A DNA stretch of 64,000 nucleotides, taken from assembly GCA_945957385.1 (NCBI GenBank), contig CAMFKP010000007.1, positions 1 through 64,000 of the forward strand, given 5' to 3'. Position 1 is the first letter of the stretch. Each line of letters opens with the position of its first letter. The stretch comes from an uncultured Aeromonadaceae bacterium. Its GTDB lineage: Bacteria > Pseudomonadota > Gammaproteobacteria > Enterobacterales > Aeromonadaceae. Both the position numbers and the translations under genes were made by a program. This document shows positions 1-64,000 of the stretch, piece by piece. The notes under the pieces were generated by a model. The model saw nothing but the letters and a program-made list of their open reading frames with translations. It made no database searches and had not been told where the DNA came from.

Positions 1-53
1 GCACCACCTTGACATGGTGGGGGTCGGTGGTTCGAGTCCACTAGGACGCACCA
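1..53 (+). tRNA. tRNA-Val (GAC), 3' part, cut by the window start
   Basis: The first 53 bases are identical to the last 53 bases of the complete tRNA-Val gene at 71-147. They cover the end of the D arm, the anticodon arm with GAC, the variable loop, the T arm and an encoded CCA end. The 5' part lies outside the window. This is the upstream member of a tandem pair separated by 17 bases. Confidence 0.95.
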
Positions 54-70
54 AATTCTGCGTTGTCGAT

Positions 71-147
71 GCGTCCTTAGCTCAGCTGGTTAGAGCACCA
101 CCTTGACATGGTGGGGGTCGGTGGTTCGAGTCCACTAGGACGCACCA
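71..147 (+). tRNA. tRNA-Val (GAC)
   Basis: A complete 77-base cloverleaf. The acceptor arms GCGTCCT and AGGACGC pair, the anticodon stem CCACC/GGTGG holds loop TTGACAT (anticodon GAC, reading GUC and GUU valine codons), the T arm contains GGTTCGAGTCC, and CCA is encoded. It follows the partial copy by 17 bases, and both copies are followed by AATTCTG. Such repeated flanks fit a tandem duplication and one polycistronic tRNA transcript. Confidence 0.98.
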
Positions 148-200
148 AATTCTGCCTTCTCTTTGCAACGATCCCCGATCCCTATACTGTGTTTCCACCA

Positions 201-1376
201 TCAGTGCTGGTTGATTCTCAGCTCAGCGCCTTGCAGTGCTTCGACAGCAGATTGGCGTTGCTGAAACATATTACTCAACGCACTTTGCATGCTATTCCAG
301 AACAATGGCATCGCAATATGGCCAGGCATGGCCACTCCCTTGTCGATCCCCAACACCAACGCATTTTCAAATCCACTGGCAGCCTGCGGCACCGCGCACG
401 CCATTAATCCGGCATCCTTGGCGTTGCGATAAATTGCCATGCCATGCGGGCTCAGGACACTTTGTTCCAAAAATTCCCTGGCCAGCATTTTTTCCTGAGA
501 TTGGCTGTTGATGCCGGCGGCGATCACCCCAAAGAACGGTTGTGCGGCACGTCCGGACAACGCCGGAACCGCGGCTAATCGATAATGGATTCCCGCCTGA
601 TCCAGGCGTTGCCGATCCCAAGGCCCCCCCAGCATCATCGCCAGCTCGCCGCGACTGAAACGCGCCATGATCTGCTCGTAATTCATGTCGGCTGCCAGCC
701 AATGTTGTTGAATTCCCTGCTGCAGCTGACTCAGGTTCTGCAGCACCTCAGAATTGTGACTTGCCCGCAAGCGCATTGGTTTTCCCGGTTGCGCCTGTAG
801 GACGTCGGCGGCGCCCGCCGTGATGTAAGGCCAAGTGTAATAAGCAGACGTGAGATCCCAGGCAATCAATGGACGAGGTACCTGGGTATCAATAGTGGCC
901 AACTCGGTCAAATCCGCAGTTGGATGTGTCAACAGGCGCGGATTCCAGAACAACAACAAGGTTTCCAGCTGTAATGGGTACCCCATCAGACTATTGCCCT
1001 GCCTCAAGGCGCTGACGGCCTCTTCTCGACATCCGCTAAGCCCAGTACTGTTTAGCGCTACAGGCTCCAAAAGGCCGGCCTGATACCAGGCAGCAAAGCG
1101 ATCATGGGCCCATATCACGATGTCGGGTCCCTGCCCCTGCTGTGCCAGCAGTTCAAAACGGGCAACAAAGTCTGCCGGCGCCTCAATGCGCACGCGCACA
1201 CCTGTCCGTTGCTGATACTCGCGGGCGAGCTGCTGTAATTCGGTAACACCACGGGTCGTCCAGATTAACAGACTCGCTGATTCGCGTGGTTTAAACGGAT
1301 GCCAGACCAACAACAGAGTCACCAGCAGTGTCACCATCCCAAGACTCAACATGACCCTGTACTTGCCTAATCGCAT
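201..1376 (-). CDS. MalE-like periplasmic solute-binding protein (orphan)
   Basis: A 391-residue protein with a hydrophobic N-terminal segment (about residues 10-25), so exported or membrane-tethered. The mature part has the family 1 solute-binding fold: an early strand followed by a TRGVTELQQLAREYQQRTG helix, a GPDIVIWAHDR segment, and late FFGVIAAGIN and AREFLEQSV segments, as in maltose-type binding proteins. The ATG at 1376 is preferred to an in-frame GTG at 1382 because the family usually starts just before the basic residues of the signal. No permease or ATPase gene is next to it, so its transporter or receptor partner is unknown. The ligand may be a sugar, but no specificity can be read. 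It lies convergent with the tRNA-Val genes and divergent from the small membrane genes at 1555. Confidence 0.82.
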   Translation of the reverse strand: MRLGKYRVMLSLGMVTLLVTLLLVWHPFKPRESASLLIWTTRGVTELQQLAREYQQRTGVRVRIEAPADFVARFELLAQQGQGPDIVIWAHDRFAAWYQAGLLEPVALNSTGLSGCREEAVSALRQGNSLMGYPLQLETLLLFWNPRLLTHPTADLTELATIDTQVPRPLIAWDLTSAYYTWPYITAGAADVLQAQPGKPMRLRASHNSEVLQNLSQLQQGIQQHWLAADMNYEQIMARFSRGELAMMLGGPWDRQRLDQAGIHYRLAAVPALSGRAAQPFFGVIAAGINSQSQEKMLAREFLEQSVLSPHGMAIYRNAKDAGLMACAVPQAASGFENALVLGIDKGVAMPGHIAMPLFWNSMQSALSNMFQQRQSAVEALQGAELRINQH

Positions 1377-1414
1377 ACCCACCCCGGCGCCACTTCGCTG
1401 TCAAAGGTGCGGAT

Positions 1415-1465
1415 TCTGAAAACAGTTAGCCTTAAAATCCATGCTGGTTTCTGAAAAGTGTTAGC
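1415..1465. repeat. Two imperfect direct repeats in a divergent promoter region
   Basis: TCTGAAAACAGTTAGC at 1415-1430 and TCTGAAAAGTGTTAGC at 1450-1465 differ at two of 16 positions and start 35 bases apart. They lie between the solute-binding gene (leftward) and the membrane genes (rightward). They could be paired regulator sites or a local duplication. Confidence 0.5.
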
Positions 1466-1554
1466 GGCAGCGCAAATGAAATCCGTGTCTTTTCAAATAC
1501 AAAGCCAAAAGGACTAGTATGAGAACCCTTGTTTCCAGATAGGTGGGCACAGGC

Positions 1555-1812
1555 ATGGTATTGCGACGCCGGACGTTGTTTGTAAGTTATCTCGTATTGG
1601 GGGCATTGACGCGTCTGATCGCCGTGTTGTGGCGTCTGTCGGTTGGCTGCCCTGCCCAGGGTGAGTGTTATCTTCCTGGTTGGGAGGATTATTACTGGCT
1701 CGATCTGTTGTTTGCCGCCTGGGTGTTGGGCTCACCGTTGGCCATCGTCTGGATATGGCGTCACAAGTCCGTAGCCACTAACGTCAAACGGCCCCATGAT
1801 GCCGGCCGTTAA
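1555..1812 (+). CDS. Small two-helix membrane protein, unknown
   Basis: An 85-residue protein that I do not recognise. It begins with a basic MVLRRR stretch, then a hydrophobic helix (about residues 6-25), a short loop with two cysteines and acidic/aromatic residues (CPAQGECYLPGWEDYYW), and a second helix (about 50-70). This suggests an inner-membrane protein with a small periplasmic loop. ATG 1555 is chosen because AGGTGG at 1541-1546 is a well-spaced ribosome site. The GTG at 1543 lies inside that site. The end overlaps the start of the next gene by 17 bases, which points to translational coupling. Confidence 0.6.
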   Translation: MVLRRRTLFVSYLVLGALTRLIAVLWRLSVGCPAQGECYLPGWEDYYWLDLLFAAWVLGSPLAIVWIWRHKSVATNVKRPHDAGR

Positions 1813-2317
1813 GAAACAGGTTGCGCTCTTTCGGGGGCTGCTGCAGACCTTGTTGGTCGTGCTGCTGTGCGTGTTGCTGGCCCCCTGGTTATTGACCCAC
1901 CAGGACTATCGTACCGGCCATACCGCGATTGCCCCCCACTTTCCTATCGCCATCCAGAGCCCACAAGGCGTGCGCGTTATTACCTGGCAAACGTACCAGC
2001 AAACACCAGATCGTTACCGTCAATCATTGCTCACCCAGGGCAGCCCGCACACTTGGCCGCTGGAGAGCGGCAACGCCGTGCGTCTTGAACCGCAGCCGGA
2101 TGGCAGCATGGCATTGACGTATTACACCGACCACTATGTGTTCTGGGCTAGTTATCTGATTGATAAAGGAAAAGTGTACCCTCTCACACTGCGTTATAGC
2201 GGGGCATTTATTATTTTTCCCCTCCTGTTACTCGCCGTGCTAGGCATAGTGGTGTGGCGCATCGCCATGAAAGGGTTACGGATAATACGCGCTCGGCATC
2301 AGCACACATCACACTGA
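1796..2317 (+). CDS. Two-helix membrane protein with periplasmic domain, unknown
   Basis: A 173-residue protein that I do not recognise. It has a hydrophobic N-terminal helix (about residues 14-33), a region of about 100 residues with tryptophan and tyrosine that is probably periplasmic, a second helix (about 140-160) and a basic tail. The layout resembles small inner-membrane proteins with one periplasmic domain. It overlaps the gene at 1555, so the two are probably one operon. Two ATGs in a row (1796 and 1799) leave the exact start open. It is convergent with the diguanylate cyclase at 2352. Confidence 0.65.
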   Translation: MMPAVKKQVALFRGLLQTLLVVLLCVLLAPWLLTHQDYRTGHTAIAPHFPIAIQSPQGVRVITWQTYQQTPDRYRQSLLTQGSPHTWPLESGNAVRLEPQPDGSMALTYYTDHYVFWASYLIDKGKVYPLTLRYSGAFIIFPLLLLAVLGIVVWRIAMKGLRIIRARHQHTSH

Positions 2318-2351
2318 GGCGGTATCGTCCAGCTTACGCCAGACGATACGG

Positions 2352-4616
2352 CTAGTTGATGGCATAGCCGCCACAATCGCTGCTCTTGGCGCGATACATT
2401 GCCGCATCGGCACGCGCCAGCAACGCCGCTGCCGGAATGGCTTCGCCGGCCAGGCATAGCGCCACCCCGATACTGGCACCTAACGTCACCGGTGTACCGT
2501 CAATCTGATGCACTTGCGCCAGGGCATCCAGCAAACGCCGGCAGCCCTCCTCCGCATCCGCCAGCGGATTTTGCAACTCATCGAGAATGATGGTGAACTC
2601 GTCGCCAGCCAATCTGGCGACCGTATCGGTCGGGCGCACGACTTTACTGATCTCACTGGCAAAGCGTTGCAGCACCTTGTCGCCAAACTCATGGCCATGG
2701 GAATCATTAATCAGCTTGAAGCCGTTCAGATCAAGAAACAGCAACGCCATCCCTCGCCGTCCTTGTGTCGCTCGTCCTGTCGCCTGCTCTAATGCGGTCA
2801 GAAACGCGCGCCGGTTTGGCAGCCCAGTCAAAGCATCGTGGGTCACATCGTATTCCAGCCGTTGCTGCAAGTGTTTTAACTCACTGATATCCAATGCCAG
2901 CAAATAAAATCCTTCGCCGCTGGCCATGGGCAACAGGATCAGATGAACATCCAGTACACCCTGACGCGTCTGCAACTGAGCATCAAATTCCGTACGCTCG
3001 CCTTGCAGCACCTTCAAGATCAACGGCTCTGCAATGGCATAGATCTCGCTACCGAGGACATCGCGCAACGTCATGTCGCGCAGACGGGTTTCGTCCAGGC
3101 CAAACCAATCGGCATAGGCACGATTGGCAAACACATGCCGTTCGTCATGACCTATCTGACTGATCAGCGCCGGCATATTGTTGGTGATGGCACGCAAACG
3201 GGATTCACTGTCGCGGATCCGCGCCTCATCACGCTGCCGCTCGCTGATATCATGCAAGAAAGCAATGCAATAACGACACCCTTCCAGCCGATGATCCGCC
3301 ACCGTCACCTCAACCGGAAACAGCCGGCCGTCGCGGTGGCGCGCCCACGCCTCGGTTCTGCGTGTTTGATGCAGCAACGCCGCGTCGAGCAGCACATCAC
3401 GCACATCCTCGCCGTCACCGATCTGCGCCGGCGCCAATAACACCCGTAACGACTGGCCAATCGCCTCGTTGGCTTGCCAGCCAAACAGCTCGTTCGCCGC
3501 GTGATTCCACGCCGTGATATGCCCCATCTCATCCAGCTCGATGAAGGCGTCATGGGTATTCTCCAGCGTGCTCTGAAACCGATCTTTCTCCGCGCTGACG
3601 CGCGCCTGCGCCGCGATGCGCTGATCTATCTCCCGATTCAGTTGATCCACCGCCACGGCCAACTCGCGGGTGCGCTCTTCAACCTTCAGTTCCAGTTGCT
3701 GCTGTAATTGACGTAATGCCAGCTCGGCTTGTTTACGCTCATCAATGTCGGTCACCACCGAGATAAAATGCCGCGGCGACCCATCGGCATTACGTAACAA
3801 GGTCACCGATAACATGACCCAGAACGGAACGCCCGTATCACGCAGATAACGCTTCTCCAGCGCGTAAGTGTTGAGATTGCCGGCCAGCAACGCCGCCACG
3901 TGATCTTCATCGGTGGGCAGATCCTCAGGGTGGGTGATCGACTGAAAATTGCCGGCCAGTAGCTGCGTCTCACTGTATCCGGTCATCCGGCACAGCGCTG
4001 GGTTCACCTTTAACCAGCGACCATCCAGCGCCACATGCGCCATGCCGACCGATGCATGCCGAAACGTCTGTTCAAACAGCGCTTCGCTCAATTGCAGATC
4101 GGATTCGGTATTGCGCAACTGCTCACGCCGTTCCAGATCATGCATGAACTCCTCGACCAGACGGGCAAAATCCTGCAATTCGCCACGCTGTACTGCCGTC
4201 AACGTGCGCGGATTATGATCGATCAGACACAGAGCACCGAGCACTTGTCCCTGCAAGGAGCGCAGCGGATAACCGGCATAAAACACGATGCCCGGTGCGC
4301 CGGTGACCAGCGGGTTATCGGCAAAGCGGGGATCCAGACGCGCATCGGAGACGATCAACGGATTGCGTTCATAGACCACATGACCACAAAACGAGACGCT
4401 GCGTGGGGTCTGCCGGGTCTCGAGGCCGTAATGCGCCCAGAACCACTGCCTGTCTCGATCCACCAAAGAGACCAACGCAATGGGCACATCAAATACCCGC
4501 GCCGCCAGCCCGCTAATCCGTTCCAGCTGCTCGGCCGGGGGCGTATCCAACACTCGTAAGGCACCCAGTACTGCCAGTCGCTGCATTTCATCGTGCGGAA
4601 TAGCCGGTTCCAACAT
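2352..4616 (-). CDS. Diguanylate cyclase with GAF, PAS repeats and GGDEF domain
   Basis: A 754-residue sensor that makes c-di-GMP. In order: a GAF domain (about 10-165) opening with the LGALRVLDTPPAEQLERI pattern of GAF-linked cyclases, a PAS/PAC pair ending in SVVTDIDERKQAE, a coiled coil (about 300-345), two more PAS domains ending in FLHDISERQR and LALDISELKH, and a C-terminal GGDEF domain. The active-site motif is AGDEF (near residue 670), a common functional variant. RPTD lies five residues before it and fits an RxxD product-inhibition site. No transmembrane helix is evident, so it is probably cytosolic. The ATG at 4616 is chosen because AGGAG lies 8 bases upstream; the longer in-frame start at 4658 has no comparable signal. 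Confidence 0.93.
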   Translation of the reverse strand: MLEPAIPHDEMQRLAVLGALRVLDTPPAEQLERISGLAARVFDVPIALVSLVDRDRQWFWAHYGLETRQTPRSVSFCGHVVYERNPLIVSDARLDPRFADNPLVTGAPGIVFYAGYPLRSLQGQVLGALCLIDHNPRTLTAVQRGELQDFARLVEEFMHDLERREQLRNTESDLQLSEALFEQTFRHASVGMAHVALDGRWLKVNPALCRMTGYSETQLLAGNFQSITHPEDLPTDEDHVAALLAGNLNTYALEKRYLRDTGVPFWVMLSVTLLRNADGSPRHFISVVTDIDERKQAELALRQLQQQLELKVEERTRELAVAVDQLNREIDQRIAAQARVSAEKDRFQSTLENTHDAFIELDEMGHITAWNHAANELFGWQANEAIGQSLRVLLAPAQIGDGEDVRDVLLDAALLHQTRRTEAWARHRDGRLFPVEVTVADHRLEGCRYCIAFLHDISERQRDEARIRDSESRLRAITNNMPALISQIGHDERHVFANRAYADWFGLDETRLRDMTLRDVLGSEIYAIAEPLILKVLQGERTEFDAQLQTRQGVLDVHLILLPMASGEGFYLLALDISELKHLQQRLEYDVTHDALTGLPNRRAFLTALEQATGRATQGRRGMALLFLDLNGFKLINDSHGHEFGDKVLQRFASEISKVVRPTDTVARLAGDEFTIILDELQNPLADAEEGCRRLLDALAQVHQIDGTPVTLGASIGVALCLAGEAIPAAALLARADAAMYRAKSSDCGGYAIN

Positions 4617-4956
4617 CCTGTCACTCCTGATTACACGCCCCTGTTCCGAATGGGGCACAACGACATCGATTGTGTCGAAGCCATGCCCGCCTGGTCAAAC
4701 TCGCAGTGTGTGATTTGACGGGAGGGGTCACAGAGTGTTTGCCACCTCACTGGATTGCAGGCTACTGAAACAAGATGTCACTGCCATTACGCACCACTTG
4801 CTTCAGGCATCGGTAACCAGAGGCGGCTTTCTTCGCTGGCACTCTGTGCTAGCTTAATGCGTCCGCGACGCAAACAACGCCTTGCGCGGATCCACACCGC
4901 CCCGAGCGCAACCTGTGCCAGGGGCATATACGCCCCCTACTGTGCGAGGTAGCCCG
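4617..4956. other. Divergent spacer between cyclase and HAD genes
   Basis: About 340 bases between two divergent genes. It must carry both promoters, but I see no convincing hairpin, operator or short gene in it. The short open frames here lack ribosome sites and recognisable products. Confidence 0.5.
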
Positions 4957-5617
4957 ATGGCACTGGCCCTGTTTGATCTCGATGACACCCTGCTCGATGG
5001 CGATAGCGCCAGCCTGTGGTTTGAGTACATGGTGGCCCATAAATTGGCGCCCGCGAACATGCTGACCAAGGAAGAAGCCATGATGGCGCAGTACTACCGG
5101 GGAGAATTAGCCATGGAGGCGTACATGGACTTCACGTTGCAGCCCCTGCGTGGCAAGCCGGTCGCCCAGATCCAGCAGCACTGTCATCGTTTCGCCGACG
5201 AGGTGGCGGCGCCGCGCCTGTTTGCCGAGGGGTTGGCCCAATTGGCCTGGCATCGTGACCAGGGCGACGAGATTGTGCTCATCTCCGCCAGCGGTGAGCA
5301 CATAGTGCAGCCGATTGCAGATCCCGTCCAGTCATGTGCTGGCCATCGAGCTGGAGCAACAGCAAGGCTGTTATACCGGCCGCACCCAGGGTGTGTTGAG
5401 CTTTCGTGACGGCAAGGTGACGCGGCTGCGCCAGTGGCAACAACAGCACCCGGACGCGGCAGACGCCCACTACGGTTACAGCGACTCGATCAACGACATG
5501 CCGCTGCTGCAACACGTTGCCAGGCCCCATGCCGTCAATCCCGCGGCCCGCCTGTTGCTGGAAGCACGGCGGCGCCAATGGCCGGTGCTGCGTTGGAAAA
5601 CGCGACACACGGCCTAA
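4957..5617 (+). pseudogene. HAD-IB family phosphatase, frameshifted
   Basis: The first frame starts at ATG 4957 (GAGGT upstream) and carries HAD motif I, LFDLDDTLLDGD, and motif II, VLISASGEH. It then loses the family pattern near 5320. The following frame, from about 5320 to TAA 5615-5617, continues the family sequence with HVLAIELE and motif IV, YGYSDSINDMPLL. Between the conserved PIA and HVLAIE segments there are 13 bases where relatives would have about 18, so a loss of about 5 bases explains the shift. As read, the first frame ends at 5409 without motif IV and should be inactive. The ancestral enzyme was a SerB/YfhB-like phosphomonoesterase with an unknown substrate. A sequencing error is possible. 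Confidence 0.85.
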
Positions 5618-5659
5618 CACACGGCACACCGCTGACTGGCGACCTTGCAAGAGCTTCAT

Positions 5660-6580
5660 TTACTCCATTGCCGGGACATCTGCCACCTGCAGGCGGTAGT
5701 TCAATGCCAGCGTGATGAAGGCGCGCAGGTAATCGAGATCGACATCGGCTTCGCGGTAGCCGAGAAATATCTGCTTGGGGATCCCCTCCGGGCCGAGCTT
5801 GACCGGGTAAACCGCAAAGTTGGCCCCCTGTTCATCCACCAGCCAGCGTGGCAGGGCCGCCACGCCGCGGCCGCTGGCGACCATCTGCAGCATGATGTCG
5901 GTGGTCTCGATCACCTTTTGACTGCGCGGCTGGATGCCGGCCGGGATCAGGAAGCGGGTGAAAATATCCAGCCGCTCGCTGGGGACCGGATAGGTAATCA
6001 GCGTCTCGCGTTGCAGATCTGGGGGCAACGCATACTCCTGCTGCCGCAGCGGATGATCGGCGCCGACCACCAGCACCTGCTCATAGTCAAAGACCGGTTC
6101 GAAGATCAGCCCCGGTTTGTGCAACGGATCCGGGGTCACCAGCATGTCGATTTCATAGCCAAACAGCGCACCGATGCCGCCAAACTGGAACTTCTGGCGC
6201 ACATCCACCTCGACGCCGGGCCACTGCGCCAGATAAGGCGAGACGATCTTCAGCAGCCACTGGTAACAGGGGTGGCACTCCATGCCAATGCGCAGCGTGC
6301 CGCGCTCTCCACGGGCAAACTGCTGCAGTTTCTCTTCGGCATAGATCAACTGTGGCTCCAGGCGGTTGGCCACGGCCAGCAGGTACTCACCGGCCTGGGT
6401 TGGCCGCAGGCTGCGCCCTTCGCGATGCCAGATCGCCACCCCCAGCTGGGCCTCGAGTTTGCGCATGGTATGGCTCAGTGCCGATTGCGTCAGGTGCAGT
6501 GCCTCAGCGGCCGCGGTCAATGACCCCTGCTGCTCCACCGCGCGCATTATGCTCAGGTGACTACGTTCGAGAATCGCCAT
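5660..6580 (-). CDS. metR: LysR-type activator of methionine genes MetR
   Basis: A 306-residue LysR-family regulator. The N-terminal winged helix-turn-helix contains SLTAAAEALHLTQSALSHTMRKLE, followed by a periplasmic-binding-like effector domain that in MetR senses homocysteine. The segment GTLRIGMECHPCYQWLLKI is typical of MetR. It is divergent from metE, which it activates in known enterobacteria and vibrios, and matches to its binding site lie between the two genes. In the family, homocysteine stimulates activation of metE and MetR represses its own gene. Start and length agree with the family. Confidence 0.96.
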   Translation of the reverse strand: MAILERSHLSIMRAVEQQGSLTAAAEALHLTQSALSHTMRKLEAQLGVAIWHREGRSLRPTQAGEYLLAVANRLEPQLIYAEEKLQQFARGERGTLRIGMECHPCYQWLLKIVSPYLAQWPGVEVDVRQKFQFGGIGALFGYEIDMLVTPDPLHKPGLIFEPVFDYEQVLVVGADHPLRQQEYALPPDLQRETLITYPVPSERLDIFTRFLIPAGIQPRSQKVIETTDIMLQMVASGRGVAALPRWLVDEQGANFAVYPVKLGPEGIPKQIFLGYREADVDLDYLRAFITLALNYRLQVADVPAME

Positions 6581-6596
6581 CCGCCCTCCTTATGTG

Positions 6597-6630
6597 TGAA
6601 ATAAATTCATCGATTGATGAAATCATATCA
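6597..6630. promoter_or_regulatory. Two MetR boxes between metR and metE
   Basis: TGAAATAAATTCA at 6597-6609 is a perfect match to the MetR consensus TGAA-N5-TTCA. TGAAATCATATCA at 6618-6630 matches all but one base. Their starts are 21 bases apart, about two helical turns, as expected for cooperative LysR-type binding between a divergent regulator and target. No clear MetJ array was seen. Confidence 0.8.
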
Positions 6631-6719
6631 TTTTTTTTCATGCATGCCGTTGCCTAGCATGAGCCATCACCCCACGTATCCGGCCGCAACGACGGCGGCC
6701 ATTCGACAAGGAGTTCAGC

Positions 6720-9059
6720 ATGGCCATTACACATAATCTCGGCTTTCCGCGCATCGGTGCGCAGCGTGAATTGAAATTTGCCCTCGAACGTTACTGGCGC
6801 GGCGAGTGCAGCCGCGATGAGCTACAGGCCGTCGGCAGCACGTTACGGCAGCGCCACTGGCAACAGCAGGCCGATCTGGATTGGCTGCCGGTGGGTGACT
6901 TCTCGTTTTACGATCAGGTGCTCGACATGAGTTTTACCCTCGGCCACCTGCCGCAGCGGGTGCAAGGCTATCAGGGCGATGTGCTGGATAACTATTTCCG
7001 CGTCGCCCGTGGTCGCTCCGTGCACACCGATGACGCGGTGCAGCACGGCGAACAGGCCGGCGCGCACTGTGCAGGCTGCCACGGTGTCGCCGCCGGTGAG
7101 ATGACCAAATGGTTCGATACCAACTACCACTACATAGTGCCGGAGTTCACCGCCGACAGCCGGTTTAAGCTCGATGCCAGCCGGCTGCTCACGCAGATTG
7201 CCGAGGCGCGGCAGGTCAATGGCGGTCGCCTGAGCGCGCAGATCAAGCCGGTGATCATAGGCCCGCTGACCTATCTGGCCATCGGCAAGGCCAAGGATGG
7301 CAGTGACAAACTGGCGTTGCTGCCGCAGCTGGTGAACGTCTATGCCGAACTGCTCGCCGCGCTGGCCGCAGCGGGGATTGATTGGGTGCAGATGGATGAG
7401 CCGATCCTGGTGACCGATCTGGATGAGCGCTGGCAGCAGGGATTTGAGCAGGCTTACCAGCAACTGGCCGACAGCCGCGTCCGCTTGCTGCTGACCACCT
7501 ACTTCGGCCCCTTGCAGGAGAACCTGCCACTGCTGGCCCGCTTGCCGGTGGCCGGCGTACATCTGGATGCGGTCAATGCCCGTGACGAGATCGCGCCGCT
7601 GCTGGCGCAATTGCCCGCCGATCGCGTGTTGTCGCTCGGGGTGATCAATGGCCGTAACATCTGGAAGAGCGATCTGTGTGCCCTGCTTGAGTGGCTGACA
7701 CCACTGGCGGCACAACTGGGCGATCGCCTCTGGCTGGCCCCCAGCTGCTCGCTGCTGCATGTGCCGGTGGATCTGGAGAGCGAACAGCAACTGGATCGCG
7801 AGATCCGCAACTGGCTGGCGTTCGCCCGGCAAAAACTCGACGAGCTGACGCTGCTGGCCCGCGCCTTGAATGACGGCCGCGCCAGCGTGGCCGAAGCGCT
7901 GACCGCCAACGCGGCCGCACTGGCCAGCCGACGCCAGTCGACACGGGTACACAAACCGGCAGTCCAGGCGGAGCTCGCCACCTTGAGCCCGGCGCTGGGG
8001 CAACGCCAGAGCCCTTACGCGGTGCGCGCCGCCAAGCAGGCACTGCGTCTGGATCTGCCGCTTTATCCGACGACCACCATCGGCTCATTCCCGCAGACGG
8101 CGCAGATCCGCGCCGCCCGCAACGACTACCGCGCCGGACGCCTGGATGCCGCCGGCTATCAGGCCGCGATGCAGGCCGAAATTGCCCGCTCGGTACGGGA
8201 GCAGGAAGCACTGGGACTGGATGTGCTGGTGCATGGTGAAGCCGAACGTAACGACATGGTGGAGTACTTTGGCGAGCAGCTCGACGGCTACGTGTTCAGT
8301 CAATTCGGCTGGGTGCAATCCTATGGCTCACGCTGCGTCAAACCGCCGATCCTGTTTGGTGATATCCAGCGCCCCCAACCGATGACGGTCGCGTGGACCC
8401 GCTATGCCCAGTCACTGACCAACAAACCGATGAAGGGCATGCTGACCGGTCCGGTCACGATCCTGAACTGGTCGTTCGTGCGCGACGATCAACCCCGCGC
8501 CGTCTCCTGCCAGCAACTGGCGCTGGCCATTCGCCAGGAGGTGCAGGATCTGGAACGCGCCGGTGTCAGCATCATCCAGATCGACGAGGCGGCGCTCAGA
8601 GAAGGCTTGCCACTGCGTCGCGCCCAGTGGGACCAGTATCTGGCCTGGGCCATCGACTGTTACCGTATCAGCGCCAATGGCGTCGATGACGAAACCCAGA
8701 TCCACACCCACATGTGCTATTCGGAGTTCAACGACATCATCGCCGCGATCGCCCAGATGGATGCCGATGTGATCACCATCGAGACCTCGCGTTCGGACAT
8801 GGAGTTGCTGGATGCGTTCGATGACTTCAACTATCCCAACGAGATCGGCCCCGGTGTGTATGACATCCACTCACCGAACATCCCGACCGAGGCCCACATG
8901 GTGCAGTTGATGCAAAAGGCCGCCGAACGGATCCCGCCACAACGGCTGTGGGTCAACCCGGACTGCGGCCTGAAAACCCGGCAATGGGCCGAGGTGCTGC
9001 CAGCGCTGCGAAACATGGTGGCGGCCGCCAGAACGCTGCGCGCCAGCACCGCAGCATGA
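6720..9059 (+). CDS. metE: Cobalamin-independent methionine synthase MetE
   Basis: A 779-residue enzyme that moves the methyl group of 5-methyltetrahydropteroyl-triglutamate to homocysteine, the last step of methionine synthesis. The N-terminal barrel contains [13 protein letters not shown] and [17 protein letters not shown]. The C-terminal catalytic barrel has [10 protein letters not shown]. The zinc ligands can be placed at H664 and C666 (HTHMCYS), E688 (TIETSRSD) and C749 (NPDCGLK). About 20 residues after the ARGR segment (near residues 101-122) are rich in His and Cys; this loop is variable in the family. AAGGAG precedes the ATG. It is controlled by the MetR boxes upstream and ends before a hairpin shared with the convergent chemoreceptor gene. 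Confidence 0.98.
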
Positions 9060-9081
9060 AATGACAATGACAGTGACGATG

Positions 9082-9104
9082 AACGGGCCTGCGGGCCCGT
9101 TCTG
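9082..9104. terminator. Hairpin between convergent metE and chemoreceptor genes
   Basis: AACGGGCC and GGCCCGTT form an 8-bp GC-rich stem with a very short loop (9082-9101), then TCT. It can act on either strand, but there is no long T run. Confidence 0.65.
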
Positions 9105-9111
9105 TGGTGGC

Positions 9112-10740
9112 TCACGCCAGGGTGAAACGCGCCGTGGCGCTGTGCAGTTCACCCGCCTTGCGGCTGAGCCACTCGGCTTCCTGGCGAGTTACCTCGGCGG
9201 TATCGGCATTCTCCTCCGCCCAGCCGACCAGTTGGGCCAGATGATGTCCCAGCTCCTGACTGACAATTTGCTGCTCACGCAGCGCGTCGGAAACCGCCTC
9301 TACCCGCGCCTGGAGTGCCTGCGCCTCTTGTTCCAGCGTCTGCAACGAACGGTGCGCCTGCTGTGTCTGTTCATACCCTGTCACGCCCAAGGCCTGCGCC
9401 TCGCGGACACTGCTCACTGCGGCCTGACTGACCGCCACCATGCTGGTGAGTTTGCTATCGATTTCCACCGTCGCCGCCGAGGTGCGTTTGGCCAACAGAC
9501 GCACTTCATCGGCCACCACCGCAAAGCCCCGCCCCTTTTCACCCGCGCGCGCCGCTTCGATCGCCGCGTTCAGCGCCAGCAAGTTGGTTTGCGACGAGAG
9601 CAGACTGATCACCTCGGTGATCTGCAAGATCTCCTCGCTGTGCGCCGCCAAGACCTGCAGGGTCCCGGCACTGGACTCTACCGCCTGCATGACACCGCGC
9701 GTGGCCACACACGCCTGCTCCAGACGCTGACTGCCGTTTACCGCTTCGCTGCACGCTTGTACCGCCAACGCCGTGGCCTCTTCTGCCAGCCGGTAGATGC
9801 CATGAATACTGCTGAGCATCTCTTCGATGGCACTGGACATGGTACTTGATGCCTGATTCTGGTTATCAACCCGCTGATAGAGCTCACCGGCCTGAGAGAC
9901 CAGCTTGTCAGCCGCCTGATCGATATGCCGGCTCTGCTGCTGGATGTGGCGGATCAGCTCGGTGAGGCCGCCTTGCATCTGCTGCATCGCACTAAACAGC
10001 GTGCTACTCCAGCGCCCATGATTCGGCAGCGTATGGGCCAGATTGCCCGTGGCCATCTGCTCGGCCGCGGCCCGGGCCAGCGCTGGTTCACCACCCAAGG
10101 TTTGAAATACGCTGCGCTGGATCCAGTAGCTCAGCCCTAAAATCAAGCCAAACAGCAGACTGAAGCTGCCACCCAGCCCCCAGAGCGTAACGGTCCGCTG
10201 TCGGGCAGCCTCGGCCCGCACCGTTTCGTACTCGCTGCTCGCCAGCACCACCACGGCGTCAATATCCTGTCTGTGTTGTTGATAGGCGCTTCTGAGCGCA
10301 CGGCGAGCCGTCTCGATACGCGCAGGATCACCACTGGCCAACGCCGGCAACCACTGTTGCTGCACCAGACCGAAAAACTGCTCTGCCGAGCGTGCCGCCT
10401 GCCCAAACAAGGCCTGATGCATGGCGCGTGACAGAGGCTGCTGCTGCCAGTACGCCAACCGGTCTGCATACTCGTGGCGTAAGCGCACCAACTCCTGAGC
10501 CATCGCTTGCCGCTCGGCCACCGGCTGTTGGGCTAGCAACAGCGTGTCAAGATAGGTCTCAATCAGATAGAGCGGAGGGGGTAACACATCGGCCGTCATA
10601 TCCTTGCGCGCAATCAGCGCCTGATAGAGATCGCCATCGATGGCGATGGTGCGAAATGACCAGCCGACCATCAGTGCCAGACCGATGAAGCCCGCCAGCA
10701 AACAGCACAATAAATATCTAAAACGCGTTGTTAATTGCAT
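9112..10740 (-). CDS. Methyl-accepting chemotaxis protein
   Basis: A 542-residue chemoreceptor. It has a transmembrane helix at about residues 8-28, a periplasmic sensor of about 155 mostly helical residues, a second helix at about 188-208, a HAMP-like linker and a long cytoplasmic coiled coil. The conserved signalling tip reads [20 protein letters not shown] followed by [16 protein letters not shown], the part that contacts CheA and CheW. The helical periplasmic domain suggests a four-helix-bundle sensor, ligand unknown. No che genes are nearby, so it is a stand-alone receptor gene. Upstream is an AT-rich spacer that should hold its promoter. Confidence 0.95.
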
Positions 10741-11095
10741 GCAATCCTCTGCATTTTGACGATGAGCGAGATATTAAGACAAGCGGCATCGGCATCAGGA
10801 AAAAACAGCCATCAACCGACCTCAATTAATCTTGAGCTCACTATCAATTAAATATAAATACCAGCCACCACATAGAACTTATCGTCAAAAGCATGATTTA
10901 TGCCATTAAAATTATATAGTTACACTAAAGCGAACTATCTTTGTTATTTTCAAAATGCCATGCAATTTGATTATTTAATTACGCCATCCACAGTGTTTTT
11001 ATTTAAATTAAATAAAAAATAACATGCCTAAATAATTCACTTTATGCGCCATTGCGGCACATCTGCTAATTCATGGCCAACCAATTTGGTGAATA
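10741..11095. other. AT-rich spacer
   Basis: About 355 bases, much more AT-rich than the flanking genes, between the 5' end of the chemoreceptor gene and the terminator of the next cyclase. No short gene with a ribosome site and no clear repeat was seen. It probably holds the chemoreceptor promoter. Confidence 0.5.
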
Positions 11096-11130
11096 AAAAA
11101 AGAACCGCCGGCAACACGGCAGTTCTTTTA
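11096..11130 (-). terminator. Rho-independent terminator of the second cyclase gene
   Basis: AAAGAACCGCCG and CGGCAGTTCTTT pair with one mismatch around a short loop. Read leftward, the stem is followed by a T run, as expected for the gene ending at 11190. It may work in both directions. Confidence 0.8.
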
Positions 11131-11189
11131 ATCAACGCGATGGTCAGGCGAGCGCCAAACCTCAGATCACAAGGTCAGTGCCGGCGTCG

Positions 11190-13373
11190 TTACTCCAGCA
11201 ACCAATAGCCATTCTTGCCTTGCTGCTTGACGCGATACATGGCCTCATCGGCCCGCGCCAGCAATGCCGCGGCATCCCTGTCCTGTTGCGGCGAATACAG
11301 CGCCATGCCGATGCTGGCACTGACCTGCAACCGCAGTTCACGGATCTGCACCGGTTTGGCTATCACCCGCAGCAGCCGTTTCACCAGCAGTAACAGTTCC
11401 GCCTGATTGCCCGGTCCCTGGATCAGGGCGACAAACTCATCGCCTCCCAGGCGTGCGATCAAATCCTGCTCCCGCAGCGTCATGCGCATACGCCGCGCCA
11501 GCGCCATCAACAGCAGATCACCGACCGCATGGCCATGCAGATCATTAACCTGTTTGAAGCCATCCAGATCGATATAGGCCACCACCAGCGGCGTGTCGTT
11601 GCCGGTCGCGCTTCGGCTCATCATCTCGGGCAGGCGGTCGGTCAGCAGCATACGATTCGGCAAACCGGTCAACAGGTCATAGTGGGCCTGCTGTTCGAGC
11701 TGCCGCTGATATTGCTTGCGCTCGGAAATGTCCGAGCCCAGACAGACAAAGTGGCTGATACGCCCGCCCTCGTCATACACGGCACTGACCGTCACCTGCT
11801 CGGCAAAGATGTCGCCATTCTTGCGCCGGTTCCACAATTCGCCACTCCAGTGCCCCACCGTGAGCAATGCCTGCCAAAACGCCTGATAAAACGTGCTGTC
11901 CTGATGCCCGGATTTGAGTAACCGCGGATTCGCGCCGACCACCTCGTCCGCGCTATAGCCGGTCATTTCGGTGAAGGCCTGGTTGACCTGGACGATTTGT
12001 CCTTGCGCATCGGTGATCAAGATCGCCTCGCGCGCCGCGGTAAAGACACTGGCCGCCAGCTGCAGTGCCTGGTGCTGCTGACGCTCGGCCGTGATGTCCT
12101 GCAAGGTGGCGATCACCGCATGGGGAGTCTTCGCATCCGGATGCAGCAACGGCTGGCAATTGACCCGCAGCCAGACCACGGCCGAGGAAGGTTGGCACAC
12201 CCCCATGATGGCATCGCGGATCGGCTCGCCGCTGTCGAGGCAGCGGCGTACCGGATGTTCGCTCATCAGTAACGGCTGGCCATCTGCACTCACTCGCTGC
12301 CAACCGGCATGCAGCAGATCCTGGCCAATCAGCTCCTCGGTGGTCAGCGTAAAGATACGACACGCCTCCTGATTGACCGCCAGAATCGACAGCTGCGCAT
12401 CCAGCAGCACGCAGCCCAATGGCAAACTGTCATGCAGCGCGCGGTAGCGCTCTTCGCTGTCGCGCAGCGCCAACTCCACCTGTTTACGTGCGGTGATATC
12501 CAGGTGAATACCAGCGATGAGCAGGGGCTTGCCGTCGCTATCCTGCCGCATCACCTGGCCACGACACAGCACCCAGACCCAGTTGCCGTGTCGATGCCGC
12601 ATGCGCAGTTCGCATTCGATATGGCTACTGTGCCCCGCCAGGTGATCGGCCACCGCGGCGTTGACTCGCGGCCAGTCATCTGTATGCACCAGCGCCTGCC
12701 AGCGCTCCGGGGTGAGCGGCTGCAACAGTTCAGCCTCATATCCCAGCATCTGCGCCCACTGCTGGTTGATGGCGATATGCCGCTCCGACAGGCTCCACTC
12801 CCAAGTTCCGGCCTGGGTGCCACGGATAATGTTCTGCAGCCGCTGGCGTTTGATCTGCAGCCGCGCCTCCGCATTCAGACGCTCGGTCAGGTCATAGATG
12901 ATTGAATAGAGCAGATCCTGACCATCCAGCTGCACAGGTCCGCTGTAGACCTCGACCTGACGGATCTCGCCATTGGCCAGACGATGCGGAAATTGAAAAA
13001 AACTGCGTTGTTCGGCCAGCGCTTTGGCCATCTCGCTCTGGATTTGAGCCGGCGTCAGACAGTTGATCTGGCTGATGCGCATCGCACAGAGCTGTTCGCT
13101 GCGATAGCCATAGAATCGCACCGCTGCGGCATTGGCCTGCACTATGTGGCCATCGCGCGGGTCGATCAGCAGCTGCGGCGTCTTGGCCTGCTCAAAAAAG
13201 ATGAGATAACTGCTATCACCGGCAAACGGTAACTGCTGCTGAAACTGACGCAACAGTGCCTGCCAGGCTTCGGCATCGGGGAGCGGCGCTTCGGCGGGGG
13301 TGGCTTGCAGGCGACGCAACCAGGATTCAAGTTGCTGACACAGGAGCTGCCTGCGATCTGACCATTCATTCAT
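11190..13373 (-). CDS. Multi-PAS diguanylate cyclase
   Basis: A 727-residue c-di-GMP synthase. It carries four or five PAS/PAC units: QLLIDPRDGHIVQANAAAVRFYGY near residue 68, YSIIYDLTERLNAEARLQ, a HRHGNWVWVLCRG unit ending in GIHLDITARKQVE, an ILAVNQEACRIF unit, and one with ITDAQGQIVQVNQAFTEMTGYS. The C-terminal domain has an intact GGDEF motif near residue 645 and REQD five residues before it, fitting an inhibitory I-site. There are no membrane helices, so sensing is probably cytosolic, for example redox or oxygen. The start matches the family and no upstream candidate is better. It is flanked by terminators on both sides, so it is a single-gene unit. Confidence 0.94.
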   Translation of the reverse strand: MNEWSDRRQLLCQQLESWLRRLQATPAEAPLPDAEAWQALLRQFQQQLPFAGDSSYLIFFEQAKTPQLLIDPRDGHIVQANAAAVRFYGYRSEQLCAMRISQINCLTPAQIQSEMAKALAEQRSFFQFPHRLANGEIRQVEVYSGPVQLDGQDLLYSIIYDLTERLNAEARLQIKRQRLQNIIRGTQAGTWEWSLSERHIAINQQWAQMLGYEAELLQPLTPERWQALVHTDDWPRVNAAVADHLAGHSSHIECELRMRHRHGNWVWVLCRGQVMRQDSDGKPLLIAGIHLDITARKQVELALRDSEERYRALHDSLPLGCVLLDAQLSILAVNQEACRIFTLTTEELIGQDLLHAGWQRVSADGQPLLMSEHPVRRCLDSGEPIRDAIMGVCQPSSAVVWLRVNCQPLLHPDAKTPHAVIATLQDITAERQQHQALQLAASVFTAAREAILITDAQGQIVQVNQAFTEMTGYSADEVVGANPRLLKSGHQDSTFYQAFWQALLTVGHWSGELWNRRKNGDIFAEQVTVSAVYDEGGRISHFVCLGSDISERKQYQRQLEQQAHYDLLTGLPNRMLLTDRLPEMMSRSATGNDTPLVVAYIDLDGFKQVNDLHGHAVGDLLLMALARRMRMTLREQDLIARLGGDEFVALIQGPGNQAELLLLVKRLLRVIAKPVQIRELRLQVSASIGMALYSPQQDRDAAALLARADEAMYRVKQQGKNGYWLLE

Positions 13374-13492
13374 GCTCCCTCCGACGAAAGCAGAGTAGGA
13401 TCACCTTTTACAGCATAGTGATTGACATTCAGAATGGGTGTCTTTTGTGACCATTAGCCCGCAGGGCCATGATCTGCAGCGCCGCGTTGAAC

Positions 13493-13522
13493 AAAAAAAC
13501 AGGCCCGTCAGGGCCTGTTTTT
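13493..13522 (-). terminator. Rho-independent terminator of ovoA
   Basis: AAAACAGGCCC and GGGCCTGTTTT form an 11-bp stem around loop GTCA, with an A run on one side and a T run on the other. It lies just after the ovoA stop and could act on both strands. Confidence 0.88.
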
Positions 13523-13536
13523 CAATCTCGCTGATG

Positions 13537-15696
13537 TTAACGCCGGCGCCAACAGGTCACTTCGGAGCGCAACGCATGCAGATGACGCGCGTTATCGCGA
13601 CGCCAGAACAACAGCGCCTGCGGCGCATCCAGCTCATCACAATAGGGAGCCAGTAAGCGTTGCAGCGCCTGATAACTACCCAGCGCCTCGCCGTTTTCGC
13701 GGCGCCCACCGAGCCAGTTTTCCTGCGGTGTGATCGCCTCCTGCCACTGGTATGCCGAACTGAGCAGCAAGACACCGCCACGGTTGAGCCGCTGGACTAT
13801 CTCGGTCACAAAGCGCACCGGCTCGCGCAATTGCTCCAGCAGGTTGACCGCCAGCACCAGATCGTAGCCCTGATACACCGGCTTGAGGTTACAGGGATCC
13901 CCCTGACTAAAGTGCACGCGGGCAATCTGCTCAGCACCGATACCATGGCATGACAGCTGTGTCTCACGATAGTCCGGCAGCGCGCCCTCCAGCGGCAAGG
14001 CATAGCGGAACCGATCCTGGCGCGCCAGCATCAGGGCGACATCAATAAAGCGCGCCGAAAAATCCACGCCATCGACATGCGCAAAATAACGCGCCAGCTC
14101 GAAGCTGCCACGCCCCACCCCACAGCCCATCTCCAGTGCGCGACCACCAGCGGGCTGATAGCGCGCGGCCAACGCCGCCAACGTGACCCACGGATTGGCC
14201 GTAGCCGTCTCGGGCAGCGCCAGCTCGCCGGCCGGCGCACCGTACTGGCTCTCCAACGCCTGCGCTACCGGCAGATCGGTGACATACGGGTTGACCGCCG
14301 TATTTTCCTGATAGTTCGACACCAGATAGCGCAATCCGGCGTGTTGGAAGAAGTGGCGACGGAAAGCATAACGCGAATGGCGGATCGCCAGATTGCCCGA
14401 GGAGACCCAGGAGCCCCCCTTGATCAGATCATGGCGGCCATCGAAGGTGGGGGTCGAGAAGTCATCGTACAACGGATGAATTGCAAAGCCGTCGTAACCG
14501 TCGATCGGCGTCCGCGTCCATTGCCAGACGTTGCCGGCCACGTCGTAAAAATCCCCCTGCGCCATCATATCGACCGGACAGGAGGAGGCCCAATGAGCCA
14601 GATTCAAATTGGCTGCATGCTGGGGCCACTCGCCTTCCGGCCCCTCCAGTTGCGATGCCAGCTGACACCACTCCGCCTCGGTAGGCAAGGTGATGTTCAA
14701 GCCGGTTTGCGCCGCTTTCCAGCTGCAGAATGCCGCCGCTTCGAGCTGGTTAACCTCTACCGGCCAGTCCCACGGCATGGCGATAAGCTGACACAGGGTG
14801 CGCAGCTGCAGCGTAGTTTCCTGCTGCGGCTCTCCCACCCAGAAGGTCGGCATGCGCGCCTGGGCAAATTGACACCAACGCCAACCCTCCTCACTCCACC
14901 ACTGTGGCTGTTGATAGCCTCCCGCCAGCACAAATTCGTAATACTCGGCATTGCTCACCAACATGCGACTGGCCTGAAAGGGCGGCAGAGTGACCTGGCG
15001 TTGACCGTATTCGTTGTCCCAACCATAGGTGGTGTCTGCTTGCGGCTTGCCCAATCGTAGCGCTCCCCCCGGCACGCTGATCAGGCTGTTAGCCGGCACG
15101 GCCGACCTGTGCGGACGCCACTGCGGACAAACCGGCCATTGCGGCTGAGGCTGCACCTGGTTGAGCGGCAACTGTCGGATCAACACAGACGAGGTTTCCA
15201 GGTGAATACGTTCGTGCTCGATGCCCATCAGCACGGCCCAGGCCGGGCTGTGCCAGTCAATCGGTAACGAGAGCGGCATCGTATCGATGAAGTTCAGCAA
15301 CCGTGTTCGTACCTGCTGGCGATAGTCAGCCAAGGCCTCGACACTTGGCCAGTCATAGTGACTGTCGTTCAGATCATCCCAGCTCATCTCGTCAACGCCG
15401 ATGGCGACCATCGACTCGATACGCGGATCGATACGTTGGTCAATGAAGCGCCCGGCCAGCAGTTTGTTGATGAAAAACGCCGCGGTATGACCGTAATAGA
15501 AGATCAGCGGATGACGCAGTGGAATGGCTTTTTGATACCAGGCATCAGGACAGGCCAGACAAGAAAACAGCGCTTCGTAACGATCGAAGGTCTCGATAAA
15601 GTAAGCGCGGATCTGACGACGTTTAGCGGCAATGTCGTCACCACCCAGATCCAGTGTCGGCGTCATGGGTGCCAGAACAGGCAACTCGGGGCTCAT
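13537..15696 (-). CDS. ovoA: Ovothiol synthase OvoA (5-histidylcysteine sulfoxide synthase with methyltransferase domain)
   Basis: A 719-residue bifunctional enzyme. The N-terminal DinB-like and formylglycine-generating-enzyme-like part binds iron and joins cysteine to C5 of histidine with oxygen. The expected facial triad is visible as H70 (YYGHTAAFF), H161 and H165 (GIEHERIHLE). Later signatures include TEAEWCQLAS, GNVWQWTRTP and KGGSWVSSGN. The C-terminal part (about 480-719) is an S-adenosylmethionine methyltransferase with EMGCGVGRGSFELA, which in OvoA methylates the N1 (pi) nitrogen of the imidazole. ATG 15696 is chosen because GGGAGG lies 5-6 bases upstream; an in-frame start at 15777 is less likely. 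A separate lyase (OvoB) is normally needed to cleave the sulfoxide, and none is adjacent. The product would be an antioxidant thiol. Confidence 0.92.
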   Translation of the reverse strand: MSPELPVLAPMTPTLDLGGDDIAAKRRQIRAYFIETFDRYEALFSCLACPDAWYQKAIPLRHPLIFYYGHTAAFFINKLLAGRFIDQRIDPRIESMVAIGVDEMSWDDLNDSHYDWPSVEALADYRQQVRTRLLNFIDTMPLSLPIDWHSPAWAVLMGIEHERIHLETSSVLIRQLPLNQVQPQPQWPVCPQWRPHRSAVPANSLISVPGGALRLGKPQADTTYGWDNEYGQRQVTLPPFQASRMLVSNAEYYEFVLAGGYQQPQWWSEEGWRWCQFAQARMPTFWVGEPQQETTLQLRTLCQLIAMPWDWPVEVNQLEAAAFCSWKAAQTGLNITLPTEAEWCQLASQLEGPEGEWPQHAANLNLAHWASSCPVDMMAQGDFYDVAGNVWQWTRTPIDGYDGFAIHPLYDDFSTPTFDGRHDLIKGGSWVSSGNLAIRHSRYAFRRHFFQHAGLRYLVSNYQENTAVNPYVTDLPVAQALESQYGAPAGELALPETATANPWVTLAALAARYQPAGGRALEMGCGVGRGSFELARYFAHVDGVDFSARFIDVALMLARQDRFRYALPLEGALPDYRETQLSCHGIGAEQIARVHFSQGDPCNLKPVYQGYDLVLAVNLLEQLREPVRFVTEIVQRLNRGGVLLLSSAYQWQEAITPQENWLGGRRENGEALGSYQALQRLLAPYCDELDAPQALLFWRRDNARHLHALRSEVTCWRRR

Positions 15697-15890
15697 ATTG
15701 GCCTCCCTGCAAAAATACAGACCAGCAGAAATTAACAGCAGATTATCAGGGCAACAACCTTCAGATTGGCCTGCCAATCACATACGTAACCCAGAGGGGA
15801 CAGGATCAAAACGTGATATTGCCATCATGTTGGCCGGCAAACGCATCGGGTAGGAGTGAGCAGAGGGTCGAGCGAAAACGCAGCAACGGG

Positions 15891-16052
15891 TTACAGCGAT
15901 AACAGCACAAAATCAAAGGGGGCCTGCTTGCCCCCTTTATGCTTGCAATAGCCGCGTTTGAACGCTTTTTTCTTGTCGGTCTCGACCGTTGAACGGTTGA
16001 ATTCGATGCTGTATTTGTGCACGAAATTCCGTACACCCTGCTTCTTGGCCAT
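15891..16052 (-). CDS. 53-residue basic protein with a hairpin inside its gene, possibly ArfA-like
   Basis: A gene too short for usual ORF cut-offs. ATG at 16052 is preceded by AAGGAGG at ideal spacing, and the frame runs 53 codons to TAA 15891-15893. The product starts MAKKQGVRNFVHKY, is strongly basic, and has a DKKKAFKRGYCKHKGG tract. Directly after the KHK codons comes a perfect 9-bp GC-rich stem-loop (15915-15938), still inside the frame, then GATTTTG and a stop 21 bases later. In ArfA genes a terminator or RNase III hairpin inside the frame creates a non-stop mRNA, and ArfA also ends in a basic Lys/Arg/Tyr/Lys-His tract. The exact ArfA signature KKGKGSY is absent, so this may instead be another family of short basic proteins of unknown function. 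The hairpin could also simply be the gene's terminator. Confidence 0.7.
   Translation of the reverse strand: MAKKQGVRNFVHKYSIEFNRSTVETDKKKAFKRGYCKHKGGKQAPFDFVLLSL
15915..15938 (-). terminator. Terminator-like hairpin inside the 53-residue gene
   Basis: On the leftward strand AAAGGGGGC and GCCCCCTTT pair perfectly (9 bp) around loop AAGCAG, followed by GATTTTGTG. The structure lies within codons 38-46 of the small gene, before its stop codon. The U tract is short and interrupted, so termination may be partial, or the structure could be an RNase III site. Confidence 0.75.
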
Positions 16053-16085
16053 TGAGGCCTCCTTCGATAATTGCTGGAGGAGAGA

Positions 16086-16108
16086 TGTCAGCGCGATGAG
16101 CGCTGACA
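16086..16108 (-). promoter_or_regulatory. Hairpin upstream of the 53-residue gene
   Basis: TGTCAGCGC and GCGCTGACA form a perfect 9-bp stem with loop GATGA (or its complement), 34 bases before the ATG at 16052. No T run follows, so it is unlikely to be a plain terminator for tyrB. It could be a leader structure or an operator. Confidence 0.5.
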
Positions 16109-16197
16109 GGGCGCATTATGCCACAGCGGCAAAGGTGCGGGAATGAGGCGGCTGGAGGAGCAACACAGGCCCGTCGGGATGACAGGCCTGGCAGTAC

Positions 16198-17391
16198 TTA
16201 TTGCACGGCGGCGAAAGCTGCCGCAACACGCGCAACATTGCTGTGGTTGAGGCCGGCCATGCAGACCCGGCCACTGGCGATCAGGTAGACACCAAACTCT
16301 TCGCGCAGACGTTCAACCTGTGCCGCACTGAAGCCGGTATAGCTGAACATGCCGCGTTGGGTCAGCAGAAAATCAAAGTTACGCTCCGGCAACGCCTGTT
16401 TAAGTGCCGACACCAGCACGGCCCGCATCTGCTCTATCCGGCAACGCATGGCCTCAACTTCGGACTGCCACTGGGCATTGAGCGCGGCATCGTTCAACAC
16501 CTTGCCCACCACTTGCGCGCCGAAATTGGCCGGGCTGGAGTAGTTCCGCCGCACTGTCGCCTTGAGTTGTCCCAGCACACGCGCCGCTTCCTCGGCGTTG
16601 TCGCACAGCACCGACAAACCACCGACACGCTCACCGTACAGCGAGAAGATCTTGGAGAACGAGTTGCTGACCAGCGCCGGCAAGCCGGCGGCCGTGATGG
16701 CACGGATCAGGTAAGTATCTGCCTCCAGTCCGGCACCAAACCCCTGATAGGCGATATCGAGGAAGGCGATCAGCTCGCGCGCCTTGAGCACCTCAATCAC
16801 CCGATCCCACTGGGCGTCGCTCAGATCAGCCCCGGTCGGATTATGGCAGCACGGGTGCAGCAGCACTATGCTGCGCGCCGGAAGCTGCTGCAGCGTCGAG
16901 AGCATGGCGTCGAGATTGACGCCGCCAGTGTCGGCATCGAAATAGGGGTAGCTGTGCACCTTGAAACCGGCACCGGCAAAAATCGCGATGTGGTTTTCCC
17001 ACGTCGGATCGCTGACCCAGACCTCAGACTCGGGGAAATAGCGCTTGAGAAAATCCGCCCCCACTTTCAAGGCCCCCGAGCCACCCAGGCTCTGAATGGT
17101 AGCGATTCGACCGGCCTGCAGCGCCGCAGAGTCGGCACCAAACAGCAAGCGTTGTACCGCTGTGCGGTACGCAGCCAGACCTTCCATCGGCAGATAGAGG
17201 CTCGCCTGCTGCATCTGGGTATGCAGATCGGCAATCGCCTGGCGCACTGAACCCAATTGCGGGATCACGCCCTCTTCGTTGTAGTACAGGCCGATACTCA
17301 GGTTGACCTTGTCGGCTCGCGGATCCTGACGGAATGTCTCCATCAGTGACAGAATCGGATCGCCCGCATAGGCGTCTACGTTTTGAAACAC
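16198..17391 (-). CDS. tyrB: Aromatic amino acid aminotransferase TyrB
   Basis: A class I PLP-dependent aminotransferase of about 397 residues that transfers the amino group between tyrosine, phenylalanine or aspartate and 2-oxo acids. It begins with the family signature [19 protein letters not shown]. The PLP lysine lies in [25 protein letters not shown] supports the cofactor ring, and GRVCMAGLN near the end holds the substrate-binding arginine. The GTG at 17391 is preferred because the family starts at this residue and GGAG lies 9 bases upstream. An in-frame ATG at 17427 overlaps the stop of the yitT-like gene and would add 12 unusual residues. The two genes are probably co-transcribed. A weak hairpin lies after the stop. 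Confidence 0.93.
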
Positions 17392-17426
17392 AGTCTTGCA
17401 CTCCGTTTTTACGTCAGCATCATCCA

Positions 17427-18041
17427 TTACACCGCATAACGTCCCGGGCGGTGATTCATGGCAATAATCAGGTTCAGGATGACGGCACCGACTACCGAGG
17501 CCAGCAGCATCGGCAGACTCACCACCAACAGGGACGCAGCTACGATACAGGCATCGACCACCATTTGGAATTTGCCGGCGCGAATACCGCTCTTATCCTG
17601 CAGATAAAGCGCCAGAATATTCAGCCCACCCAGGCTGGCCTTATGCCGGAACAGCACGATAAAACCGATGCCCATGATGACATTGCCAAACAAGGTGGCA
17701 TAAAAAGGGTTCAGGCTGTCGATATGGATGAAACGGCCATGCAGATCGGAAAAGAGTGAGAGCAACGCCACCGCACAGAAGGTTTTTAGCGTAAACGCTC
17801 GTCCCATCCGGCGTACCGACAGATAGTAAAACGGCAGATTCAGCACAAAAAAGGCCACGCCAAATGAGACATGAGTCAGGTAGTGCAGTAAAAACGCCAG
17901 ACCGGCGGTACCGCCGGTGAGCGCGCCGGCTTGACGCAATAATACGACGCCAAACGAAACCATTAGCGTGCCGAAAAGCAGAGCGAGGGAGTCCTCAATC
18001 CAGCTATGAGAGAGCGAGTGGGAGGGAATAATGTTATCCAT
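17427..18041 (-). CDS. YitT-family inner-membrane protein
   Basis: A 204-residue protein of the YitT (formerly DUF161) family with about five hydrophobic helices. It shows the family's N-terminal [25 protein letters not shown], with the conserved GGTAG, and a central [16 protein letters not shown]. Function in the family is not settled; transport of small molecules is often proposed. Only the N-terminal five-helix module is present, without the C-terminal soluble domain of Bacillus YitT. AGGGA lies close before the ATG at 18041. The stop TAA overlaps an ATG in the tyrB frame, so the two genes form a unit. Confidence 0.88.
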
Positions 18042-18396
18042 AACGCTTGAACTTGATATCCGTTAACGTTGAGAGGCTCACGGCTGGAGGGCCCTATCTC
18101 CACCTCTGACACAAGAGAGTGATGGCGTCTTGATCCAGACCTGAGCTTGTGATTGATGCCGTCTTTGCCTGAACACCTTCGCAAAGCGCCCAAGGCGCGT
18201 TAATGTCGCATATCATGCTGCATTTTCGCAAAAGCTAAATACATACCATGGCTCTTCGCGCCATTATTCATATTTTATAAATCGTTTTTTTCGGCAAACA
18301 AGGCCGATTAATGGCCATGCTGGCTTCTAGTCCGCTCCCTGCCAAATCACATGCTAATAGCTAGACTCATAACAGCATGCACTGATGGAAACGGTT
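18042..18396. other. Divergent promoter spacer
   Basis: About 355 bases between the leftward yitT-like gene and the rightward solute-binding gene. AT content rises in the middle. I see no strong hairpin, known operator or short gene. Confidence 0.5.
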
Positions 18397-19626
18397 ATGC
18401 CCAAGCTCGCAGCACTCTTTCTGCTGTCTATCCTTGCCAACTCGGCCTGTGCAGGCCAAAACAACATGCTGGAGCTGGCATTTATGCATGGCAACAAACA
18501 GCAAAGAGACAATTTCACGGCTGTCATTCGCAATTTCACTGCCGAAACCGGTATTCCGGTGCGTCTGAGTGCATACACAGACCACGATTACAAAATTCGT
18601 TTTCCCCGCTGGTTAGCTGGCGACCAGCCCCCCGATGTCCTCTACTGGCAAGGAGGAGAACGCCTGCTGGCGTACATCAGATCCGGCGCCGTTCAGCCGT
18701 TGGATGATCTATGGCAAGCACATGGCTGGTCAGCCAGTTTTGGCCAAAGCATGCAAAACGCCGTCTCGTGGCAAGGTCATGTCTATGCCCTGCCCTATAG
18801 CTACTATCACTGGGGGTTGTTCTACTCGCGGAGCACGCTGCAAAAGGTAGGTCTCCAACCACCGGTTAACTGGTCAGAGCTATTACAAAGTTGCAAGATC
18901 CTGCGTCAACACGGCATTACACCTCTGGTATTGGGCGCCAAGGAGTACTGGCCAGCCCTGGCCTGGTTTGATTACCTAAATCTGCGCTTGAATGGACTAG
19001 CATTTCACTCCCAACTGACACGGGGTGAAATTGACTACAGGGATGAGAGAGTCAGAGACGTGTTTCGTCACTGGCAGCAGCTGATCGAAGCCGATTGCTT
19101 TAATCACAACACGGATCAGCTCGACTGGAACGACGGGATCAGTTTTCTTTACTACGGCAAGGCCGGCATGACATTGATGGGGAGCTTTGCCGTCCCCGAT
19201 AGTCGCAGCACCGACATTCTGACATTACCGTTTCCCACACTCAGGGCGGAAATGCCACGCTACGAGGATGCTCCGCTGGATCTATTCTTGCTGCCGAGCC
19301 AGGCGCAGCAACACACCTCCGAAGCCAAACAACTGCTGGTCTATCTGGCTCGGCCGGAGGTACAGCAACAACTGAATCAAAAACTGGGGACCTTTTCGCC
19401 CCATACCGCCGTCCAAAAGGAACTTTCCGCGTTACAACAAGCCAGCAAACATGTATTAACGGGGGCTGCCGGCTTCGCCCAGTATTTTGATCGGGATATT
19501 CCACCGGAATTTGATCGCACTGCCAGTCCCATTATCGCCAGATTTGCCAGCACCCCGGATATCGAGGCAACGCTACAACAGCTGGAACAACTGCGTCAGC
19601 GGTATTACGCACCTACGGCACAGTAA
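18397..19626 (+). CDS. Extracellular sugar-type solute-binding protein (orphan)
   Basis: A 409-residue protein with a typical signal peptide (MPKLAALFLLSILANSACA, cleaved before GQNN). The mature part has the family 1 binding-protein fold: FTAVIRNFTAETGIPVRL, then GDQPPDVLYWQGGERL, a YALPYSYYHWGLFYS lobe segment with many aromatic residues, and GKAGMTLMGSF. This pattern is usual in oligosaccharide-binding proteins. ATG 18397 is preferred to 18385 because it gives a compact signal peptide. No ABC permease or ATPase is adjacent, so it either serves a distant transporter or feeds a sensor. It is not closely similar to the other orphan binding protein at 201-1376. Confidence 0.88.
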   Translation: MPKLAALFLLSILANSACAGQNNMLELAFMHGNKQQRDNFTAVIRNFTAETGIPVRLSAYTDHDYKIRFPRWLAGDQPPDVLYWQGGERLLAYIRSGAVQPLDDLWQAHGWSASFGQSMQNAVSWQGHVYALPYSYYHWGLFYSRSTLQKVGLQPPVNWSELLQSCKILRQHGITPLVLGAKEYWPALAWFDYLNLRLNGLAFHSQLTRGEIDYRDERVRDVFRHWQQLIEADCFNHNTDQLDWNDGISFLYYGKAGMTLMGSFAVPDSRSTDILTLPFPTLRAEMPRYEDAPLDLFLLPSQAQQHTSEAKQLLVYLARPEVQQQLNQKLGTFSPHTAVQKELSALQQASKHVLTGAAGFAQYFDRDIPPEFDRTASPIIARFASTPDIEATLQQLEQLRQRYYAPTAQ

Positions 19627-19682
19627 CCCGTTGTCGAACGCTCTTTGGATGCATTCGACCCATCACCAGCGTCATCAACATC

Positions 19683-20558
19683 TCAGCGAGATCGGCCTGC
19701 CAACGTGGTGCCAACCGATGCGGTAATAATTGCAGCAATACCCAACCACTGACTGGCCGGCAGACTCTCGCCCAGGCAAACCATACCAACCAGGGCGCCA
19801 ACGACAGGTTCACCGCTGGTCAAGGTGCCAAATCGGTGCGGTGGCAAACGGCGTAACGCATACATCTCCAGCGTATAGGGCACAGCACTCGACAACACCG
19901 CCACGCCGACGGCAATCAGCAGAATAGAAGGGGTCAGCAGACCGATTCCGGCCTGGGCCCAGCCGAAGGGTAAGACCACAATGGCCCCGATCGCCATGCC
20001 CAAGGCCGGCGTACTCGCACCGATAGCCTGACCGGCGCGACGTCCGGTAACGATGTACAATCCCCAGCACACCCCTGCCGCCAAGGCCAGCAAAGCGCCT
20101 AGCGGATCGATAGCGCGCCCACTGCCATGCCAGGGCAATACCAGTAGCAGTCCGCATACCGCCAATCCCAGCCAGAGAAAATCACTGCGGCGTCGCGACC
20201 CCAGCAGGGCGACAGTGAGTGGACCGATGAATTCGATGGCCAGCGCGATGCCCAGAGGCACCCGCTCAATCGCCATATAAAACAGTAAATTCATCAGACT
20301 TAACGACAGCGCATATGGCCAAAGTGCATGCCACTGCGCTGTCTTGAGCCGAAGATGCCAGATACGAAACGCCAGCGAGAGCATCACAGCAGCGATCCCC
20401 AAACGCAGCACCGTCGTGCCTGCCGGGCCAATCAGAGGAAACAGGCTCTTGGCTAACGAGGCACCAAGGGTAATCGAGAGCATGGCACCAACCGCCGCCG
20501 CCAAAGGCGCAAAGGCTTGTAACGTTGAGGAAGCATTAACCGTATCTAACTTGGACAT
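19683..20558 (-). CDS. EamA-family exporter, RhtA-like
   Basis: A 291-residue inner-membrane protein with ten predicted helices arranged as two EamA repeats. It has SLAKSLFPLIGPAGTTVLRL near the N terminus, GIALAIEFIGPLTVAL in the middle and a C-terminal repeat with EPVVGALVGMVCLGESLPASQW. This is the pattern of RhtA, which exports threonine and homoserine; substrate here is by similarity only. ATG 20558 is chosen because AGGTGG lies about 7 bases upstream; the longer in-frame start at 20606 lacks this. It is convergent with the solute-binding gene. Confidence 0.88.
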   Translation of the reverse strand: MSKLDTVNASSTLQAFAPLAAAVGAMLSITLGASLAKSLFPLIGPAGTTVLRLGIAAVMLSLAFRIWHLRLKTAQWHALWPYALSLSLMNLLFYMAIERVPLGIALAIEFIGPLTVALLGSRRRSDFLWLGLAVCGLLLVLPWHGSGRAIDPLGALLALAAGVCWGLYIVTGRRAGQAIGASTPALGMAIGAIVVLPFGWAQAGIGLLTPSILLIAVGVAVLSSAVPYTLEMYALRRLPPHRFGTLTSGEPVVGALVGMVCLGESLPASQWLGIAAIITASVGTTLAGRSR

Positions 20559-20813
20559 ATCACCACCTGTTACATCATCGCGGTAAAATATATCGAGTTC
20601 CCGCAATAAAATCGTCTGATTCTCATCCTAGCCACCCACGCGTGGCGGAGAGCCAAGAGATGACCGGCACAACGCAGCAACAAGGCAGATCTGCTATCAC
20701 GGAGCTGGTGAAACCTAGAGACAGTTCAGACGACACGACACGCTACGCTGCGGCTCGCTGGTTCAGCTCAAACCGACGAAGCATTCCATCTTTGTGCATG
20801 GAATAACAGGTAC

Positions 20814-20837
20814 AAAAAAAGCCGCATTGCTGCAGCT
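20814..20837 (-). terminator. Terminator of tRNA-Ser
   Basis: On the leftward strand AGCTGCA-gcaa-TGCGGCT forms a 7-bp stem with one mismatch, followed by seven T bases. It lies 13 bases beyond the 3' end of the tRNA-Ser gene. Confidence 0.8.
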
Positions 20838-20849
20838 CTTCTTTAAAGA

Positions 20850-20937
20850 TGGCGGTGAGGGAGGGATTCGAACCCTCGATACGTTGCCGTATACACACTT
20901 TCCAGGCGTGCTCCTTCAGCCACTCGGACACCTCACC
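20850..20937 (-). tRNA. tRNA-Ser (GGA)
   Basis: An 88-base cloverleaf with the long variable arm typical of serine tRNAs (TATACGGCAACGTA). Acceptor arms GGTGAGG and CCTCACC pair, the anticodon loop reads CTGGAAA (GGA, reading UCC and UCU), the T arm has GGTTCGAATCC, and CCA is encoded. The first 21 bases also occur twice more upstream in a tandem array. Confidence 0.97.
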
Positions 20938-21207
20938 GTTTTTTGAACTCTTGTTTAGGCGTGAGTTCGTCACCTTTTTCCAGTGCTGTGGCTTGTGGCT
21001 GCGTCGCACGCGTTGCGTGCTTTCCTCATCGCCAGCTTCGCTGGCTTGGGGCAGCCACTCGGACACCTCACCGTTTTTTGAACTCTTGTTTAGGCGTGAG
21101 TTCGTCACCTTTTTCCAGTGCTGTGGCTTGTGGCTGCGTCGCACGCGTTGCGTGCTTTCCTCATCGCCAGCTTCGCTGGCTCGGGCAGCCACTCGGACAC
21201 CTCACCG
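20917..21207 (-). repeat. Tandem array carrying copies of the tRNA-Ser 5' end
   Basis: Two nearly identical units (20917-21051 and 21052-21185, periods 135 and 134) each start with the 21 bases that encode the tRNA-Ser 5' end (acceptor strand and first half of the D arm). They continue with about 113 bases of spacer. A third copy of the 21-base piece lies at 21186-21206, followed by a diverged version of the spacer start. Each spacer contains two small hairpins (GCCAGC-GAA-GCTGGC and GCACGC-AAC-GCGTGC). Only the leftmost copy leads into a full tRNA. This resembles, in mirror form, the rtT repeats after E. coli tyrT that carry tRNA 3' ends. Confidence 0.9.
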
Positions 21208-21272
21208 CTTTTGATTCCTTGTTTAAGGCGTGGAATCCCACCTACGTCTCGGCGTCATAGCGCAGAGGACGG

Positions 21273-21371
21273 GCGGCATGATAGGGAAACCATGCCGCGA
21301 TTACAATACAAATTTCATAAAAAACAACGCGTTTGTTCATTAATGCGACAAGGGAGGCCAATTGGCCTCCC
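21273..21371 (-). terminator. Two hairpins after the fumarase gene
   Basis: GGGAGGCC and GGCCTCCC form a palindrome at 21352-21371 just after the fumarase stop. GCGGCATG/CATGCCGC pairs around a 10-base loop at 21273-21298. Neither has a long T run. The first is the likely fumarase terminator; the second lies nearer the tRNA-Ser array and may belong to its leader. Confidence 0.5.
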
Positions 21372-21378
21372 CTTGGTA

Positions 21379-22905
21379 TCACTCAACGGTCTTGATATCC
21401 AATGGTTGCAAAATAGCTTTCCAATGTGCCGGGCCAATCTCGTGAATATTGTCTCCCCGACTATCCACAGCCACGGTCACCGGCATATCCACGACCTCAA
21501 ACTCATAAATCGCTTCCATTCCCAGGTCTTCAAAAGCCACTTTACGCGCCTTCTTGATCGCCTTGGACACCAGATAAGCGGCACCACCCACCGCCATCAG
21601 GTAAGCGGCACCATGTCGTTTAATGGCCGCGACCGCCTCGGGGCCACGCTCAGATTTACCAATCATGCCAAACAGACCAGCCTCACCCAGCATGGTCTCG
21701 CTGAACTTATCCATCCGGGTAGATGTCGTTGGGCCGGCCGGCCCCACCACCTCATCACGCACCGGATCCACAGGACCAACGTAATAGATAAAACGCCCGG
21801 CCAAGTTGACGCCATCCGGCAATGGCTTGCCGGCTTTGATCAGGTCTTGAATACGCTTATGAGCCGCATCACGGCCAGTGAGAATGGTGCCGGAAAGCAA
21901 CAGCGTTTCACCGACCTTCCAGCTGGCAATTTCCTCTTTCGTGATGCCATCGAGATTGACACGACGCGCACTGGCCGCGCCTTCCCATTCGATCTGCGGC
22001 CAGGCCGATAACGGAGGTGGCACCAGCTCGGCCGGACCTGAGCCGTCCAGCGTAAAGTGCACATGGCGTGTCGCTGCACAGTTGGGAATCATCGCCACAG
22101 GCAGGCCAACCGCATGCGTCGGCGCCGACTTGATTTTGACATCCAGCACCGTCGTCAGCCCACCGAGACCTTGGGCACCAATGCCCAACAGGTTGATCTT
22201 CTCATACAGCTCCAGACGCAGGGCCTCTTCGGTCGTGCCGGCGCCTCGCGCCTTGAGCTGCTGAATATCAATGGACTCCATCAACGACTCTTTGGCCATC
22301 AACATGGCCTTTTCGGCGGTGCCACCAATGCCAATTCCCAACATACCCGGCGGGCACCAGCCGGCCCCCATCTCGGGTACCGTTTTAAGCACCCAATCCA
22401 CCAGCGAATCCGACGGATTGAGCATCGCCAATTTAGACTTGTTTTCAGAGCCGCCGCCTTTGGCCGCAATCAAAACATCAACCTTGTCTCCCGGCACCAT
22501 CTCGACATGCACAACGGCAGGGGTGTTATCACGAGTATTGGTGCGTTTGCCTGCCGGATCAGCAAGGATCGATAACCGCAGCGGGTTATCCGGGTGGGTA
22601 TAAGCACGCCGCGTACCCTCATCGACCATCTGCTGGACTGTCATCTCGGCCGCCCACTGCACCTGCATGCCGATTTTAACGAAACAGGTCACAATGCCGG
22701 TGTCTTGGCACAGTGGTCTGTGCCCTTCAGCCGACATCCGGGAATTGATAAGGATCTGGGCAATCGCATCCTTAGCCGCCTGACTCTCTTCTCGTTGATA
22801 GGCCTCTGTCAGCGCCTCAACGAAGTCGAGCGGATGATAGTAAGAGATGTATTGCAGGGCATCGAAGATCGAATCGATGAAGTCTTGCTGTTTGATGACG
22901 CGCAT
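21379..22905 (-). CDS. Class I fumarate hydratase (iron-sulfur)
   Basis: A 508-residue [4Fe-4S] enzyme that interconverts fumarate and malate in the citric acid cycle. The cluster cysteines are visible at C66 (PLCQDTG), C184 (GWCPPG) and C276 (PNCAATRH). The fused alpha and beta parts are both present, the latter with LSGTILTGRDAAHKR and GPTTSTRMD. It corresponds to E. coli FumA/FumB, with oxygen-sensitive cluster chemistry. ATG 22905 is chosen because it matches the family start and GGAG lies 6-7 bases upstream; 22935 would add ten extra residues. It is divergent from pabB. Confidence 0.95.
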   Translation of the reverse strand: MRVIKQQDFIDSIFDALQYISYYHPLDFVEALTEAYQREESQAAKDAIAQILINSRMSAEGHRPLCQDTGIVTCFVKIGMQVQWAAEMTVQQMVDEGTRRAYTHPDNPLRLSILADPAGKRTNTRDNTPAVVHVEMVPGDKVDVLIAAKGGGSENKSKLAMLNPSDSLVDWVLKTVPEMGAGWCPPGMLGIGIGGTAEKAMLMAKESLMESIDIQQLKARGAGTTEEALRLELYEKINLLGIGAQGLGGLTTVLDVKIKSAPTHAVGLPVAMIPNCAATRHVHFTLDGSGPAELVPPPLSAWPQIEWEGAASARRVNLDGITKEEIASWKVGETLLLSGTILTGRDAAHKRIQDLIKAGKPLPDGVNLAGRFIYYVGPVDPVRDEVVGPAGPTTSTRMDKFSETMLGEAGLFGMIGKSERGPEAVAAIKRHGAAYLMAVGGAAYLVSKAIKKARKVAFEDLGMEAIYEFEVVDMPVTVAVDSRGDNIHEIGPAHWKAILQPLDIKTVE

Positions 22906-23065
22906 GGTCTGCTCCATTACCTGTGGCTTCCGCACTGCGGAGGACAGCTGCCTCTGGGCTGTCGGTTTTTGTCCTTATGCTGCCCTATGATACGCTGCGC
23001 GGCCGGGGCATACCATGATGTCACCCCGTCACTCCGTCGCTTTGTTACAAATTTCAGGGAATTGC

Positions 23066-24472
23066 ATGTCTGTCCGCCTGACACAACATTGTTTCAGCTT
23101 TGCCGAGCTCGGTCTTCTTCGCCATCAGGCAGGTCGTCAACTGTTTACACGTCTGCAGGCTCAGCCTTGGGCCATGCTGCTGGAATCCGCCAGCGACACC
23201 CATCCAGATAGCCGCTTCGATATTATCTGTGCCGACCCGCTGGCCACCGTGGTGACCCAGGGCGAGACCACCTGGATTACTGACGCCTCAACCGCCAACA
23301 CGACATCCAGTTCCGATGCCGATCCGCTCCAACTGCTGCAACAGACCTGTGAACGCCTGCTGGGACAGGTTGACTATCACGGCGAACTGCCGTTTGTCGG
23401 CGGTGCGTTGGGGCTGTTTGGTTATGATCTCGGCCGGCGTTTCGAGCGGCTACCGGTTTTGGCCGCAGCGGACATTCCCGTTCCGGATATGGCACAAGGG
23501 ATTTACGACTGGGCCTGGGTACTGGATAACACCCTGCAGCAGGCCACCTTGCTGGTGCAAGGAGATGAGAGCGCATGGCAAGCCCGCTGGCAGTGGTGGC
23601 AACAACAGATCCCGTCAGCACTCACGCCCTGTCAGTTGGTCACACCATGGCAAGCCAACATGGATAGCACCGGCTACCGTAGCCGTTTTGCCAAAATACA
23701 GGATTATCTGGCCGCCGGTGACTGTTATCAGATCAACCTGACCCAGCGGTTCTCAGCTCATTATCAAGGCGCCGAATGGGAGGCGTACTGTCGCCTCAGT
23801 GCCGGCAATGCGGCTCCTTTTTCTGCTTTTTTACGACTGCCACAAGCCGCCATCCTCAGTCTGTCGCCAGAACGTTTTCTCAGTCTGCAGGGACCAAAGG
23901 TCAGCACCAAGCCGATCAAGGGAACCCGTCCGCGTCACATCGATGCACAAGCCGACACTGCGGCAGCAGAGGAACTCCGTCAGGCCGACAAGGATCGGGC
24001 AGAAAACCTGATGATCGTCGACCTGCTGCGCAACGACATTGGCCGCGTCTGCATCCCTGGTTCGGTCACAGTGCCCGCCCTCTTTGCCATTGAATCCTTC
24101 CCCGCAGTGCACCATCTGGTATCGACGATTGAAGGCACACTGTTGCCATCCCTCACCGCCTGCGATCTACTGCGCGCCTGTTTTCCCGGCGGTTCGATCA
24201 CTGGCGCCCCCAAGATCCGCGCCATGGAGATCATCGAAGAGCTCGAACCGCAACGCCGTAATGCCTATTGCGGCAGCATCGGCTATTTGAGCCAGCATGG
24301 CCGCATGGACACCAGCATTACCATCCGTACCCTGATCGCCTGCAACAATAGCCTGTATGTCTGGGCTGGTGGTGGCATCGTGGCCGACTCGCAAGTTGAC
24401 GCCGAATATAGCGAGACCTTTGATAAACTGGCCCGCATCCTGCCTTTGCTGGAGCTGGAGCCGAATCCATGA
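23066..24472 (+). CDS. pabB: Aminodeoxychorismate synthase component I
   Basis: A 468-residue chorismate-utilising enzyme that makes 4-amino-4-deoxychorismate for folate synthesis, with ammonia from the PabA partner. The catalytic lysine is in STKPIKGTRPR, the signature that separates it from anthranilate synthase. Other family blocks are CYQINLTQRF, DRAENLMIVDLLRND, FPGGSITGAPK and YCGSIGYLS. ATG 23066 is chosen since AGGGA lies 6 bases upstream and the family starts here; an in-frame ATG at 23015 is less likely. It overlaps nudL by four bases (ATGA), and pabB-nudL-sdaA matches the E. coli gene order. Confidence 0.96.
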   Translation: MSVRLTQHCFSFAELGLLRHQAGRQLFTRLQAQPWAMLLESASDTHPDSRFDIICADPLATVVTQGETTWITDASTANTTSSSDADPLQLLQQTCERLLGQVDYHGELPFVGGALGLFGYDLGRRFERLPVLAAADIPVPDMAQGIYDWAWVLDNTLQQATLLVQGDESAWQARWQWWQQQIPSALTPCQLVTPWQANMDSTGYRSRFAKIQDYLAAGDCYQINLTQRFSAHYQGAEWEAYCRLSAGNAAPFSAFLRLPQAAILSLSPERFLSLQGPKVSTKPIKGTRPRHIDAQADTAAAEELRQADKDRAENLMIVDLLRNDIGRVCIPGSVTVPALFAIESFPAVHHLVSTIEGTLLPSLTACDLLRACFPGGSITGAPKIRAMEIIEELEPQRRNAYCGSIGYLSQHGRMDTSITIRTLIACNNSLYVWAGGGIVADSQVDAEYSETFDKLARILPLLELEPNP

Positions 24473-25062
24473 ACCGCGGCGAACAGCAGCTGGCCAGGCT
24501 GTGGTCTCATTTCAACCTGTTGATGCCACCCACTGCCGCGCCTCTGCTGACGCGAGATGTTCACGCAGGCTGGCGCCAGGCTGCCGTTTTGATACCGCTG
24601 ATCCTGCAACCTGATGGTTTACAACTGTTACTGACACGGCGCAGCCCGCACCTGCGGCATCACCCAGGCCAGATCAGCTTTCCCGGGGGCCGGCGAGATC
24701 CGCTCGACACATCGCTGCAGCACACGGCACTGCGTGAAACCCATGAAGAGCTGGGTATCGCCCCGTCCATGGTTCAGCTGCTAGGCCAGCTACCGGTCCA
24801 TGCCACCCATAGCCAATTTCTGATTACCCCCTACCTGGGAGTGCTGCGACAAATGCCGGCACTCCAGCCCGCCGCCGGAGAAGTTGCCGAAGCCTTCACA
24901 CTCCCGCTCGCCCCCCTGTTACAAACAGCCGCCTATGGCCGTTGGTTGCTCAAACGCCAAGGTCAAACTCAAAAGGTGTTCGGCGTTCAGCTACAGGGCC
25001 GTTTCATCTGGGGCGCCACCGCACACATGCTATGGCAGCTGGCCATTCACCTGAGCAATTAG
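24469..25062 (+). CDS. nudL: NudL-type Nudix hydrolase (putative CoA pyrophosphatase)
   Basis: A 197-residue Nudix protein. The Nudix box runs from GGRRDPLD to RETHEELGI and includes the catalytic glutamates, preceded by the HPGQISFPGG motif of the CoA-pyrophosphatase subgroup. Relatives cleave CoA to 3'-phosphoadenosine 5'-phosphate and 4'-phosphopantetheine; the role of NudL itself is less tested. Its start overlaps the pabB stop, so the genes are translationally coupled. About 90 bases separate it from sdaA. Confidence 0.93.
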   Translation: MNRGEQQLARLWSHFNLLMPPTAAPLLTRDVHAGWRQAAVLIPLILQPDGLQLLLTRRSPHLRHHPGQISFPGGRRDPLDTSLQHTALRETHEELGIAPSMVQLLGQLPVHATHSQFLITPYLGVLRQMPALQPAAGEVAEAFTLPLAPLLQTAAYGRWLLKRQGQTQKVFGVQLQGRFIWGATAHMLWQLAIHLSN

Positions 25063-25154
25063 TCTGCTCCACAATTCATTTGCGATATTTTTAATTACCG
25101 ATAATCTGCACGCCAAAATAGAATCCTGACAATCTAGCCGTCGGCATTAAACCT

Positions 25155-26516
25155 ATGCTTTCAATCTTCGAACTGTTCAAAGTCGGCATCGGCCCCTCCT
25201 CCTCCCATACTGTAGGTCCCATGCTGGCAGCCGCGCGCTTTGTGCAGCAACTGACTGCGGAACAACAACTTGAGCGCATCACCGCCATCGAGATCACCTT
25301 GTATGGCTCATTGGCGCTGACCGGCCGCGGCCACCATACCGATGTGGCCGTCTGGTTTGGCCTGGCCGGTGAACGTCCGGAGCAGATCGATGTTGCCAGC
25401 ATGAACTCTCGTCTGGCGCAATGGCAATCTGGTGGTGAATTGTGGCTGAATCATCGCCAGCCACTGCCTTTTTCAGCGATCACGCTGCGTTTTGAACCCA
25501 CCCCGCTGCCGCGCCATGAAAATGGGCTGATGCTGACCGCCTTTGCCGGTGAACAGATCAGCCTGCAGCAAATTTGGTACTCACTCGGTGGAGGGTTCAT
25601 TGTGCGCGATGACCAGTTCACACTCGCAACCGATAGTTCGGCCGCCGTTCCCTATCCTTTTGCCAGTGCCGGTGAGTTGCTGACATTGTGCCAGCAGGCG
25701 GAAGTCTCCATCGCCCACCTGATTCTGAGCAATGAGCGCCAGTTGCAGCCGGATGTCGATATCGAAGGCGCCTGCTACCAACTGTGGCAGGTCATGGATG
25801 CGGCCATCTTGCGCGGCAGCCAGACCGAAGGCGTGCTGCCCGGTCCATTGCGTGTGCCGCGCCGGGCTCCGGCACTGTATCGGCAGTTAGCCAGCAGTGA
25901 GGCCTTGTCGCGGGATCCCATGCTGGTGATCGACTGGGTCAACGCGTTTGCACTGGCCGTCAGCGAGGAAAATGCCGCCGGGGGACGCATCGTGACGGCC
26001 CCGACCAATGGCGCCGCCGGCATACTGCCTGCCGTGCTGGCTTACTACGACCGTTTCGTACAGCAGATCGATGCCACCATGGCCAGCCATTTTCTACTGA
26101 CCGCCGGCGCGATCGGGCTGTTATACAAGATGAATGCCTCGTTGTCGGGGGCGGAGGTTGGCTGCCAGGGTGAGGTGGGCGTTGCCTGCTCGATGGCGGC
26201 CGCCGGCTTGACGGCCTTGATGGGCGGAAGTCCTGAACAGGTGTGTCAGGCGGCTGAAATCGGCATGGAACATAACCTCGGGCTCACCTGCGATCCGGTC
26301 GGTGGCCAAGTGCAGGTTCCCTGCATTGAGCGCAATGCCATCGCCGCCGTCAAAGCGATCAATGCCTCACGCATGGCATTACGCCGCACCAGCAAGGCGC
26401 GGGTGTCGCTCGATAAGGTGATCGAGACCATGTACGCCACCGGCAAGGATATGGATGCCCGCTACCGCGAAACCTCGCGCGGTGGACTGGCTATCCGCAT
26501 CGTGCCCTGTGATTGA
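25155..26516 (+). CDS. sdaA: L-serine dehydratase (iron-sulfur)
   Basis: A 453-residue single-chain enzyme that deaminates L-serine to pyruvate. The N-terminal beta part opens with SIFELFKVGIGPSSSHTVGPM. The C-terminal alpha part has AAGGRIVTAPTNGAAGILPAVL and GCQGEVGVACSMAAAGL, with cysteines for the [4Fe-4S] cluster, and a LTCDPVGGQVQVPC segment. Length and gene order (after pabB-nudL) match E. coli sdaA. No strong ribosome site is visible before the ATG. It is convergent with cysB, with only nine bases between stops. Confidence 0.95.
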   Translation: MLSIFELFKVGIGPSSSHTVGPMLAAARFVQQLTAEQQLERITAIEITLYGSLALTGRGHHTDVAVWFGLAGERPEQIDVASMNSRLAQWQSGGELWLNHRQPLPFSAITLRFEPTPLPRHENGLMLTAFAGEQISLQQIWYSLGGGFIVRDDQFTLATDSSAAVPYPFASAGELLTLCQQAEVSIAHLILSNERQLQPDVDIEGACYQLWQVMDAAILRGSQTEGVLPGPLRVPRRAPALYRQLASSEALSRDPMLVIDWVNAFALAVSEENAAGGRIVTAPTNGAAGILPAVLAYYDRFVQQIDATMASHFLLTAGAIGLLYKMNASLSGAEVGCQGEVGVACSMAAAGLTALMGGSPEQVCQAAEIGMEHNLGLTCDPVGGQVQVPCIERNAIAAVKAINASRMALRRTSKARVSLDKVIETMYATGKDMDARYRETSRGGLAIRIVPCD

Positions 26517-26525
26517 GAGCCGGAG

Positions 26526-27542
<1,017 letters not shown>

Positions 27543-27718
27543 TTAATTGAAAGGCGCTTTTTTCCTGCAGCTTCACTCCGAACATGACCGTCGCACGGCA
27601 AATCACAGCGCGAGATAGCGGCGGGTCAAACTGTGTCCTGGGTCCCTACCCCACTCGGGCCAGCTGTAGTAGTATCAAACAATTAGAGTCTTCATGACTA
27701 AATGAGGTAGCGGCCACC

Positions 27719-28483
27719 ATGGTATTAACTCTGGTCCTTTTCTCGATCGGAGCCCTGCTGTTTCTGGTTATCACCTACAACATAATCCAGCAATACAAGC
27801 AGAAGCAGGAAACCGATCGCCGGATCACCATCTCCCGGCAGAAAAACATCATCGACGAGGCCGACGAGCTGCTGCTCAACGCCAGCCGCTTGCCCTACAC
27901 CAAGACATTGGTGTTGCTGCTGCAAAATCGCATTCTGGATGCGCTACGCATGATCTCGTCCGTGAATCCGTCCCTGGCCTCGGTCCGGCAACGTATCCAG
28001 GATGTCACGGCCCAGATCAACTATGTCCAGGAGAACTATCAGAGTAACGAAGAGAGCGTGTTTCGCGCCCCGGACTCCGATCGCCAGGCCCTGCAAATGT
28101 TGCAGATCGTCAAGAAGATCCGCGCCGTGGTGCGTATCGAGCACAATAAGGGCAAGATCGACCCGCAGGCGTTTGTTGCCGAAGATCGTCGCCTGGAGCT
28201 GCTGCTGCTGAAGATCAACATCGCCAACTTGTTGCAACGCGCCATGGATGCCCGGGTCAATCGCCAGTTCGGCTCCGCCAAACAACTGCTGAATAAGGGC
28301 ATTACCACCCTGGCCTCGATTCACGACAAAGACGCCTGGCTTATCACCCGGGAAGAGGAAATGCGCATGTCGTTACGCGAGATGACCGAGCAACTTGAGG
28401 AAGCGAACCAGAAAGAGCTTGAGGAGATGCAAGAGAAAAAAGACGATCTGGACGTGCTGTTCCAACCCAAACGCAAGTGGTAA
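27719..28483 (+). CDS. Membrane-anchored coiled-coil protein, unknown
   Basis: A 254-residue protein that I cannot name. One N-terminal helix (about residues 3-22) is followed by a basic helical stretch KQKQETDRRITISRQKN, a mostly helical body, and an acidic then lysine-rich C-terminal coiled coil with many E, Q and K residues. It is probably a bitopic inner-membrane protein with a cytoplasmic domain. I believe similar proteins occur in Aeromonas and Vibrio, but their function is unknown to me. It is monocistronic: a strong hairpin follows, and GAGGTAG lies about 8 bases before the ATG. No catalytic motif is visible. Confidence 0.8.
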   Translation: MVLTLVLFSIGALLFLVITYNIIQQYKQKQETDRRITISRQKNIIDEADELLLNASRLPYTKTLVLLLQNRILDALRMISSVNPSLASVRQRIQDVTAQINYVQENYQSNEESVFRAPDSDRQALQMLQIVKKIRAVVRIEHNKGKIDPQAFVAEDRRLELLLLKINIANLLQRAMDARVNRQFGSAKQLLNKGITTLASIHDKDAWLITREEEMRMSLREMTEQLEEANQKELEEMQEKKDDLDVLFQPKRKW

Positions 28484-28500
28484 CCCCAACCAGACTGGTG

Positions 28501-28526
28501 ATCAGGGCGGCTCAGACCGCCCTGAT
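28501..28526 (+). terminator. Hairpin terminator after the coiled-coil membrane gene
   Basis: ATCAGGGCGG and CCGCCCTGAT form a perfect 10-bp stem with loop CTCAGA, 18 bases after the stop. The following bases are T-rich (TCGTTATT). Confidence 0.85.
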
Positions 28527-28701
28527 TCGTTATTAACCTGTCAACGATGACAGGTCACCCAAAATAATTATCTCATCATCGAACTCATTATTTATTAATG
28601 CTCAAACACAGCACCAATTTAATTATTCAGCCATGCATCTAAAAAAACAAATAACATATAAAAACAATGGGTTATTTATTATTTTTTGGGAAACATTATT
28701 G

Positions 28702-28740
28702 GCTTAATCGCTCCCGTCTATCTTTGGGAAGCGATTAAGC
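28702..28740 (-). terminator. Long hairpin after the MFS transporter gene
   Basis: GCTTAATCGCTCCC pairs with GGGAAGCGATTAAGC (one bulged base) around a 10-base loop, ten bases beyond the MFS stop. The downstream side on the leftward strand is AT-rich but lacks a clean T run. The rest of the spacer (28527-28701) is very AT-rich with no gene seen. Confidence 0.6.
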
Positions 28741-28749
28741 TACCCCGCA

Positions 28750-29889
28750 CTAATTTGACTGCAAACGGCTCGTCGGCACGCGCAAGAAGAAGACCGGCAA
28801 CACCAATGCCGCCATACCCCAAAAGACCATGCCGCCGGCATGCTGGTAGACCACACCAGAGAGGATGGTCAGCACTGCGGTGAACATGCCGGTCGGCAGC
28901 GCGGCATAGAGCGTCTGTGCCGGGATCAGCTGGTCGCTGGGCATCTGCTGGGTCATATAACGCACCGCAGCCAGATGGCTGACACAGAACGTCACGGCGT
29001 GCAGCAGTTGCGCCACCACCAACCACGACAGTTCGGTCGTCGAGGCAAGAATGCTCCAGCGGATGACACAACCTACCGCACCGATCAGAAACATCTGCTG
29101 ATAGCTCAGACCCCGTAACAGACGTTTGCTGACGGCAAACATCACGATCTCGGCCACCACACCACTGGCCCACAAATAGCCAATCACATTCGTTGCATAG
29201 CCGTGTTGTTCCCAATACAGGGCGCTGAAGCCGTAATAGGCGGCATGACTGCCCTGCAGCAACGAAACCACCAGCAAAAACAGCAAAAACGGCTTGTTAC
29301 GCAGCAATGACCAGAAGCCGACTTTATGGCCACTGGCTGATGCATCTTGAGGTGCCGGCACCATGGGCAACCAGGTGCAGAGTATCAACGCCAGCAGGCC
29401 GATGATCATGGTATGCAATACCCAATCTGGGCCACTGTGCTTGACCAGTGCCCCCACCACCATGGAGCCTAAAATAAAGGCCGCAGATCCCCATAACCGT
29501 ACCCGGCCATAATCCAGTTTTACTTGCAGCATCATGCGAGCGGCCAAGGCTTCACTCAGCGGCAACAATGTGGGGTAGATGAAGTTGGCAACCAGCATCA
29601 ACGCGAGGATCGACCAGAAACTCGATACACCATAAAACCCCACAAAACAGGCCGCACTGGCCAGTGCCAGATAGCGGCACGTCGGGATCAGCAAACTCGC
29701 GCGGTTGGCCTTGCCCATGATCAACAGCTGGCCGGCAAAGCGGATGGCCAGACCGACGCCGATCAATAAACCAATCTGATCGGCACTGAGATCTCGGGAC
29801 GCCAACCACAAAGACCAGAACGGGATATAGGCGCCATAGACAAAATAAATGGCAACAAGAAACAGGGATAACCAGGCAAACGGGCGCAT
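28750..29889 (-). CDS. MFS transporter, HcaT-like
   Basis: A 379-residue major facilitator protein with 12 predicted helices. The N-terminal SLFLVAIYFVYGAYIPFWSLWLASRDLSA and the central DYGRVRLWGSAAFILGS match the 3-phenylpropionate/HcaT subgroup, which also includes nucleoside-type carriers. The real substrate cannot be read from sequence. ATG 29889 has GGAG 9 bases upstream; an in-frame TTG at 29895 is less likely. No phenylpropionate degradation genes are nearby, so the name should be taken as family only. Confidence 0.86.
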   Translation of the reverse strand: MRPFAWLSLFLVAIYFVYGAYIPFWSLWLASRDLSADQIGLLIGVGLAIRFAGQLLIMGKANRASLLIPTCRYLALASAACFVGFYGVSSFWSILALMLVANFIYPTLLPLSEALAARMMLQVKLDYGRVRLWGSAAFILGSMVVGALVKHSGPDWVLHTMIIGLLALILCTWLPMVPAPQDASASGHKVGFWSLLRNKPFLLFLLVVSLLQGSHAAYYGFSALYWEQHGYATNVIGYLWASGVVAEIVMFAVSKRLLRGLSYQQMFLIGAVGCVIRWSILASTTELSWLVVAQLLHAVTFCVSHLAAVRYMTQQMPSDQLIPAQTLYAALPTGMFTAVLTILSGVVYQHAGGMVFWGMAALVLPVFFLRVPTSRLQSN

Positions 29890-29971
29890 GTCCAACTCCG
29901 ACAGGTAGCAGGCGACGCAGGATAGCAGAATCCCGATCGCCTGTCAGAGGATGTGACCAAGCGCACGCTAA

Positions 29972-30694
29972 TCAGCGGGTAATAAACCCTTGTGCATGCA
30001 GATAATCCAGCATAAACGGACGACTTTCCTTCGCCAGAATGGCACGGATCTGCGCGCTCCAGTTCTGTTGTTTAGTGTTGCTGCCACGGCCGGCATAATA
30101 GTCGAGCATTCGGGCGTCATACTGCGCCAGTGCCACAGGGTCCAGCGGGCGGTACTGGTTCTCGTGCACCACCAGCGCTTCCGGCAAGCGCGGTTTTTGC
30201 TCCACGGGCACCGCTGGGTGTCCCAAACATAAACCGAGTAATGGCAACACATGCCGCGGCAGGCCCAGCGCAGCCGTCACCTCCGACGGGTTATTGCGCA
30301 AACCTCCGATAAAAACACCACCGAGCCCCAGTGACTCCGCTGCGGTCAACGCGTTTTGTGCCATCAGCGCGGTGTCGACGGCCCCCATCAACAGTTGCTC
30401 GGCGAAGCCCAGCTTGGCATCTGGGGCGATTTGTAGATTACGTTGCCAGTCGGCACAAAAGACCCAGAATTCAGCGGCACTGGCGACATAGGCCTGCTCT
30501 CCTGCCAATAGCGCCAAGCGCTGGCGCAGTGCCGGATCCGTGACCCGAATAAGGGTCACCAACTGCAGGAAACTGGAGCTTGAGGTCTGTCTGGCTGCCG
30601 CCAGGATGGCCGAACGTTGTGCCTCACTGATGGCTTGGGAAGTAAAAGCACGCACCGAGGCGTGCCGTTGTAAGGTTTCAATCGTACTGTTCAT
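29972..30694 (-). CDS. Oxygen-insensitive NADPH nitroreductase, NfsA family
   Basis: A 240-residue flavoprotein, the same length as E. coli NfsA. The family start TIETLQRHASVRAFTSQAIS and the FMN-contacting RQTSSSSFLQ segment are present, as are GLGGVFIGGLRNNP and LGLCLGHPA. Relatives reduce nitroaromatics, quinones and chromate by two-electron transfer with NADPH. ATG 30694 is chosen because AAGGAG lies 6 bases upstream and the length fits. It stands alone between the MFS gene and the rightward signalling pair. Confidence 0.92.
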   Translation of the reverse strand: MNSTIETLQRHASVRAFTSQAISEAQRSAILAAARQTSSSSFLQLVTLIRVTDPALRQRLALLAGEQAYVASAAEFWVFCADWQRNLQIAPDAKLGFAEQLLMGAVDTALMAQNALTAAESLGLGGVFIGGLRNNPSEVTAALGLPRHVLPLLGLCLGHPAVPVEQKPRLPEALVVHENQYRPLDPVALAQYDARMLDYYAGRGSNTKQQNWSAQIRAILAKESRPFMLDYLHAQGFITR

Positions 30695-30882
30695 CATCTT
30701 CTCCTTTAGCATCCTCGAATATACCAGCCACGCCTTTGCCGCCAAGCCCGTGAAAGCGTGACCGGAATCAAGGCTCCACGCATTAACCGGTTACAGTCTT
30801 TCGATTGTTGTTTCTTTGGACAGGAGTTTCTCGCCACTGTTCATATACTGAATGTGAAATAAATGATTAGAGGAAGCCGGTT

Positions 30883-31875
30883 TTGAACGTATTAATTTGT
30901 GATGACTCGGCCTTCGCCCGTAAGCAGATGGCCCGGGCACTGCCCGAGGACTGGCCTGTGAGCCTCCATTTTGCCGAACACGGCCAACAAGGAGTCGAAG
31001 AGATCCTCAGTGGACACGGGGATCTGGTGTTTTTGGATCTAACCATGCCGGTGATGGACGGCTACCAGGTGCTACGCACGCTGCGCAACGAAAATATCCG
31101 CAGTCGTGTCGTGGTCGTTTCCGGGGATATACAGCCCGAGGCGCGGGCCGAGGTCATGGCGCTTGGCGCCCTGGATTTCATCAAAAAGCCCTGCACCAGT
31201 GAGCAGATTAGCCATCTGCTGCGCCGGCTGGGTCTCTATCAACCCGGTGAGCTGTTTGAACGCCCCGATACCGGGGGCGTCAACCTGACGGTCGAAGCCC
31301 GGGATGTCTACCAGGAGCTGGCCAACGTCGCCATGGGACAAGCGGCTGATCTTCTGGCTCGCATGCTCGGTGGTTTCGTGATTCTGCCGATCCCGAATGT
31401 CAACGTGCTGGAAGTCAGTGAACTGCATATGGCACTCAATTCGGCGGCGGGTACAGATACCCTCTCGGCCGTGTGTCAGGGGTTTATCGGCGCCGGTATT
31501 GCCGGGGAAGCGCTGGTGCTGTTCCACGACTCCAGCTTCGCCGACCTGGGGCGTTTGATGGGGCATCAAGGCGCGCTGACGCGCGCGATTGAGCTTGAAT
31601 TGCTGATGGACATGTCCAACGTGCTGATCGGTGCCTTCTTGCGGGGCTTTGCCAATCAGCTTGATACGCCGTTCAGCCAGGGCCACCCCAGCGTTCTTGG
31701 CCAGCACAGGCCGATTGAGGAGCTGATTCAGGCCAACAAGCATCGCTGGAAACGCACCTTGGCCATCGAAATCAACTACCAGATCCGCAACCATCAGGTT
31801 CAGTGCGATCTGTTACTGTTGTTTACCGAGGATTCTATCCAGTTCATGAATCATAAAATCGAACACCTGATGTGA
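30883..31875 (+). CDS. Response regulator with C-terminal CheC-like domain
   Basis: A 330-residue two-domain protein. The receiver domain (about 1-120) has acidic residues D7 and D8, the phospho-acceptor D52 (VFLDLTMP) and lysine in FIKKP. The C-terminal part (about 135-330) resembles CheC/FliY/CheX aspartyl-phosphate phosphatases, with two copies of the helix motif: QELANVAMGQAADLLA and MDMSNVLIGAFLRGF. It may therefore dephosphorylate CheY-like proteins, under control of its own phosphorylation. The start is a TTG, with GAGGAAG well placed upstream. The next gene, a PAS protein, follows by ten bases, so they form an operon. No kinase gene is nearby. Confidence 0.88.
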   Translation: MNVLICDDSAFARKQMARALPEDWPVSLHFAEHGQQGVEEILSGHGDLVFLDLTMPVMDGYQVLRTLRNENIRSRVVVVSGDIQPEARAEVMALGALDFIKKPCTSEQISHLLRRLGLYQPGELFERPDTGGVNLTVEARDVYQELANVAMGQAADLLARMLGGFVILPIPNVNVLEVSELHMALNSAAGTDTLSAVCQGFIGAGIAGEALVLFHDSSFADLGRLMGHQGALTRAIELELLMDMSNVLIGAFLRGFANQLDTPFSQGHPSVLGQHRPIEELIQANKHRWKRTLAIEINYQIRNHQVQCDLLLLFTEDSIQFMNHKIEHLM

Positions 31876-31885
31876 GGAGCCGGCG

Positions 31886-32317
31886 ATGGAGATCAGAGAG
31901 TTTCACTGGTTGATGACCATCATCCAGAACCTGGAGGTCGGCTTGGTGATCCTGGATGAGGAGAACCGTATCCAAGTCTGGAACGGGTTTATGGAGAGCC
32001 ATAGCAGTCAGTTGAGTTATCAAGTTAAAGACAAAAACCTGTTTGAGTTATACCCCGACTTCGATCGCCCCTGGCTCGAGCGCAAACTGTCGATGGTGCG
32101 CACGCTGAACAACAAGGCATTCATCAGTTGGGAACAACGCCCCTACCTGTTTCGATTCTCGAACTACCGCCCTATCACCGGCGAAGCTGAACACATGTAC
32201 CAGAATGTCACCATCATGCCGTTACCGGATTTCACCGGCCAGATCCGGCATTTGGCGATTCTTATCTATGACGTCACCGATCAGGCCATGGCCCGGCTGA
32301 CTGAAGACGCGCTATAA
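31886..32317 (+). CDS. Stand-alone PAS-domain protein
   Basis: A 143-residue protein made almost entirely of one PAS domain: QNLEVGLVILDEENRIQVWNGFMESHS at the N-terminal strand and helix, and LAILIYDVTDQAMAR at the end. It has no output domain, so it probably acts by binding a partner, most simply the REC-CheC protein encoded just upstream or a histidine kinase elsewhere. GAGGAGCCGGCG precedes the ATG at good spacing. The ligand is unknown; no heme-binding histidine is obvious from position alone. A bidirectional terminator follows. Confidence 0.88.
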   Translation: MEIREFHWLMTIIQNLEVGLVILDEENRIQVWNGFMESHSSQLSYQVKDKNLFELYPDFDRPWLERKLSMVRTLNNKAFISWEQRPYLFRFSNYRPITGEAEHMYQNVTIMPLPDFTGQIRHLAILIYDVTDQAMARLTEDAL

Positions 32318-32321
32318 ACAC

Positions 32322-32348
32322 AAACAGCGGGCCAAGGCCCGCTGTTTT
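32322..32348. terminator. Bidirectional terminator between PAS gene and yfcL
   Basis: AAACAGCGGGCC and GGCCCGCTGTTT form a 12-bp inverted repeat with almost no spacer (about 10 bp can pair around the central bases), with A and T runs on the two sides. It serves convergent genes. Confidence 0.85.
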
Positions 32349-32362
32349 ATCATGCAACAACA

Positions 32363-32656
32363 TCATTGTGCTGCGAGCGTACTCTTCGCCTGTTTCAGTA
32401 GTTGCTGCCACATCTCCTCAACCAGACGCTGATCCTGATCGTTGAGCTCGCCGTTAAGACAAGCCTGTTGCAGACTACGTAACACGTTCATCTCGACATC
32501 GCGGACCAGCGTCTTGCCATGGATTTCGCAATTGGCCACCGCCAGCGAAATATGACCACGCAGGTAACCACTGGCGAACAGTTCATCGTCAGAACCTTTC
32601 GCCACAATGGCATCGATCTGGGCAAGCAGCAGTTGTTCAAATTCGTGTATGTTCAT
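32363..32656 (-). CDS. yfcL: YfcL family protein
   Basis: A 97-residue small soluble protein matching the YfcL family, whose hallmark SDDELFASGYLRGHISLAVANCE is present near residue 22. Its function is not known. ATG 32656 is chosen because the family starts with this short acidic helix (MNIHEFEQLL); a longer frame to 32770 would add a basic, low-complexity extension. The upstream ribosome site is weak. Its closeness to aroC, prmB and smrB matches the E. coli neighbourhood of yfcL. Confidence 0.88.
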   Translation of the reverse strand: MNIHEFEQLLLAQIDAIVAKGSDDELFASGYLRGHISLAVANCEIHGKTLVRDVEMNVLRSLQQACLNGELNDQDQRLVEEMWQQLLKQAKSTLAAQ

Positions 32657-32888
32657 TATTCGATCACTTGTTTCTGGCCAGGGATAAGGCTTGTTCAATC
32701 GCCACGGCCGATAAGCCCGACGAAGGCGCAGATACTGCCTCAGCGCCGCTTTTTTTGCCATAGCTGCCATGATAACCGCACACTTTTTTTCACAACTTGC
32801 AGCAGGGTGAAAAGTTTAAGATCGGGTAATGGGCTGCTAGACTAGCGCCCGCATCGAAAAGCCCTCAACTTAAAGACAGGATAGCCTC

Positions 32889-33638
32889 ATGTTCGAATGG
32901 TTACTGGATCCCAGCGCCTGGATGGCGTTAGCCACACTGACGCTGCTGGAGATCGTCCTCGGTATCGATAACATCATTTTCATCTCGATCCTGGTGGGGA
33001 AACTGCCAGCCGCCCAGCGACAACGTGCTCGGGTTCTCGGCCTGGCCGGTGCCATGCTGACCCGAATCATGTTGTTGCTGTCACTGGCGTGGGTGATGCG
33101 GCTGACCAATCCGCTTTTCACCCTTCTCGGTGAGGCCATCTCAGGACGAGACTTGATCCTGATCATCGGTGGTCTATTCCTGCTGGCAAAGAGTACCCAC
33201 GAAATCCACGGCTCGCTTGAAGGTGACGATGAGCCAACGTCCGCTGCCAACGTCGCCAGCCATGGTTTCATCGCCACCCTGATCCAGATCGCGATACTGG
33301 ATATTGTCTTCAGTCTCGACTCGGTCATTACTGCCGTCGGCATGGCCAGCCATGTCCCGGTCATGGTGATTGCGATCATGATCGCCGTTGGCATCATGAT
33401 GTTTGCCGCCAAAGCTATCGGTGACTTCGTTGATGATCATCCGACCATCAAGATGCTGGCCCTCGCGTTCCTGATTCTGGTGGGGGTGGCCTTGATCGCC
33501 GAAGGGTTTGATCTGCATATTCCCAAGGGTTACATCTACTTTGCGATGGCCTTCTCATTGGGCGTCGAAATGCTGAATCTGCGTCTGCGCAAAAGCCAGC
33601 AAAAAGCAGTCAAACTGCACAAACAACTTGAGGAATAA
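32889..33638 (+). CDS. TerC-family membrane protein (YgdQ-like)
   Basis: A 249-residue integral membrane protein with seven or eight helices. Two TerC signatures with acidic residues in helices are clear: LTLLEIVLGIDNIIFISIL near residue 18 and ILDIVFSLDSVITAVGM in the middle. Members are linked to metal (manganese, calcium) export and co-translational metalation of exported enzymes, and some to tellurite resistance. This short form has no CBS or transporter-associated domain. The region just upstream shows no riboswitch that I can recognise. It ends before a strong hairpin shared with aroC. Confidence 0.92.
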   Translation: MFEWLLDPSAWMALATLTLLEIVLGIDNIIFISILVGKLPAAQRQRARVLGLAGAMLTRIMLLLSLAWVMRLTNPLFTLLGEAISGRDLILIIGGLFLLAKSTHEIHGSLEGDDEPTSAANVASHGFIATLIQIAILDIVFSLDSVITAVGMASHVPVMVIAIMIAVGIMMFAAKAIGDFVDDHPTIKMLALAFLILVGVALIAEGFDLHIPKGYIYFAMAFSLGVEMLNLRLRKSQQKAVKLHKQLEE

Positions 33639-33677
33639 CCTCCCCAACTGACAACCGCATCTCGTGGTGCTCAGATC

Positions 33678-33706
33678 AAAAAGGCCGTGTCATGACACGG
33701 CCTTTT
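33678..33706. terminator. Bidirectional terminator between terC-like gene and aroC
   Basis: AAAAAGGCCGTGTC and GACACGGCCTTTT form an almost perfect palindrome with an A run on one side and a T run on the other, between two convergent genes. Confidence 0.92.
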
Positions 33707-33723
33707 ATGTTGCTCGGCATCGG

Positions 33724-34812
33724 TTACTTCAACTTCGGGGTTAGCGTCTGCACATCCTGGTTTTGCGCGCGATGGCGTAGACAATGGTCCATCAGCACCA
33801 AGGCCAGCATGGCTTCAGCAATCGGTACGGCACGAATACCAACACAGGGATCATGACGCCCACGCGTGATCATTTCAGTCGCCGCGCCGTCCGTGGTGAT
33901 GGTTTTACCAGGCACGGTAATGCTGGATGTTGGCTTCAGCGCCATGCTGACGACGATATCCTGACCCGAGCTGATGCCGCCTAAAATGCCGCCAGCATGG
34001 TTACTGAGGAACCCTTCGGGAGTCATTTCATCTCGATGCTGAGAGCCTCGCTGCTCAACCACATCGAAGCCATCACCGATCTCGACCCCCTTGACCGCAT
34101 TGATCCCCATCATCGCATGGGCAATATCAGCATCCAGACGGTCGAACACCGGCTCGCCCAAGCCTACAGGGACATGACGTGCTACGACCTGCAGGCGTGC
34201 CCCAATAGAATCACCCTCTTTTTTCAGATCTCGCATGAATTCATCCAGCACATCCAGCTTGTCCGGATCGGCAAAGAAGAAGGGGTTGGTCTCAATGATA
34301 TCCTGCTCAAACCGTTCGGCCTTAATCGGGCCAAGTTGCGTCAGATACCCAAAAATCTCAATCCCAAACACCTGCTTCAAGTACTTCTTGGCAATCGCGC
34401 CGGCCGCCACGCGCATCGCCGTTTCACGCGCCGAGGAGCGCCCACCGCCACGGTAGTCACGCACACCGTACTTTTGGTGATAGGTGTAGTCTGCGTGCCC
34501 CGGGCGAAACAGGTGCTGGATGTCGGAATAATCCTTGGAACGTTGGTCCGTGTTTTCAATCAACAGGCCAATCGAGGTTCCCGTTGTCTTGCCCTCGAAC
34601 ACACCCGACAAGATCCGCACTTCATCAGCCTCACGACGCTGGGTCGTAAAGCGCGAGGTTCCCGGTTTCCGCCGATCCAGATCATGCTGTAGATCGGCCT
34701 CATTTAATTCCAGTCCCGGCGGGCAACCGTCAATGACCGCCCCTAATGCCAGACCATGGCTCTCGCCAAAGGTAGAAACCCGGAAAAGTTGTCCAAAGCT
34801 GTTCCCTGCCAT
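33724..34812 (-). CDS. aroC: Chorismate synthase
   Basis: A 362-residue enzyme that uses reduced FMN to turn EPSP into chorismate, the last shared step of aromatic synthesis. Signatures: [20 protein letters not shown] at the N terminus, the [28 protein letters not shown] block (split here by a histidine and arginines that bind phosphate), and a late [15 protein letters not shown]. Start at 34812 fits the family; AGGAG lies about 11 bases upstream, inside the prmB end. prmB stops seven bases before it, so the genes are co-transcribed. Confidence 0.97.
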
Positions 34813-34819
34813 AACGTTC

Positions 34820-35755
34820 TCAACTCCTGTATGCAGCAAAACGATCGGCCACAGCATCCAGCTCGGCCTTGGTCATCATAAAGACACCATGTCCACCCTG
34901 TTGAAATTCAATCCAACGGAATGGCACATCCGGATACTGAGCCTCAAGGTGGACATAACTGTTACCCACTTCAACCACCAGTACCCCATGTTCATGCAGG
35001 AAATCCCCTGCCTGGGCCAGAATCCGTTTTGCCAAAATCAGGCCATCGTCGCCAGCCGCCAAGGCCAGTTCTGGCTCATGATGAAATTCATCTGGCAGAT
35101 CCGCCATGTCCTCTGCATCTACGTACGGTGGATTGGAGACGATCAGATCATATTTGTCGCCAGCCGGCAGCGCCGAAAACAGATCAGAGCGCATCGGAAT
35201 CACTTGCTGCTCCAACCCATACATGTCGATATTGATCTGGGTAACATCCAACGCATCTGGCGAGATATCGATGGCATCAACCTCGGCCTCAGGGAAGGCT
35301 TGCGCCAGCGCTATCGCGATACAACCTGACCCCGTGCACATATCCATCACCCGGGTAGGTTCCTGTTGCAGCCAAGGCGCGAAACGTTGGCTAATCAATT
35401 CGCCAATCGGCGAGCGCGGAACGATAACCCGTTCATCGACATAAAATTCAAGACCGCAAAACCATGCTTTGTTGGTCAGATAGGGGGCCGGGATCCGTTC
35501 ATCCACCCGCCGGTAGACCAGCTCGGCGATAAGTTGACGTTCGGAGTGGGTCAAACGTGACGACCGGATCTCCTCGCTGATATAGGGCGGCAGATGCAAT
35601 GCGGGTAAAACCAATTGCACCGCCTCATCCCAGGCATTATCCGTCCCATGGCCATAAAACAGCCCGGCCTCATTGAAACGAGAAACGGCCCAGCGCATCA
35701 GGTCATTGACCGTCACCAGCTCGTTGACTGCCTCGTCGATGATTATCTTTTCCAA
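34820..35755 (-). CDS. prmB: Ribosomal protein uL3 glutamine methyltransferase PrmB
   Basis: A 311-residue methyltransferase that modifies a glutamine of ribosomal protein L3. The S-adenosylmethionine site is [15 protein letters not shown], and the catalytic NPPY motif is in [11 protein letters not shown]. The N-terminal helical domain contains [30 protein letters not shown]. It lies upstream of aroC in one unit and is divergent from smrB, as in many gammaproteobacteria. Confidence 0.96.
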
Positions 35756-35817
35756 AACCGCCTCCGGGTCGAGTAGAATCGGCTCATGTGTCCATGAGTT
35801 ATACAGGTACCTGATTA

Positions 35818-36363
35818 ATGAAGAAAAACAGCACGCTCGATGAACAGGATCTCGCCCTGTTTCGCGACGCCGTAGCCGGTACCCGTCAAATAAAGCAGGA
35901 TACCATAAGTCCCGTCCACAGGACGGTCAAGCAGAAAGCACTGCAGCGCGAAGTCCGCGAAAACCTGGGCGTCGGCCACTATTTTTCCGACGAGTTTATT
36001 CCCTATCTCGACGAAGAGGGGCCGATGCGTTATGTGCGAAGTGATGTCTCCAGCTACGAAGTCAAAAAGCTGCGGCGCGGTGACTACTACCCGGATATGT
36101 TGCTTGATCTGCATGGTTTAAGTCAGCAACAGGCAAAACTCGAACTCGCTGCACTGCTGGAAGCCTGCCGTCGCGAACAGATCCGTTGTGCCTGTGTGAT
36201 GCATGGCCACGGCCAGAACATTCTGAAGAAGCAGGTTCCGCGCTGGCTAGCACAACATCCTCTCGTCGAAGCCTTCCACCAGGCGCCACGGGAATGGGGC
36301 GGCGATGCCGCTTTGCTGGTGTTGATAGAACAAAGCGACCCAGCAGCCATTCCACACCGCTAG
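35818..36363 (+). CDS. smrB: Ribosome rescue endonuclease SmrB
   Basis: A 181-residue Smr-domain protein. The N-terminal extension, which in E. coli helps bind collided ribosomes, is followed by the Smr domain with [11 protein letters not shown] and a [18 protein letters not shown] block, both typical of active nucleases. E. coli SmrB cuts mRNA between stalled ribosomes, feeding rescue by tmRNA or ArfA. It is divergent from prmB, with 62 bases between start codons. The window also holds a candidate ArfA-like gene at 15891-16052. Confidence 0.95.
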
Positions 36364-36373
36364 TGACCATCAT

Positions 36374-37585
36374 TTAGTGACGACGTCGAGCCTCAATCAA
36401 CAGATTGCGTGGTGTCAGGGTGCGCGCACAAAACTCGCTGACCTTGACATCATAACCTTGCTCTTCCAGATAACAGGCACGGTCCAGAACCAGCCATAAC
36501 TCCAATGGGCGGCGAAATAGCTGACGCACCCATTCCATTCGTGCCACCACAGGTAAACGCCCGGCCCCGTCCACCAGCGATTTCGCCACGGCGTCGGTAT
36601 CCGGTTTCGCATGCAGTAACCCCTTCAGTTCCAATGCCCAATCGACAAAGACACGGTAGTCCCCACTGAGCAGATGGCGTGGAATCGCGGGTAATGGCAG
36701 ATAGTTATCCTGATCACGGAGCCTGCGTTGCAACAGATCAAATGCCAGGCGCCATGTCAGTTCAGTGTTTCGTAACCGCCGTTCACGAGCGCCGGCCGTC
36801 ACCGTCTCTTGCACAGCAAGGCGTAAATCACTCCGCGTCAGCTGCAACTTGCTCGCCTGGGCGAGTACCGACAGCGGGCGATACGGCTGTTGGCGGGAGA
36901 GGTGATAACAACATGGCGAGAGCGTAATGGCACTGACCCCCGCAGCGACACCTCGCTCCAGCAGGGCTACATGCAGATCATCACAGGCGTGCAGTGCAAC
37001 GGCATGCTGCTGTTGGCATAGATAATGGTTCGATTCTTCAGCCAAGACATCGGCACAAACAAACTGCTGATCGACGTGGCTTCTTCGCGCCAACGTCTGT
37101 CCGACCTGGCACAACTCCCGCTGCCATTCCAACGCTACAACCGGTTGCTGCCGACGCCATCCCAACAGTCGCCCCAGATGTCCTTTTCCGGCGCACCATT
37201 CCATAAAAGGTAACGCGTAATCGGCCGTGGCCGCCTCGAAGCAACGAATCTGCTGCCACTTCCGTCCCGGCACGAATGTTGATAACCCAGCCGGCAGTTC
37301 CGTCAGTTGCGGCTGCAATCGCGGTAGGTACGTAAGGCGCTGCACCTGCTCAGCATCTGCTAGCCAGGGAGCCAGCCAGCGAGCCCGCGTGGTCATATCC
37401 TCATCATCAAGCAGTTGAGGCAGGCTCAGCTGATCCAGCGCAGCACACAAATCAGGATGTTGATTACGCCAGCACACGTCATGCCAGTGAAAAGGCTGGC
37501 ATTGCCAAAAAGCCCGATAACGCATGAGCTGTGTATCAAGCGCCATGAAGCGTACGGCCAAATCGGAGCGAGGTGTCGTTCTCAT
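36374..37585 (-). CDS. Putative SAM-dependent methyltransferase (METTL25-like)
   Basis: A 403-residue protein with a methyltransferase core: MEWCAGKGHLGRLLGWRR (motif I), an acidic VVALEWQREL strand and AVALHACDDLHVALLERG followed by LSPCCYHLS. The PCCYH motif is shared with eukaryotic METTL25/RRNAD1-type proteins and with bacterial relatives of unknown target. The N-terminal part (about 1-120) has no recognised domain. The start at 37585 is uncertain; ATG 37546 is an alternative, and neither has a clear ribosome site. It is convergent with smrB, only ten bases apart. Confidence 0.8.
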   Translation of the reverse strand: MRTTPRSDLAVRFMALDTQLMRYRAFWQCQPFHWHDVCWRNQHPDLCAALDQLSLPQLLDDEDMTTRARWLAPWLADAEQVQRLTYLPRLQPQLTELPAGLSTFVPGRKWQQIRCFEAATADYALPFMEWCAGKGHLGRLLGWRRQQPVVALEWQRELCQVGQTLARRSHVDQQFVCADVLAEESNHYLCQQQHAVALHACDDLHVALLERGVAAGVSAITLSPCCYHLSRQQPYRPLSVLAQASKLQLTRSDLRLAVQETVTAGARERRLRNTELTWRLAFDLLQRRLRDQDNYLPLPAIPRHLLSGDYRVFVDWALELKGLLHAKPDTDAVAKSLVDGAGRLPVVARMEWVRQLFRRPLELWLVLDRACYLEEQGYDVKVSEFCARTLTPRNLLIEARRRH

Positions 37586-37731
37586 CGTTGCCAGAGGTTA
37601 TCTAAACGGGAGGTGCAGTATACCGGCTCCGAATCTACAGATAGATGCAGTTTTAGTTGCGCTGTCATCTTCTTTAATTAACTACCATCAAGCATAATTA
37701 GCAGCATATCTATCCACTTAATCTCCATAAC

Positions 37732-39417
37732 ATGATTCTTGATATTGGTAACATGCTCCATATAAACGACGTCATGCTGATTTTCATGGTGCTGGTTTTT
37801 GGGCTGTTGCTGGGCAAAGTCCGACTCGGAAATTTCCAACTTGGTAATACAGTCGGCGTCATGAGCAGTGCGCTGCTGTTTGGACACCTGGGTTTTACCA
37901 TCAATCCAGCCGCCGGCAATATTGCGTTTATGATGTTCATCTTCGCGGTCGGGGTAGAAGCCGGGCCGCATTTTTTTAGTGTTTTTCTGCGGGATGGCCT
38001 GCGTTATATCAGCCTGTCGCTGGTCATTCTCGCGACCGCGATGCTGTTGACCTATCTGTTTGCGTCGCTGTTTGATCTGGGGCCTGGTCTGGCGGCCGGC
38101 ATTCTGGCCGGTGCGCTGACCTCAACACCGGCGCTGGTCGGGGCACAAGATAGTTTGCAAAGTGGCTACCTGACCTTACCGCATAATGCCAGCATCAGCG
38201 CCATGCTCGATAACATGAGTGTCGGTTATGCGCTGACCTATATGATCGGCTTGATCGGACTCATCATACTTGTACGCTACCTCCCTTCCCTGTTCGGTCT
38301 CGATCTGCGCGCCGAAAGCCACAAAATTGCGCGAGAGCGTGGTTTGGGTGGCGGACAAAGCAAAACCTATTTACCGATTATCCGGGCTTACCGGGTTGGT
38401 CCGGAGATGGCGCGTTGGATAGATGGCCGCTCACTACGCGAAACCGGCATCTATCCACACACAGGCTGTTATGTCGAACGTTTGCGACGCAATGGCATCA
38501 TAGTCGCCAGTCCCGATGGCAATACCGTTTTGCAGGAAGGGGATGATATAGCGCTATTAGGTTATCCGGAAAGCCATGAAAAACTCGACCTGAGCTACCG
38601 TACCGGCAAGGAGGTGTTTGATCGCGATCTGCTGGATCTGCAAATTGTCACCGAAGAGATAGTGGTTAAAAACGATAATTACGTTGGTCGTTATCTGGTG
38701 GAACTGAATCTCACAGGCAAAGGCTGTTTTTTGAACAGCATCGTGCGCTCACAAATCGAAATGCCCCTGGATCGGAACATCATGCTGCAAAAAGGGGATG
38801 TTCTACAGATCAGTGGTGAGCGCCATCGCCTGGAACGCTTGGCTAGCCGCATCGGTTTTATCAGCATCCACAGCCAAGCTTCGGATCTGGTTGCTTTCAG
38901 CGCGTTTTTCATTTGTGGCTTATTAATCGGTAGCATCTCACTGGTGTTTGGCCATTTTCAGTTCGGACTGGGCAATGCCGTCGGCCTGTTGTTCGGCGGT
39001 ATCTTGATGGGTTACCTAGGATCGACCCATCCAACCATGGGTTACATACCGCCAGGCGTGTTGCGCTTTATCAAGGATCTGGGGCTGGCTCTGTTTATGG
39101 CCAGTATTGGCCTCAAGGCCGGAACCGGCCTCGCCAGCCACCTGAATGATACCGGCTGGATAGTACTGGTGGTGGGTGCCCTGGTGGCCATCATCCCAGT
39201 TTTGGTAGGCTACTTGTTCGGCATTCATGTTCTAAAGATGAACCCAGCACTCTTGCTTGGCGCCATTACCGGGGCTCGCACCTCGGCACCCGCAATGGAG
39301 GTCGTCAATCACCTCGCCGATAGCTCTATACCTGCATTAGGTTATGCCGGCACTTATGCCGTCGCGAACGTCATGCTGACATTGGCAGGAGCCTTGATGA
39401 TCAGCCTCTGGTTTTAA
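37732..39417 (+). CDS. ybjL: YbjL/AspT-type transporter with RCK_C domains
   Basis: A 561-residue inner-membrane protein, the same length as E. coli YbjL. Two membrane halves of about five helices each flank a cytosolic region (about 210-385) with two TrkA-C/RCK_C domains. Characteristic sequences are LRLGNFQLGN-like and FIFAVGVEAGPHFFSVF in the first half and MASIGLKAGTGL plus ITGARTSAPAME in the second. AspT relatives exchange aspartate and alanine; the substrate of YbjL is not established. The TTG or ATG near 37732 gives the family length. A strong terminator follows. Confidence 0.92.
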   Translation: MILDIGNMLHINDVMLIFMVLVFGLLLGKVRLGNFQLGNTVGVMSSALLFGHLGFTINPAAGNIAFMMFIFAVGVEAGPHFFSVFLRDGLRYISLSLVILATAMLLTYLFASLFDLGPGLAAGILAGALTSTPALVGAQDSLQSGYLTLPHNASISAMLDNMSVGYALTYMIGLIGLIILVRYLPSLFGLDLRAESHKIARERGLGGGQSKTYLPIIRAYRVGPEMARWIDGRSLRETGIYPHTGCYVERLRRNGIIVASPDGNTVLQEGDDIALLGYPESHEKLDLSYRTGKEVFDRDLLDLQIVTEEIVVKNDNYVGRYLVELNLTGKGCFLNSIVRSQIEMPLDRNIMLQKGDVLQISGERHRLERLASRIGFISIHSQASDLVAFSAFFICGLLIGSISLVFGHFQFGLGNAVGLLFGGILMGYLGSTHPTMGYIPPGVLRFIKDLGLALFMASIGLKAGTGLASHLNDTGWIVLVVGALVAIIPVLVGYLFGIHVLKMNPALLLGAITGARTSAPAMEVVNHLADSSIPALGYAGTYAVANVMLTLAGALMISLWF

Positions 39418-39445
39418 CCCACTGGGCAACGATCTGATATATGGT

Positions 39446-39475
39446 AAAAAGGGCTGTCATTGACAGCCCTTTTTA
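39446..39475. terminator. Rho-independent terminator after the YbjL-like gene
   Basis: AAAAAGGGCTGTCA and TGACAGCCCTTTTT form a near-perfect palindrome (39446-39474) with a T run, between convergent genes. It can work for both. Confidence 0.92.
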
Positions 39476-39502
39476 TTTGTTCATCCAGCCAAGGGCAGGA
39501 TT

Positions 39503-39706
39503 TCACGCCGCCTTGGACAACTGGGAAATCGTGGTGTTGACTTCACTGACGGTGGTCTTGTGCAACGTATCCGCCTCTTTAGGCAGCTTCAGTTGACCAC
39601 CTTCAAATTCATATCCACCCCGTCCGTGGATATACAGACGCCCCTTGAAAAACGTTTTCACATACTTGGCGATCATTAACGGCAAGTATTTTTTGAAGAT
39701 TCTCAT
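39503..39706 (-). CDS. Small conserved basic protein, unknown
   Basis: A 67-residue protein starting MRIFKKYLPLMIAKYVKTFF, a basic amphipathic helix, then GRLYIHGRGGYEFEGGQLKLP, a likely beta hairpin, and a polar helical tail. I think similar short proteins occur in Aeromonas and Vibrio but know no function. ATG 39706 has AAGGGA 9 bases upstream and is preferred to the in-frame start at 39751. The basic N-terminal helix may bind membrane or nucleic acid, but this is speculation. Confidence 0.7.
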   Translation of the reverse strand: MRIFKKYLPLMIAKYVKTFFKGRLYIHGRGGYEFEGGQLKLPKEADTLHKTTVSEVNTTISQLSKAA

Positions 39707-39843
39707 TATTAGGATCCCTTTCGTGTGCCACATGAAAGTAGACATCAGCATACGCGAAAAAGTTCCAATAAACTGCGATTAATGTCTGTTACATCACACT
39801 GTTACAGTGGAATATTCCACAACACTGGGTGAGATCACAGTTC

Positions 39844-40302
39844 TTATAGCCGTTGCGGCGACTGTTGCCACAACAAGCTCCCTCTCCCTTGCTCCAACTC
39901 GACTGCCGCCATCGCCGACGTCACGAACATCGGGGGCATGACCCCTGGCACCAGATTAGCCACCAGATAACCTACCAACGGTAAATGGCTGATTACCAGA
40001 CACTGCTGGGTTTCGGATTCAAGAGCATACAGATAATCTGTAAGCGCTGAGGCATCACCATGTGGAACCAGATCATCCATGGTCTGCATCATCGCGTCCG
40101 GAAACAGCTCAGCAATGGTCTGCCATGTTTGCTGTGCCCGCAGATAGGGACTCACCAGCACGCGTACCGGCCCTGTCATCTGCGGCTGCAACCAAAGCGC
40201 CATGGCGCGTGATTGCTGGCGCCCCAATGCTGTCAGCGCACGGCTGGCATCGTGATCGGCGCCCAATACTGCATCACCATGACGCATTATTACGACTTTC
40301 AT
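39844..40302 (-). CDS. sixA: Phosphohistidine phosphatase SixA
   Basis: A 152-residue histidine phosphatase. The catalytic RHG is at residues 7-9 (VVIMRHGDAV), with the usual SPYLRAQQTW block and a late VISHLPLVGYL containing the second histidine. SixA removes phosphate from histidine-containing phosphotransfer domains, including the nitrogen phosphotransferase protein NPr. It is divergent from the M16 peptidase gene, with about 135 bases between starts. Confidence 0.95.
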   Translation of the reverse strand: MKVVIMRHGDAVLGADHDASRALTALGRQQSRAMALWLQPQMTGPVRVLVSPYLRAQQTWQTIAELFPDAMMQTMDDLVPHGDASALTDYLYALESETQQCLVISHLPLVGYLVANLVPGVMPPMFVTSAMAAVELEQGRGSLLWQQSPQRL

Positions 40303-40438
40303 CTACACCTGTTCCCAAAGCGTATTCACAACATCGCGAGTTTACTGAGTTGGCAGGATAGCCACAATGGGATAACGGCAGAAATACGGTTTGCACCCAC
40401 TGGCTAGCCAGTCAATAATAACCTTGCAGATCAATAAA

Positions 40439-43255
40439 ATGAGCCTATCCATGGTTTCTGAAGCCTCGCATCTTTCGATTCAACACAGCCCGAATGATCA
40501 CCGTACCTACGAATACCTGACGCTTGAGAACCAGCTCCGTGTATTACTGATCGAAGATGCCCGCTGCGAAAAATCCGCGGCAGCGTTGGCAGTCAATGTG
40601 GGCCATTTTCAAGATCCGCCTGATAGGCTCGGGATGGCACATTTTCTTGAACACATGTTGTTTCTAGGCACGGAGCGCTACCCGGACGCCGGTGAATATC
40701 AAGCGTTCATTTCGCGTCATGGTGGCAGTAATAACGCGTGGACGGGTACGGAATTCACCAACTACTACTTCGATATCCGGCACCATGCCTTCGCAGAAGG
40801 CTTGCACCGTTTCTCGCAGTTTTTCATCTGTCCAACGCTCGATCCTGCGTTAGTTGACAAAGAGCGCAATGCCATCGACTCCGAATACCGGCTCAAATTG
40901 ACGGATGACGTCCGTCGCAGTTACCAGGTACATAAAGAGACAGTTAATCCCGATCACCCTTTTGCTAAATTTTCGGTTGGAAACTGGGATACGCTTGGTG
41001 ATCGTGCCGATAGCGTAATTCGAGATGAATTGCTGGCGTTTTATCAGCAGCAATACAGTGCCGAACGGATGACGCTGGTGATCCACTCCTCTCAACCGTT
41101 GGCCCGTCTCAGGCAATGGGCGCTGGAGTTCTTTTCGGCGATCCCCTGCCGATCTTTGCCGCAACCAGAGATAACGATCCCCCTCTATCGACCACAGGAT
41201 CTGGCCATCCGCATCCAGATCCAGCCGGTGCGTGAAAGCCGCAAACTCGTGGTGACCTTTGCATTGCCGGGTATTGATGGCTTCTATCGCACCAAGCCAC
41301 TGACGTTTCTAAGCCACCTGCTCGGTTATGAGGGTAAAGGCAGTCTTTATGCCTGGCTGCGCAACCAGGGCTGGATCAACACCCTCTCCGCAGGCAGTGG
41401 GGTTGGGGGTAGTAATTTCAAGGACTTTGCTGTCAGCTTCGGACTCACCCCTGAAGGGCTGCATCATGAAAACAGCATCATAGAGCAGTTGTTCGCCTAT
41501 CTGGCACTGATACGTGAACAGGGCGTTGAAGCATGGCGCTATCAGGAAAAACGTTCGGTCCTCGATCTGCTATATCGTTATCAAGAAGGCAGTCGCCCCA
41601 TCGATAATGTCGCTCATCTAGCGGTCAATATGCATCATTACGCTCCAGAACATATCGTCAGCGGTGACTATCTGATGGAGTGGTTTAATCCGGCCGAAAT
41701 TCACGCCATGCTCGATTATATGGTGCCTGATAATATGCGCATTCAACTGGCCGCACCTGGTATCGCCACTAACCGCACCGCGCGCTGGTATGATACGCCA
41801 TATCAGGTCGACCCTATCGAAAGTGTCTGGCTGCGGCGCTGGCGTGAGGCCGCGCCCTCGCCTCAGCTGCTATTACCCGAGCCCAATCCGTTCATCTGTG
41901 ATCGGCCGCAAGCGCATCCCGTACAACATGTCCATGCCATTCCACAGTGTTTGATTGACCGCAGCGGGATCCGGGTGTGGCATCTGCATGACGCAGAATA
42001 CCCAGTTCCCAAGGGTTCACTCTACATCGCTGTCGACAGTGAGCATGCGGTGCGCTCTCCGCGCCACATTGCCCTGATGCGGCTGACGGTCGAATTGCTG
42101 ATCGATCATCTCAATGAGCTGACCTATCCTGCTGAAATTGCCGGACTCAGTTACGATATCTATGCCCATCAGGGGGGGTATACGCTGCAACTGTCAGGTT
42201 TTAGCAGCCGTCTCCCACGCCTGCTGGAACTGATATTGAAAAATCGCACCTTTGGGCGCGTCGATCCCACTCGATTTGCCATTATCCGTCAGCAATTACT
42301 GCAAAATTGGCAAAATCAGAACAAAGGACGGCCGATCTCGCAGCTGTTCTCGCACCTGACCAGCGTACTGCAGCCAAATAACCCGCCAGTCGAACTGTTG
42401 ATTCCCTATCTACAAAGCGTCAGTCACCAGGAGTTGCCGGAATTTGTGCGCCAACTGTATAAGGCAGTCCATCTGGAAGTTCTAGCCCACGGTGATTGGT
42501 TAGAAGAAGATGTCAGAAAAATAGCCGGCCTGCTGGAACACGAACTAACGCCGTTAAGTCTGCCTAGCCGTGAAACTCGACGTCAGTTGATCAACATTGC
42601 CCAGCAAGGAACCTTCATTTGCGAGCGACCCTGCGCCCATGCGGACTCTGCGGTACTGGTTTACTACCAATCCAGCGGCACCCAACCTGAGGACATCGCC
42701 TGCTTTACATTGGCCAATCACCTGCTCTCTTCACATTTTTTCCACGAGCTCCGAACCCGCCAACAACTCGGTTATGTGGTCGGCACCGGCAATTTGCCGT
42801 TGAATCGTCATCCTGGGCTGATCTTGTATGTGCAGTCGCCCGTTGCCGGCCCGCGCGCCCTGCTTGATGCGATTGAGTTGTTTATTGATGACTTTTATCT
42901 GCAACTGATGGAGCTCAATGAACAGACCTGGCAAGAGAGCAAACAGGGACTATTGAATCAACTGCTGGAAAAAGATGCCAATCAACGCACCCGCAGCCAG
43001 CGGCTGTGGGTCAGTATCGGCAGTCGCGATTTTCTGTTCAGCCAGCGTGAACGTGTTGCCGATGTGGTCCGGCACATGACGCGCGCCGAATTAATCCGCT
43101 TCTTGCGTTCATTACGGAGTCAACAGTCTGACCGACTGATCCTGTGCAGCTATGGGGACGCCCATGCCGACTCCGAACGTATTGAGGAAGGTACCCACAT
43201 CGGCGATCTGAGCGAGTTTCAGCAACGCAGCGACAAATTCTCCAACTTGGCCTAA
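40439..43255 (+). CDS. Insulinase-family (M16) metallopeptidase
   Basis: A 938-residue pitrilysin-like enzyme. The inverted zinc motif HFLEH lies at about residue 70, and the third ligand is expected in the EYRLKL segment about 70 residues later. The N-terminal domain is typical (RVLLIEDARCEKSAAALAVNVGHF), and the C-terminal half has HELRTRQQLGYVVGT. No signal peptide is seen, unlike E. coli pitrilysin, so it may be cytosolic or exported another way. Substrates are usually peptides. ATG 40439 is provisional; 40451 or a TTG at 40391 are alternatives, all with weak ribosome sites. Its TAA overlaps the vgrG stop from the opposite strand. Confidence 0.92.
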   Translation: MSLSMVSEASHLSIQHSPNDHRTYEYLTLENQLRVLLIEDARCEKSAAALAVNVGHFQDPPDRLGMAHFLEHMLFLGTERYPDAGEYQAFISRHGGSNNAWTGTEFTNYYFDIRHHAFAEGLHRFSQFFICPTLDPALVDKERNAIDSEYRLKLTDDVRRSYQVHKETVNPDHPFAKFSVGNWDTLGDRADSVIRDELLAFYQQQYSAERMTLVIHSSQPLARLRQWALEFFSAIPCRSLPQPEITIPLYRPQDLAIRIQIQPVRESRKLVVTFALPGIDGFYRTKPLTFLSHLLGYEGKGSLYAWLRNQGWINTLSAGSGVGGSNFKDFAVSFGLTPEGLHHENSIIEQLFAYLALIREQGVEAWRYQEKRSVLDLLYRYQEGSRPIDNVAHLAVNMHHYAPEHIVSGDYLMEWFNPAEIHAMLDYMVPDNMRIQLAAPGIATNRTARWYDTPYQVDPIESVWLRRWREAAPSPQLLLPEPNPFICDRPQAHPVQHVHAIPQCLIDRSGIRVWHLHDAEYPVPKGSLYIAVDSEHAVRSPRHIALMRLTVELLIDHLNELTYPAEIAGLSYDIYAHQGGYTLQLSGFSSRLPRLLELILKNRTFGRVDPTRFAIIRQQLLQNWQNQNKGRPISQLFSHLTSVLQPNNPPVELLIPYLQSVSHQELPEFVRQLYKAVHLEVLAHGDWLEEDVRKIAGLLEHELTPLSLPSRETRRQLINIAQQGTFICERPCAHADSAVLVYYQSSGTQPEDIACFTLANHLLSSHFFHELRTRQQLGYVVGTGNLPLNRHPGLILYVQSPVAGPRALLDAIELFIDDFYLQLMELNEQTWQESKQGLLNQLLEKDANQRTRSQRLWVSIGSRDFLFSQRERVADVVRHMTRAELIRFLRSLRSQQSDRLILCSYGDAHADSERIEEGTHIGDLSEFQQRSDKFSNLA

Positions 43256-45246
43256 CACGAAAACAGATATGGCGTCTGTTGCAAGCAACGGCGGATCTGC
43301 TGACTCACATCGGGTTGCCAAAGCTGAGGGGACGCCAACTCTGGTACCGCCACGCCATCCGGTGCTAACGGCTGTACCAGCTCGGCCGTTAGTGCTGGCG
43401 CCAACTGCCCCCCTGAATTGAGGCGGATCCGTGACCCCACCAGCGTGATGCCACTGTGATCGAGACGAAGGAAACTGTCACCTACACGTAAGGTGATCGC
43501 CTCGGCCGATTCGAGTCGGATCTCGTCGCGACTCTGGCTGGTCATGCGGCCATCACAATTGTGAAAGCAATCCCCGGCAGTATGCTGCACCCAGTCACCG
43601 GCCAATGACTGGTGATATGCTCCTGTGACATGGGCTCTGACATTACCAGCCACCCGCCAGTGCTGATCACCACCAATGTGCAGCTTGCTATCACCGGCGA
43701 TATGACTGGATTCATCGAGACCAATCTGCCGTCTTAGCGAATGTTTAACCGCTATATCCAGATCGCGTTGTGCTATCAGGCGTATCTCTTCAATGCCAGC
43801 TTTATCCTCCATGCTCAGTTCATTGTAACCGCTGGTGGCCCCCACAGAACGGCCACGCAGTACCGTCCGCGTCTTGGCTTCCGGCAGCGCATAGGGCAAC
43901 GGATGCAATGCATCGTAGACACAGCCGATCACCACGGGCGCATCGGGATTGCCATCGATAAACTGTACCAACACCTCCTGTCCAACCCGCGGTAGCACTA
44001 ACAGGCCAAAGCCATCACCTGCAGATGCCTGCATGACACGTAGCCAACAGGAGCTGTGGTCGTCAAATTGACCAGCTTGATCCCAATAAAACTGCACCTT
44101 GATACGTCCATATGCATCGCAATACACACTCTCACCCTGCGGCCCTACGACACGCGCACTCTGTGGGCCATCAATACGCGGCCGCGGCAGAGGTGAGCAG
44201 ACGGGAACCGTGTTAGCCGGCAGCAGCGTAAACGCGTTATGGTATTCAGTGGTGCCGTCATGCGGCTCTTCCTCCAGCGCCGCAGCCTGGCTGGCGCTGT
44301 GTTCGATGGACACCGGTTGCCAATCTGCATCCGGCACCGCCGGCTGTTGCAGGGTAAAACGCCCCCCGAGCCGCAATCCCATCTCTGTGGAGCGACCCTG
44401 ACAGGTCTCGGCACTCAGCTGTTCGGCTCGATATGTGAGTAGGCATAGGCGCTGAGCCATGTGTCCATCCGCTGGCCAGCCCGGATAAAGCTGCCGCTGA
44501 CGAACGGAATTCGGCTCGCCCTGCCTGGTCTCAAGCTCGGCGGCCGGGGTGAGGAAGTGATAGTGTCGCAGCTGGACACCATCCGCCGTCTGCTGCCAGC
44601 AATGCTGCATCTGCGACAAATAACCGGCACTGTCCCAATCGTGGGGATGCGCATTAAATTGCAGTGTGCCCGTGTCGACCAGGTCATCGCAGTGATCGCA
44701 AATCCGCAGCGGCCGAGCCGGCTGCTCCCAGTCATGGAAAAAGAAACACCCCTCTTCACTGAGCAGCCGCTGCAAAAATGCCAGATCGGTCTCGTGATAT
44801 TGCACGCAGTACTCACGGGGCCGAAGTGGCCGACGCAGCGAAAACAGCGCACTGGGCAACCCATGCTCTTGCAACAGACGCTGGACTATCTGCCGCATAT
44901 CGGTCTGTTGGTAGATGCGGCATTGGCTACGTAGCGCCAGACGGCTGATCGGATCGGTAATTTGCAATTGCCAGCGCGTGCGCTGTCGCCCGGCCGGCAA
45001 GCGGCTGAGTGCGGCAATTTCCCCACCCAGACGGCGCTGTACAACCCCTTCGCGATAGCATTGCAGGCGGACCTGACGTCCAAGCCAGGTTCGCGGTTCC
45101 GCAACCGTATCATGACCGGCAATCAACCATGTCCACTGCGCTGGCGTGGAGAGACGTTCGCTGCCGCGCAGCGAAACCAGCTGCCAATCGGCCGCTGGCT
45201 CACCGCCAATCTCCAACTGAAAAGAGAGCCCCGAGCGAAAAGTCAT
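43252..45246 (-). CDS. vgrG: Type VI secretion spike protein VgrG
   Basis: A 664-residue VgrG. The N-terminal gp27-like part has REYCVQYHETDLAFLQRLLSEEG, and the gp5-like OB fold and helix region has ARVVGPQGESVYCDAYGRIKVQFYWD, WLRVMQASAGDGFG and LPRVGQEVLVQFIDGNPDAPV. The remaining C-terminal region (about 490-664) is a beta-helix with GD/GG repeats and a short tail ending YLFSC. I see no added effector domain. ATG 45246 overlaps the PAAR stop (ATGA), with GGAGGTAGG upstream, so translation is coupled. Confidence 0.95.
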   Translation of the reverse strand: MTFRSGLSFQLEIGGEPAADWQLVSLRGSERLSTPAQWTWLIAGHDTVAEPRTWLGRQVRLQCYREGVVQRRLGGEIAALSRLPAGRQRTRWQLQITDPISRLALRSQCRIYQQTDMRQIVQRLLQEHGLPSALFSLRRPLRPREYCVQYHETDLAFLQRLLSEEGCFFFHDWEQPARPLRICDHCDDLVDTGTLQFNAHPHDWDSAGYLSQMQHCWQQTADGVQLRHYHFLTPAAELETRQGEPNSVRQRQLYPGWPADGHMAQRLCLLTYRAEQLSAETCQGRSTEMGLRLGGRFTLQQPAVPDADWQPVSIEHSASQAAALEEEPHDGTTEYHNAFTLLPANTVPVCSPLPRPRIDGPQSARVVGPQGESVYCDAYGRIKVQFYWDQAGQFDDHSSCWLRVMQASAGDGFGLLVLPRVGQEVLVQFIDGNPDAPVVIGCVYDALHPLPYALPEAKTRTVLRGRSVGATSGYNELSMEDKAGIEEIRLIAQRDLDIAVKHSLRRQIGLDESSHIAGDSKLHIGGDQHWRVAGNVRAHVTGAYHQSLAGDWVQHTAGDCFHNCDGRMTSQSRDEIRLESAEAITLRVGDSFLRLDHSGITLVGSRIRLNSGGQLAPALTAELVQPLAPDGVAVPELASPQLWQPDVSQQIRRCLQQTPYLFSC

Positions 45247-45527
45247 CCTACCTCCACAAAGCCCAGAGCCAGGAGCTGTCCACCACAATCGACCCGACTG
45301 CCAGCATGGGCCAACGGCCGGCCATTGACCAGGACATGGCTGGCACCACTGGCAATGCTGCGCCGATGCAACGGGCGTTTGGCCTTGCGATGCGGCAGCA
45401 GTTGGTCCCCCACCCGGGCAACGGGTCGCTGCCGGATCCAGACATCGGCACTGGCGGTCAGGATCCGGGTTGCCGGATACCCATCATGCCCACTGCCCCA
45501 ATCACCACGACAGGCTACGGCGGCCAT
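45243..45527 (-). CDS. PAAR-domain protein (T6SS tip)
   Basis: A 94-residue protein made of one PAAR domain: HDGYPATRILTASADVWIRQ, VARVGDQLLPH, HRRSIASGASHVLVNGRPLA and AGSRVDCGGQL. PAAR proteins sharpen the VgrG spike and bind zinc; the histidines and cysteine in these segments fit. ATG 45527 lies 7 bases after the hcp stop, and the stop overlaps the vgrG start. It has no C-terminal toxin extension. Confidence 0.9.
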   Translation of the reverse strand: MAAVACRGDWGSGHDGYPATRILTASADVWIRQRPVARVGDQLLPHRKAKRPLHRRSIASGASHVLVNGRPLAHAGSRVDCGGQLLALGFVEVG

Positions 45528-45534
45528 AGTGTAG

Positions 45535-46053
45535 CTAGGCCTCGAGCGGGGTGCGCCAGTCATCCGCTCCCGACGTGCCGGCCACCAGATGCTCCCAGTC
45601 AATGCGCCGATAGGATAACGACACCTGCACCAGTTGAGTAAACTCCGCCTTGGCCTGATCCTGGCAATGCGGCATCAGACACTGAATATCCACTATCGTG
45701 GCGTCCGTCAGCGCCGTCGTGAAGAAGTGCTCCTGGCGCCCCTCGACCGAGGTCCGAAACCAACGCAGCACAACCTTGGGCAACATCTCCCCGGATGCCA
45801 GCGCGTTGTAAAGCAGCGGCACCGCCTTATTTAACGCGACGGTAAAACGAAATGGGCGATGGGCTCGTTGCCCGGCGGGTTGGCCAGACTGTGGATCGGT
45901 GGGCACGGTCACGGCATGTTCGAATGCCTGCACCAGCATCTCGTCTTCGTGGCCCTGCACATAGATGTTACCGACAGAGTCGGCCGTAAACGCGCCGGCA
46001 GTGATGTTGCCCTGGCTCTTGCCTTGAATTGCGATATAGCACGGTGTTGGCAT
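45535..46053 (-). CDS. hcp: Type VI secretion tube protein Hcp
   Basis: A 172-residue Hcp. The N-terminal PCYIAIQGKSQGNITAGAFT is diagnostic, as are the EHAVTVPTDPQSGQPAGQRA loop and LNKAVPLLYNALASGE. Hcp rings form the inner tube of the contractile machine. AAGGAG lies about 7 bases before the ATG, and a sigma-54 promoter match lies about 40 bases upstream. It is the first gene of a three-gene unit with PAAR and vgrG. No sheath, baseplate or ClpV genes are in the window, so the machine must be encoded elsewhere. Confidence 0.97.
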   Translation of the reverse strand: MPTPCYIAIQGKSQGNITAGAFTADSVGNIYVQGHEDEMLVQAFEHAVTVPTDPQSGQPAGQRAHRPFRFTVALNKAVPLLYNALASGEMLPKVVLRWFRTSVEGRQEHFFTTALTDATIVDIQCLMPHCQDQAKAEFTQLVQVSLSYRRIDWEHLVAGTSGADDWRTPLEA

Positions 46054-46092
46054 CTGGCTCTCCTTGATGAGCGTGAACGATACGCGTCTATC

Positions 46093-46107
46093 GCATACCG
46101 CGTGCCA
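46093..46107 (-). promoter_or_regulatory. Sigma-54 promoter of the hcp unit
   Basis: On the leftward strand TGGCACGCGGTATGC matches the sigma-54 consensus TGGCACG-N4-TTGC at all but one position, with the invariant GG and GC exactly ten bases apart. A start near 46081 would leave about 28 bases before the hcp ATG. In Vibrio and Aeromonas hcp units are driven by sigma-54 with VasH. Confidence 0.75.
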
Positions 46108-46232
46108 AGATGCATAGTGTTTGATTTCAATGGCTTAAAAACAGAGGCCACCTGAATACGTCAAAGGTGGCGCAAAGTAGGCAATCGTCACGCGGTTCTG
46201 ACTGATGTGGCTAGCGCTGGCCACTGGAAATT

Positions 46233-46282
46233 CCGTCTTGGCCGCCGGTTCGCGTCTTGGACGCTGCTGGCGGCCAAGACGG
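46233..46282. repeat. 14-bp perfect inverted repeat between hcp and the glycine-zipper gene
   Basis: CCGTCTTGGCCGCC (46233-46246) and GGCGGCCAAGACGG (46269-46282) pair perfectly around 22 bases that contain a further short stem. The element lies 14 bases beyond the stop of the glycine-zipper gene and upstream of the hcp promoter. No clean T run follows, so it may be a Rho-dependent end, an insulator or an operator. Confidence 0.7.
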
Positions 46283-46295
46283 CAGGATAAACAGT

Positions 46296-46823
46296 TTAGC
46301 GATGATGGCCATGGTGATGGGGGCCCGGCCGCCACTCGTTCGCTGGGCGCCAGTCGTCATGAGGTCTGCGGTGTCCATGCCAACCATGATCGTGCGGACG
46401 GCCATACTCCTCATCCGATTGGTAGCCAGAACCGTGACCCGATCCGCCACCGGTATGCCCCCCCAGCACCCCGCCGGCGGCACCGCCGATCCCGGCACCA
46501 ATCAGTTGGCCATTATCGCCCCCTACCTGCTGACCGATGGCGGCACCGCTAAGAGCGCCGATGGCCCCCCCTAGTGCCGCCTCATTACGTTTGCCGTGGC
46601 GCGTGGTTGCGGCACTGCCGACCGCACCACCGATGGCAGCACCAGCCAAGGCTCCCGTCTGGCCACCGAATTGCTTACCGATAATGGATCCGGCCACGCC
46701 GGCCGCACCACCACCCAATGCCGTATTCAAATCCTGACTGGCCCATGCAGAGCCGGACATGGTTCCCATGACCAATAACCAGGCGATCGCTGTGCTGTTC
46801 GGCATAACTTTGTACTCCATCAT
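46296..46823 (-). CDS. Exported glycine-zipper protein with His-rich tail
   Basis: A 175-residue protein with a signal peptide (cleaved after GSAWA) and no lipoprotein cysteine. The centre has repeated GxxxG/AxxxG helices (GAAGVAGSIIGKQFGG, GAAIGGAVGS, GALSGAAIGQQVGG), the glycine-zipper pattern of outer-membrane-associated proteins such as SlyB/Rick_17kDa relatives. The C-terminal third is Gly/His/Arg/Pro-rich, ending in HHHGHHR, and may bind metal. Both ATG 46823 and ATG 46805 have GGAG at good spacing, so the start is open; 46805 gives the shorter signal. Role unknown. Confidence 0.8.
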   Translation of the reverse strand: MMEYKVMPNSTAIAWLLVMGTMSGSAWASQDLNTALGGGAAGVAGSIIGKQFGGQTGALAGAAIGGAVGSAATTRHGKRNEAALGGAIGALSGAAIGQQVGGDNGQLIGAGIGGAAGGVLGGHTGGGSGHGSGYQSDEEYGRPHDHGWHGHRRPHDDWRPANEWRPGPHHHGHHR

Positions 46824-47025
46824 TGGGGCACTCCCCGTCTCACCGGCAATCTAGCATGCCGCTACCAGCCGCCAAGCCCAATCACACTTTGGTTGATGCG
46901 CCGTTTAATCTGTTGCTTTATGGTGCCAAGGATAACGGCTTCATCTCACGCTATTTATGTTGCATACCAGTATTTAAGGTCGATCTGAGCTTATAATCCA
47001 GGACCGGCTGTAAGAGGGTATCTAA

Positions 47026-48570
47026 TTGAAAATGCATAAAAATCGATCAGATATACCGCAACATCGCCACCTGATCACGTTCGGTCTGTTTCTGCTGCCG
47101 TTATTACTGGGGATATTGTTATTACCCAGCCTGACCCACTTCGCAGCAAACCACACCCTCACCGCCAGCATGGCTGCCCTAACCAGTAGCTATGAAACTC
47201 GACGTCAACTGCTTGATGCCAGCATCAAGCAGTTGTTACCTCGCATCCAATACAATTGTGGTGGCGAAGATATGCGTCTCTTGCGCGCACCTGAGCATCA
47301 AAACCTCTATATCCGAGTGATCGGTATCATGGGCAAAGACGGAAGTCGCTGTTCCTCCGTCGGCCAATCACGGTTTCCCCCCCTGCTGAGCCAGCACGCG
47401 CTCGCCGACGGCTTTCACATCACCACAACCGCGGCCCTGTTTGGCAGCCGCCAGGAGCTTGTGGTGTTGCATAATCAGGGCAGCAACATGGTCTATTGGA
47501 TACTCAACAGCGGTTGGATGGAAATGGCGCTGCAGGATACCTGCACCAACTGCCTATACGGTATCAGCCTGCATCAACCCTCCGGGATGATTAATCAATT
47601 TGGCGACCCTCACATTCCTGAAGAAGTGCAGGCGCAGCGCCTTCGTTTTAACGACTTACAGAATCATGTGGTCCAAGAGTTGTGGGCTGGCCGCAAGTTG
47701 ACGAACTACTGGCGGCTCAGATTGCTGTACTGGGGCAGTCCATTGCTCCTGCTCGTCAGCCTAGGTTTGGTTTGGATGTATCAACGGTGGTTACGACAGC
47801 ATCATGCCATGCCACAACGTTTATACCGCGCACTGCAGCGCCAGGAATTCGTGCCGTTTTATCAACCCGTAGTCGATGCCCGAAAGCAGCAGATTGTCGG
47901 CTACGAGGTGCTGATCCGCTGGCATGAACATGGCCGCAACTGGATCTCTCCGGCTGACTTCATTGATTTCGCCGAAAGCAGTCAGTTGATCCTGCCGATG
48001 ACAGAGCAACTGCTGGCTCAGGTGTTGCGCGATTTACCCCGACTTCCGGCCGACACCTGGATCAGTGTCAACATCTCGGCGATCCATGTCGAGGGCCCGG
48101 CGCTGGTGCAACTACTGGAGAAACACCACTGGCCAGCCCCGCACCGCCTCTGCTTTGAATTGACCGAGCGCAAGCCAATCCACCACCTGGATCGAGCGCT
48201 CAGCCAGCTCTCGATCCTGCGTCAGCACGGCTACGCGTTCAAACTGGATGATTTTGGCACCGGTTATAGCGGCTTTGCCTATCTGCAGCGCCTGGGCCTG
48301 CAACAGTTCAAGATTGACAAGATGTTCGTTGATCACCTCGCCCCCCAGGGTGAGCAACCCCTGCTGCACGGTATCGTCTCGTTTGGGCATCAAACGGGGA
48401 TGCAGATGATCGCCGAAGGGGTCGAGACCCAAGAGCAGGTTCGATTACTGGCAGAGTTAGGCGTGGATCTGATCCAGGGTTATGTGTTTGCGCGCCCCAT
48501 GCCGATCGCGCAGGCGGCCGAGTGGCGACTGCCATCCGCCGCCGATGCCAGCAGGTGCGATAAGACCTAA
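47026..48570 (+). CDS. Membrane EAL phosphodiesterase with CSS-motif sensor
   Basis: A 514-residue c-di-GMP phosphodiesterase. Helix 1 (about 17-38), a periplasmic domain with cysteines and the CSS motif (GSRCSS near residue 110), helix 2 (about 235-252), then an EAL domain. Catalytic features are intact: YEVLIRW (E294), NISAIHVEG, FELTERK, LDDFGTGYSGF, KIDKMFV and AEGVETQEQ. In E. coli CSS-EAL proteins the periplasmic disulfide keeps the enzyme in check. The TTG at 47026 with GAGGG 7-8 bases upstream is taken as the start; ATG 47032 is an alternative. It is a single-gene unit. Confidence 0.94.
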   Translation: MKMHKNRSDIPQHRHLITFGLFLLPLLLGILLLPSLTHFAANHTLTASMAALTSSYETRRQLLDASIKQLLPRIQYNCGGEDMRLLRAPEHQNLYIRVIGIMGKDGSRCSSVGQSRFPPLLSQHALADGFHITTTAALFGSRQELVVLHNQGSNMVYWILNSGWMEMALQDTCTNCLYGISLHQPSGMINQFGDPHIPEEVQAQRLRFNDLQNHVVQELWAGRKLTNYWRLRLLYWGSPLLLLVSLGLVWMYQRWLRQHHAMPQRLYRALQRQEFVPFYQPVVDARKQQIVGYEVLIRWHEHGRNWISPADFIDFAESSQLILPMTEQLLAQVLRDLPRLPADTWISVNISAIHVEGPALVQLLEKHHWPAPHRLCFELTERKPIHHLDRALSQLSILRQHGYAFKLDDFGTGYSGFAYLQRLGLQQFKIDKMFVDHLAPQGEQPLLHGIVSFGHQTGMQMIAEGVETQEQVRLLAELGVDLIQGYVFARPMPIAQAAEWRLPSAADASRCDKT

Positions 48571-49559
48571 TCCCCGTCCTTGCTACGCGCCAAGCAATGC
48601 CCGACAACCGGCAGCGGACAACGGGCGAAGCGGCTACGGCAGCTCAGCACGTATCGACAGTGAGTCGCCAACGCTAGCCCCATCCTCAGAGCCCGCGCAC
48701 GCTCCTCAGCCATGCCGGATACATTCAATGGCGCCCCGTCATGGCGCGAACCGCCTCGACTTTCAACGCTGTTATTCGCCCATCCCAATATTTCACGCGT
48801 GTACATCGCTGCGGGTGAAAAATATCCACGACCTACCCGACAACTAATAAAGCACCCGCTAACGAGCACCGTTATCCGTGCCCGCTGATTCTGTTGGGAG
48901 TCGCCTGGAAAATAAAAATGCGACGCCATTCGCTACCGGTCATTCATAACATGACCCCACGGCTAATAACCCGCTACTTACATAAAGTCGTACGCCGTCC
49001 ACATTTTCCGTTAGGACTTTATTTCCTGCGCCCAGCAATTTTGGCCAGGCAATTAATCCACCCCGCTTCACCGCGTTGAATGACCTGGTGCTGGCTTTCC
49101 CCCATTAATATCACGGCCGGCGCAAACGATATGGTGGTCATCCGCGGGCGCACCGTTTTACACACCACCATATTGGCTAACCATAGCCACCCAGGGATTG
49201 AGGCGCGCGGCATCAAATGGCAGCCCGGCAAACGTATAAGCGATTTTCTTTTTGCACTGCCGTGCCGACAAGCGTGGTCACGGCAAAATCAAACAGCCAG
49301 CAGCGAACATGACCGCGGACAAACCGCCACGGCATGAATTAACTAACCACATATAAATCAATCAATTAGAGTCTAGCTGCCACATTTTCACCCTATTTCC
49401 ATCTCGTCATGCTGGGGAATTAAATAAATTGATTTCGCCAATAATTAACGCACTGCAATCGCGTTGAATTCCTCTTTTATTCATTAACTAAAATGCCATG
49501 AACATCACAAAAACATAATTCCAACCAGTGAATAGGCCACTGAATATAATACAGCAATA
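48571..49559. other. Long spacer upstream of the first hns gene
   Basis: About one kilobase without a gene that I can support. The first 750 bases have ordinary GC, the last 230 are strongly AT-rich and lead into the hns promoter. Several open frames of 60-120 codons exist on both strands but lack ribosome sites, codon bias and recognisable products. It may hold a decayed gene, an RNA gene or regulatory DNA bound by H-NS itself. Confidence 0.5.
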
Positions 49560-49588
49560 TTGAATTCTTATTTTAGCAACCCTAGAAT
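49560..49588 (+). promoter_or_regulatory. Promoter of the first hns gene
   Basis: TTGAAT at 49560-49565 and TAGAAT at 49583-49588 are 17 bases apart, a good sigma-70 match in AT-rich DNA. A start near 49595 gives a leader of about 55 bases. The second hns gene has the same -10 hexamer and spacing. Confidence 0.65.
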
Positions 49589-49649
49589 CGAACTGGATAA
49601 CCTGATTCAGGTTGCATCGCCTCATTTTAACTTAATCAAAGGAATAACA

Positions 49650-50051
49650 ATGTCAGATTTTATCAAGGTGCTGTTGAATTTGCGCAGCCTGAAAGCCGCA
49701 GCCCGCGACCTGACGCTGGAACAATTGGAAGAAGGCCTCGCCAAACTCGGCAGCGTGATTGAAGAATTACGCGGTCAAAAAGAACAGGAACAAAAAGCAC
49801 AACAAGAACACGCCGAAAAAATCCGCAAATATATCGACATGATGCAAGCCGATGGTATTGATGTCGGCGAATTACTGGACACTTCGGCTCCCGTTGCCCC
49901 GACTGGCAAGCGGGCACCACGCCCGGCAAAATATCGTTATACCGATGATGAGGGTATCGAGCGCACCTGGACTGGCCAAGGCCGTCAGCCGACGCCCATC
50001 CGTCGCGCCATTGAACAACAAGGTAAATCGCTGAACGATTTCCTGCTTTAA
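49650..50051 (+). CDS. hns: H-NS family nucleoid protein, copy 1
   Basis: A 133-residue H-NS protein. The N-terminal oligomerisation helices (SLKAAARDLTLEQLEEGLAK and a long coiled coil to about residue 70), a short linker (LLDTSAPVAPTGKRAPRPAK) and the C-terminal DNA-binding domain with the core TWTGQGRQPTP are all present. It coats AT-rich DNA and represses horizontally acquired and stress genes. ATG 49650 is set by AAGGA upstream and by comparison with copy 2 at 53697. Codon use is more mixed than in copy 2. A strong terminator follows. Confidence 0.96.
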   Translation: MSDFIKVLLNLRSLKAAARDLTLEQLEEGLAKLGSVIEELRGQKEQEQKAQQEHAEKIRKYIDMMQADGIDVGELLDTSAPVAPTGKRAPRPAKYRYTDDEGIERTWTGQGRQPTPIRRAIEQQGKSLNDFLL

Positions 50052-50061
50052 TCCCGTCCCG

Positions 50062-50093
50062 CCGGTCCCGGTCACGCCGGGACCCGGTTTTTT
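50062..50093 (+). terminator. Terminator of hns copy 1
   Basis: GGTCCCGG and CCGGGACC form an 8-bp GC stem with loop TCACG, followed by CGG and six T bases, 11 bases after the stop. Confidence 0.92.
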
Positions 50094-50181
50094 GCCCGCC
50101 CGCTTTTCCCGTCACCGCAACCTAAAACTGTGAAAGAGGTGTCAATCAGCCATCAGGACATTCGAGCCCGCCAGCAAATCG

Positions 50182-50198
50182 TGATATCCCCAATATCA
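50182..50198 (+). promoter_or_regulatory. Palindrome upstream of the stress-protein gene
   Basis: TGATAT-N5-ATATCA is a perfect 6+6 inverted repeat, 31 bases before the universal stress gene ATG. It may be an operator, but the protein that binds it cannot be told. Confidence 0.45.
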
Positions 50199-50228
50199 GG
50201 ATCAGCAACAGATGACGCAGGGGGATCT

Positions 50229-50669
50229 ATGTATCAACGCATGGTATTAGCCTATGACGGCAGCCGCGATGGCCGGGCCGCATTGCAGCAAGGCGCCGAA
50301 TTGGCCTCCCGTTGCCAAGCCCGCGTCTATCTGGTTGCCGTCATCGCCAACGCAGCCGATCTGCTGTTGGCCGAATCGGTTTACCCTTCCGGTGAGCTGA
50401 TCGCCCAGCAATTGCAGGAGGTCGAACTAACGCTGAGCGAAGGCAAACGTTGCCTGCTCGAGCGGGGGCTGGAGGTCGAAACCCGGTTGTGTCGTGGTCA
50501 GGCGGTCGAGGAGATCGCCGCCGTGGCGCGCGACATCAACGCCGATCTGATCGTCGTCGGCCACCGTGAGCAAAGTACGCTGGCCCGCTGGTGGCGCGGC
50601 TCAGTGGGACAATCGCTGCTCGCCCAAACCCCCTGCAGCGTGCTGGTCTGCGTCATGGATCACGCCTGA
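50229..50669 (+). CDS. UspA-family universal stress protein
   Basis: A 146-residue Usp protein. It opens with MVLAYDGSRDGRAALQQGAELA and ends with DLIVVGHREQS then GSVGQSLLAQTPCSVLVC, containing the ATP-binding GxxG/S pattern, so it may bind nucleotide like MJ0577-type members. Such proteins help survival in stasis and oxidative stress. ATG 50229 is set by AGGGGG; a longer GTG frame from 50130 is rejected. It is separated from the next gene by about 150 bases and lies between the two hns genes. Confidence 0.93.
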   Translation: MYQRMVLAYDGSRDGRAALQQGAELASRCQARVYLVAVIANAADLLLAESVYPSGELIAQQLQEVELTLSEGKRCLLERGLEVETRLCRGQAVEEIAAVARDINADLIVVGHREQSTLARWWRGSVGQSLLAQTPCSVLVCVMDHA

Positions 50670-50818
50670 TGCCCTGTCATCCACGCGGCCGAGTGCGACC
50701 GCGGCTAAATAACCGGACGGTGCGTTTCCAACGGCCAGGGTAACGCGCATAATCAAAACGCTGGCGCCCGAGGCGCCATGGTTTTCTGTCACTACCAGAT
50801 GATCACAAGGGGAATGCA

Positions 50819-51373
50819 ATGAGCAAGATCGCAGTTGTCTATTACTCCGGCTATGGCCATACCCACTACATTGCCGAACAGGTCGCCGCCAGCGCCAAGG
50901 CCACCCTGGTGGCGATCGATAACCAGGGCGACGTCAGCGAAGCCGGCTGGCAGACGCTCAATGACGCCGATGCCATCATATTCGGCGCACCGACCTACAT
51001 GGGCTCGGTGCCCTGGCAGTTCAAGAAGTTTGCCGATGCCACCTCGAAGATCTGGTTCACCCAGGGTTGGAAAGACAAGGTGTTTGGCGGCTTCGTCAAC
51101 AGCGCCAGCCTCAACGGCGACAAACAAGTCACCATGATCTATCTGCAGACACTGGCGTCACAGCATGGCGGCATCTGGGTTAGCCTGGGCTTACCGCCAG
51201 CCAACACCCTGGCCGCCTCGCGCAGCGATATCAATAACCTCGGTGGGTCAGTGGGGGCATTGATCCAGTCACCGTCAGATGCCGGCGCCGATGCAATCCC
51301 CAGCGGGGATGTCGAAACGGCACGGTTGTATGGTGCACGCGTGGCGGCCATCGCCCAGCGCCTTGCGGGTTAA
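50819..51373 (+). CDS. Flavodoxin-fold NAD(P)H-dependent oxidoreductase
   Basis: A 184-residue flavodoxin-like protein with the WrbA-type start VVYYSGYGHTHYIAEQVA (phosphate loop for FMN) and the middle segment IIFGAPTYMGSVPWQFKKFAD. The family comprises quinone reductases and FMN reductases that use two-electron transfer and protect against redox cycling. WrbA proper is slightly longer and begins similarly, so the exact enzyme is open. AAGGGG lies before the ATG. A hairpin follows immediately and is shared with the convergent gene. Confidence 0.9.
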   Translation: MSKIAVVYYSGYGHTHYIAEQVAASAKATLVAIDNQGDVSEAGWQTLNDADAIIFGAPTYMGSVPWQFKKFADATSKIWFTQGWKDKVFGGFVNSASLNGDKQVTMIYLQTLASQHGGIWVSLGLPPANTLAASRSDINNLGGSVGALIQSPSDAGADAIPSGDVETARLYGARVAAIAQRLAG

Positions 51374-51390
51374 GCGTTAAGCGCTGCCTC

Positions 51391-51418
51391 ACACGGGCCC
51401 ATTTGCGGCCCGTGTTTA
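51391..51418. terminator. Hairpin between the flavodoxin gene and the DUF3465-like gene
   Basis: ACACGGGCC and GGCCCGTGT form a 9-bp stem with loop CATTTGC, followed by TTATT. It lies between two convergent genes and slightly overlaps the stop of the second. Confidence 0.85.
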
Positions 51419-51883
51419 TTGCACGGCCGCAGCAGGATAACGTCGGCCATGAAATTCGAGCCAGCCTGGCGCCGACACCGATGTCGCACAGTACAGTACC
51501 CCACCCAGCGCATCCCAGTCATACCGACCACTGACCGTCACCTGACTACCATACTCCAGCCCTTCAACGCGGCTGGCATTGCCCCCACCATATTGCACCG
51601 GCAATGTCAGACCGCTGCCGATCTCCAGCATGAAGCGCTGCGGCTCACCGCTGGCGCGCGGTCCCTCATCGGTCAGCAGCTTGACAACGCGCCCAGTCAC
51701 CGTCACGGCAACGGCGGATTGACGCTGTAATATCGCCTCGCTAAGGCGACTCTCATCGCGCTTCGAAGCCTGGCGCCAAGGCTGCTGGGCTGACCATGTT
51801 TGCATCTGCTGCCGGAGCAGGTGGCCGCCTGCAATCAATACCAGCAACATCACCACCGATGCCAGCGCATATTTCCATTTCAT
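51416..51883 (-). CDS. Exported DUF3465-like protein
   Basis: A 155-residue protein with a hydrophobic N-terminal segment (KYALASVVMLLVLIAGGHLL) and a beta-rich domain: VTVTGRVVKLLTDEG, RFMLEIGSGLTLPVQ, YGSQVTVSGRYDWDALGGVLYCAT and APGWLEFHGRRY. This resembles DUF3465 (OB-like) proteins, though several positions differ, so the match is moderate. Role unknown; possibly nucleic-acid- or ligand-binding in the periplasm. ATG 51883 has AGGAG about 9 bases upstream. It is divergent from the AraC-type regulator, with a palindrome between. Confidence 0.68.
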   Translation of the reverse strand: MKWKYALASVVMLLVLIAGGHLLRQQMQTWSAQQPWRQASKRDESRLSEAILQRQSAVAVTVTGRVVKLLTDEGPRASGEPQRFMLEIGSGLTLPVQYGGGNASRVEGLEYGSQVTVSGRYDWDALGGVLYCATSVSAPGWLEFHGRRYPAAAVQ

Positions 51884-52237
51884 CACGCATTTCTCCTTTG
51901 CTGCGCGCGATATTAACATCGAATAACGATTATTCATCTGCCCGCCTCAACCTGGGCTGGGTTTTATTCATCGTTATCCCGATCCTCGGCCACCGCCTTG
52001 CCCATAAAACAATTGCGCATGCCGTGGCGCAGCAATATTTCGGCGCAGCAAGTCCGGCGGACAACTATTTCACGCTATGGCAGAACAACGCGCAGACCGC
52101 GCAGTGGTACTCGCTATGCGGCTATTTCTTTGCGAGCATCACAGACCCCATCCCAGTGCCTGTCAGCCGGCTGAAACAGCCTACTGTCACTGAATAACGC
52201 GCAACAATTGTATTCAAATGGAATATGTAGTGACGCT

Positions 52238-52257
52238 GCGGCAGATTAATCTGTCGC
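52238..52257. promoter_or_regulatory. Candidate operator between the DUF3465-like and AraC-type genes
   Basis: A 20-base near-perfect palindrome with core CAGATTAATCTG and matching GCG/CGC arms outside one mismatch. It lies between two divergent genes, about 140 bases before the regulator ATG. AraC proteins more often bind direct repeats, so another regulator is possible. Confidence 0.5.
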
Positions 52258-52398
52258 AACATCCCGCAGCCAGCTATCCAGCAGAAGAAATACTCCGTTA
52301 CTCGCAACCCATTACCAATGTGTGTCTCTGCTTACACTGGCACAGCAGACAATATACGGCGACAATAGGCATATTCACTTCCCATATCAGAGCCCGCC

Positions 52399-53361
52399 AT
52401 GCTATGCCCCAAGGTCTGTATATTGGTATATCCGGGTATTCGGCCATTTCATTTTTCAATTCCGTATACCTTATTTGGAATGGTGCTGGATGGTGTACCG
52501 CTGTTTGAAGTGCAGCTAATTTCCTGTGATGGTCAACCGGTGCAAAGCGATCCATGGCTGACACTGCAGGTCGCAGGCGGACTGGAGTGCCTGACACACT
52601 GCGACATGGTGATCATCCCCGGCTGGGAGGCACGACATGCCCCCCTCACCCCGACCCTAAGTCATGCCCTGCAACAAGCCCATGCCAACGGCTGTCAGCT
52701 GGTCGGCCTGTGTTACGGAGCCTATGCCCTGGCGGCCAGCGGCCTGCTCAATGGCCGCCGCGCCGCCACGCACTGGTTAGCGGAAGCCGATTTTTCGGCC
52801 CGTTACCCTGCGGTGAATCTGGATTGCAACGCATTGTATATCGAGCAGGATAACATCATGACATCGGCCGGCACCGCCGCCGCCCTCGATTGTTGCCTGG
52901 CGCTAGTGCGCCAGCATCATGGGGCCCGTATCGCCAACCAGGTCGCCAGGGTGCTGGTGATCCCGCCCCATCGCGAAGGAGGACAGGCGCAATTTATTAG
53001 CCAACCGGTCGCAATATCGACCCAGGACAGTCGCATAAATTTACTGCTGGATTATTTAAACCAACACCTGCACCGCTCCCATTGTATTGATGAATTAGCA
53101 GCCCGAAGTGCGATGAGCCGGCGAACGTTTACGCGCCATTTTGCTAAAGCCACCGGAATGAGTGTGCACGAATGGTTACTGCAACAACGATTACAAAAAT
53201 GCCGTGATTTACTCGAAAGCAGTCAACTGGGAATCGAACAGATCGCCAATCACACCGGTTTTAAAACGGCGACGGCATTACGCCAGCATTTTCGCCAAAA
53301 ATATCAGGTTTCACCCAGCGTTTGGCGCAAGACGTTTGGCCTGATGGAGCGACAGAAATAA
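52399..53361 (+). CDS. GlxA/FtrA-type transcriptional activator (DJ-1 and AraC domains)
   Basis: A 320-residue regulator. The N-terminal DJ-1/PfpI-like domain has CDMVIIPGWEARHA and QLVGLCYGAYALAASGLLNGRRAATHW, with the cysteine of the nucleophile elbow. The C-terminal AraC domain (about 215-315) has CIDELAARSAMSRRTFTRHF and IEQIANHTGFKTATALRQHFR. Relatives such as GlxA and ArgR of Pseudomonas control amino acid and amine use; the effector here is unknown. The ribosome site is weak and the start is by family length. The gene probably acts on a distant or adjacent target. Confidence 0.93.
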   Translation: MLCPKVCILVYPGIRPFHFSIPYTLFGMVLDGVPLFEVQLISCDGQPVQSDPWLTLQVAGGLECLTHCDMVIIPGWEARHAPLTPTLSHALQQAHANGCQLVGLCYGAYALAASGLLNGRRAATHWLAEADFSARYPAVNLDCNALYIEQDNIMTSAGTAAALDCCLALVRQHHGARIANQVARVLVIPPHREGGQAQFISQPVAISTQDSRINLLLDYLNQHLHRSHCIDELAARSAMSRRTFTRHFAKATGMSVHEWLLQQRLQKCRDLLESSQLGIEQIANHTGFKTATALRQHFRQKYQVSPSVWRKTFGLMERQK

Positions 53362-53591
53362 GCCTGCAGCGCTTCGGCATTACGAATATTTAATCCACAG
53401 CTCTCCATCGCCATCCGTTTCCAAACCACAACAGGGAATGCCAATCACTGGCGCAGTGCATCACAAATACCCACTCCTTACTGGACACATTAAAATGTGG
53501 ATAACAGTGACGAAAACAAAAACAATTTGTGGAAAAGGTTCAAATGTGTCATTTAAAAATAAATATTCAGTAAATTGGATTACCTGGAATA
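53362..53591. other. AT-rich spacer before the second hns gene
   Basis: About 230 bases, AT-rich with runs of A and T, typical of curved DNA. It may allow self-binding by H-NS. No gene seen. Confidence 0.5.
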
Positions 53592-53620
53592 TTGCGTTAT
53601 GTCGACAATGAACCTAGAAT
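53592..53620 (+). promoter_or_regulatory. Promoter of the second hns gene
   Basis: TTGCGT at 53592-53597 and TAGAAT at 53615-53620 are 17 bases apart. A start near 53627 gives a leader of about 70 bases that contains two TCCGG copies. Confidence 0.6.
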
Positions 53621-53696
53621 CCGCATTGTTAACAATATCCTCTCCGGTTTCAAAATATCCGGTAAGTCTTCATTAAAAGAGAATTAAGGAAAGACC

Positions 53697-54104
53697 ATGT
53701 CTGATTTCATCAAAGTTCTGCTGAACTACCGCAGCCTGCGCGCCGTCGCCCGTGATCTGACTCTGGAACAGCTGGAAGAGGGTCTGGCCAAGCTGACCTC
53801 TGTCATCGACGAGCTGCGTAGCCAGAAAGAACAAGAGCAAAAGACGCGTGAAGCCCATGCCGAGAAGGTGCGTCAATACATCGAAATGATGAAGGCCGAT
53901 GGTATTGATGTGACCGACCTGGTTGGCACCGGTGAAGTTCCGGTTGCTGCCACGACCAGCAAGCGTGCTCCGCGTCCGGCCAAGTACCGCTACACCGACG
54001 AAAACGGTGAAGAGCGTACCTGGACTGGCCAAGGCCGTCAGCCGACCCCGATCCGTCGTGCTATCGAAGAACAAGGCAAGAAGCTGGAAGATTTCCTGAT
54101 CTAA
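53697..54104 (+). CDS. hns: H-NS family nucleoid protein, copy 2
   Basis: A 135-residue H-NS, closely related to copy 1 along its whole length, with differences mainly in the coiled coil and linker (LVGTGEVPVAATTSKRAPRP). The DNA-binding core TWTGQGRQPTPIRRAI is identical. Codons are strongly biased to CTG, CGT and GGT, as in highly expressed genes, so this is likely the main H-NS. GGAAAG precedes the ATG at usual spacing, and a strong terminator follows. Confidence 0.97.
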   Translation: MSDFIKVLLNYRSLRAVARDLTLEQLEEGLAKLTSVIDELRSQKEQEQKTREAHAEKVRQYIEMMKADGIDVTDLVGTGEVPVAATTSKRAPRPAKYRYTDENGEERTWTGQGRQPTPIRRAIEEQGKKLEDFLI

Positions 54105-54125
54105 TTCCGGCTGACTGGTCGTTCT

Positions 54126-54161
54126 AATCCCGAAACAGTGCCGCTGTTTCGGGATTTTTTA
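54126..54161 (+). terminator. Terminator of hns copy 2
   Basis: ATCCCGAAACAG and CTGTTTCGGGAT form a 12-bp perfect stem with loop TGCCG, followed by six T bases, 22 bases after the stop. Confidence 0.95.
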
Positions 54162-54240
54162 TGCCCGCGCCCCGCTGCGGGAGCACGCACCGGAACAAAC
54201 CCGGACACTGCCGGGACTAGACGCCTTGGGTATGTTAGAC

Positions 54241-54289
54241 GCGGTTAGCGGTTAGCGGTTAGCGGTTAGCGGTTAGCGGTTAGCGGTTA
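54241..54289. repeat. Seven copies of the heptamer GCGGTTA
   Basis: Seven perfect head-to-tail copies of a 7-base unit, then a decayed copy (GCAGCGA). It lies between the hns terminator and the tRNA-Leu gene, in a stretch with no gene. The unit length is not a multiple of three and no reading frame crosses it convincingly. Copy number may vary by slippage. Confidence 0.97.
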
Positions 54290-54441
54290 GCAGCGAGTAG
54301 CAGGAAGTAGTCATCCGCTGCTACAGGATATCGACAGGACAGGAAAACGGCAGAGAGAAAACAGCAGGGTAAACCACGATACACATCGGCATTACAGCGC
54401 TTTAACTGCTTGAGTCTTAAGAGGTTTTTTAGGTTATGTAA

Positions 54442-54528
54442 TGGTGCCCGAGGCCGGAATCGAACCGGCACGCCGTTGCCAGCGAGGGATTTTAAATCCC
54501 TTGTGTCTACCGATTTCACCACTCGGGC
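54442..54528 (-). tRNA. tRNA-Leu (TAA)
   Basis: An 87-base cloverleaf with a long variable arm. Acceptor arms GCCCGAG/CTCGGGC pair, the anticodon loop is TTTAAAA (TAA, reading UUA and UUG), the T arm has GGTTCGATTCC, and CCA is encoded. It is the last of three tRNAs read leftward. Confidence 0.97.
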
Positions 54529-54549
54529 TGAGCAGTATTACTTGAAAGA

Positions 54550-54623
54550 TGGAGGCGCGTTCCGGAGTCGAACCGGACTAGACGGATTTGCAATCCGCTA
54601 CATAACCGCTTTGTTAACGCGCC
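54550..54623 (-). tRNA. tRNA-Cys (GCA)
   Basis: A 74-base cloverleaf with acceptor arms GGCGCGT/ACGCGCC, anticodon loop TTGCAAA (GCA) and encoded CCA. It lies between tRNA-Gly and tRNA-Leu, as in E. coli glyW-cysT-leuZ. Confidence 0.97.
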
Positions 54624-54628
54624 ATATT

Positions 54629-54704
<76 letters not shown>

Positions 54705-54813
54705 TTTACGACCACACCGGCGTAGCGCCGATGTGTGGTGCATTCTAGCGATCCGTGGTCTTGAGTCAACCCTGAATCGCCATCTTATTGTTTGTTCGCT
54801 GCTTTTTTCGGCA

Positions 54814-55371
54814 TCAACCATGACTGCGGCGGGCAGTCAGGTCACCCCAGGCGGCTCGCAGGTATTGCAACATGGAGGAAAAAGTCAGCACCACGGCCAC
54901 ATACAACAGCACATACGCTGCCCACACCATCCAGATATTGGCCTCCCAGATCAAGCCGGTAAGCGCCACCATCTGGATCGTCGTCTTCCATTTCCCCATC
55001 CAGCCGACTGCCACGCTGGCCCGTTTGCCAAGCTCAGCCATCCACTCTCGCAGGGCCGAGATCAAAATTTCACGGCCAATCATCGTCAATGCCGGAATGG
55101 TCACCAGCACTGTGTTGTAATGCTCGACGATCAGCACCAGCGCCGTGGAGACCATGATCTTGTCGGCTACGGGGTCTAAAAATGCGCCAAACGGTGTACT
55201 TTGATTCAGGCGGCGCGCCAAATAACCGTCAAACCAATCGGTAATGGCCGCCAGGACAAACATCCCCGCCGCCCAGAGATTTGACCATTCATACGGCAGA
55301 TAGAATAAGATGACAAAAACCGGAATCAGAAAAATTCGGAAGAGTGTCAGGATATTGGGAATATTCAACAT
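54814..55371 (-). CDS. pgsA: Phosphatidylglycerophosphate synthase
   Basis: A 185-residue inner-membrane enzyme that makes phosphatidylglycerophosphate from CDP-diacylglycerol and glycerol-3-phosphate. It starts [16 protein letters not shown] and carries the CDP-alcohol signature [23 protein letters not shown], with its metal-binding aspartates. About four to five further helices follow. ATG 55371 matches the family length; the longer in-frame start at 55389 adds six residues. It is downstream of uvrC and upstream of the tRNAs, as in E. coli. Confidence 0.95.
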
Positions 55372-55418
55372 GGGGACCGGCCGCTGCAAAAAGGCAGGCT
55401 CATGTTGCCCGAATCACG

Positions 55419-57254
55419 TTAATGATGCAACGCATCATAGATTTTGCTAGCCAGTTCGTGACTGATACCCGGCACCTTAGCCAGTTCACTGGCACTGGCT
55501 CGTAACACTTCTTGCATGCCCCCCAGGTGCTTGAGTAAAGCCTGCCGCCGTTTGGGCCCCACCCCCGGGATCTCCTCCAGCGCACTGGTCATACGACTCT
55601 TGTGGCGCCGAGCTCGGTGACCCGTTATCGCAAACCGGTGCGACTCATCACGGATATGTTGAATCAAGTGTAATGCCGGCAAATCTGCAGGTAGCGAGAT
55701 CTCCTCATGGCTCTCACCGATAATCAGCGTTTCCAACCCAGGTTTACGGCTCTCCCCTTTCGCAACGCCGATCAGTAACGGGCGCTTGCCACCCAGTTTA
55801 TCGAGATGGCTGGAAACGATCTCTTCTGCCCGAGACAGCTGTCCTTTGCCACCATCAATAAACAACAGATCAGGGACCTTATCAGCTTCTTGCTGTTTGC
55901 CAAAACGCCGATCCAGTGCCTGAGCCATGGCGGCGTAATCATCACCGGGGGTGATGCCACTGATATTAAAGCGTCGATATTCGCTAGTGATCGGACCTTC
56001 ACGGCCGAAGACCACGCAGGAGGCCACCGTTGCCTCGCCCATGGTATGGGAGATATCAAAACACTCCATTCGCTGTACTGGCGAGGTCAGCTCTAACACC
56101 TCTTCCAACTGTGCCATTCTCTGCTGTAACGTCGAACGATGGCTTAGGTGACTACTCAACGCCACCTTAGCATTGGTGGAAGCCAGTTTCAGATAGCGCG
56201 CACGCTCGGCGCGCGTGCGATTGGCAACCCGCACCTGGTAGCCGGCCGCATCACTGAGCACGGCCGCCAGCGCCGCTTCATCATCCAATTGGCAATCCAC
56301 CAGTACTTCACTGGGGATCTGACGACCCGACTGCCCCGCTAGATAAAATTGCAGCACAAACGCATGCAACAACTCATCTTGTGCCGAGCCGGCAGGAAAG
56401 CTGGGAAAGTAATTGCGCGTCCCGAGAATTTTGCCATGACGGATAAACAGCACATGCACGCTGGCTACCCCCTGTTCCAACGCAGTCCCAATGACATCAA
56501 GATCATCGAGCACATTACCACTAACCGATTGCTGCTCCTGAACGCGCCGTAAGGCCAATAACTGATCGCGATAACGCGCCGCCTGTTCAAAGGCCAACCG
56601 CTGGCTAGCCTGCTCCATCCTCTCCGCCAGATCGGCGATCACCTGTTGATCTTTCCCCTGCAAAAACAGCCGAGCCATATCAACCTGAGCGTGGTACTCC
56701 TCATCACTCACCAAGCCGGCGACACAGGGCCCAGAGCAACGTTGCAGTTGATACAGCAGACAAGGGCGGCTGCGATTGGCATAAACGGCATCTTCACACT
56801 GACGAACGGAAAACAGACGTTGCATCAGATGCAAACTCTCGCGCACCGCACTGCCGCTGGGATAGGGGCCGAAATATTCACCCGATATCCGGCGGGGACC
56901 GCGATGTAATGTCAAACGGGGGTGACGCTCGTTGGTTAACAGCAAGTAGGGATAGGATTTGTCATCGCGCAGCAGGATGTTGTACTTGGGTTGGTACTGC
57001 TTGATCAAATTGTGTTCAAGAATCAGCGCCTCGGTCTCGGTATAGGTCACCGTGAACTCGACGTGTTCTATATGCCGGACCAGGGCGCGCGTTTTCTCGC
57101 TACCGGGATCACGCCGAAAATAGGAAGCCAGACGCTTAGCCAAATCCTTGGCTTTACCCACGTAGATGATCTCACCCTGCGCATTGAGCATACGGTAGAC
57201 ACCTGGTTGATTGGGGACTGTAGCCAGAAAGGCCTTGTGATCAAATGAAGACAT
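55419..57254 (-). CDS. uvrC: UvrABC excinuclease subunit C
   Basis: A 611-residue DNA repair nuclease. The N-terminal GIY-YIG nuclease ([25 protein letters not shown]) cuts on the 3' side. The UVR segment near residue 205, the RNase H-like nuclease with [21 protein letters not shown] and [14 protein letters not shown] for the 5' cut, and the C-terminal helix-hairpin-helix pair ([30 protein letters not shown]) are all present. It follows uvrY on the same strand, separated by a terminator-like palindrome, and precedes pgsA. Confidence 0.97.
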
Positions 57255-57271
57255 ACCTTGGATCCATCAAC

Positions 57272-57299
57272 AATAAAGGCGGCCATGGCCGCCTTTATT
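57272..57299 (-). terminator. Palindromic hairpin between uvrY and uvrC
   Basis: AATAAAGGCGGCCATGGCCG and its continuation to 57299 form a perfect 28-base palindrome, with AT at the ends. It follows the uvrY stop by 13 bases and lies 18 bases before the uvrC start, so it may partly uncouple the two genes or act as a stabilising hairpin. Confidence 0.8.
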
Positions 57300-57311
57300 A
57301 CTGCCAACTAT

Positions 57312-57959
57312 TTATAACGATTGGGCATCAAGCATGCCATAGCGAATGGCCATGCGTGTCAGCTCGACATCACCGCTGATATTAAGCTTGTCAAACAGCC
57401 GATAGCGATAACTATTGACCGTCTTGGGACTCAGACTCAGCTGCTCGGCAATGTCATTGACCTTGCTACCTTTGGTGATCATCAACATGATCTGCAGCTC
57501 GCGTTCGGACAGTGCTTTGAACGGGTTATCACTGTCTTGTGTGGCAAACTGGCTCAACGCCATCTGCTGAGCTATTTCCGGAGAGATATAGCGTTGACCT
57601 GCATGCACGGCACGAATGGCTTGAATCATCTCGTCAGGAGCCGATGATTTCGTCAGATATCCCGCGGCTCCCGCCTGCATGACCTTGGTTGGAAATGGAT
57701 TTTCACAATTCACGGTTAACACGATAATTCGTGCATCCGGAGTATGTCTGAGAATTTTTTTGGTGGCTTCCAGCCCCCCAATACCCGGCATGTTCATATC
57801 CATTAGGATCACATCCGCTGAATGCTCACGGCACCACTGTACCGCTGACTCACCGGTGGTAGCCTCTCCAGCCACCTTTAGACCCCGAACATCCTCGAGT
57901 ATGCGACGAATCCCTGTGCGTACCAGTTCATGATCATCAACCAGGAATACGCTAATCAA
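57312..57959 (-). CDS. uvrY: Response regulator UvrY/GacA
   Basis: A 215-residue NarL-type regulator. The receiver has D8, D9 and the acceptor D54 (VILMDMNMPG), and lysine in YLTKSSAPDE. The LuxR-type DNA-binding domain is ALSERELQIMLMITKGSKVNDIAEQLSLSPKTVNSYRYRL. With the BarA/GacS kinase it drives CsrB-type small RNAs and so carbon storage and virulence control. The position upstream of uvrC is conserved in gammaproteobacteria. Confidence 0.96.
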   Translation of the reverse strand: MISVFLVDDHELVRTGIRRILEDVRGLKVAGEATTGESAVQWCREHSADVILMDMNMPGIGGLEATKKILRHTPDARIIVLTVNCENPFPTKVMQAGAAGYLTKSSAPDEMIQAIRAVHAGQRYISPEIAQQMALSQFATQDSDNPFKALSERELQIMLMITKGSKVNDIAEQLSLSPKTVNSYRYRLFDKLNISGDVELTRMAIRYGMLDAQSL

Positions 57960-58073
57960 TCGAGTTTCTCCGCTAATTACTGCTTATCGGCACATTACAC
58001 CGCACTGAAGTGTAAAGGCATCATATCGAATCAACGCTCAGCTGCAAGCGGCCCATAGCAAAACTTCAGGCAA

Positions 58074-58102
58074 AAAAAACCCCACCGTGAAGTGGGGTTT
58101 CG
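58074..58102 (-). terminator. Terminator of ppiD
   Basis: AAACCCCAC and GTGGGGTTT form a 9-bp stem with loop CGTGAA. Read leftward it is followed by a run of T bases. It lies 16 bases beyond the ppiD stop. Confidence 0.92.
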
Positions 58103-58117
58103 ATTCATCATCATGAA

Positions 58118-60031
58118 TTATTCATTCACCGGCTGTTTATCGAACAGCGGATTGTAATGCACATTCGCAGATGCTCGGGCTTGTTTGACTAATGCATCCT
58201 GAACCGCGATAGATCGTGCCTGGCCCAATTGGACTTCTAACATAGGACGTGATGCCGAAGGCTTGTCAGACGAAGTCACCTTGGTTAATACCAAGACAGC
58301 CTGATCGCCATCCTGCAAACCCAGAGCTTGACGCACAGGAGCCTTGTCTGGATGTGGCATACGGAACAGAGCCTGCATCAAGGTCGGATCCAGCTCATTA
58401 CCAGTACGTACAATTCCGTTCTTGGTAACCAGCTTGATATCGGCATCCTTAATGAAAGCAGAGACATCCTCACCTTTATTCAGTTTATCCAACAGAACCT
58501 GAGCCTGTTTGCGCGCCTCGGCCTCGGCCTTTTGCAGACCCACAGCTGCTTCAACTTCTTGCTTCACATCCTTCAACGGACGCGTTGCTGCCGGCTTGTA
58601 TTCTGCGATATGCAGCACATAAGCCTTGGAGTCATTGACCGTAATTACGTCAGAATTCGAGTTCTGATCGCGCAACGTTTCAGAAAACGCCTGCTGTTTC
58701 AACTTCGCATCATTGAATGGTGCTTTGTCTGAATTGGCCGCAATCAAACCAGATTGCTGAATTTTCAGGCCCAACTTTTCACTGACAACATCCAGTGAAT
58801 CCGGGTTTTCAAAAGCCAGCTCGGACATCTTTTGCTGTTGATCGAGGAACAGGTCGCGCGCTTTATCCGCCTTTAGCTTGCTCAGCACATCTGTTTTGAC
58901 CTCATCGAAAGGACGCACCGTCTCAGGCTGCACGCCTAGCAACTTGATGATATGCCAACCGAACTGGCTCTTAACCACCGCAGACAGATCCCCTGCCTTG
59001 CTCAACGCAAAGGCAGCCTTTTCAAACTCTGGATCCATGACTCCGTGTTCAAACCAATCCAGCTCACCACCTTTACGCGCTGAAAGCTTATCGGCTGATT
59101 TTGCCTTAGCCAGCGAAGCAAAGTCGGCGCCGGCATGAATCTGAGCCAGCAGATCTTCTGCTTGTTTTTTCCCCAGCGCTTGATCCTTATCGGCAATCAA
59201 GATGTGGGCTACCTGCCGACGTTCGGCAGTCCGGTACTGGTCAAGATGTTGATCGTAATAATCGCGCAACTCCTGATCGCTGACCTTGATATCCTTGGCC
59301 AAGGCCGCCGCATCAAGCTCAACATAATTGACATTGACCTGCTCTGGACTCTTGAACTGGTCCGCATGGGCTTTGTAGTAGCTATCGAGCTCTGCATCGG
59401 AAACGGATAAGCCCTTTTGATAATGCGCAGCAGACAACGTGTAAACTTGTGCATCACGCTGTTGTTGCATCAGACCATCCACCCGAGAAACTTCTGACGG
59501 CAGTGCAAACTCGCTTTCGACTAGGGCCCCAGCCCAATTATCCTGCAGCAGACGCTGACGAATCGACTCACTGAATGAGTGCGGATCAAGGCGAGCCCGA
59601 CTCAACAGATTCAGATAGACTTCATTGTCAAACTGACCATCTTTCTGGAACTCGGGCATCGCCCTAATGGCTTCTTTTACTTGCTCGTCGCCGATCCGGA
59701 TATTGGCAGCCACAGCTTGTTGATCCAACGCCAACTGGTTAATCAGGCGATCAAGGACGGTTTTACGCAACTGTTTAACATAAGCCGGATTGTCTGCCAG
59801 TTGAGAGAAACTCTCTCCGAATTGTTGCTGCAAACGGGCGCGCTCATTTTGATAAGCACGATCAAAATCCTGCGAGGTAACCGCTTGGTCGTTAACCTTA
59901 GCCGGGTTGGTATCGGCCGGACGATTTAGGTAACTACCTACACCAGCTAAAGAGAAGGAGAGGATGATTAACCAAAAAATGATCTTGGCTACTCGCCCTT
60001 GAGCCCCTTCACGTAATTTATCCATCAGCAT
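58118..60031 (-). CDS. ppiD: Periplasmic folding factor PpiD
   Basis: A 637-residue inner-membrane-anchored chaperone. One N-terminal helix (AKIIFWLIILSFSLAGVG) is followed by a SurA-like chaperone region with repeated helices, a parvulin-like domain (about residues 265-360, VAHILIADKDQALGKKQAEDLLAQI and FGWHIIKLLG), and a long C-terminal part. PpiD sits at the exit of the SecYEG translocon and helps newly exported proteins. GGGAG lies about 9 bases before the ATG. Downstream of hupB, as in E. coli. Confidence 0.95.
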   Translation of the reverse strand: MLMDKLREGAQGRVAKIIFWLIILSFSLAGVGSYLNRPADTNPAKVNDQAVTSQDFDRAYQNERARLQQQFGESFSQLADNPAYVKQLRKTVLDRLINQLALDQQAVAANIRIGDEQVKEAIRAMPEFQKDGQFDNEVYLNLLSRARLDPHSFSESIRQRLLQDNWAGALVESEFALPSEVSRVDGLMQQQRDAQVYTLSAAHYQKGLSVSDAELDSYYKAHADQFKSPEQVNVNYVELDAAALAKDIKVSDQELRDYYDQHLDQYRTAERRQVAHILIADKDQALGKKQAEDLLAQIHAGADFASLAKAKSADKLSARKGGELDWFEHGVMDPEFEKAAFALSKAGDLSAVVKSQFGWHIIKLLGVQPETVRPFDEVKTDVLSKLKADKARDLFLDQQQKMSELAFENPDSLDVVSEKLGLKIQQSGLIAANSDKAPFNDAKLKQQAFSETLRDQNSNSDVITVNDSKAYVLHIAEYKPAATRPLKDVKQEVEAAVGLQKAEAEARKQAQVLLDKLNKGEDVSAFIKDADIKLVTKNGIVRTGNELDPTLMQALFRMPHPDKAPVRQALGLQDGDQAVLVLTKVTSSDKPSASRPMLEVQLGQARSIAVQDALVKQARASANVHYNPLFDKQPVNE

Positions 60032-60148
60032 GAATCTCTACTCCCGATGCAGTGGATGTGAATATAAAAAAGCGCACCTGTTTGATGCGCCTGATTGGAA
60101 AAACTCAAGAATTCAACAGTCGAATGCTTCCTCGCCTTACCGCAAGGA

Positions 60149-60421
60149 TTAGTTGACCGCGTCCTTCAATGCTTTACCGGCTTTAAATGCAGGGATTTTG
60201 GCAGCAGCGATTTCGATAGTCTCGCCAGTTTGAGGATTACGGCCAGAACGTGATGCCCGTTCACGAAGCAGGAAAGTACCGAAACCGACCAGAGCAACCT
60301 GATCACCTTCTTTCATGGCCTCAGTAACCGCATCAATGAATGCATCCAGAGCGCGTCCCGCTGCGGCTTTAGACAGATCAGCACCTTCGGAAATTTTGTC
60401 AACAAGTTGTGATTTATTCAC
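60149..60421 (-). CDS. hupB: DNA-binding protein HU-beta
   Basis: A 90-residue histone-like protein. It starts [22 protein letters not shown] and has [22 protein letters not shown], whose arms insert prolines into the minor groove. HU-beta with HU-alpha compacts and bends DNA. It lies between lon and ppiD, the conserved order in gammaproteobacteria. Confidence 0.98.
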
Positions 60422-60573
60422 GTTTTTCTTCCCCTATTTTTAGCCTTGGCCACTCCCGAATTCCTTGGCAAGCGGCGAGTCAACGCTTTATAACAATCCT
60501 CCTGATGGGTTGCAAGTGAGTGTCTACGTTAACTGGTAACAACTCACGATTTGCAACCTGTCAGAAGCTCTCT

Positions 60574-62958
60574 TCAACTGTCAGTTGATCGGGTATTGAT
60601 AACCTCAAAGGCATCGACCGGATTCTGCAACGCCAAGCGCAACACATCGTCAATCCAGCGCACGGCATGAATTTCCAGATCTTGCTTCACGTTATCTGGG
60701 ATCTCCTCAAGGTCTTTCGCATTTTCCTTTGGTATCACCACACGCTTGATACCACCACGGTGCGCAGCCAAAAGCTTCTCTTTGAGTCCACCAATGGGAA
60801 GTACTTCACCGCGCAGAGTGATCTCTCCGGTCATTGCGACATCGGAGCGTACCGGGTTTCCAGTCAAGCTAGAAACCAGAGCAGTACACATGGCCACACC
60901 AGCACTTGGACCATCTTTCGGAGTGGCGCCTTCAGGAACATGGACGTGAATATCCCGTTTTTCATAGAAATCAGGATTAATGCGTAATTGCTCGGCACGT
61001 GCACGAACGACAGTCATTGCGGCCTGGATAGACTCCTGCATTACATCACCCAGTGAGCCGGTATAGGTCAGCTTTCCCTTTCCAGGGACATTAGTGGCTT
61101 CTATCGTCAGCAGATCGCCACCAACTTCAGTCCACGCTAACCCCACAACCTGGCCGATCTGGTTATGATCTTCTGCTTTGCCATAGTCGTAACGCTCGAC
61201 ACCGAGAAACGACTTTAAATTATCCTGATTGATAACAACCTGTTTGATACTCTTGTCGAGAACGATGGTTTTGACCGCTTTACGACACAGTTTGGAAATT
61301 TCCCGCTCCAGTGCACGCACACCAGCCTCACGCGTGTAATAACGGATGATGCCAATTAGTGCCGAGTCCTCAATGCATATTTCGTGTGATTTGAGACCAT
61401 TGCGTTCAATTTGTTTTTGCAGCAAATGTCGCTTGGCAATATTAAGTTTTTCATCCTCGGTATAACCGGATAGACGAATAACCTCCATACGATCCAGGAG
61501 TGGGCCTGGAATATTCATTGAATTGGAGGTCGCTACAAACATCACATCTGACAGGTCATAGTCGACCTCCAGATAATGATCGTTAAAACTATTATTCTGT
61601 TCAGGATCAAGCACCTCCAGCAAGGCTGAGGCAGGGTCTCCGCGCATATCCGATGACATCTTGTCGATCTCATCCAGCAGGAACAACGGGTTCTTCACTC
61701 CAACTTTGGCCATCTTTTGTAGCAACTTGCCAGGCATGGAGCCGATATAAGTGCGTCTGTGGCCACGAATTTCAGCCTCATCACGAACACCACCAAGAGC
61801 CATACGGACATACTTACGACCAGTCGCTTTAGCAATAGACTGTCCCAGAGAGGTTTTCCCTACACCAGGAGGGCCAACCAGGCACAGAATAGGTCCTTTT
61901 AACTTATTCATCCGACTTTGGACAGCCAGATACTCGACAATGCGCTCCTTGACCTTATCCAGACCATAATGATCTGCATCAAGAACTTCTTGAGCCTGTG
62001 CCAAGTTCTTTTTTACCTTAGTACGACTCTTCCAAGGTACCGCGACCATCCAGTCAATATAACTACGAACAACGGTTGCTTCTGCTGACATCGGAGACAT
62101 CATCTTCAGTTTGGTCAGTTCAGAAACAACCTTGGCCTTAGCCTCTTCAGGCATTCCTGCTTCATCAATTTTTTTCTGCAGGCCATCGAACTCATCGGGA
62201 GCTTCTTCTAGTTCGCCAAGCTCCTTCTGGATAGCCTTCATCTGCTCGTTGAGATAATACTCGCGCTGACTCTTCTCCATCTGCTTCTTGACTCGCGAAC
62301 GGATGCGCTTCTCAACCTGCAATAGATCGATTTCAGACTCCATCATTGCCATCAGAAACATCAGACGTTCGGAGACTTCCGGCAATTCCAGAACTTTTTG
62401 CTTATCCTCAATTTTCAGCGGCATATGTGCAGCCATCGTGTCGGCCAGACGCGCTGAATCATCGATTGACGAAATGGAAGCTAAAACCTCCGGAGGGATT
62501 TTTTTGTTCAGCTTGATATAACCTTCAAACTGACCGATCGCCGAGCGAACCATCACCTCCTCTTCACTTGCAGGTATTGCTACCGACTCTCGCAATGTTG
62601 CTACACCAACGAAGTGATCACCGTCCTCCGTCAGCTGCTCCAATTCGGCTCGCTGGGCACCTTCAACCAGAACCTTGACTGTGCCATCGGGCAATTTCAG
62701 CAGCTGTAGAATATTCGCGATTGTTCCGATCTGAAACAGGTCAGCGAGACTTGGCTCATCTGTCGCGGCTTCTTTTTGTGCTACCAGCAAAATGCGCTTG
62801 TCTTGTTCCATCGCGGCTTCAAGGCAACGAATCGATTTCTCTCTTCCGACAAACAGCGGAATAACCATATGCGGATAAACAACCACATCGCGCAATGGCA
62901 AAACAGGTAACACAACCTGTTCGGGACGCTCTGAGTTCATATTCATATCTTTTGGCAT
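60574..62958 (-). CDS. lon: ATP-dependent protease Lon
   Basis: A 794-residue AAA+ protease. The N-terminal substrate-binding domain starts [21 protein letters not shown]. The AAA+ module has Walker [12 protein letters not shown] (near residue 360) and Walker [10 protein letters not shown]. The protease domain has the serine in [12 protein letters not shown] (near residue 690) and the lysine in [13 protein letters not shown], forming the Ser-Lys dyad. Lon degrades misfolded proteins and regulators. ATG 62958 is preferred because AAGGCGG lies just upstream; ATG 62970 is an alternative. A palindrome overlaps the stop. A sigma-32 promoter match precedes the gene. Confidence 0.97.
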
Positions 62959-62989
62959 AACCGCCTTCATTTTTACGCAACTAGTCGAG

Positions 62990-63017
62990 TATATGGGGCC
63001 AAATCAGACAGATTCAA
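62990..63017 (-). promoter_or_regulatory. Heat-shock (sigma-32) promoter of lon
   Basis: On the leftward strand TTGAA (63017-63013) and CCCCATATA (62998-62990) are 14 bases apart, close to the sigma-32 consensus CTTGAA-N13/14-CCCCATNT. The -10 end is 32 bases before ATG 62958. Confidence 0.8.
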
Positions 63018-63038
63018 TTGTTGAGAAGGCAAAAAACA

Positions 63039-63062
63039 CGAAAGGGGCCTCTGGCCCCTTTC
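63039..63062 (-). terminator. Terminator of clpX
   Basis: CGAAAGGGGCC and GGCCCCTTTCG form an 11-bp stem with a 3-base loop; read leftward it is followed by GTGTTTTTTG. It separates clpX from the lon promoter. Confidence 0.9.
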
Positions 63063-63083
63063 GATTGATTATATTTAACGCAA

Positions 63084-64000
63084 TTAGTCACCTGAAACAG
63101 CTTGGCGGTCATTGTTCTCGTAAATCAACAACGGCTGAGTTTCCCCAGCAATCACCGCATCATCCACGACAACCTTGCTAACATTTTGCTGCGAAGGTAG
63201 ATCATACATCGTATCAAGCAACACACCTTCAACAATGGAACGGAGCCCACGAGCACCGGTTTTACGTTCCATGGCCTTGGCTGCAATCGCATGCAGTGCC
63301 TCTTGACGAAACTCAAGCTCTACCCCTTCCAGCTTGAAGAGTGCCTGGAATTGTTTGGTCAGCGCGTTTTTCGGTTCGGTCAAAATTTTGATCAAAGCCG
63401 ACTCATCAAGTTCAGTCAATGTTGCAATCACCGGCAAGCGGCCAATGAACTCTGGAATCAATCCATACTTGACCAAATCTTCTGGTTCGACCTTAGCAAA
63501 AGACTCAGTCAGAGAAACATTTTTCTCCTTGGATCGTACTTCTGCTTTGAAGCCTATACCGGTGCCTTTAGCTGACCGCTGCTCAATAACCTTATCAAGA
63601 CCGGCAAATGCGCCACCACAAATGAAGAGAATCTTGGATGTATCGACCTGCAAAAATTCTTGTTGAGGATGCTTGCGCCCGCCTTGAGGCGGAACAGAAG
63701 CGATTGTGCCCTCGATCAGCTTTAACAGTGCTTGCTGGACCCCCTCGCCCGATACATCTCGAGTAATTGACGGGTTTTCCGACTTGCGGGAAATCTTGTC
63801 AATCTCGTCGATATATACGATACCCCGTTGTGCCTTTTCTATGTCGTAATCACACTTTTGCAGCAATTTTTGGATGATGTTCTCAACGTCCTCACCAACA
63901 TAACCAGCCTCGGTTAATGTCGTGGCATCAGCCATGGTGAAAGGTACATCAAGTAACCGCGCCAGCGTTTCTGCCAGCAGAGTTTTGCCGCTTCCCGTAG
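63084..64000 (-). CDS. clpX: ATP-dependent unfoldase ClpX, cut by the window end
   Basis: The C-terminal 305 codons of ClpX. The Walker A segment [16 protein letters not shown] lies at the window edge and is followed by [22 protein letters not shown], Walker [12 protein letters not shown], the sensor region and [17 protein letters not shown]. ClpX unfolds tagged proteins and feeds ClpP. The N-terminal zinc-binding domain and the start are outside the window, and the shorter ATG frame at 63935 is internal. It ends before a terminator and the heat-shock promoter of lon. Confidence 0.97.

Follow-up and report, generated by a model that had tools for sequence, protein, structure and literature searches.

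The product of the 53-codon gene on the minus strand of the window (the whole 64,000-nucleotide stretch of DNA that was analysed) is likely a small basic factor for ribosome rescue. It belongs to the family DUF7230, which has not been recognised as a rescue family, and its mRNA is predicted to lose the stop codon at a hairpin. This function is inferred from an architecture and a Lys-His (KH) motif shared with known rescue factors, as the profile match to ArfA is not significant, and we have no transcript, protein or genetic data for it. The architecture itself, in which a hairpin lies within the reading frame or encloses its stop codon, is strongly supported by comparative sequence as a conserved feature of DUF7230.

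The frame runs from an ATG at 16052-16050 to a TAA at 15893-15891 and encodes a product of 53 aa. The original prediction, made before any database search, had called this frame with its AAGGAGG, a 9-bp hairpin 21 bases before the stop and a second hairpin in the leader, and all three held when the sequence was checked and the two hairpins were folded. The in-frame stem consists of AAAGGGGGC (15938-15930), the loop AAGCAG (15929-15924) and GCCCCCTTT (15923-15915), giving nine perfect pairs, or 10 if T15939:G15914 is included, and it is followed by GATTTTGT. From its position we predict that the mRNA ends at approximately 15909-15906, upstream of the stop codon. Among 5000 synonymous recodings drawn with the codon usage of the window, a perfect stem of at least 9 bp arose in only 29, and in only 11 together with a T-rich tail, while no stem of such quality with a tail was found inside a long ORF anywhere in the window (61 kb of frame). 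We therefore infer that a hairpin as good as this one is improbable by chance. The fold of the ORF tail has a z of -3.3, and none of 100 synonymous shuffles was equally good.

The leader hairpin (TGTCAGCGC/TCATC/GCGCTGACA, 16108-16086; -16.1 kcal/mol) is probably a 5' stem-loop of the DUF7230 mRNA near its likely 5' end, and it might possibly protect or regulate this transcript; both readings are inferences from sequence alone. A promoter scan found no sigma-70 promoter for the gene, which is solitary, its neighbours being ovoA and a gene for an aromatic amino acid transaminase, all three on the minus strand. Elsewhere in the window, a tandem array at 20917-21232 (135-bp unit, 2.4 copies, 95% matches) starts inside a tRNA-Ser(GGA) gene (20850-20937), one end of which is apparently duplicated in the repeats. 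The coordinates of the relevant features are collected in the table.

Table. Features of the DUF7230 gene and its surroundings in the window, and positions of DUF7230 in T4-like phage loci (numbered within each locus).
Feature	Position	Strand	Basis and remarks
DUF7230 gene, 53 codons + TAA	15891..16052	-	PF23876 profile match and translation; ribosome-rescue role predicted
Shine-Dalgarno sequence AAGGAGG	16058..16064	-	5 nt from ATG; read from sequence
Conserved basic core Asn9-His38 (NFVHKYSIEFNRSTVETDKKKAFKRGYCKH)	15939..16028	-	Family alignments; invariant Asn and Asp
Lys37-His38 codons (KH motif), directly 5' of hairpin	15939..15944	-	Homologue comparison
In-frame 9-bp hairpin, terminator-like	15915..15938	-	Fold, terminator scan and recoding test
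GATTTTGT tract 3' of stem	15907..15914	-	Sequence and terminator scan
Annotated TAA	15891..15893	-	Predicted missing from most transcripts; inferred from hairpin position
Leader hairpin, 9 bp	16086..16108	-	Fold z -4.9
Possible extended -10 element TGGCATAAT	16115..16123	-	By-eye reading only; just upstream of leader hairpin
Aromatic amino acid transaminase gene	16198-17427	-	NF006719
ovoA	13537-15696	-	TIGR04344/TIGR04345
DUF7230, T4-like phage locus L044	1486-1635		
DUF7230, T4-like phage locus L045	1480-1640		
DUF7230, T4-like phage loci L043 and L046	1513-1632		

Profile comparison shows the window protein to be a member of Pfam DUF7230 (PF23876; E 8.9e-10, 39 bits against a cut-off of 27), and it is also matched by PHROG 1359 (phrog_1359, 2.4e-7). 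The HMM search that the original prediction had proposed against ArfA and short basic families thus returned DUF7230 as the only Pfam match and no match to ArfA (PF03889). Neither library records a function for DUF7230 or PHROG 1359, no paper in the literature searched names DUF7230, and we found neither a solved structure similar to the window protein nor an NCBIfam match to it. We detected the family in 13 of the 369 Gammaproteobacteria sampled, in 13 of 296 genomes from the order to which the window belongs and in 155 of the 181 genomes of one family (f192, consistent with Methylomonadaceae); no plasmid-borne copies were found. A narrower alignment profile recovered only 4 loci in the genome contig collection, and an alignment of 9 mixed sequences proved too diverse to scan that collection with. 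Across the family the core ahead of the hairpin is nearly fixed and the peptide after it is variable, as would be expected if the tail is rarely made. Of 112 chromosomal homologues, 104 carry Lys-His, and the median distance from it to the start of the hairpin is 2 nt. One f192 genome (G458), with a weak tmRNA match, carries two copies (L121 and L122), in both of which the hairpin encloses the stop.

The position and conservation of the hairpin are shown by these 112 chromosomal homologues, in each of which we folded the segment that begins nine codons after a conserved Asp and extends 30 nt beyond the stop. We found a hairpin of -15 kcal/mol or lower in 106, lying wholly within the ORF in 88 and enclosing the stop in 18, and in none did it lie after the stop; the six without a strong hairpin are L006, L007, L008, L012, L014 and L143. 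The mean z against synonymous recoding was -3.45 for DUF7230 versus -0.52 for 114 neighbouring gene ends. A gap-free stem axis counted from the Asp codon is shared by 62 genes, with 85.7% of cells paired, and sliding the register by up to 6 nt left at most 51% of cells paired and at most 117 double changes. In the correct register, 349 cells differ from the commonest pair on both sides, compared with a mean of 106 and a maximum of 142 in shuffles. As these 62 sequences were picked for their common axis, the percentage paired is inflated by selection, and the double changes are the stronger evidence. Most of the sample comes from the single family f192, but hairpin-bearing members occur in at least six GTDB families (f1, f3, f18, f136, f137 and f192). 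In most relatives the stems are 20-30 bp long and lack a U-tract; we infer that the hairpin of the window gene resembles an intrinsic terminator, whereas most of the relatives' stems are more like an RNase III site. Many f192 stems (L056-L158) have CAGGAGG...CCTCCTG at their start; this string at the hairpin base, just after the core, resembles a Shine-Dalgarno sequence but may merely reflect Gln-Glu codons and pairing.

These relatives also decide between the two readings that the original prediction had left open, namely a family other than ArfA that relies on the same device or a gene whose terminator simply intrudes into its frame. The first is supported at the level of architecture by the homologues and by the ArfA control described below, with mRNA ends, tmRNA dependence and rescue activity still inferred, and the second failed. 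A hairpin that always lay after the stop in relatives would have refuted the proposal, and the only such case is L013, a 36-residue marginal member at the Pfam cut-off, outside the set of 112, with a terminator after its stop.

As a positive control, 30 genuine ArfA genes, including arfA of E. coli, were passed through the same pipeline. In 25 of them the hairpin encloses the stop and in five it lies inside the ORF (mean z -2.6), and it starts a median of 25 nt after the Tyr of KGKGSY, compared with 23 nt after the core Tyr position in DUF7230. The mRNA of arfA is truncated at its hairpin by termination or by RNase III (PMC8012679), and its non-stop nature is established (PMC8012679, PMC6299226). 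DUF7230 resembles ArfA (E. coli alternative ribosome-rescue factor A) in being a short basic protein whose ORF has a hairpin within or spanning its end and, in most members, Lys-His just 5' of that hairpin. It differs from ArfA in its taxa, in its mostly intra-ORF hairpins, in having phage members, and in lacking both KGKGS and significant profile similarity. The absence of the KKGKGSY signature from the window protein had been predicted correctly; Lys-His, which is common to ArfA and BrfA and contacts 16S U534 in the mRNA channel (PMC6881298), is present, though. The mRNA of brfA of Bacillus subtilis is truncated by a terminator internal to its coding region, giving a non-stop message (PMC6881298), and BrfA is like DUF7230 in this internal terminator, its U534-contacting Lys-His and its small basic C-terminus, but it is reported from Bacillaceae only. 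Of the features of the ArfA/BrfA-like class, DUF7230 shows a conserved hairpin in the ORF or enclosing the stop, a basic C-terminus with Lys-His, and a host tmRNA. The tail of one ArfA gene (L037), GNAPFDIL, resembles the GGKQAPFDFVL of the window protein, a likeness that probably arises because hairpins of the terminator type, when read in this frame, specify similar residues.

Two further rescue factors were considered as identities for the window protein. ArfT of Francisella tularensis, reported within a broad repeat family (PMC6299226, PMC6514570), is likewise basic, at approximately 40 residues, and release-factor dependent; unlike DUF7230, it has no terminator or RNase III site ahead of its stop, and it carries KKGGSTNKK (PMC6299226, PMC6514570). 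The window protein has no KGGS-type motif of this kind (PMC6299226), and ArfT is ruled out by motif and architecture, without a direct comparison to an ArfT sequence. ArfB (NF006718) is excluded because the 53-aa protein has no GGQ catalytic domain and no NCBIfam match.

The presence of tmRNA and the absence of ArfA in carriers are shown by the genomes themselves. A tmRNA in the host is required by the logic of non-stop control, and the window genome (G000) has a full-length one (266 bits); above-cut-off matches were found in 38 of 40 carriers, the other two (G733 and G458) having weak matches only. ArfA was absent from all 66 carriers tested, the window genome included, and ArfB from 50 of 58. 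As ArfB is present in the window genome, DUF7230 need not be the sole back-up there. A genome of the same genus (G001) has ArfA and no DUF7230 match, but it is only 65% complete. The mutual exclusion of ArfA and DUF7230 is suggestive and not proof, since ArfA is also missing from some non-carriers, in f192 and in one genus of the family that the window comes from; within a 61-genome set, two carriers without ArfA are not improbable, and ArfA absence is weak evidence on its own.

The simplest account is that DUF7230 would be an ArfA-like back-up factor from an unrelated family. The mRNA would end or be cut at the hairpin that starts just past the Lys-His codons, leaving most transcripts without a stop, and ribosomes would reach the mRNA end and stall. 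With tmRNA-SmpB working, the product would be tagged and degraded. If the protein works as ArfA and BrfA do, its basic C-terminus, which bears the Lys-His, would probe the vacant mRNA channel, and a release factor that cleaves the peptidyl-tRNA may be recruited by the conserved N-terminal half. Truncation of the mRNA, control by tmRNA, ribosome binding, use of a release factor and rescue activity are all inferred here from sequence alone.

DUF7230 is also encoded by phages. In T4-like phages it adjoins gene 52 (downstream), near asiA, and has no hairpin, and it is found in jumbo phages and viral contigs as well; a single-protein scan of viral contigs gave no match. In Citrobacter phage Ci1 the ORF is not annotated as a gene. 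In T4-like phages and in most of the other viral members there is no strong hairpin, and the protein stops 5-9 residues past Lys-His, approximately where a truncated bacterial product would. A hairpin has been retained in the jumbo phages CBB and Kaldavass: a 9-6-9 structure, AAAGGACGC-TATGAT-GCGTCCTTT, occupies the codons at which the window gene has AAAGGGGGC-AAGCAG-GCCCCCTTT, with two of nine pairs changed on both sides. A bolder reading is that DUF7230 is an independently evolved, release-factor-dependent rescue family common to bacteria and phages, in which bacteria keep it under non-stop/tmRNA control and T4-like phages have removed the hairpin, making it constitutively as their own rescue factor in infection. 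We offer this only tentatively, as the balance tips slightly against it.

It could be argued that DUF7230 represents a branch of ArfA itself, diverged so extremely that KGKGS has been replaced, and not an independent family. Its members have an equal size and an equal hairpin position, most have a YxRKxKH-like tract, which suggests remote homology by eye, and no genome was found with both ArfA and DUF7230. However, hhalign aligned only 7 columns of the two profiles (probability 7.6%, not significant), 2 of 100 column-shuffled ArfA profiles scored as high, KGKGS is missing, and four residues past the conserved Asp the window gene encodes Ala instead of Tyr. We consider this explanation unlikely. 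It is likewise unlikely that non-stop mRNA and tmRNA control are real but serve another role, such as that of a toxin gated by tmRNA or of a stress protein that binds ribosomes. In its favor, the sequence bears directly on regulation only, and a small basic protein could bind other RNA targets; against it, the KH motif is placed as in ArfA and BrfA (PMC6881298), and neither ArfA nor ArfB is present in the majority of the carriers tested. To our knowledge, no families besides ArfA and BrfA use non-stop-mRNA control, and both of these are rescue factors. That an ordinary gene has a terminator overlapping its 3' end by accident is very unlikely, as the terminator-like tail of the window hairpin taken alone is all that speaks for it, and accident would not have held the hairpin at a constant distance from the core across several GTDB families, with heavy compensatory change and with stems that are long, mostly without U-tracts and never placed after the stop in the 112 homologues.

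Reviews have considered further rescue factors to be probable and hard to detect by sequence similarity (PMC6881298, PMC8012679). The conserved in-ORF hairpin provides a route to one candidate, DUF7230, among methane oxidisers and further lineages, the majority of them apparently with neither ArfA nor ArfB. If DUF7230 is indeed a rescue family whose mRNA loses its stop, this would explain how the species that carry it could survive without trans-translation, would assign a function to one DUF and one PHROG, and would point to phages supplying a rescue factor of their own. It would also provide a search principle for further families, namely a small basic ORF with Lys-His and a hairpin before the stop.
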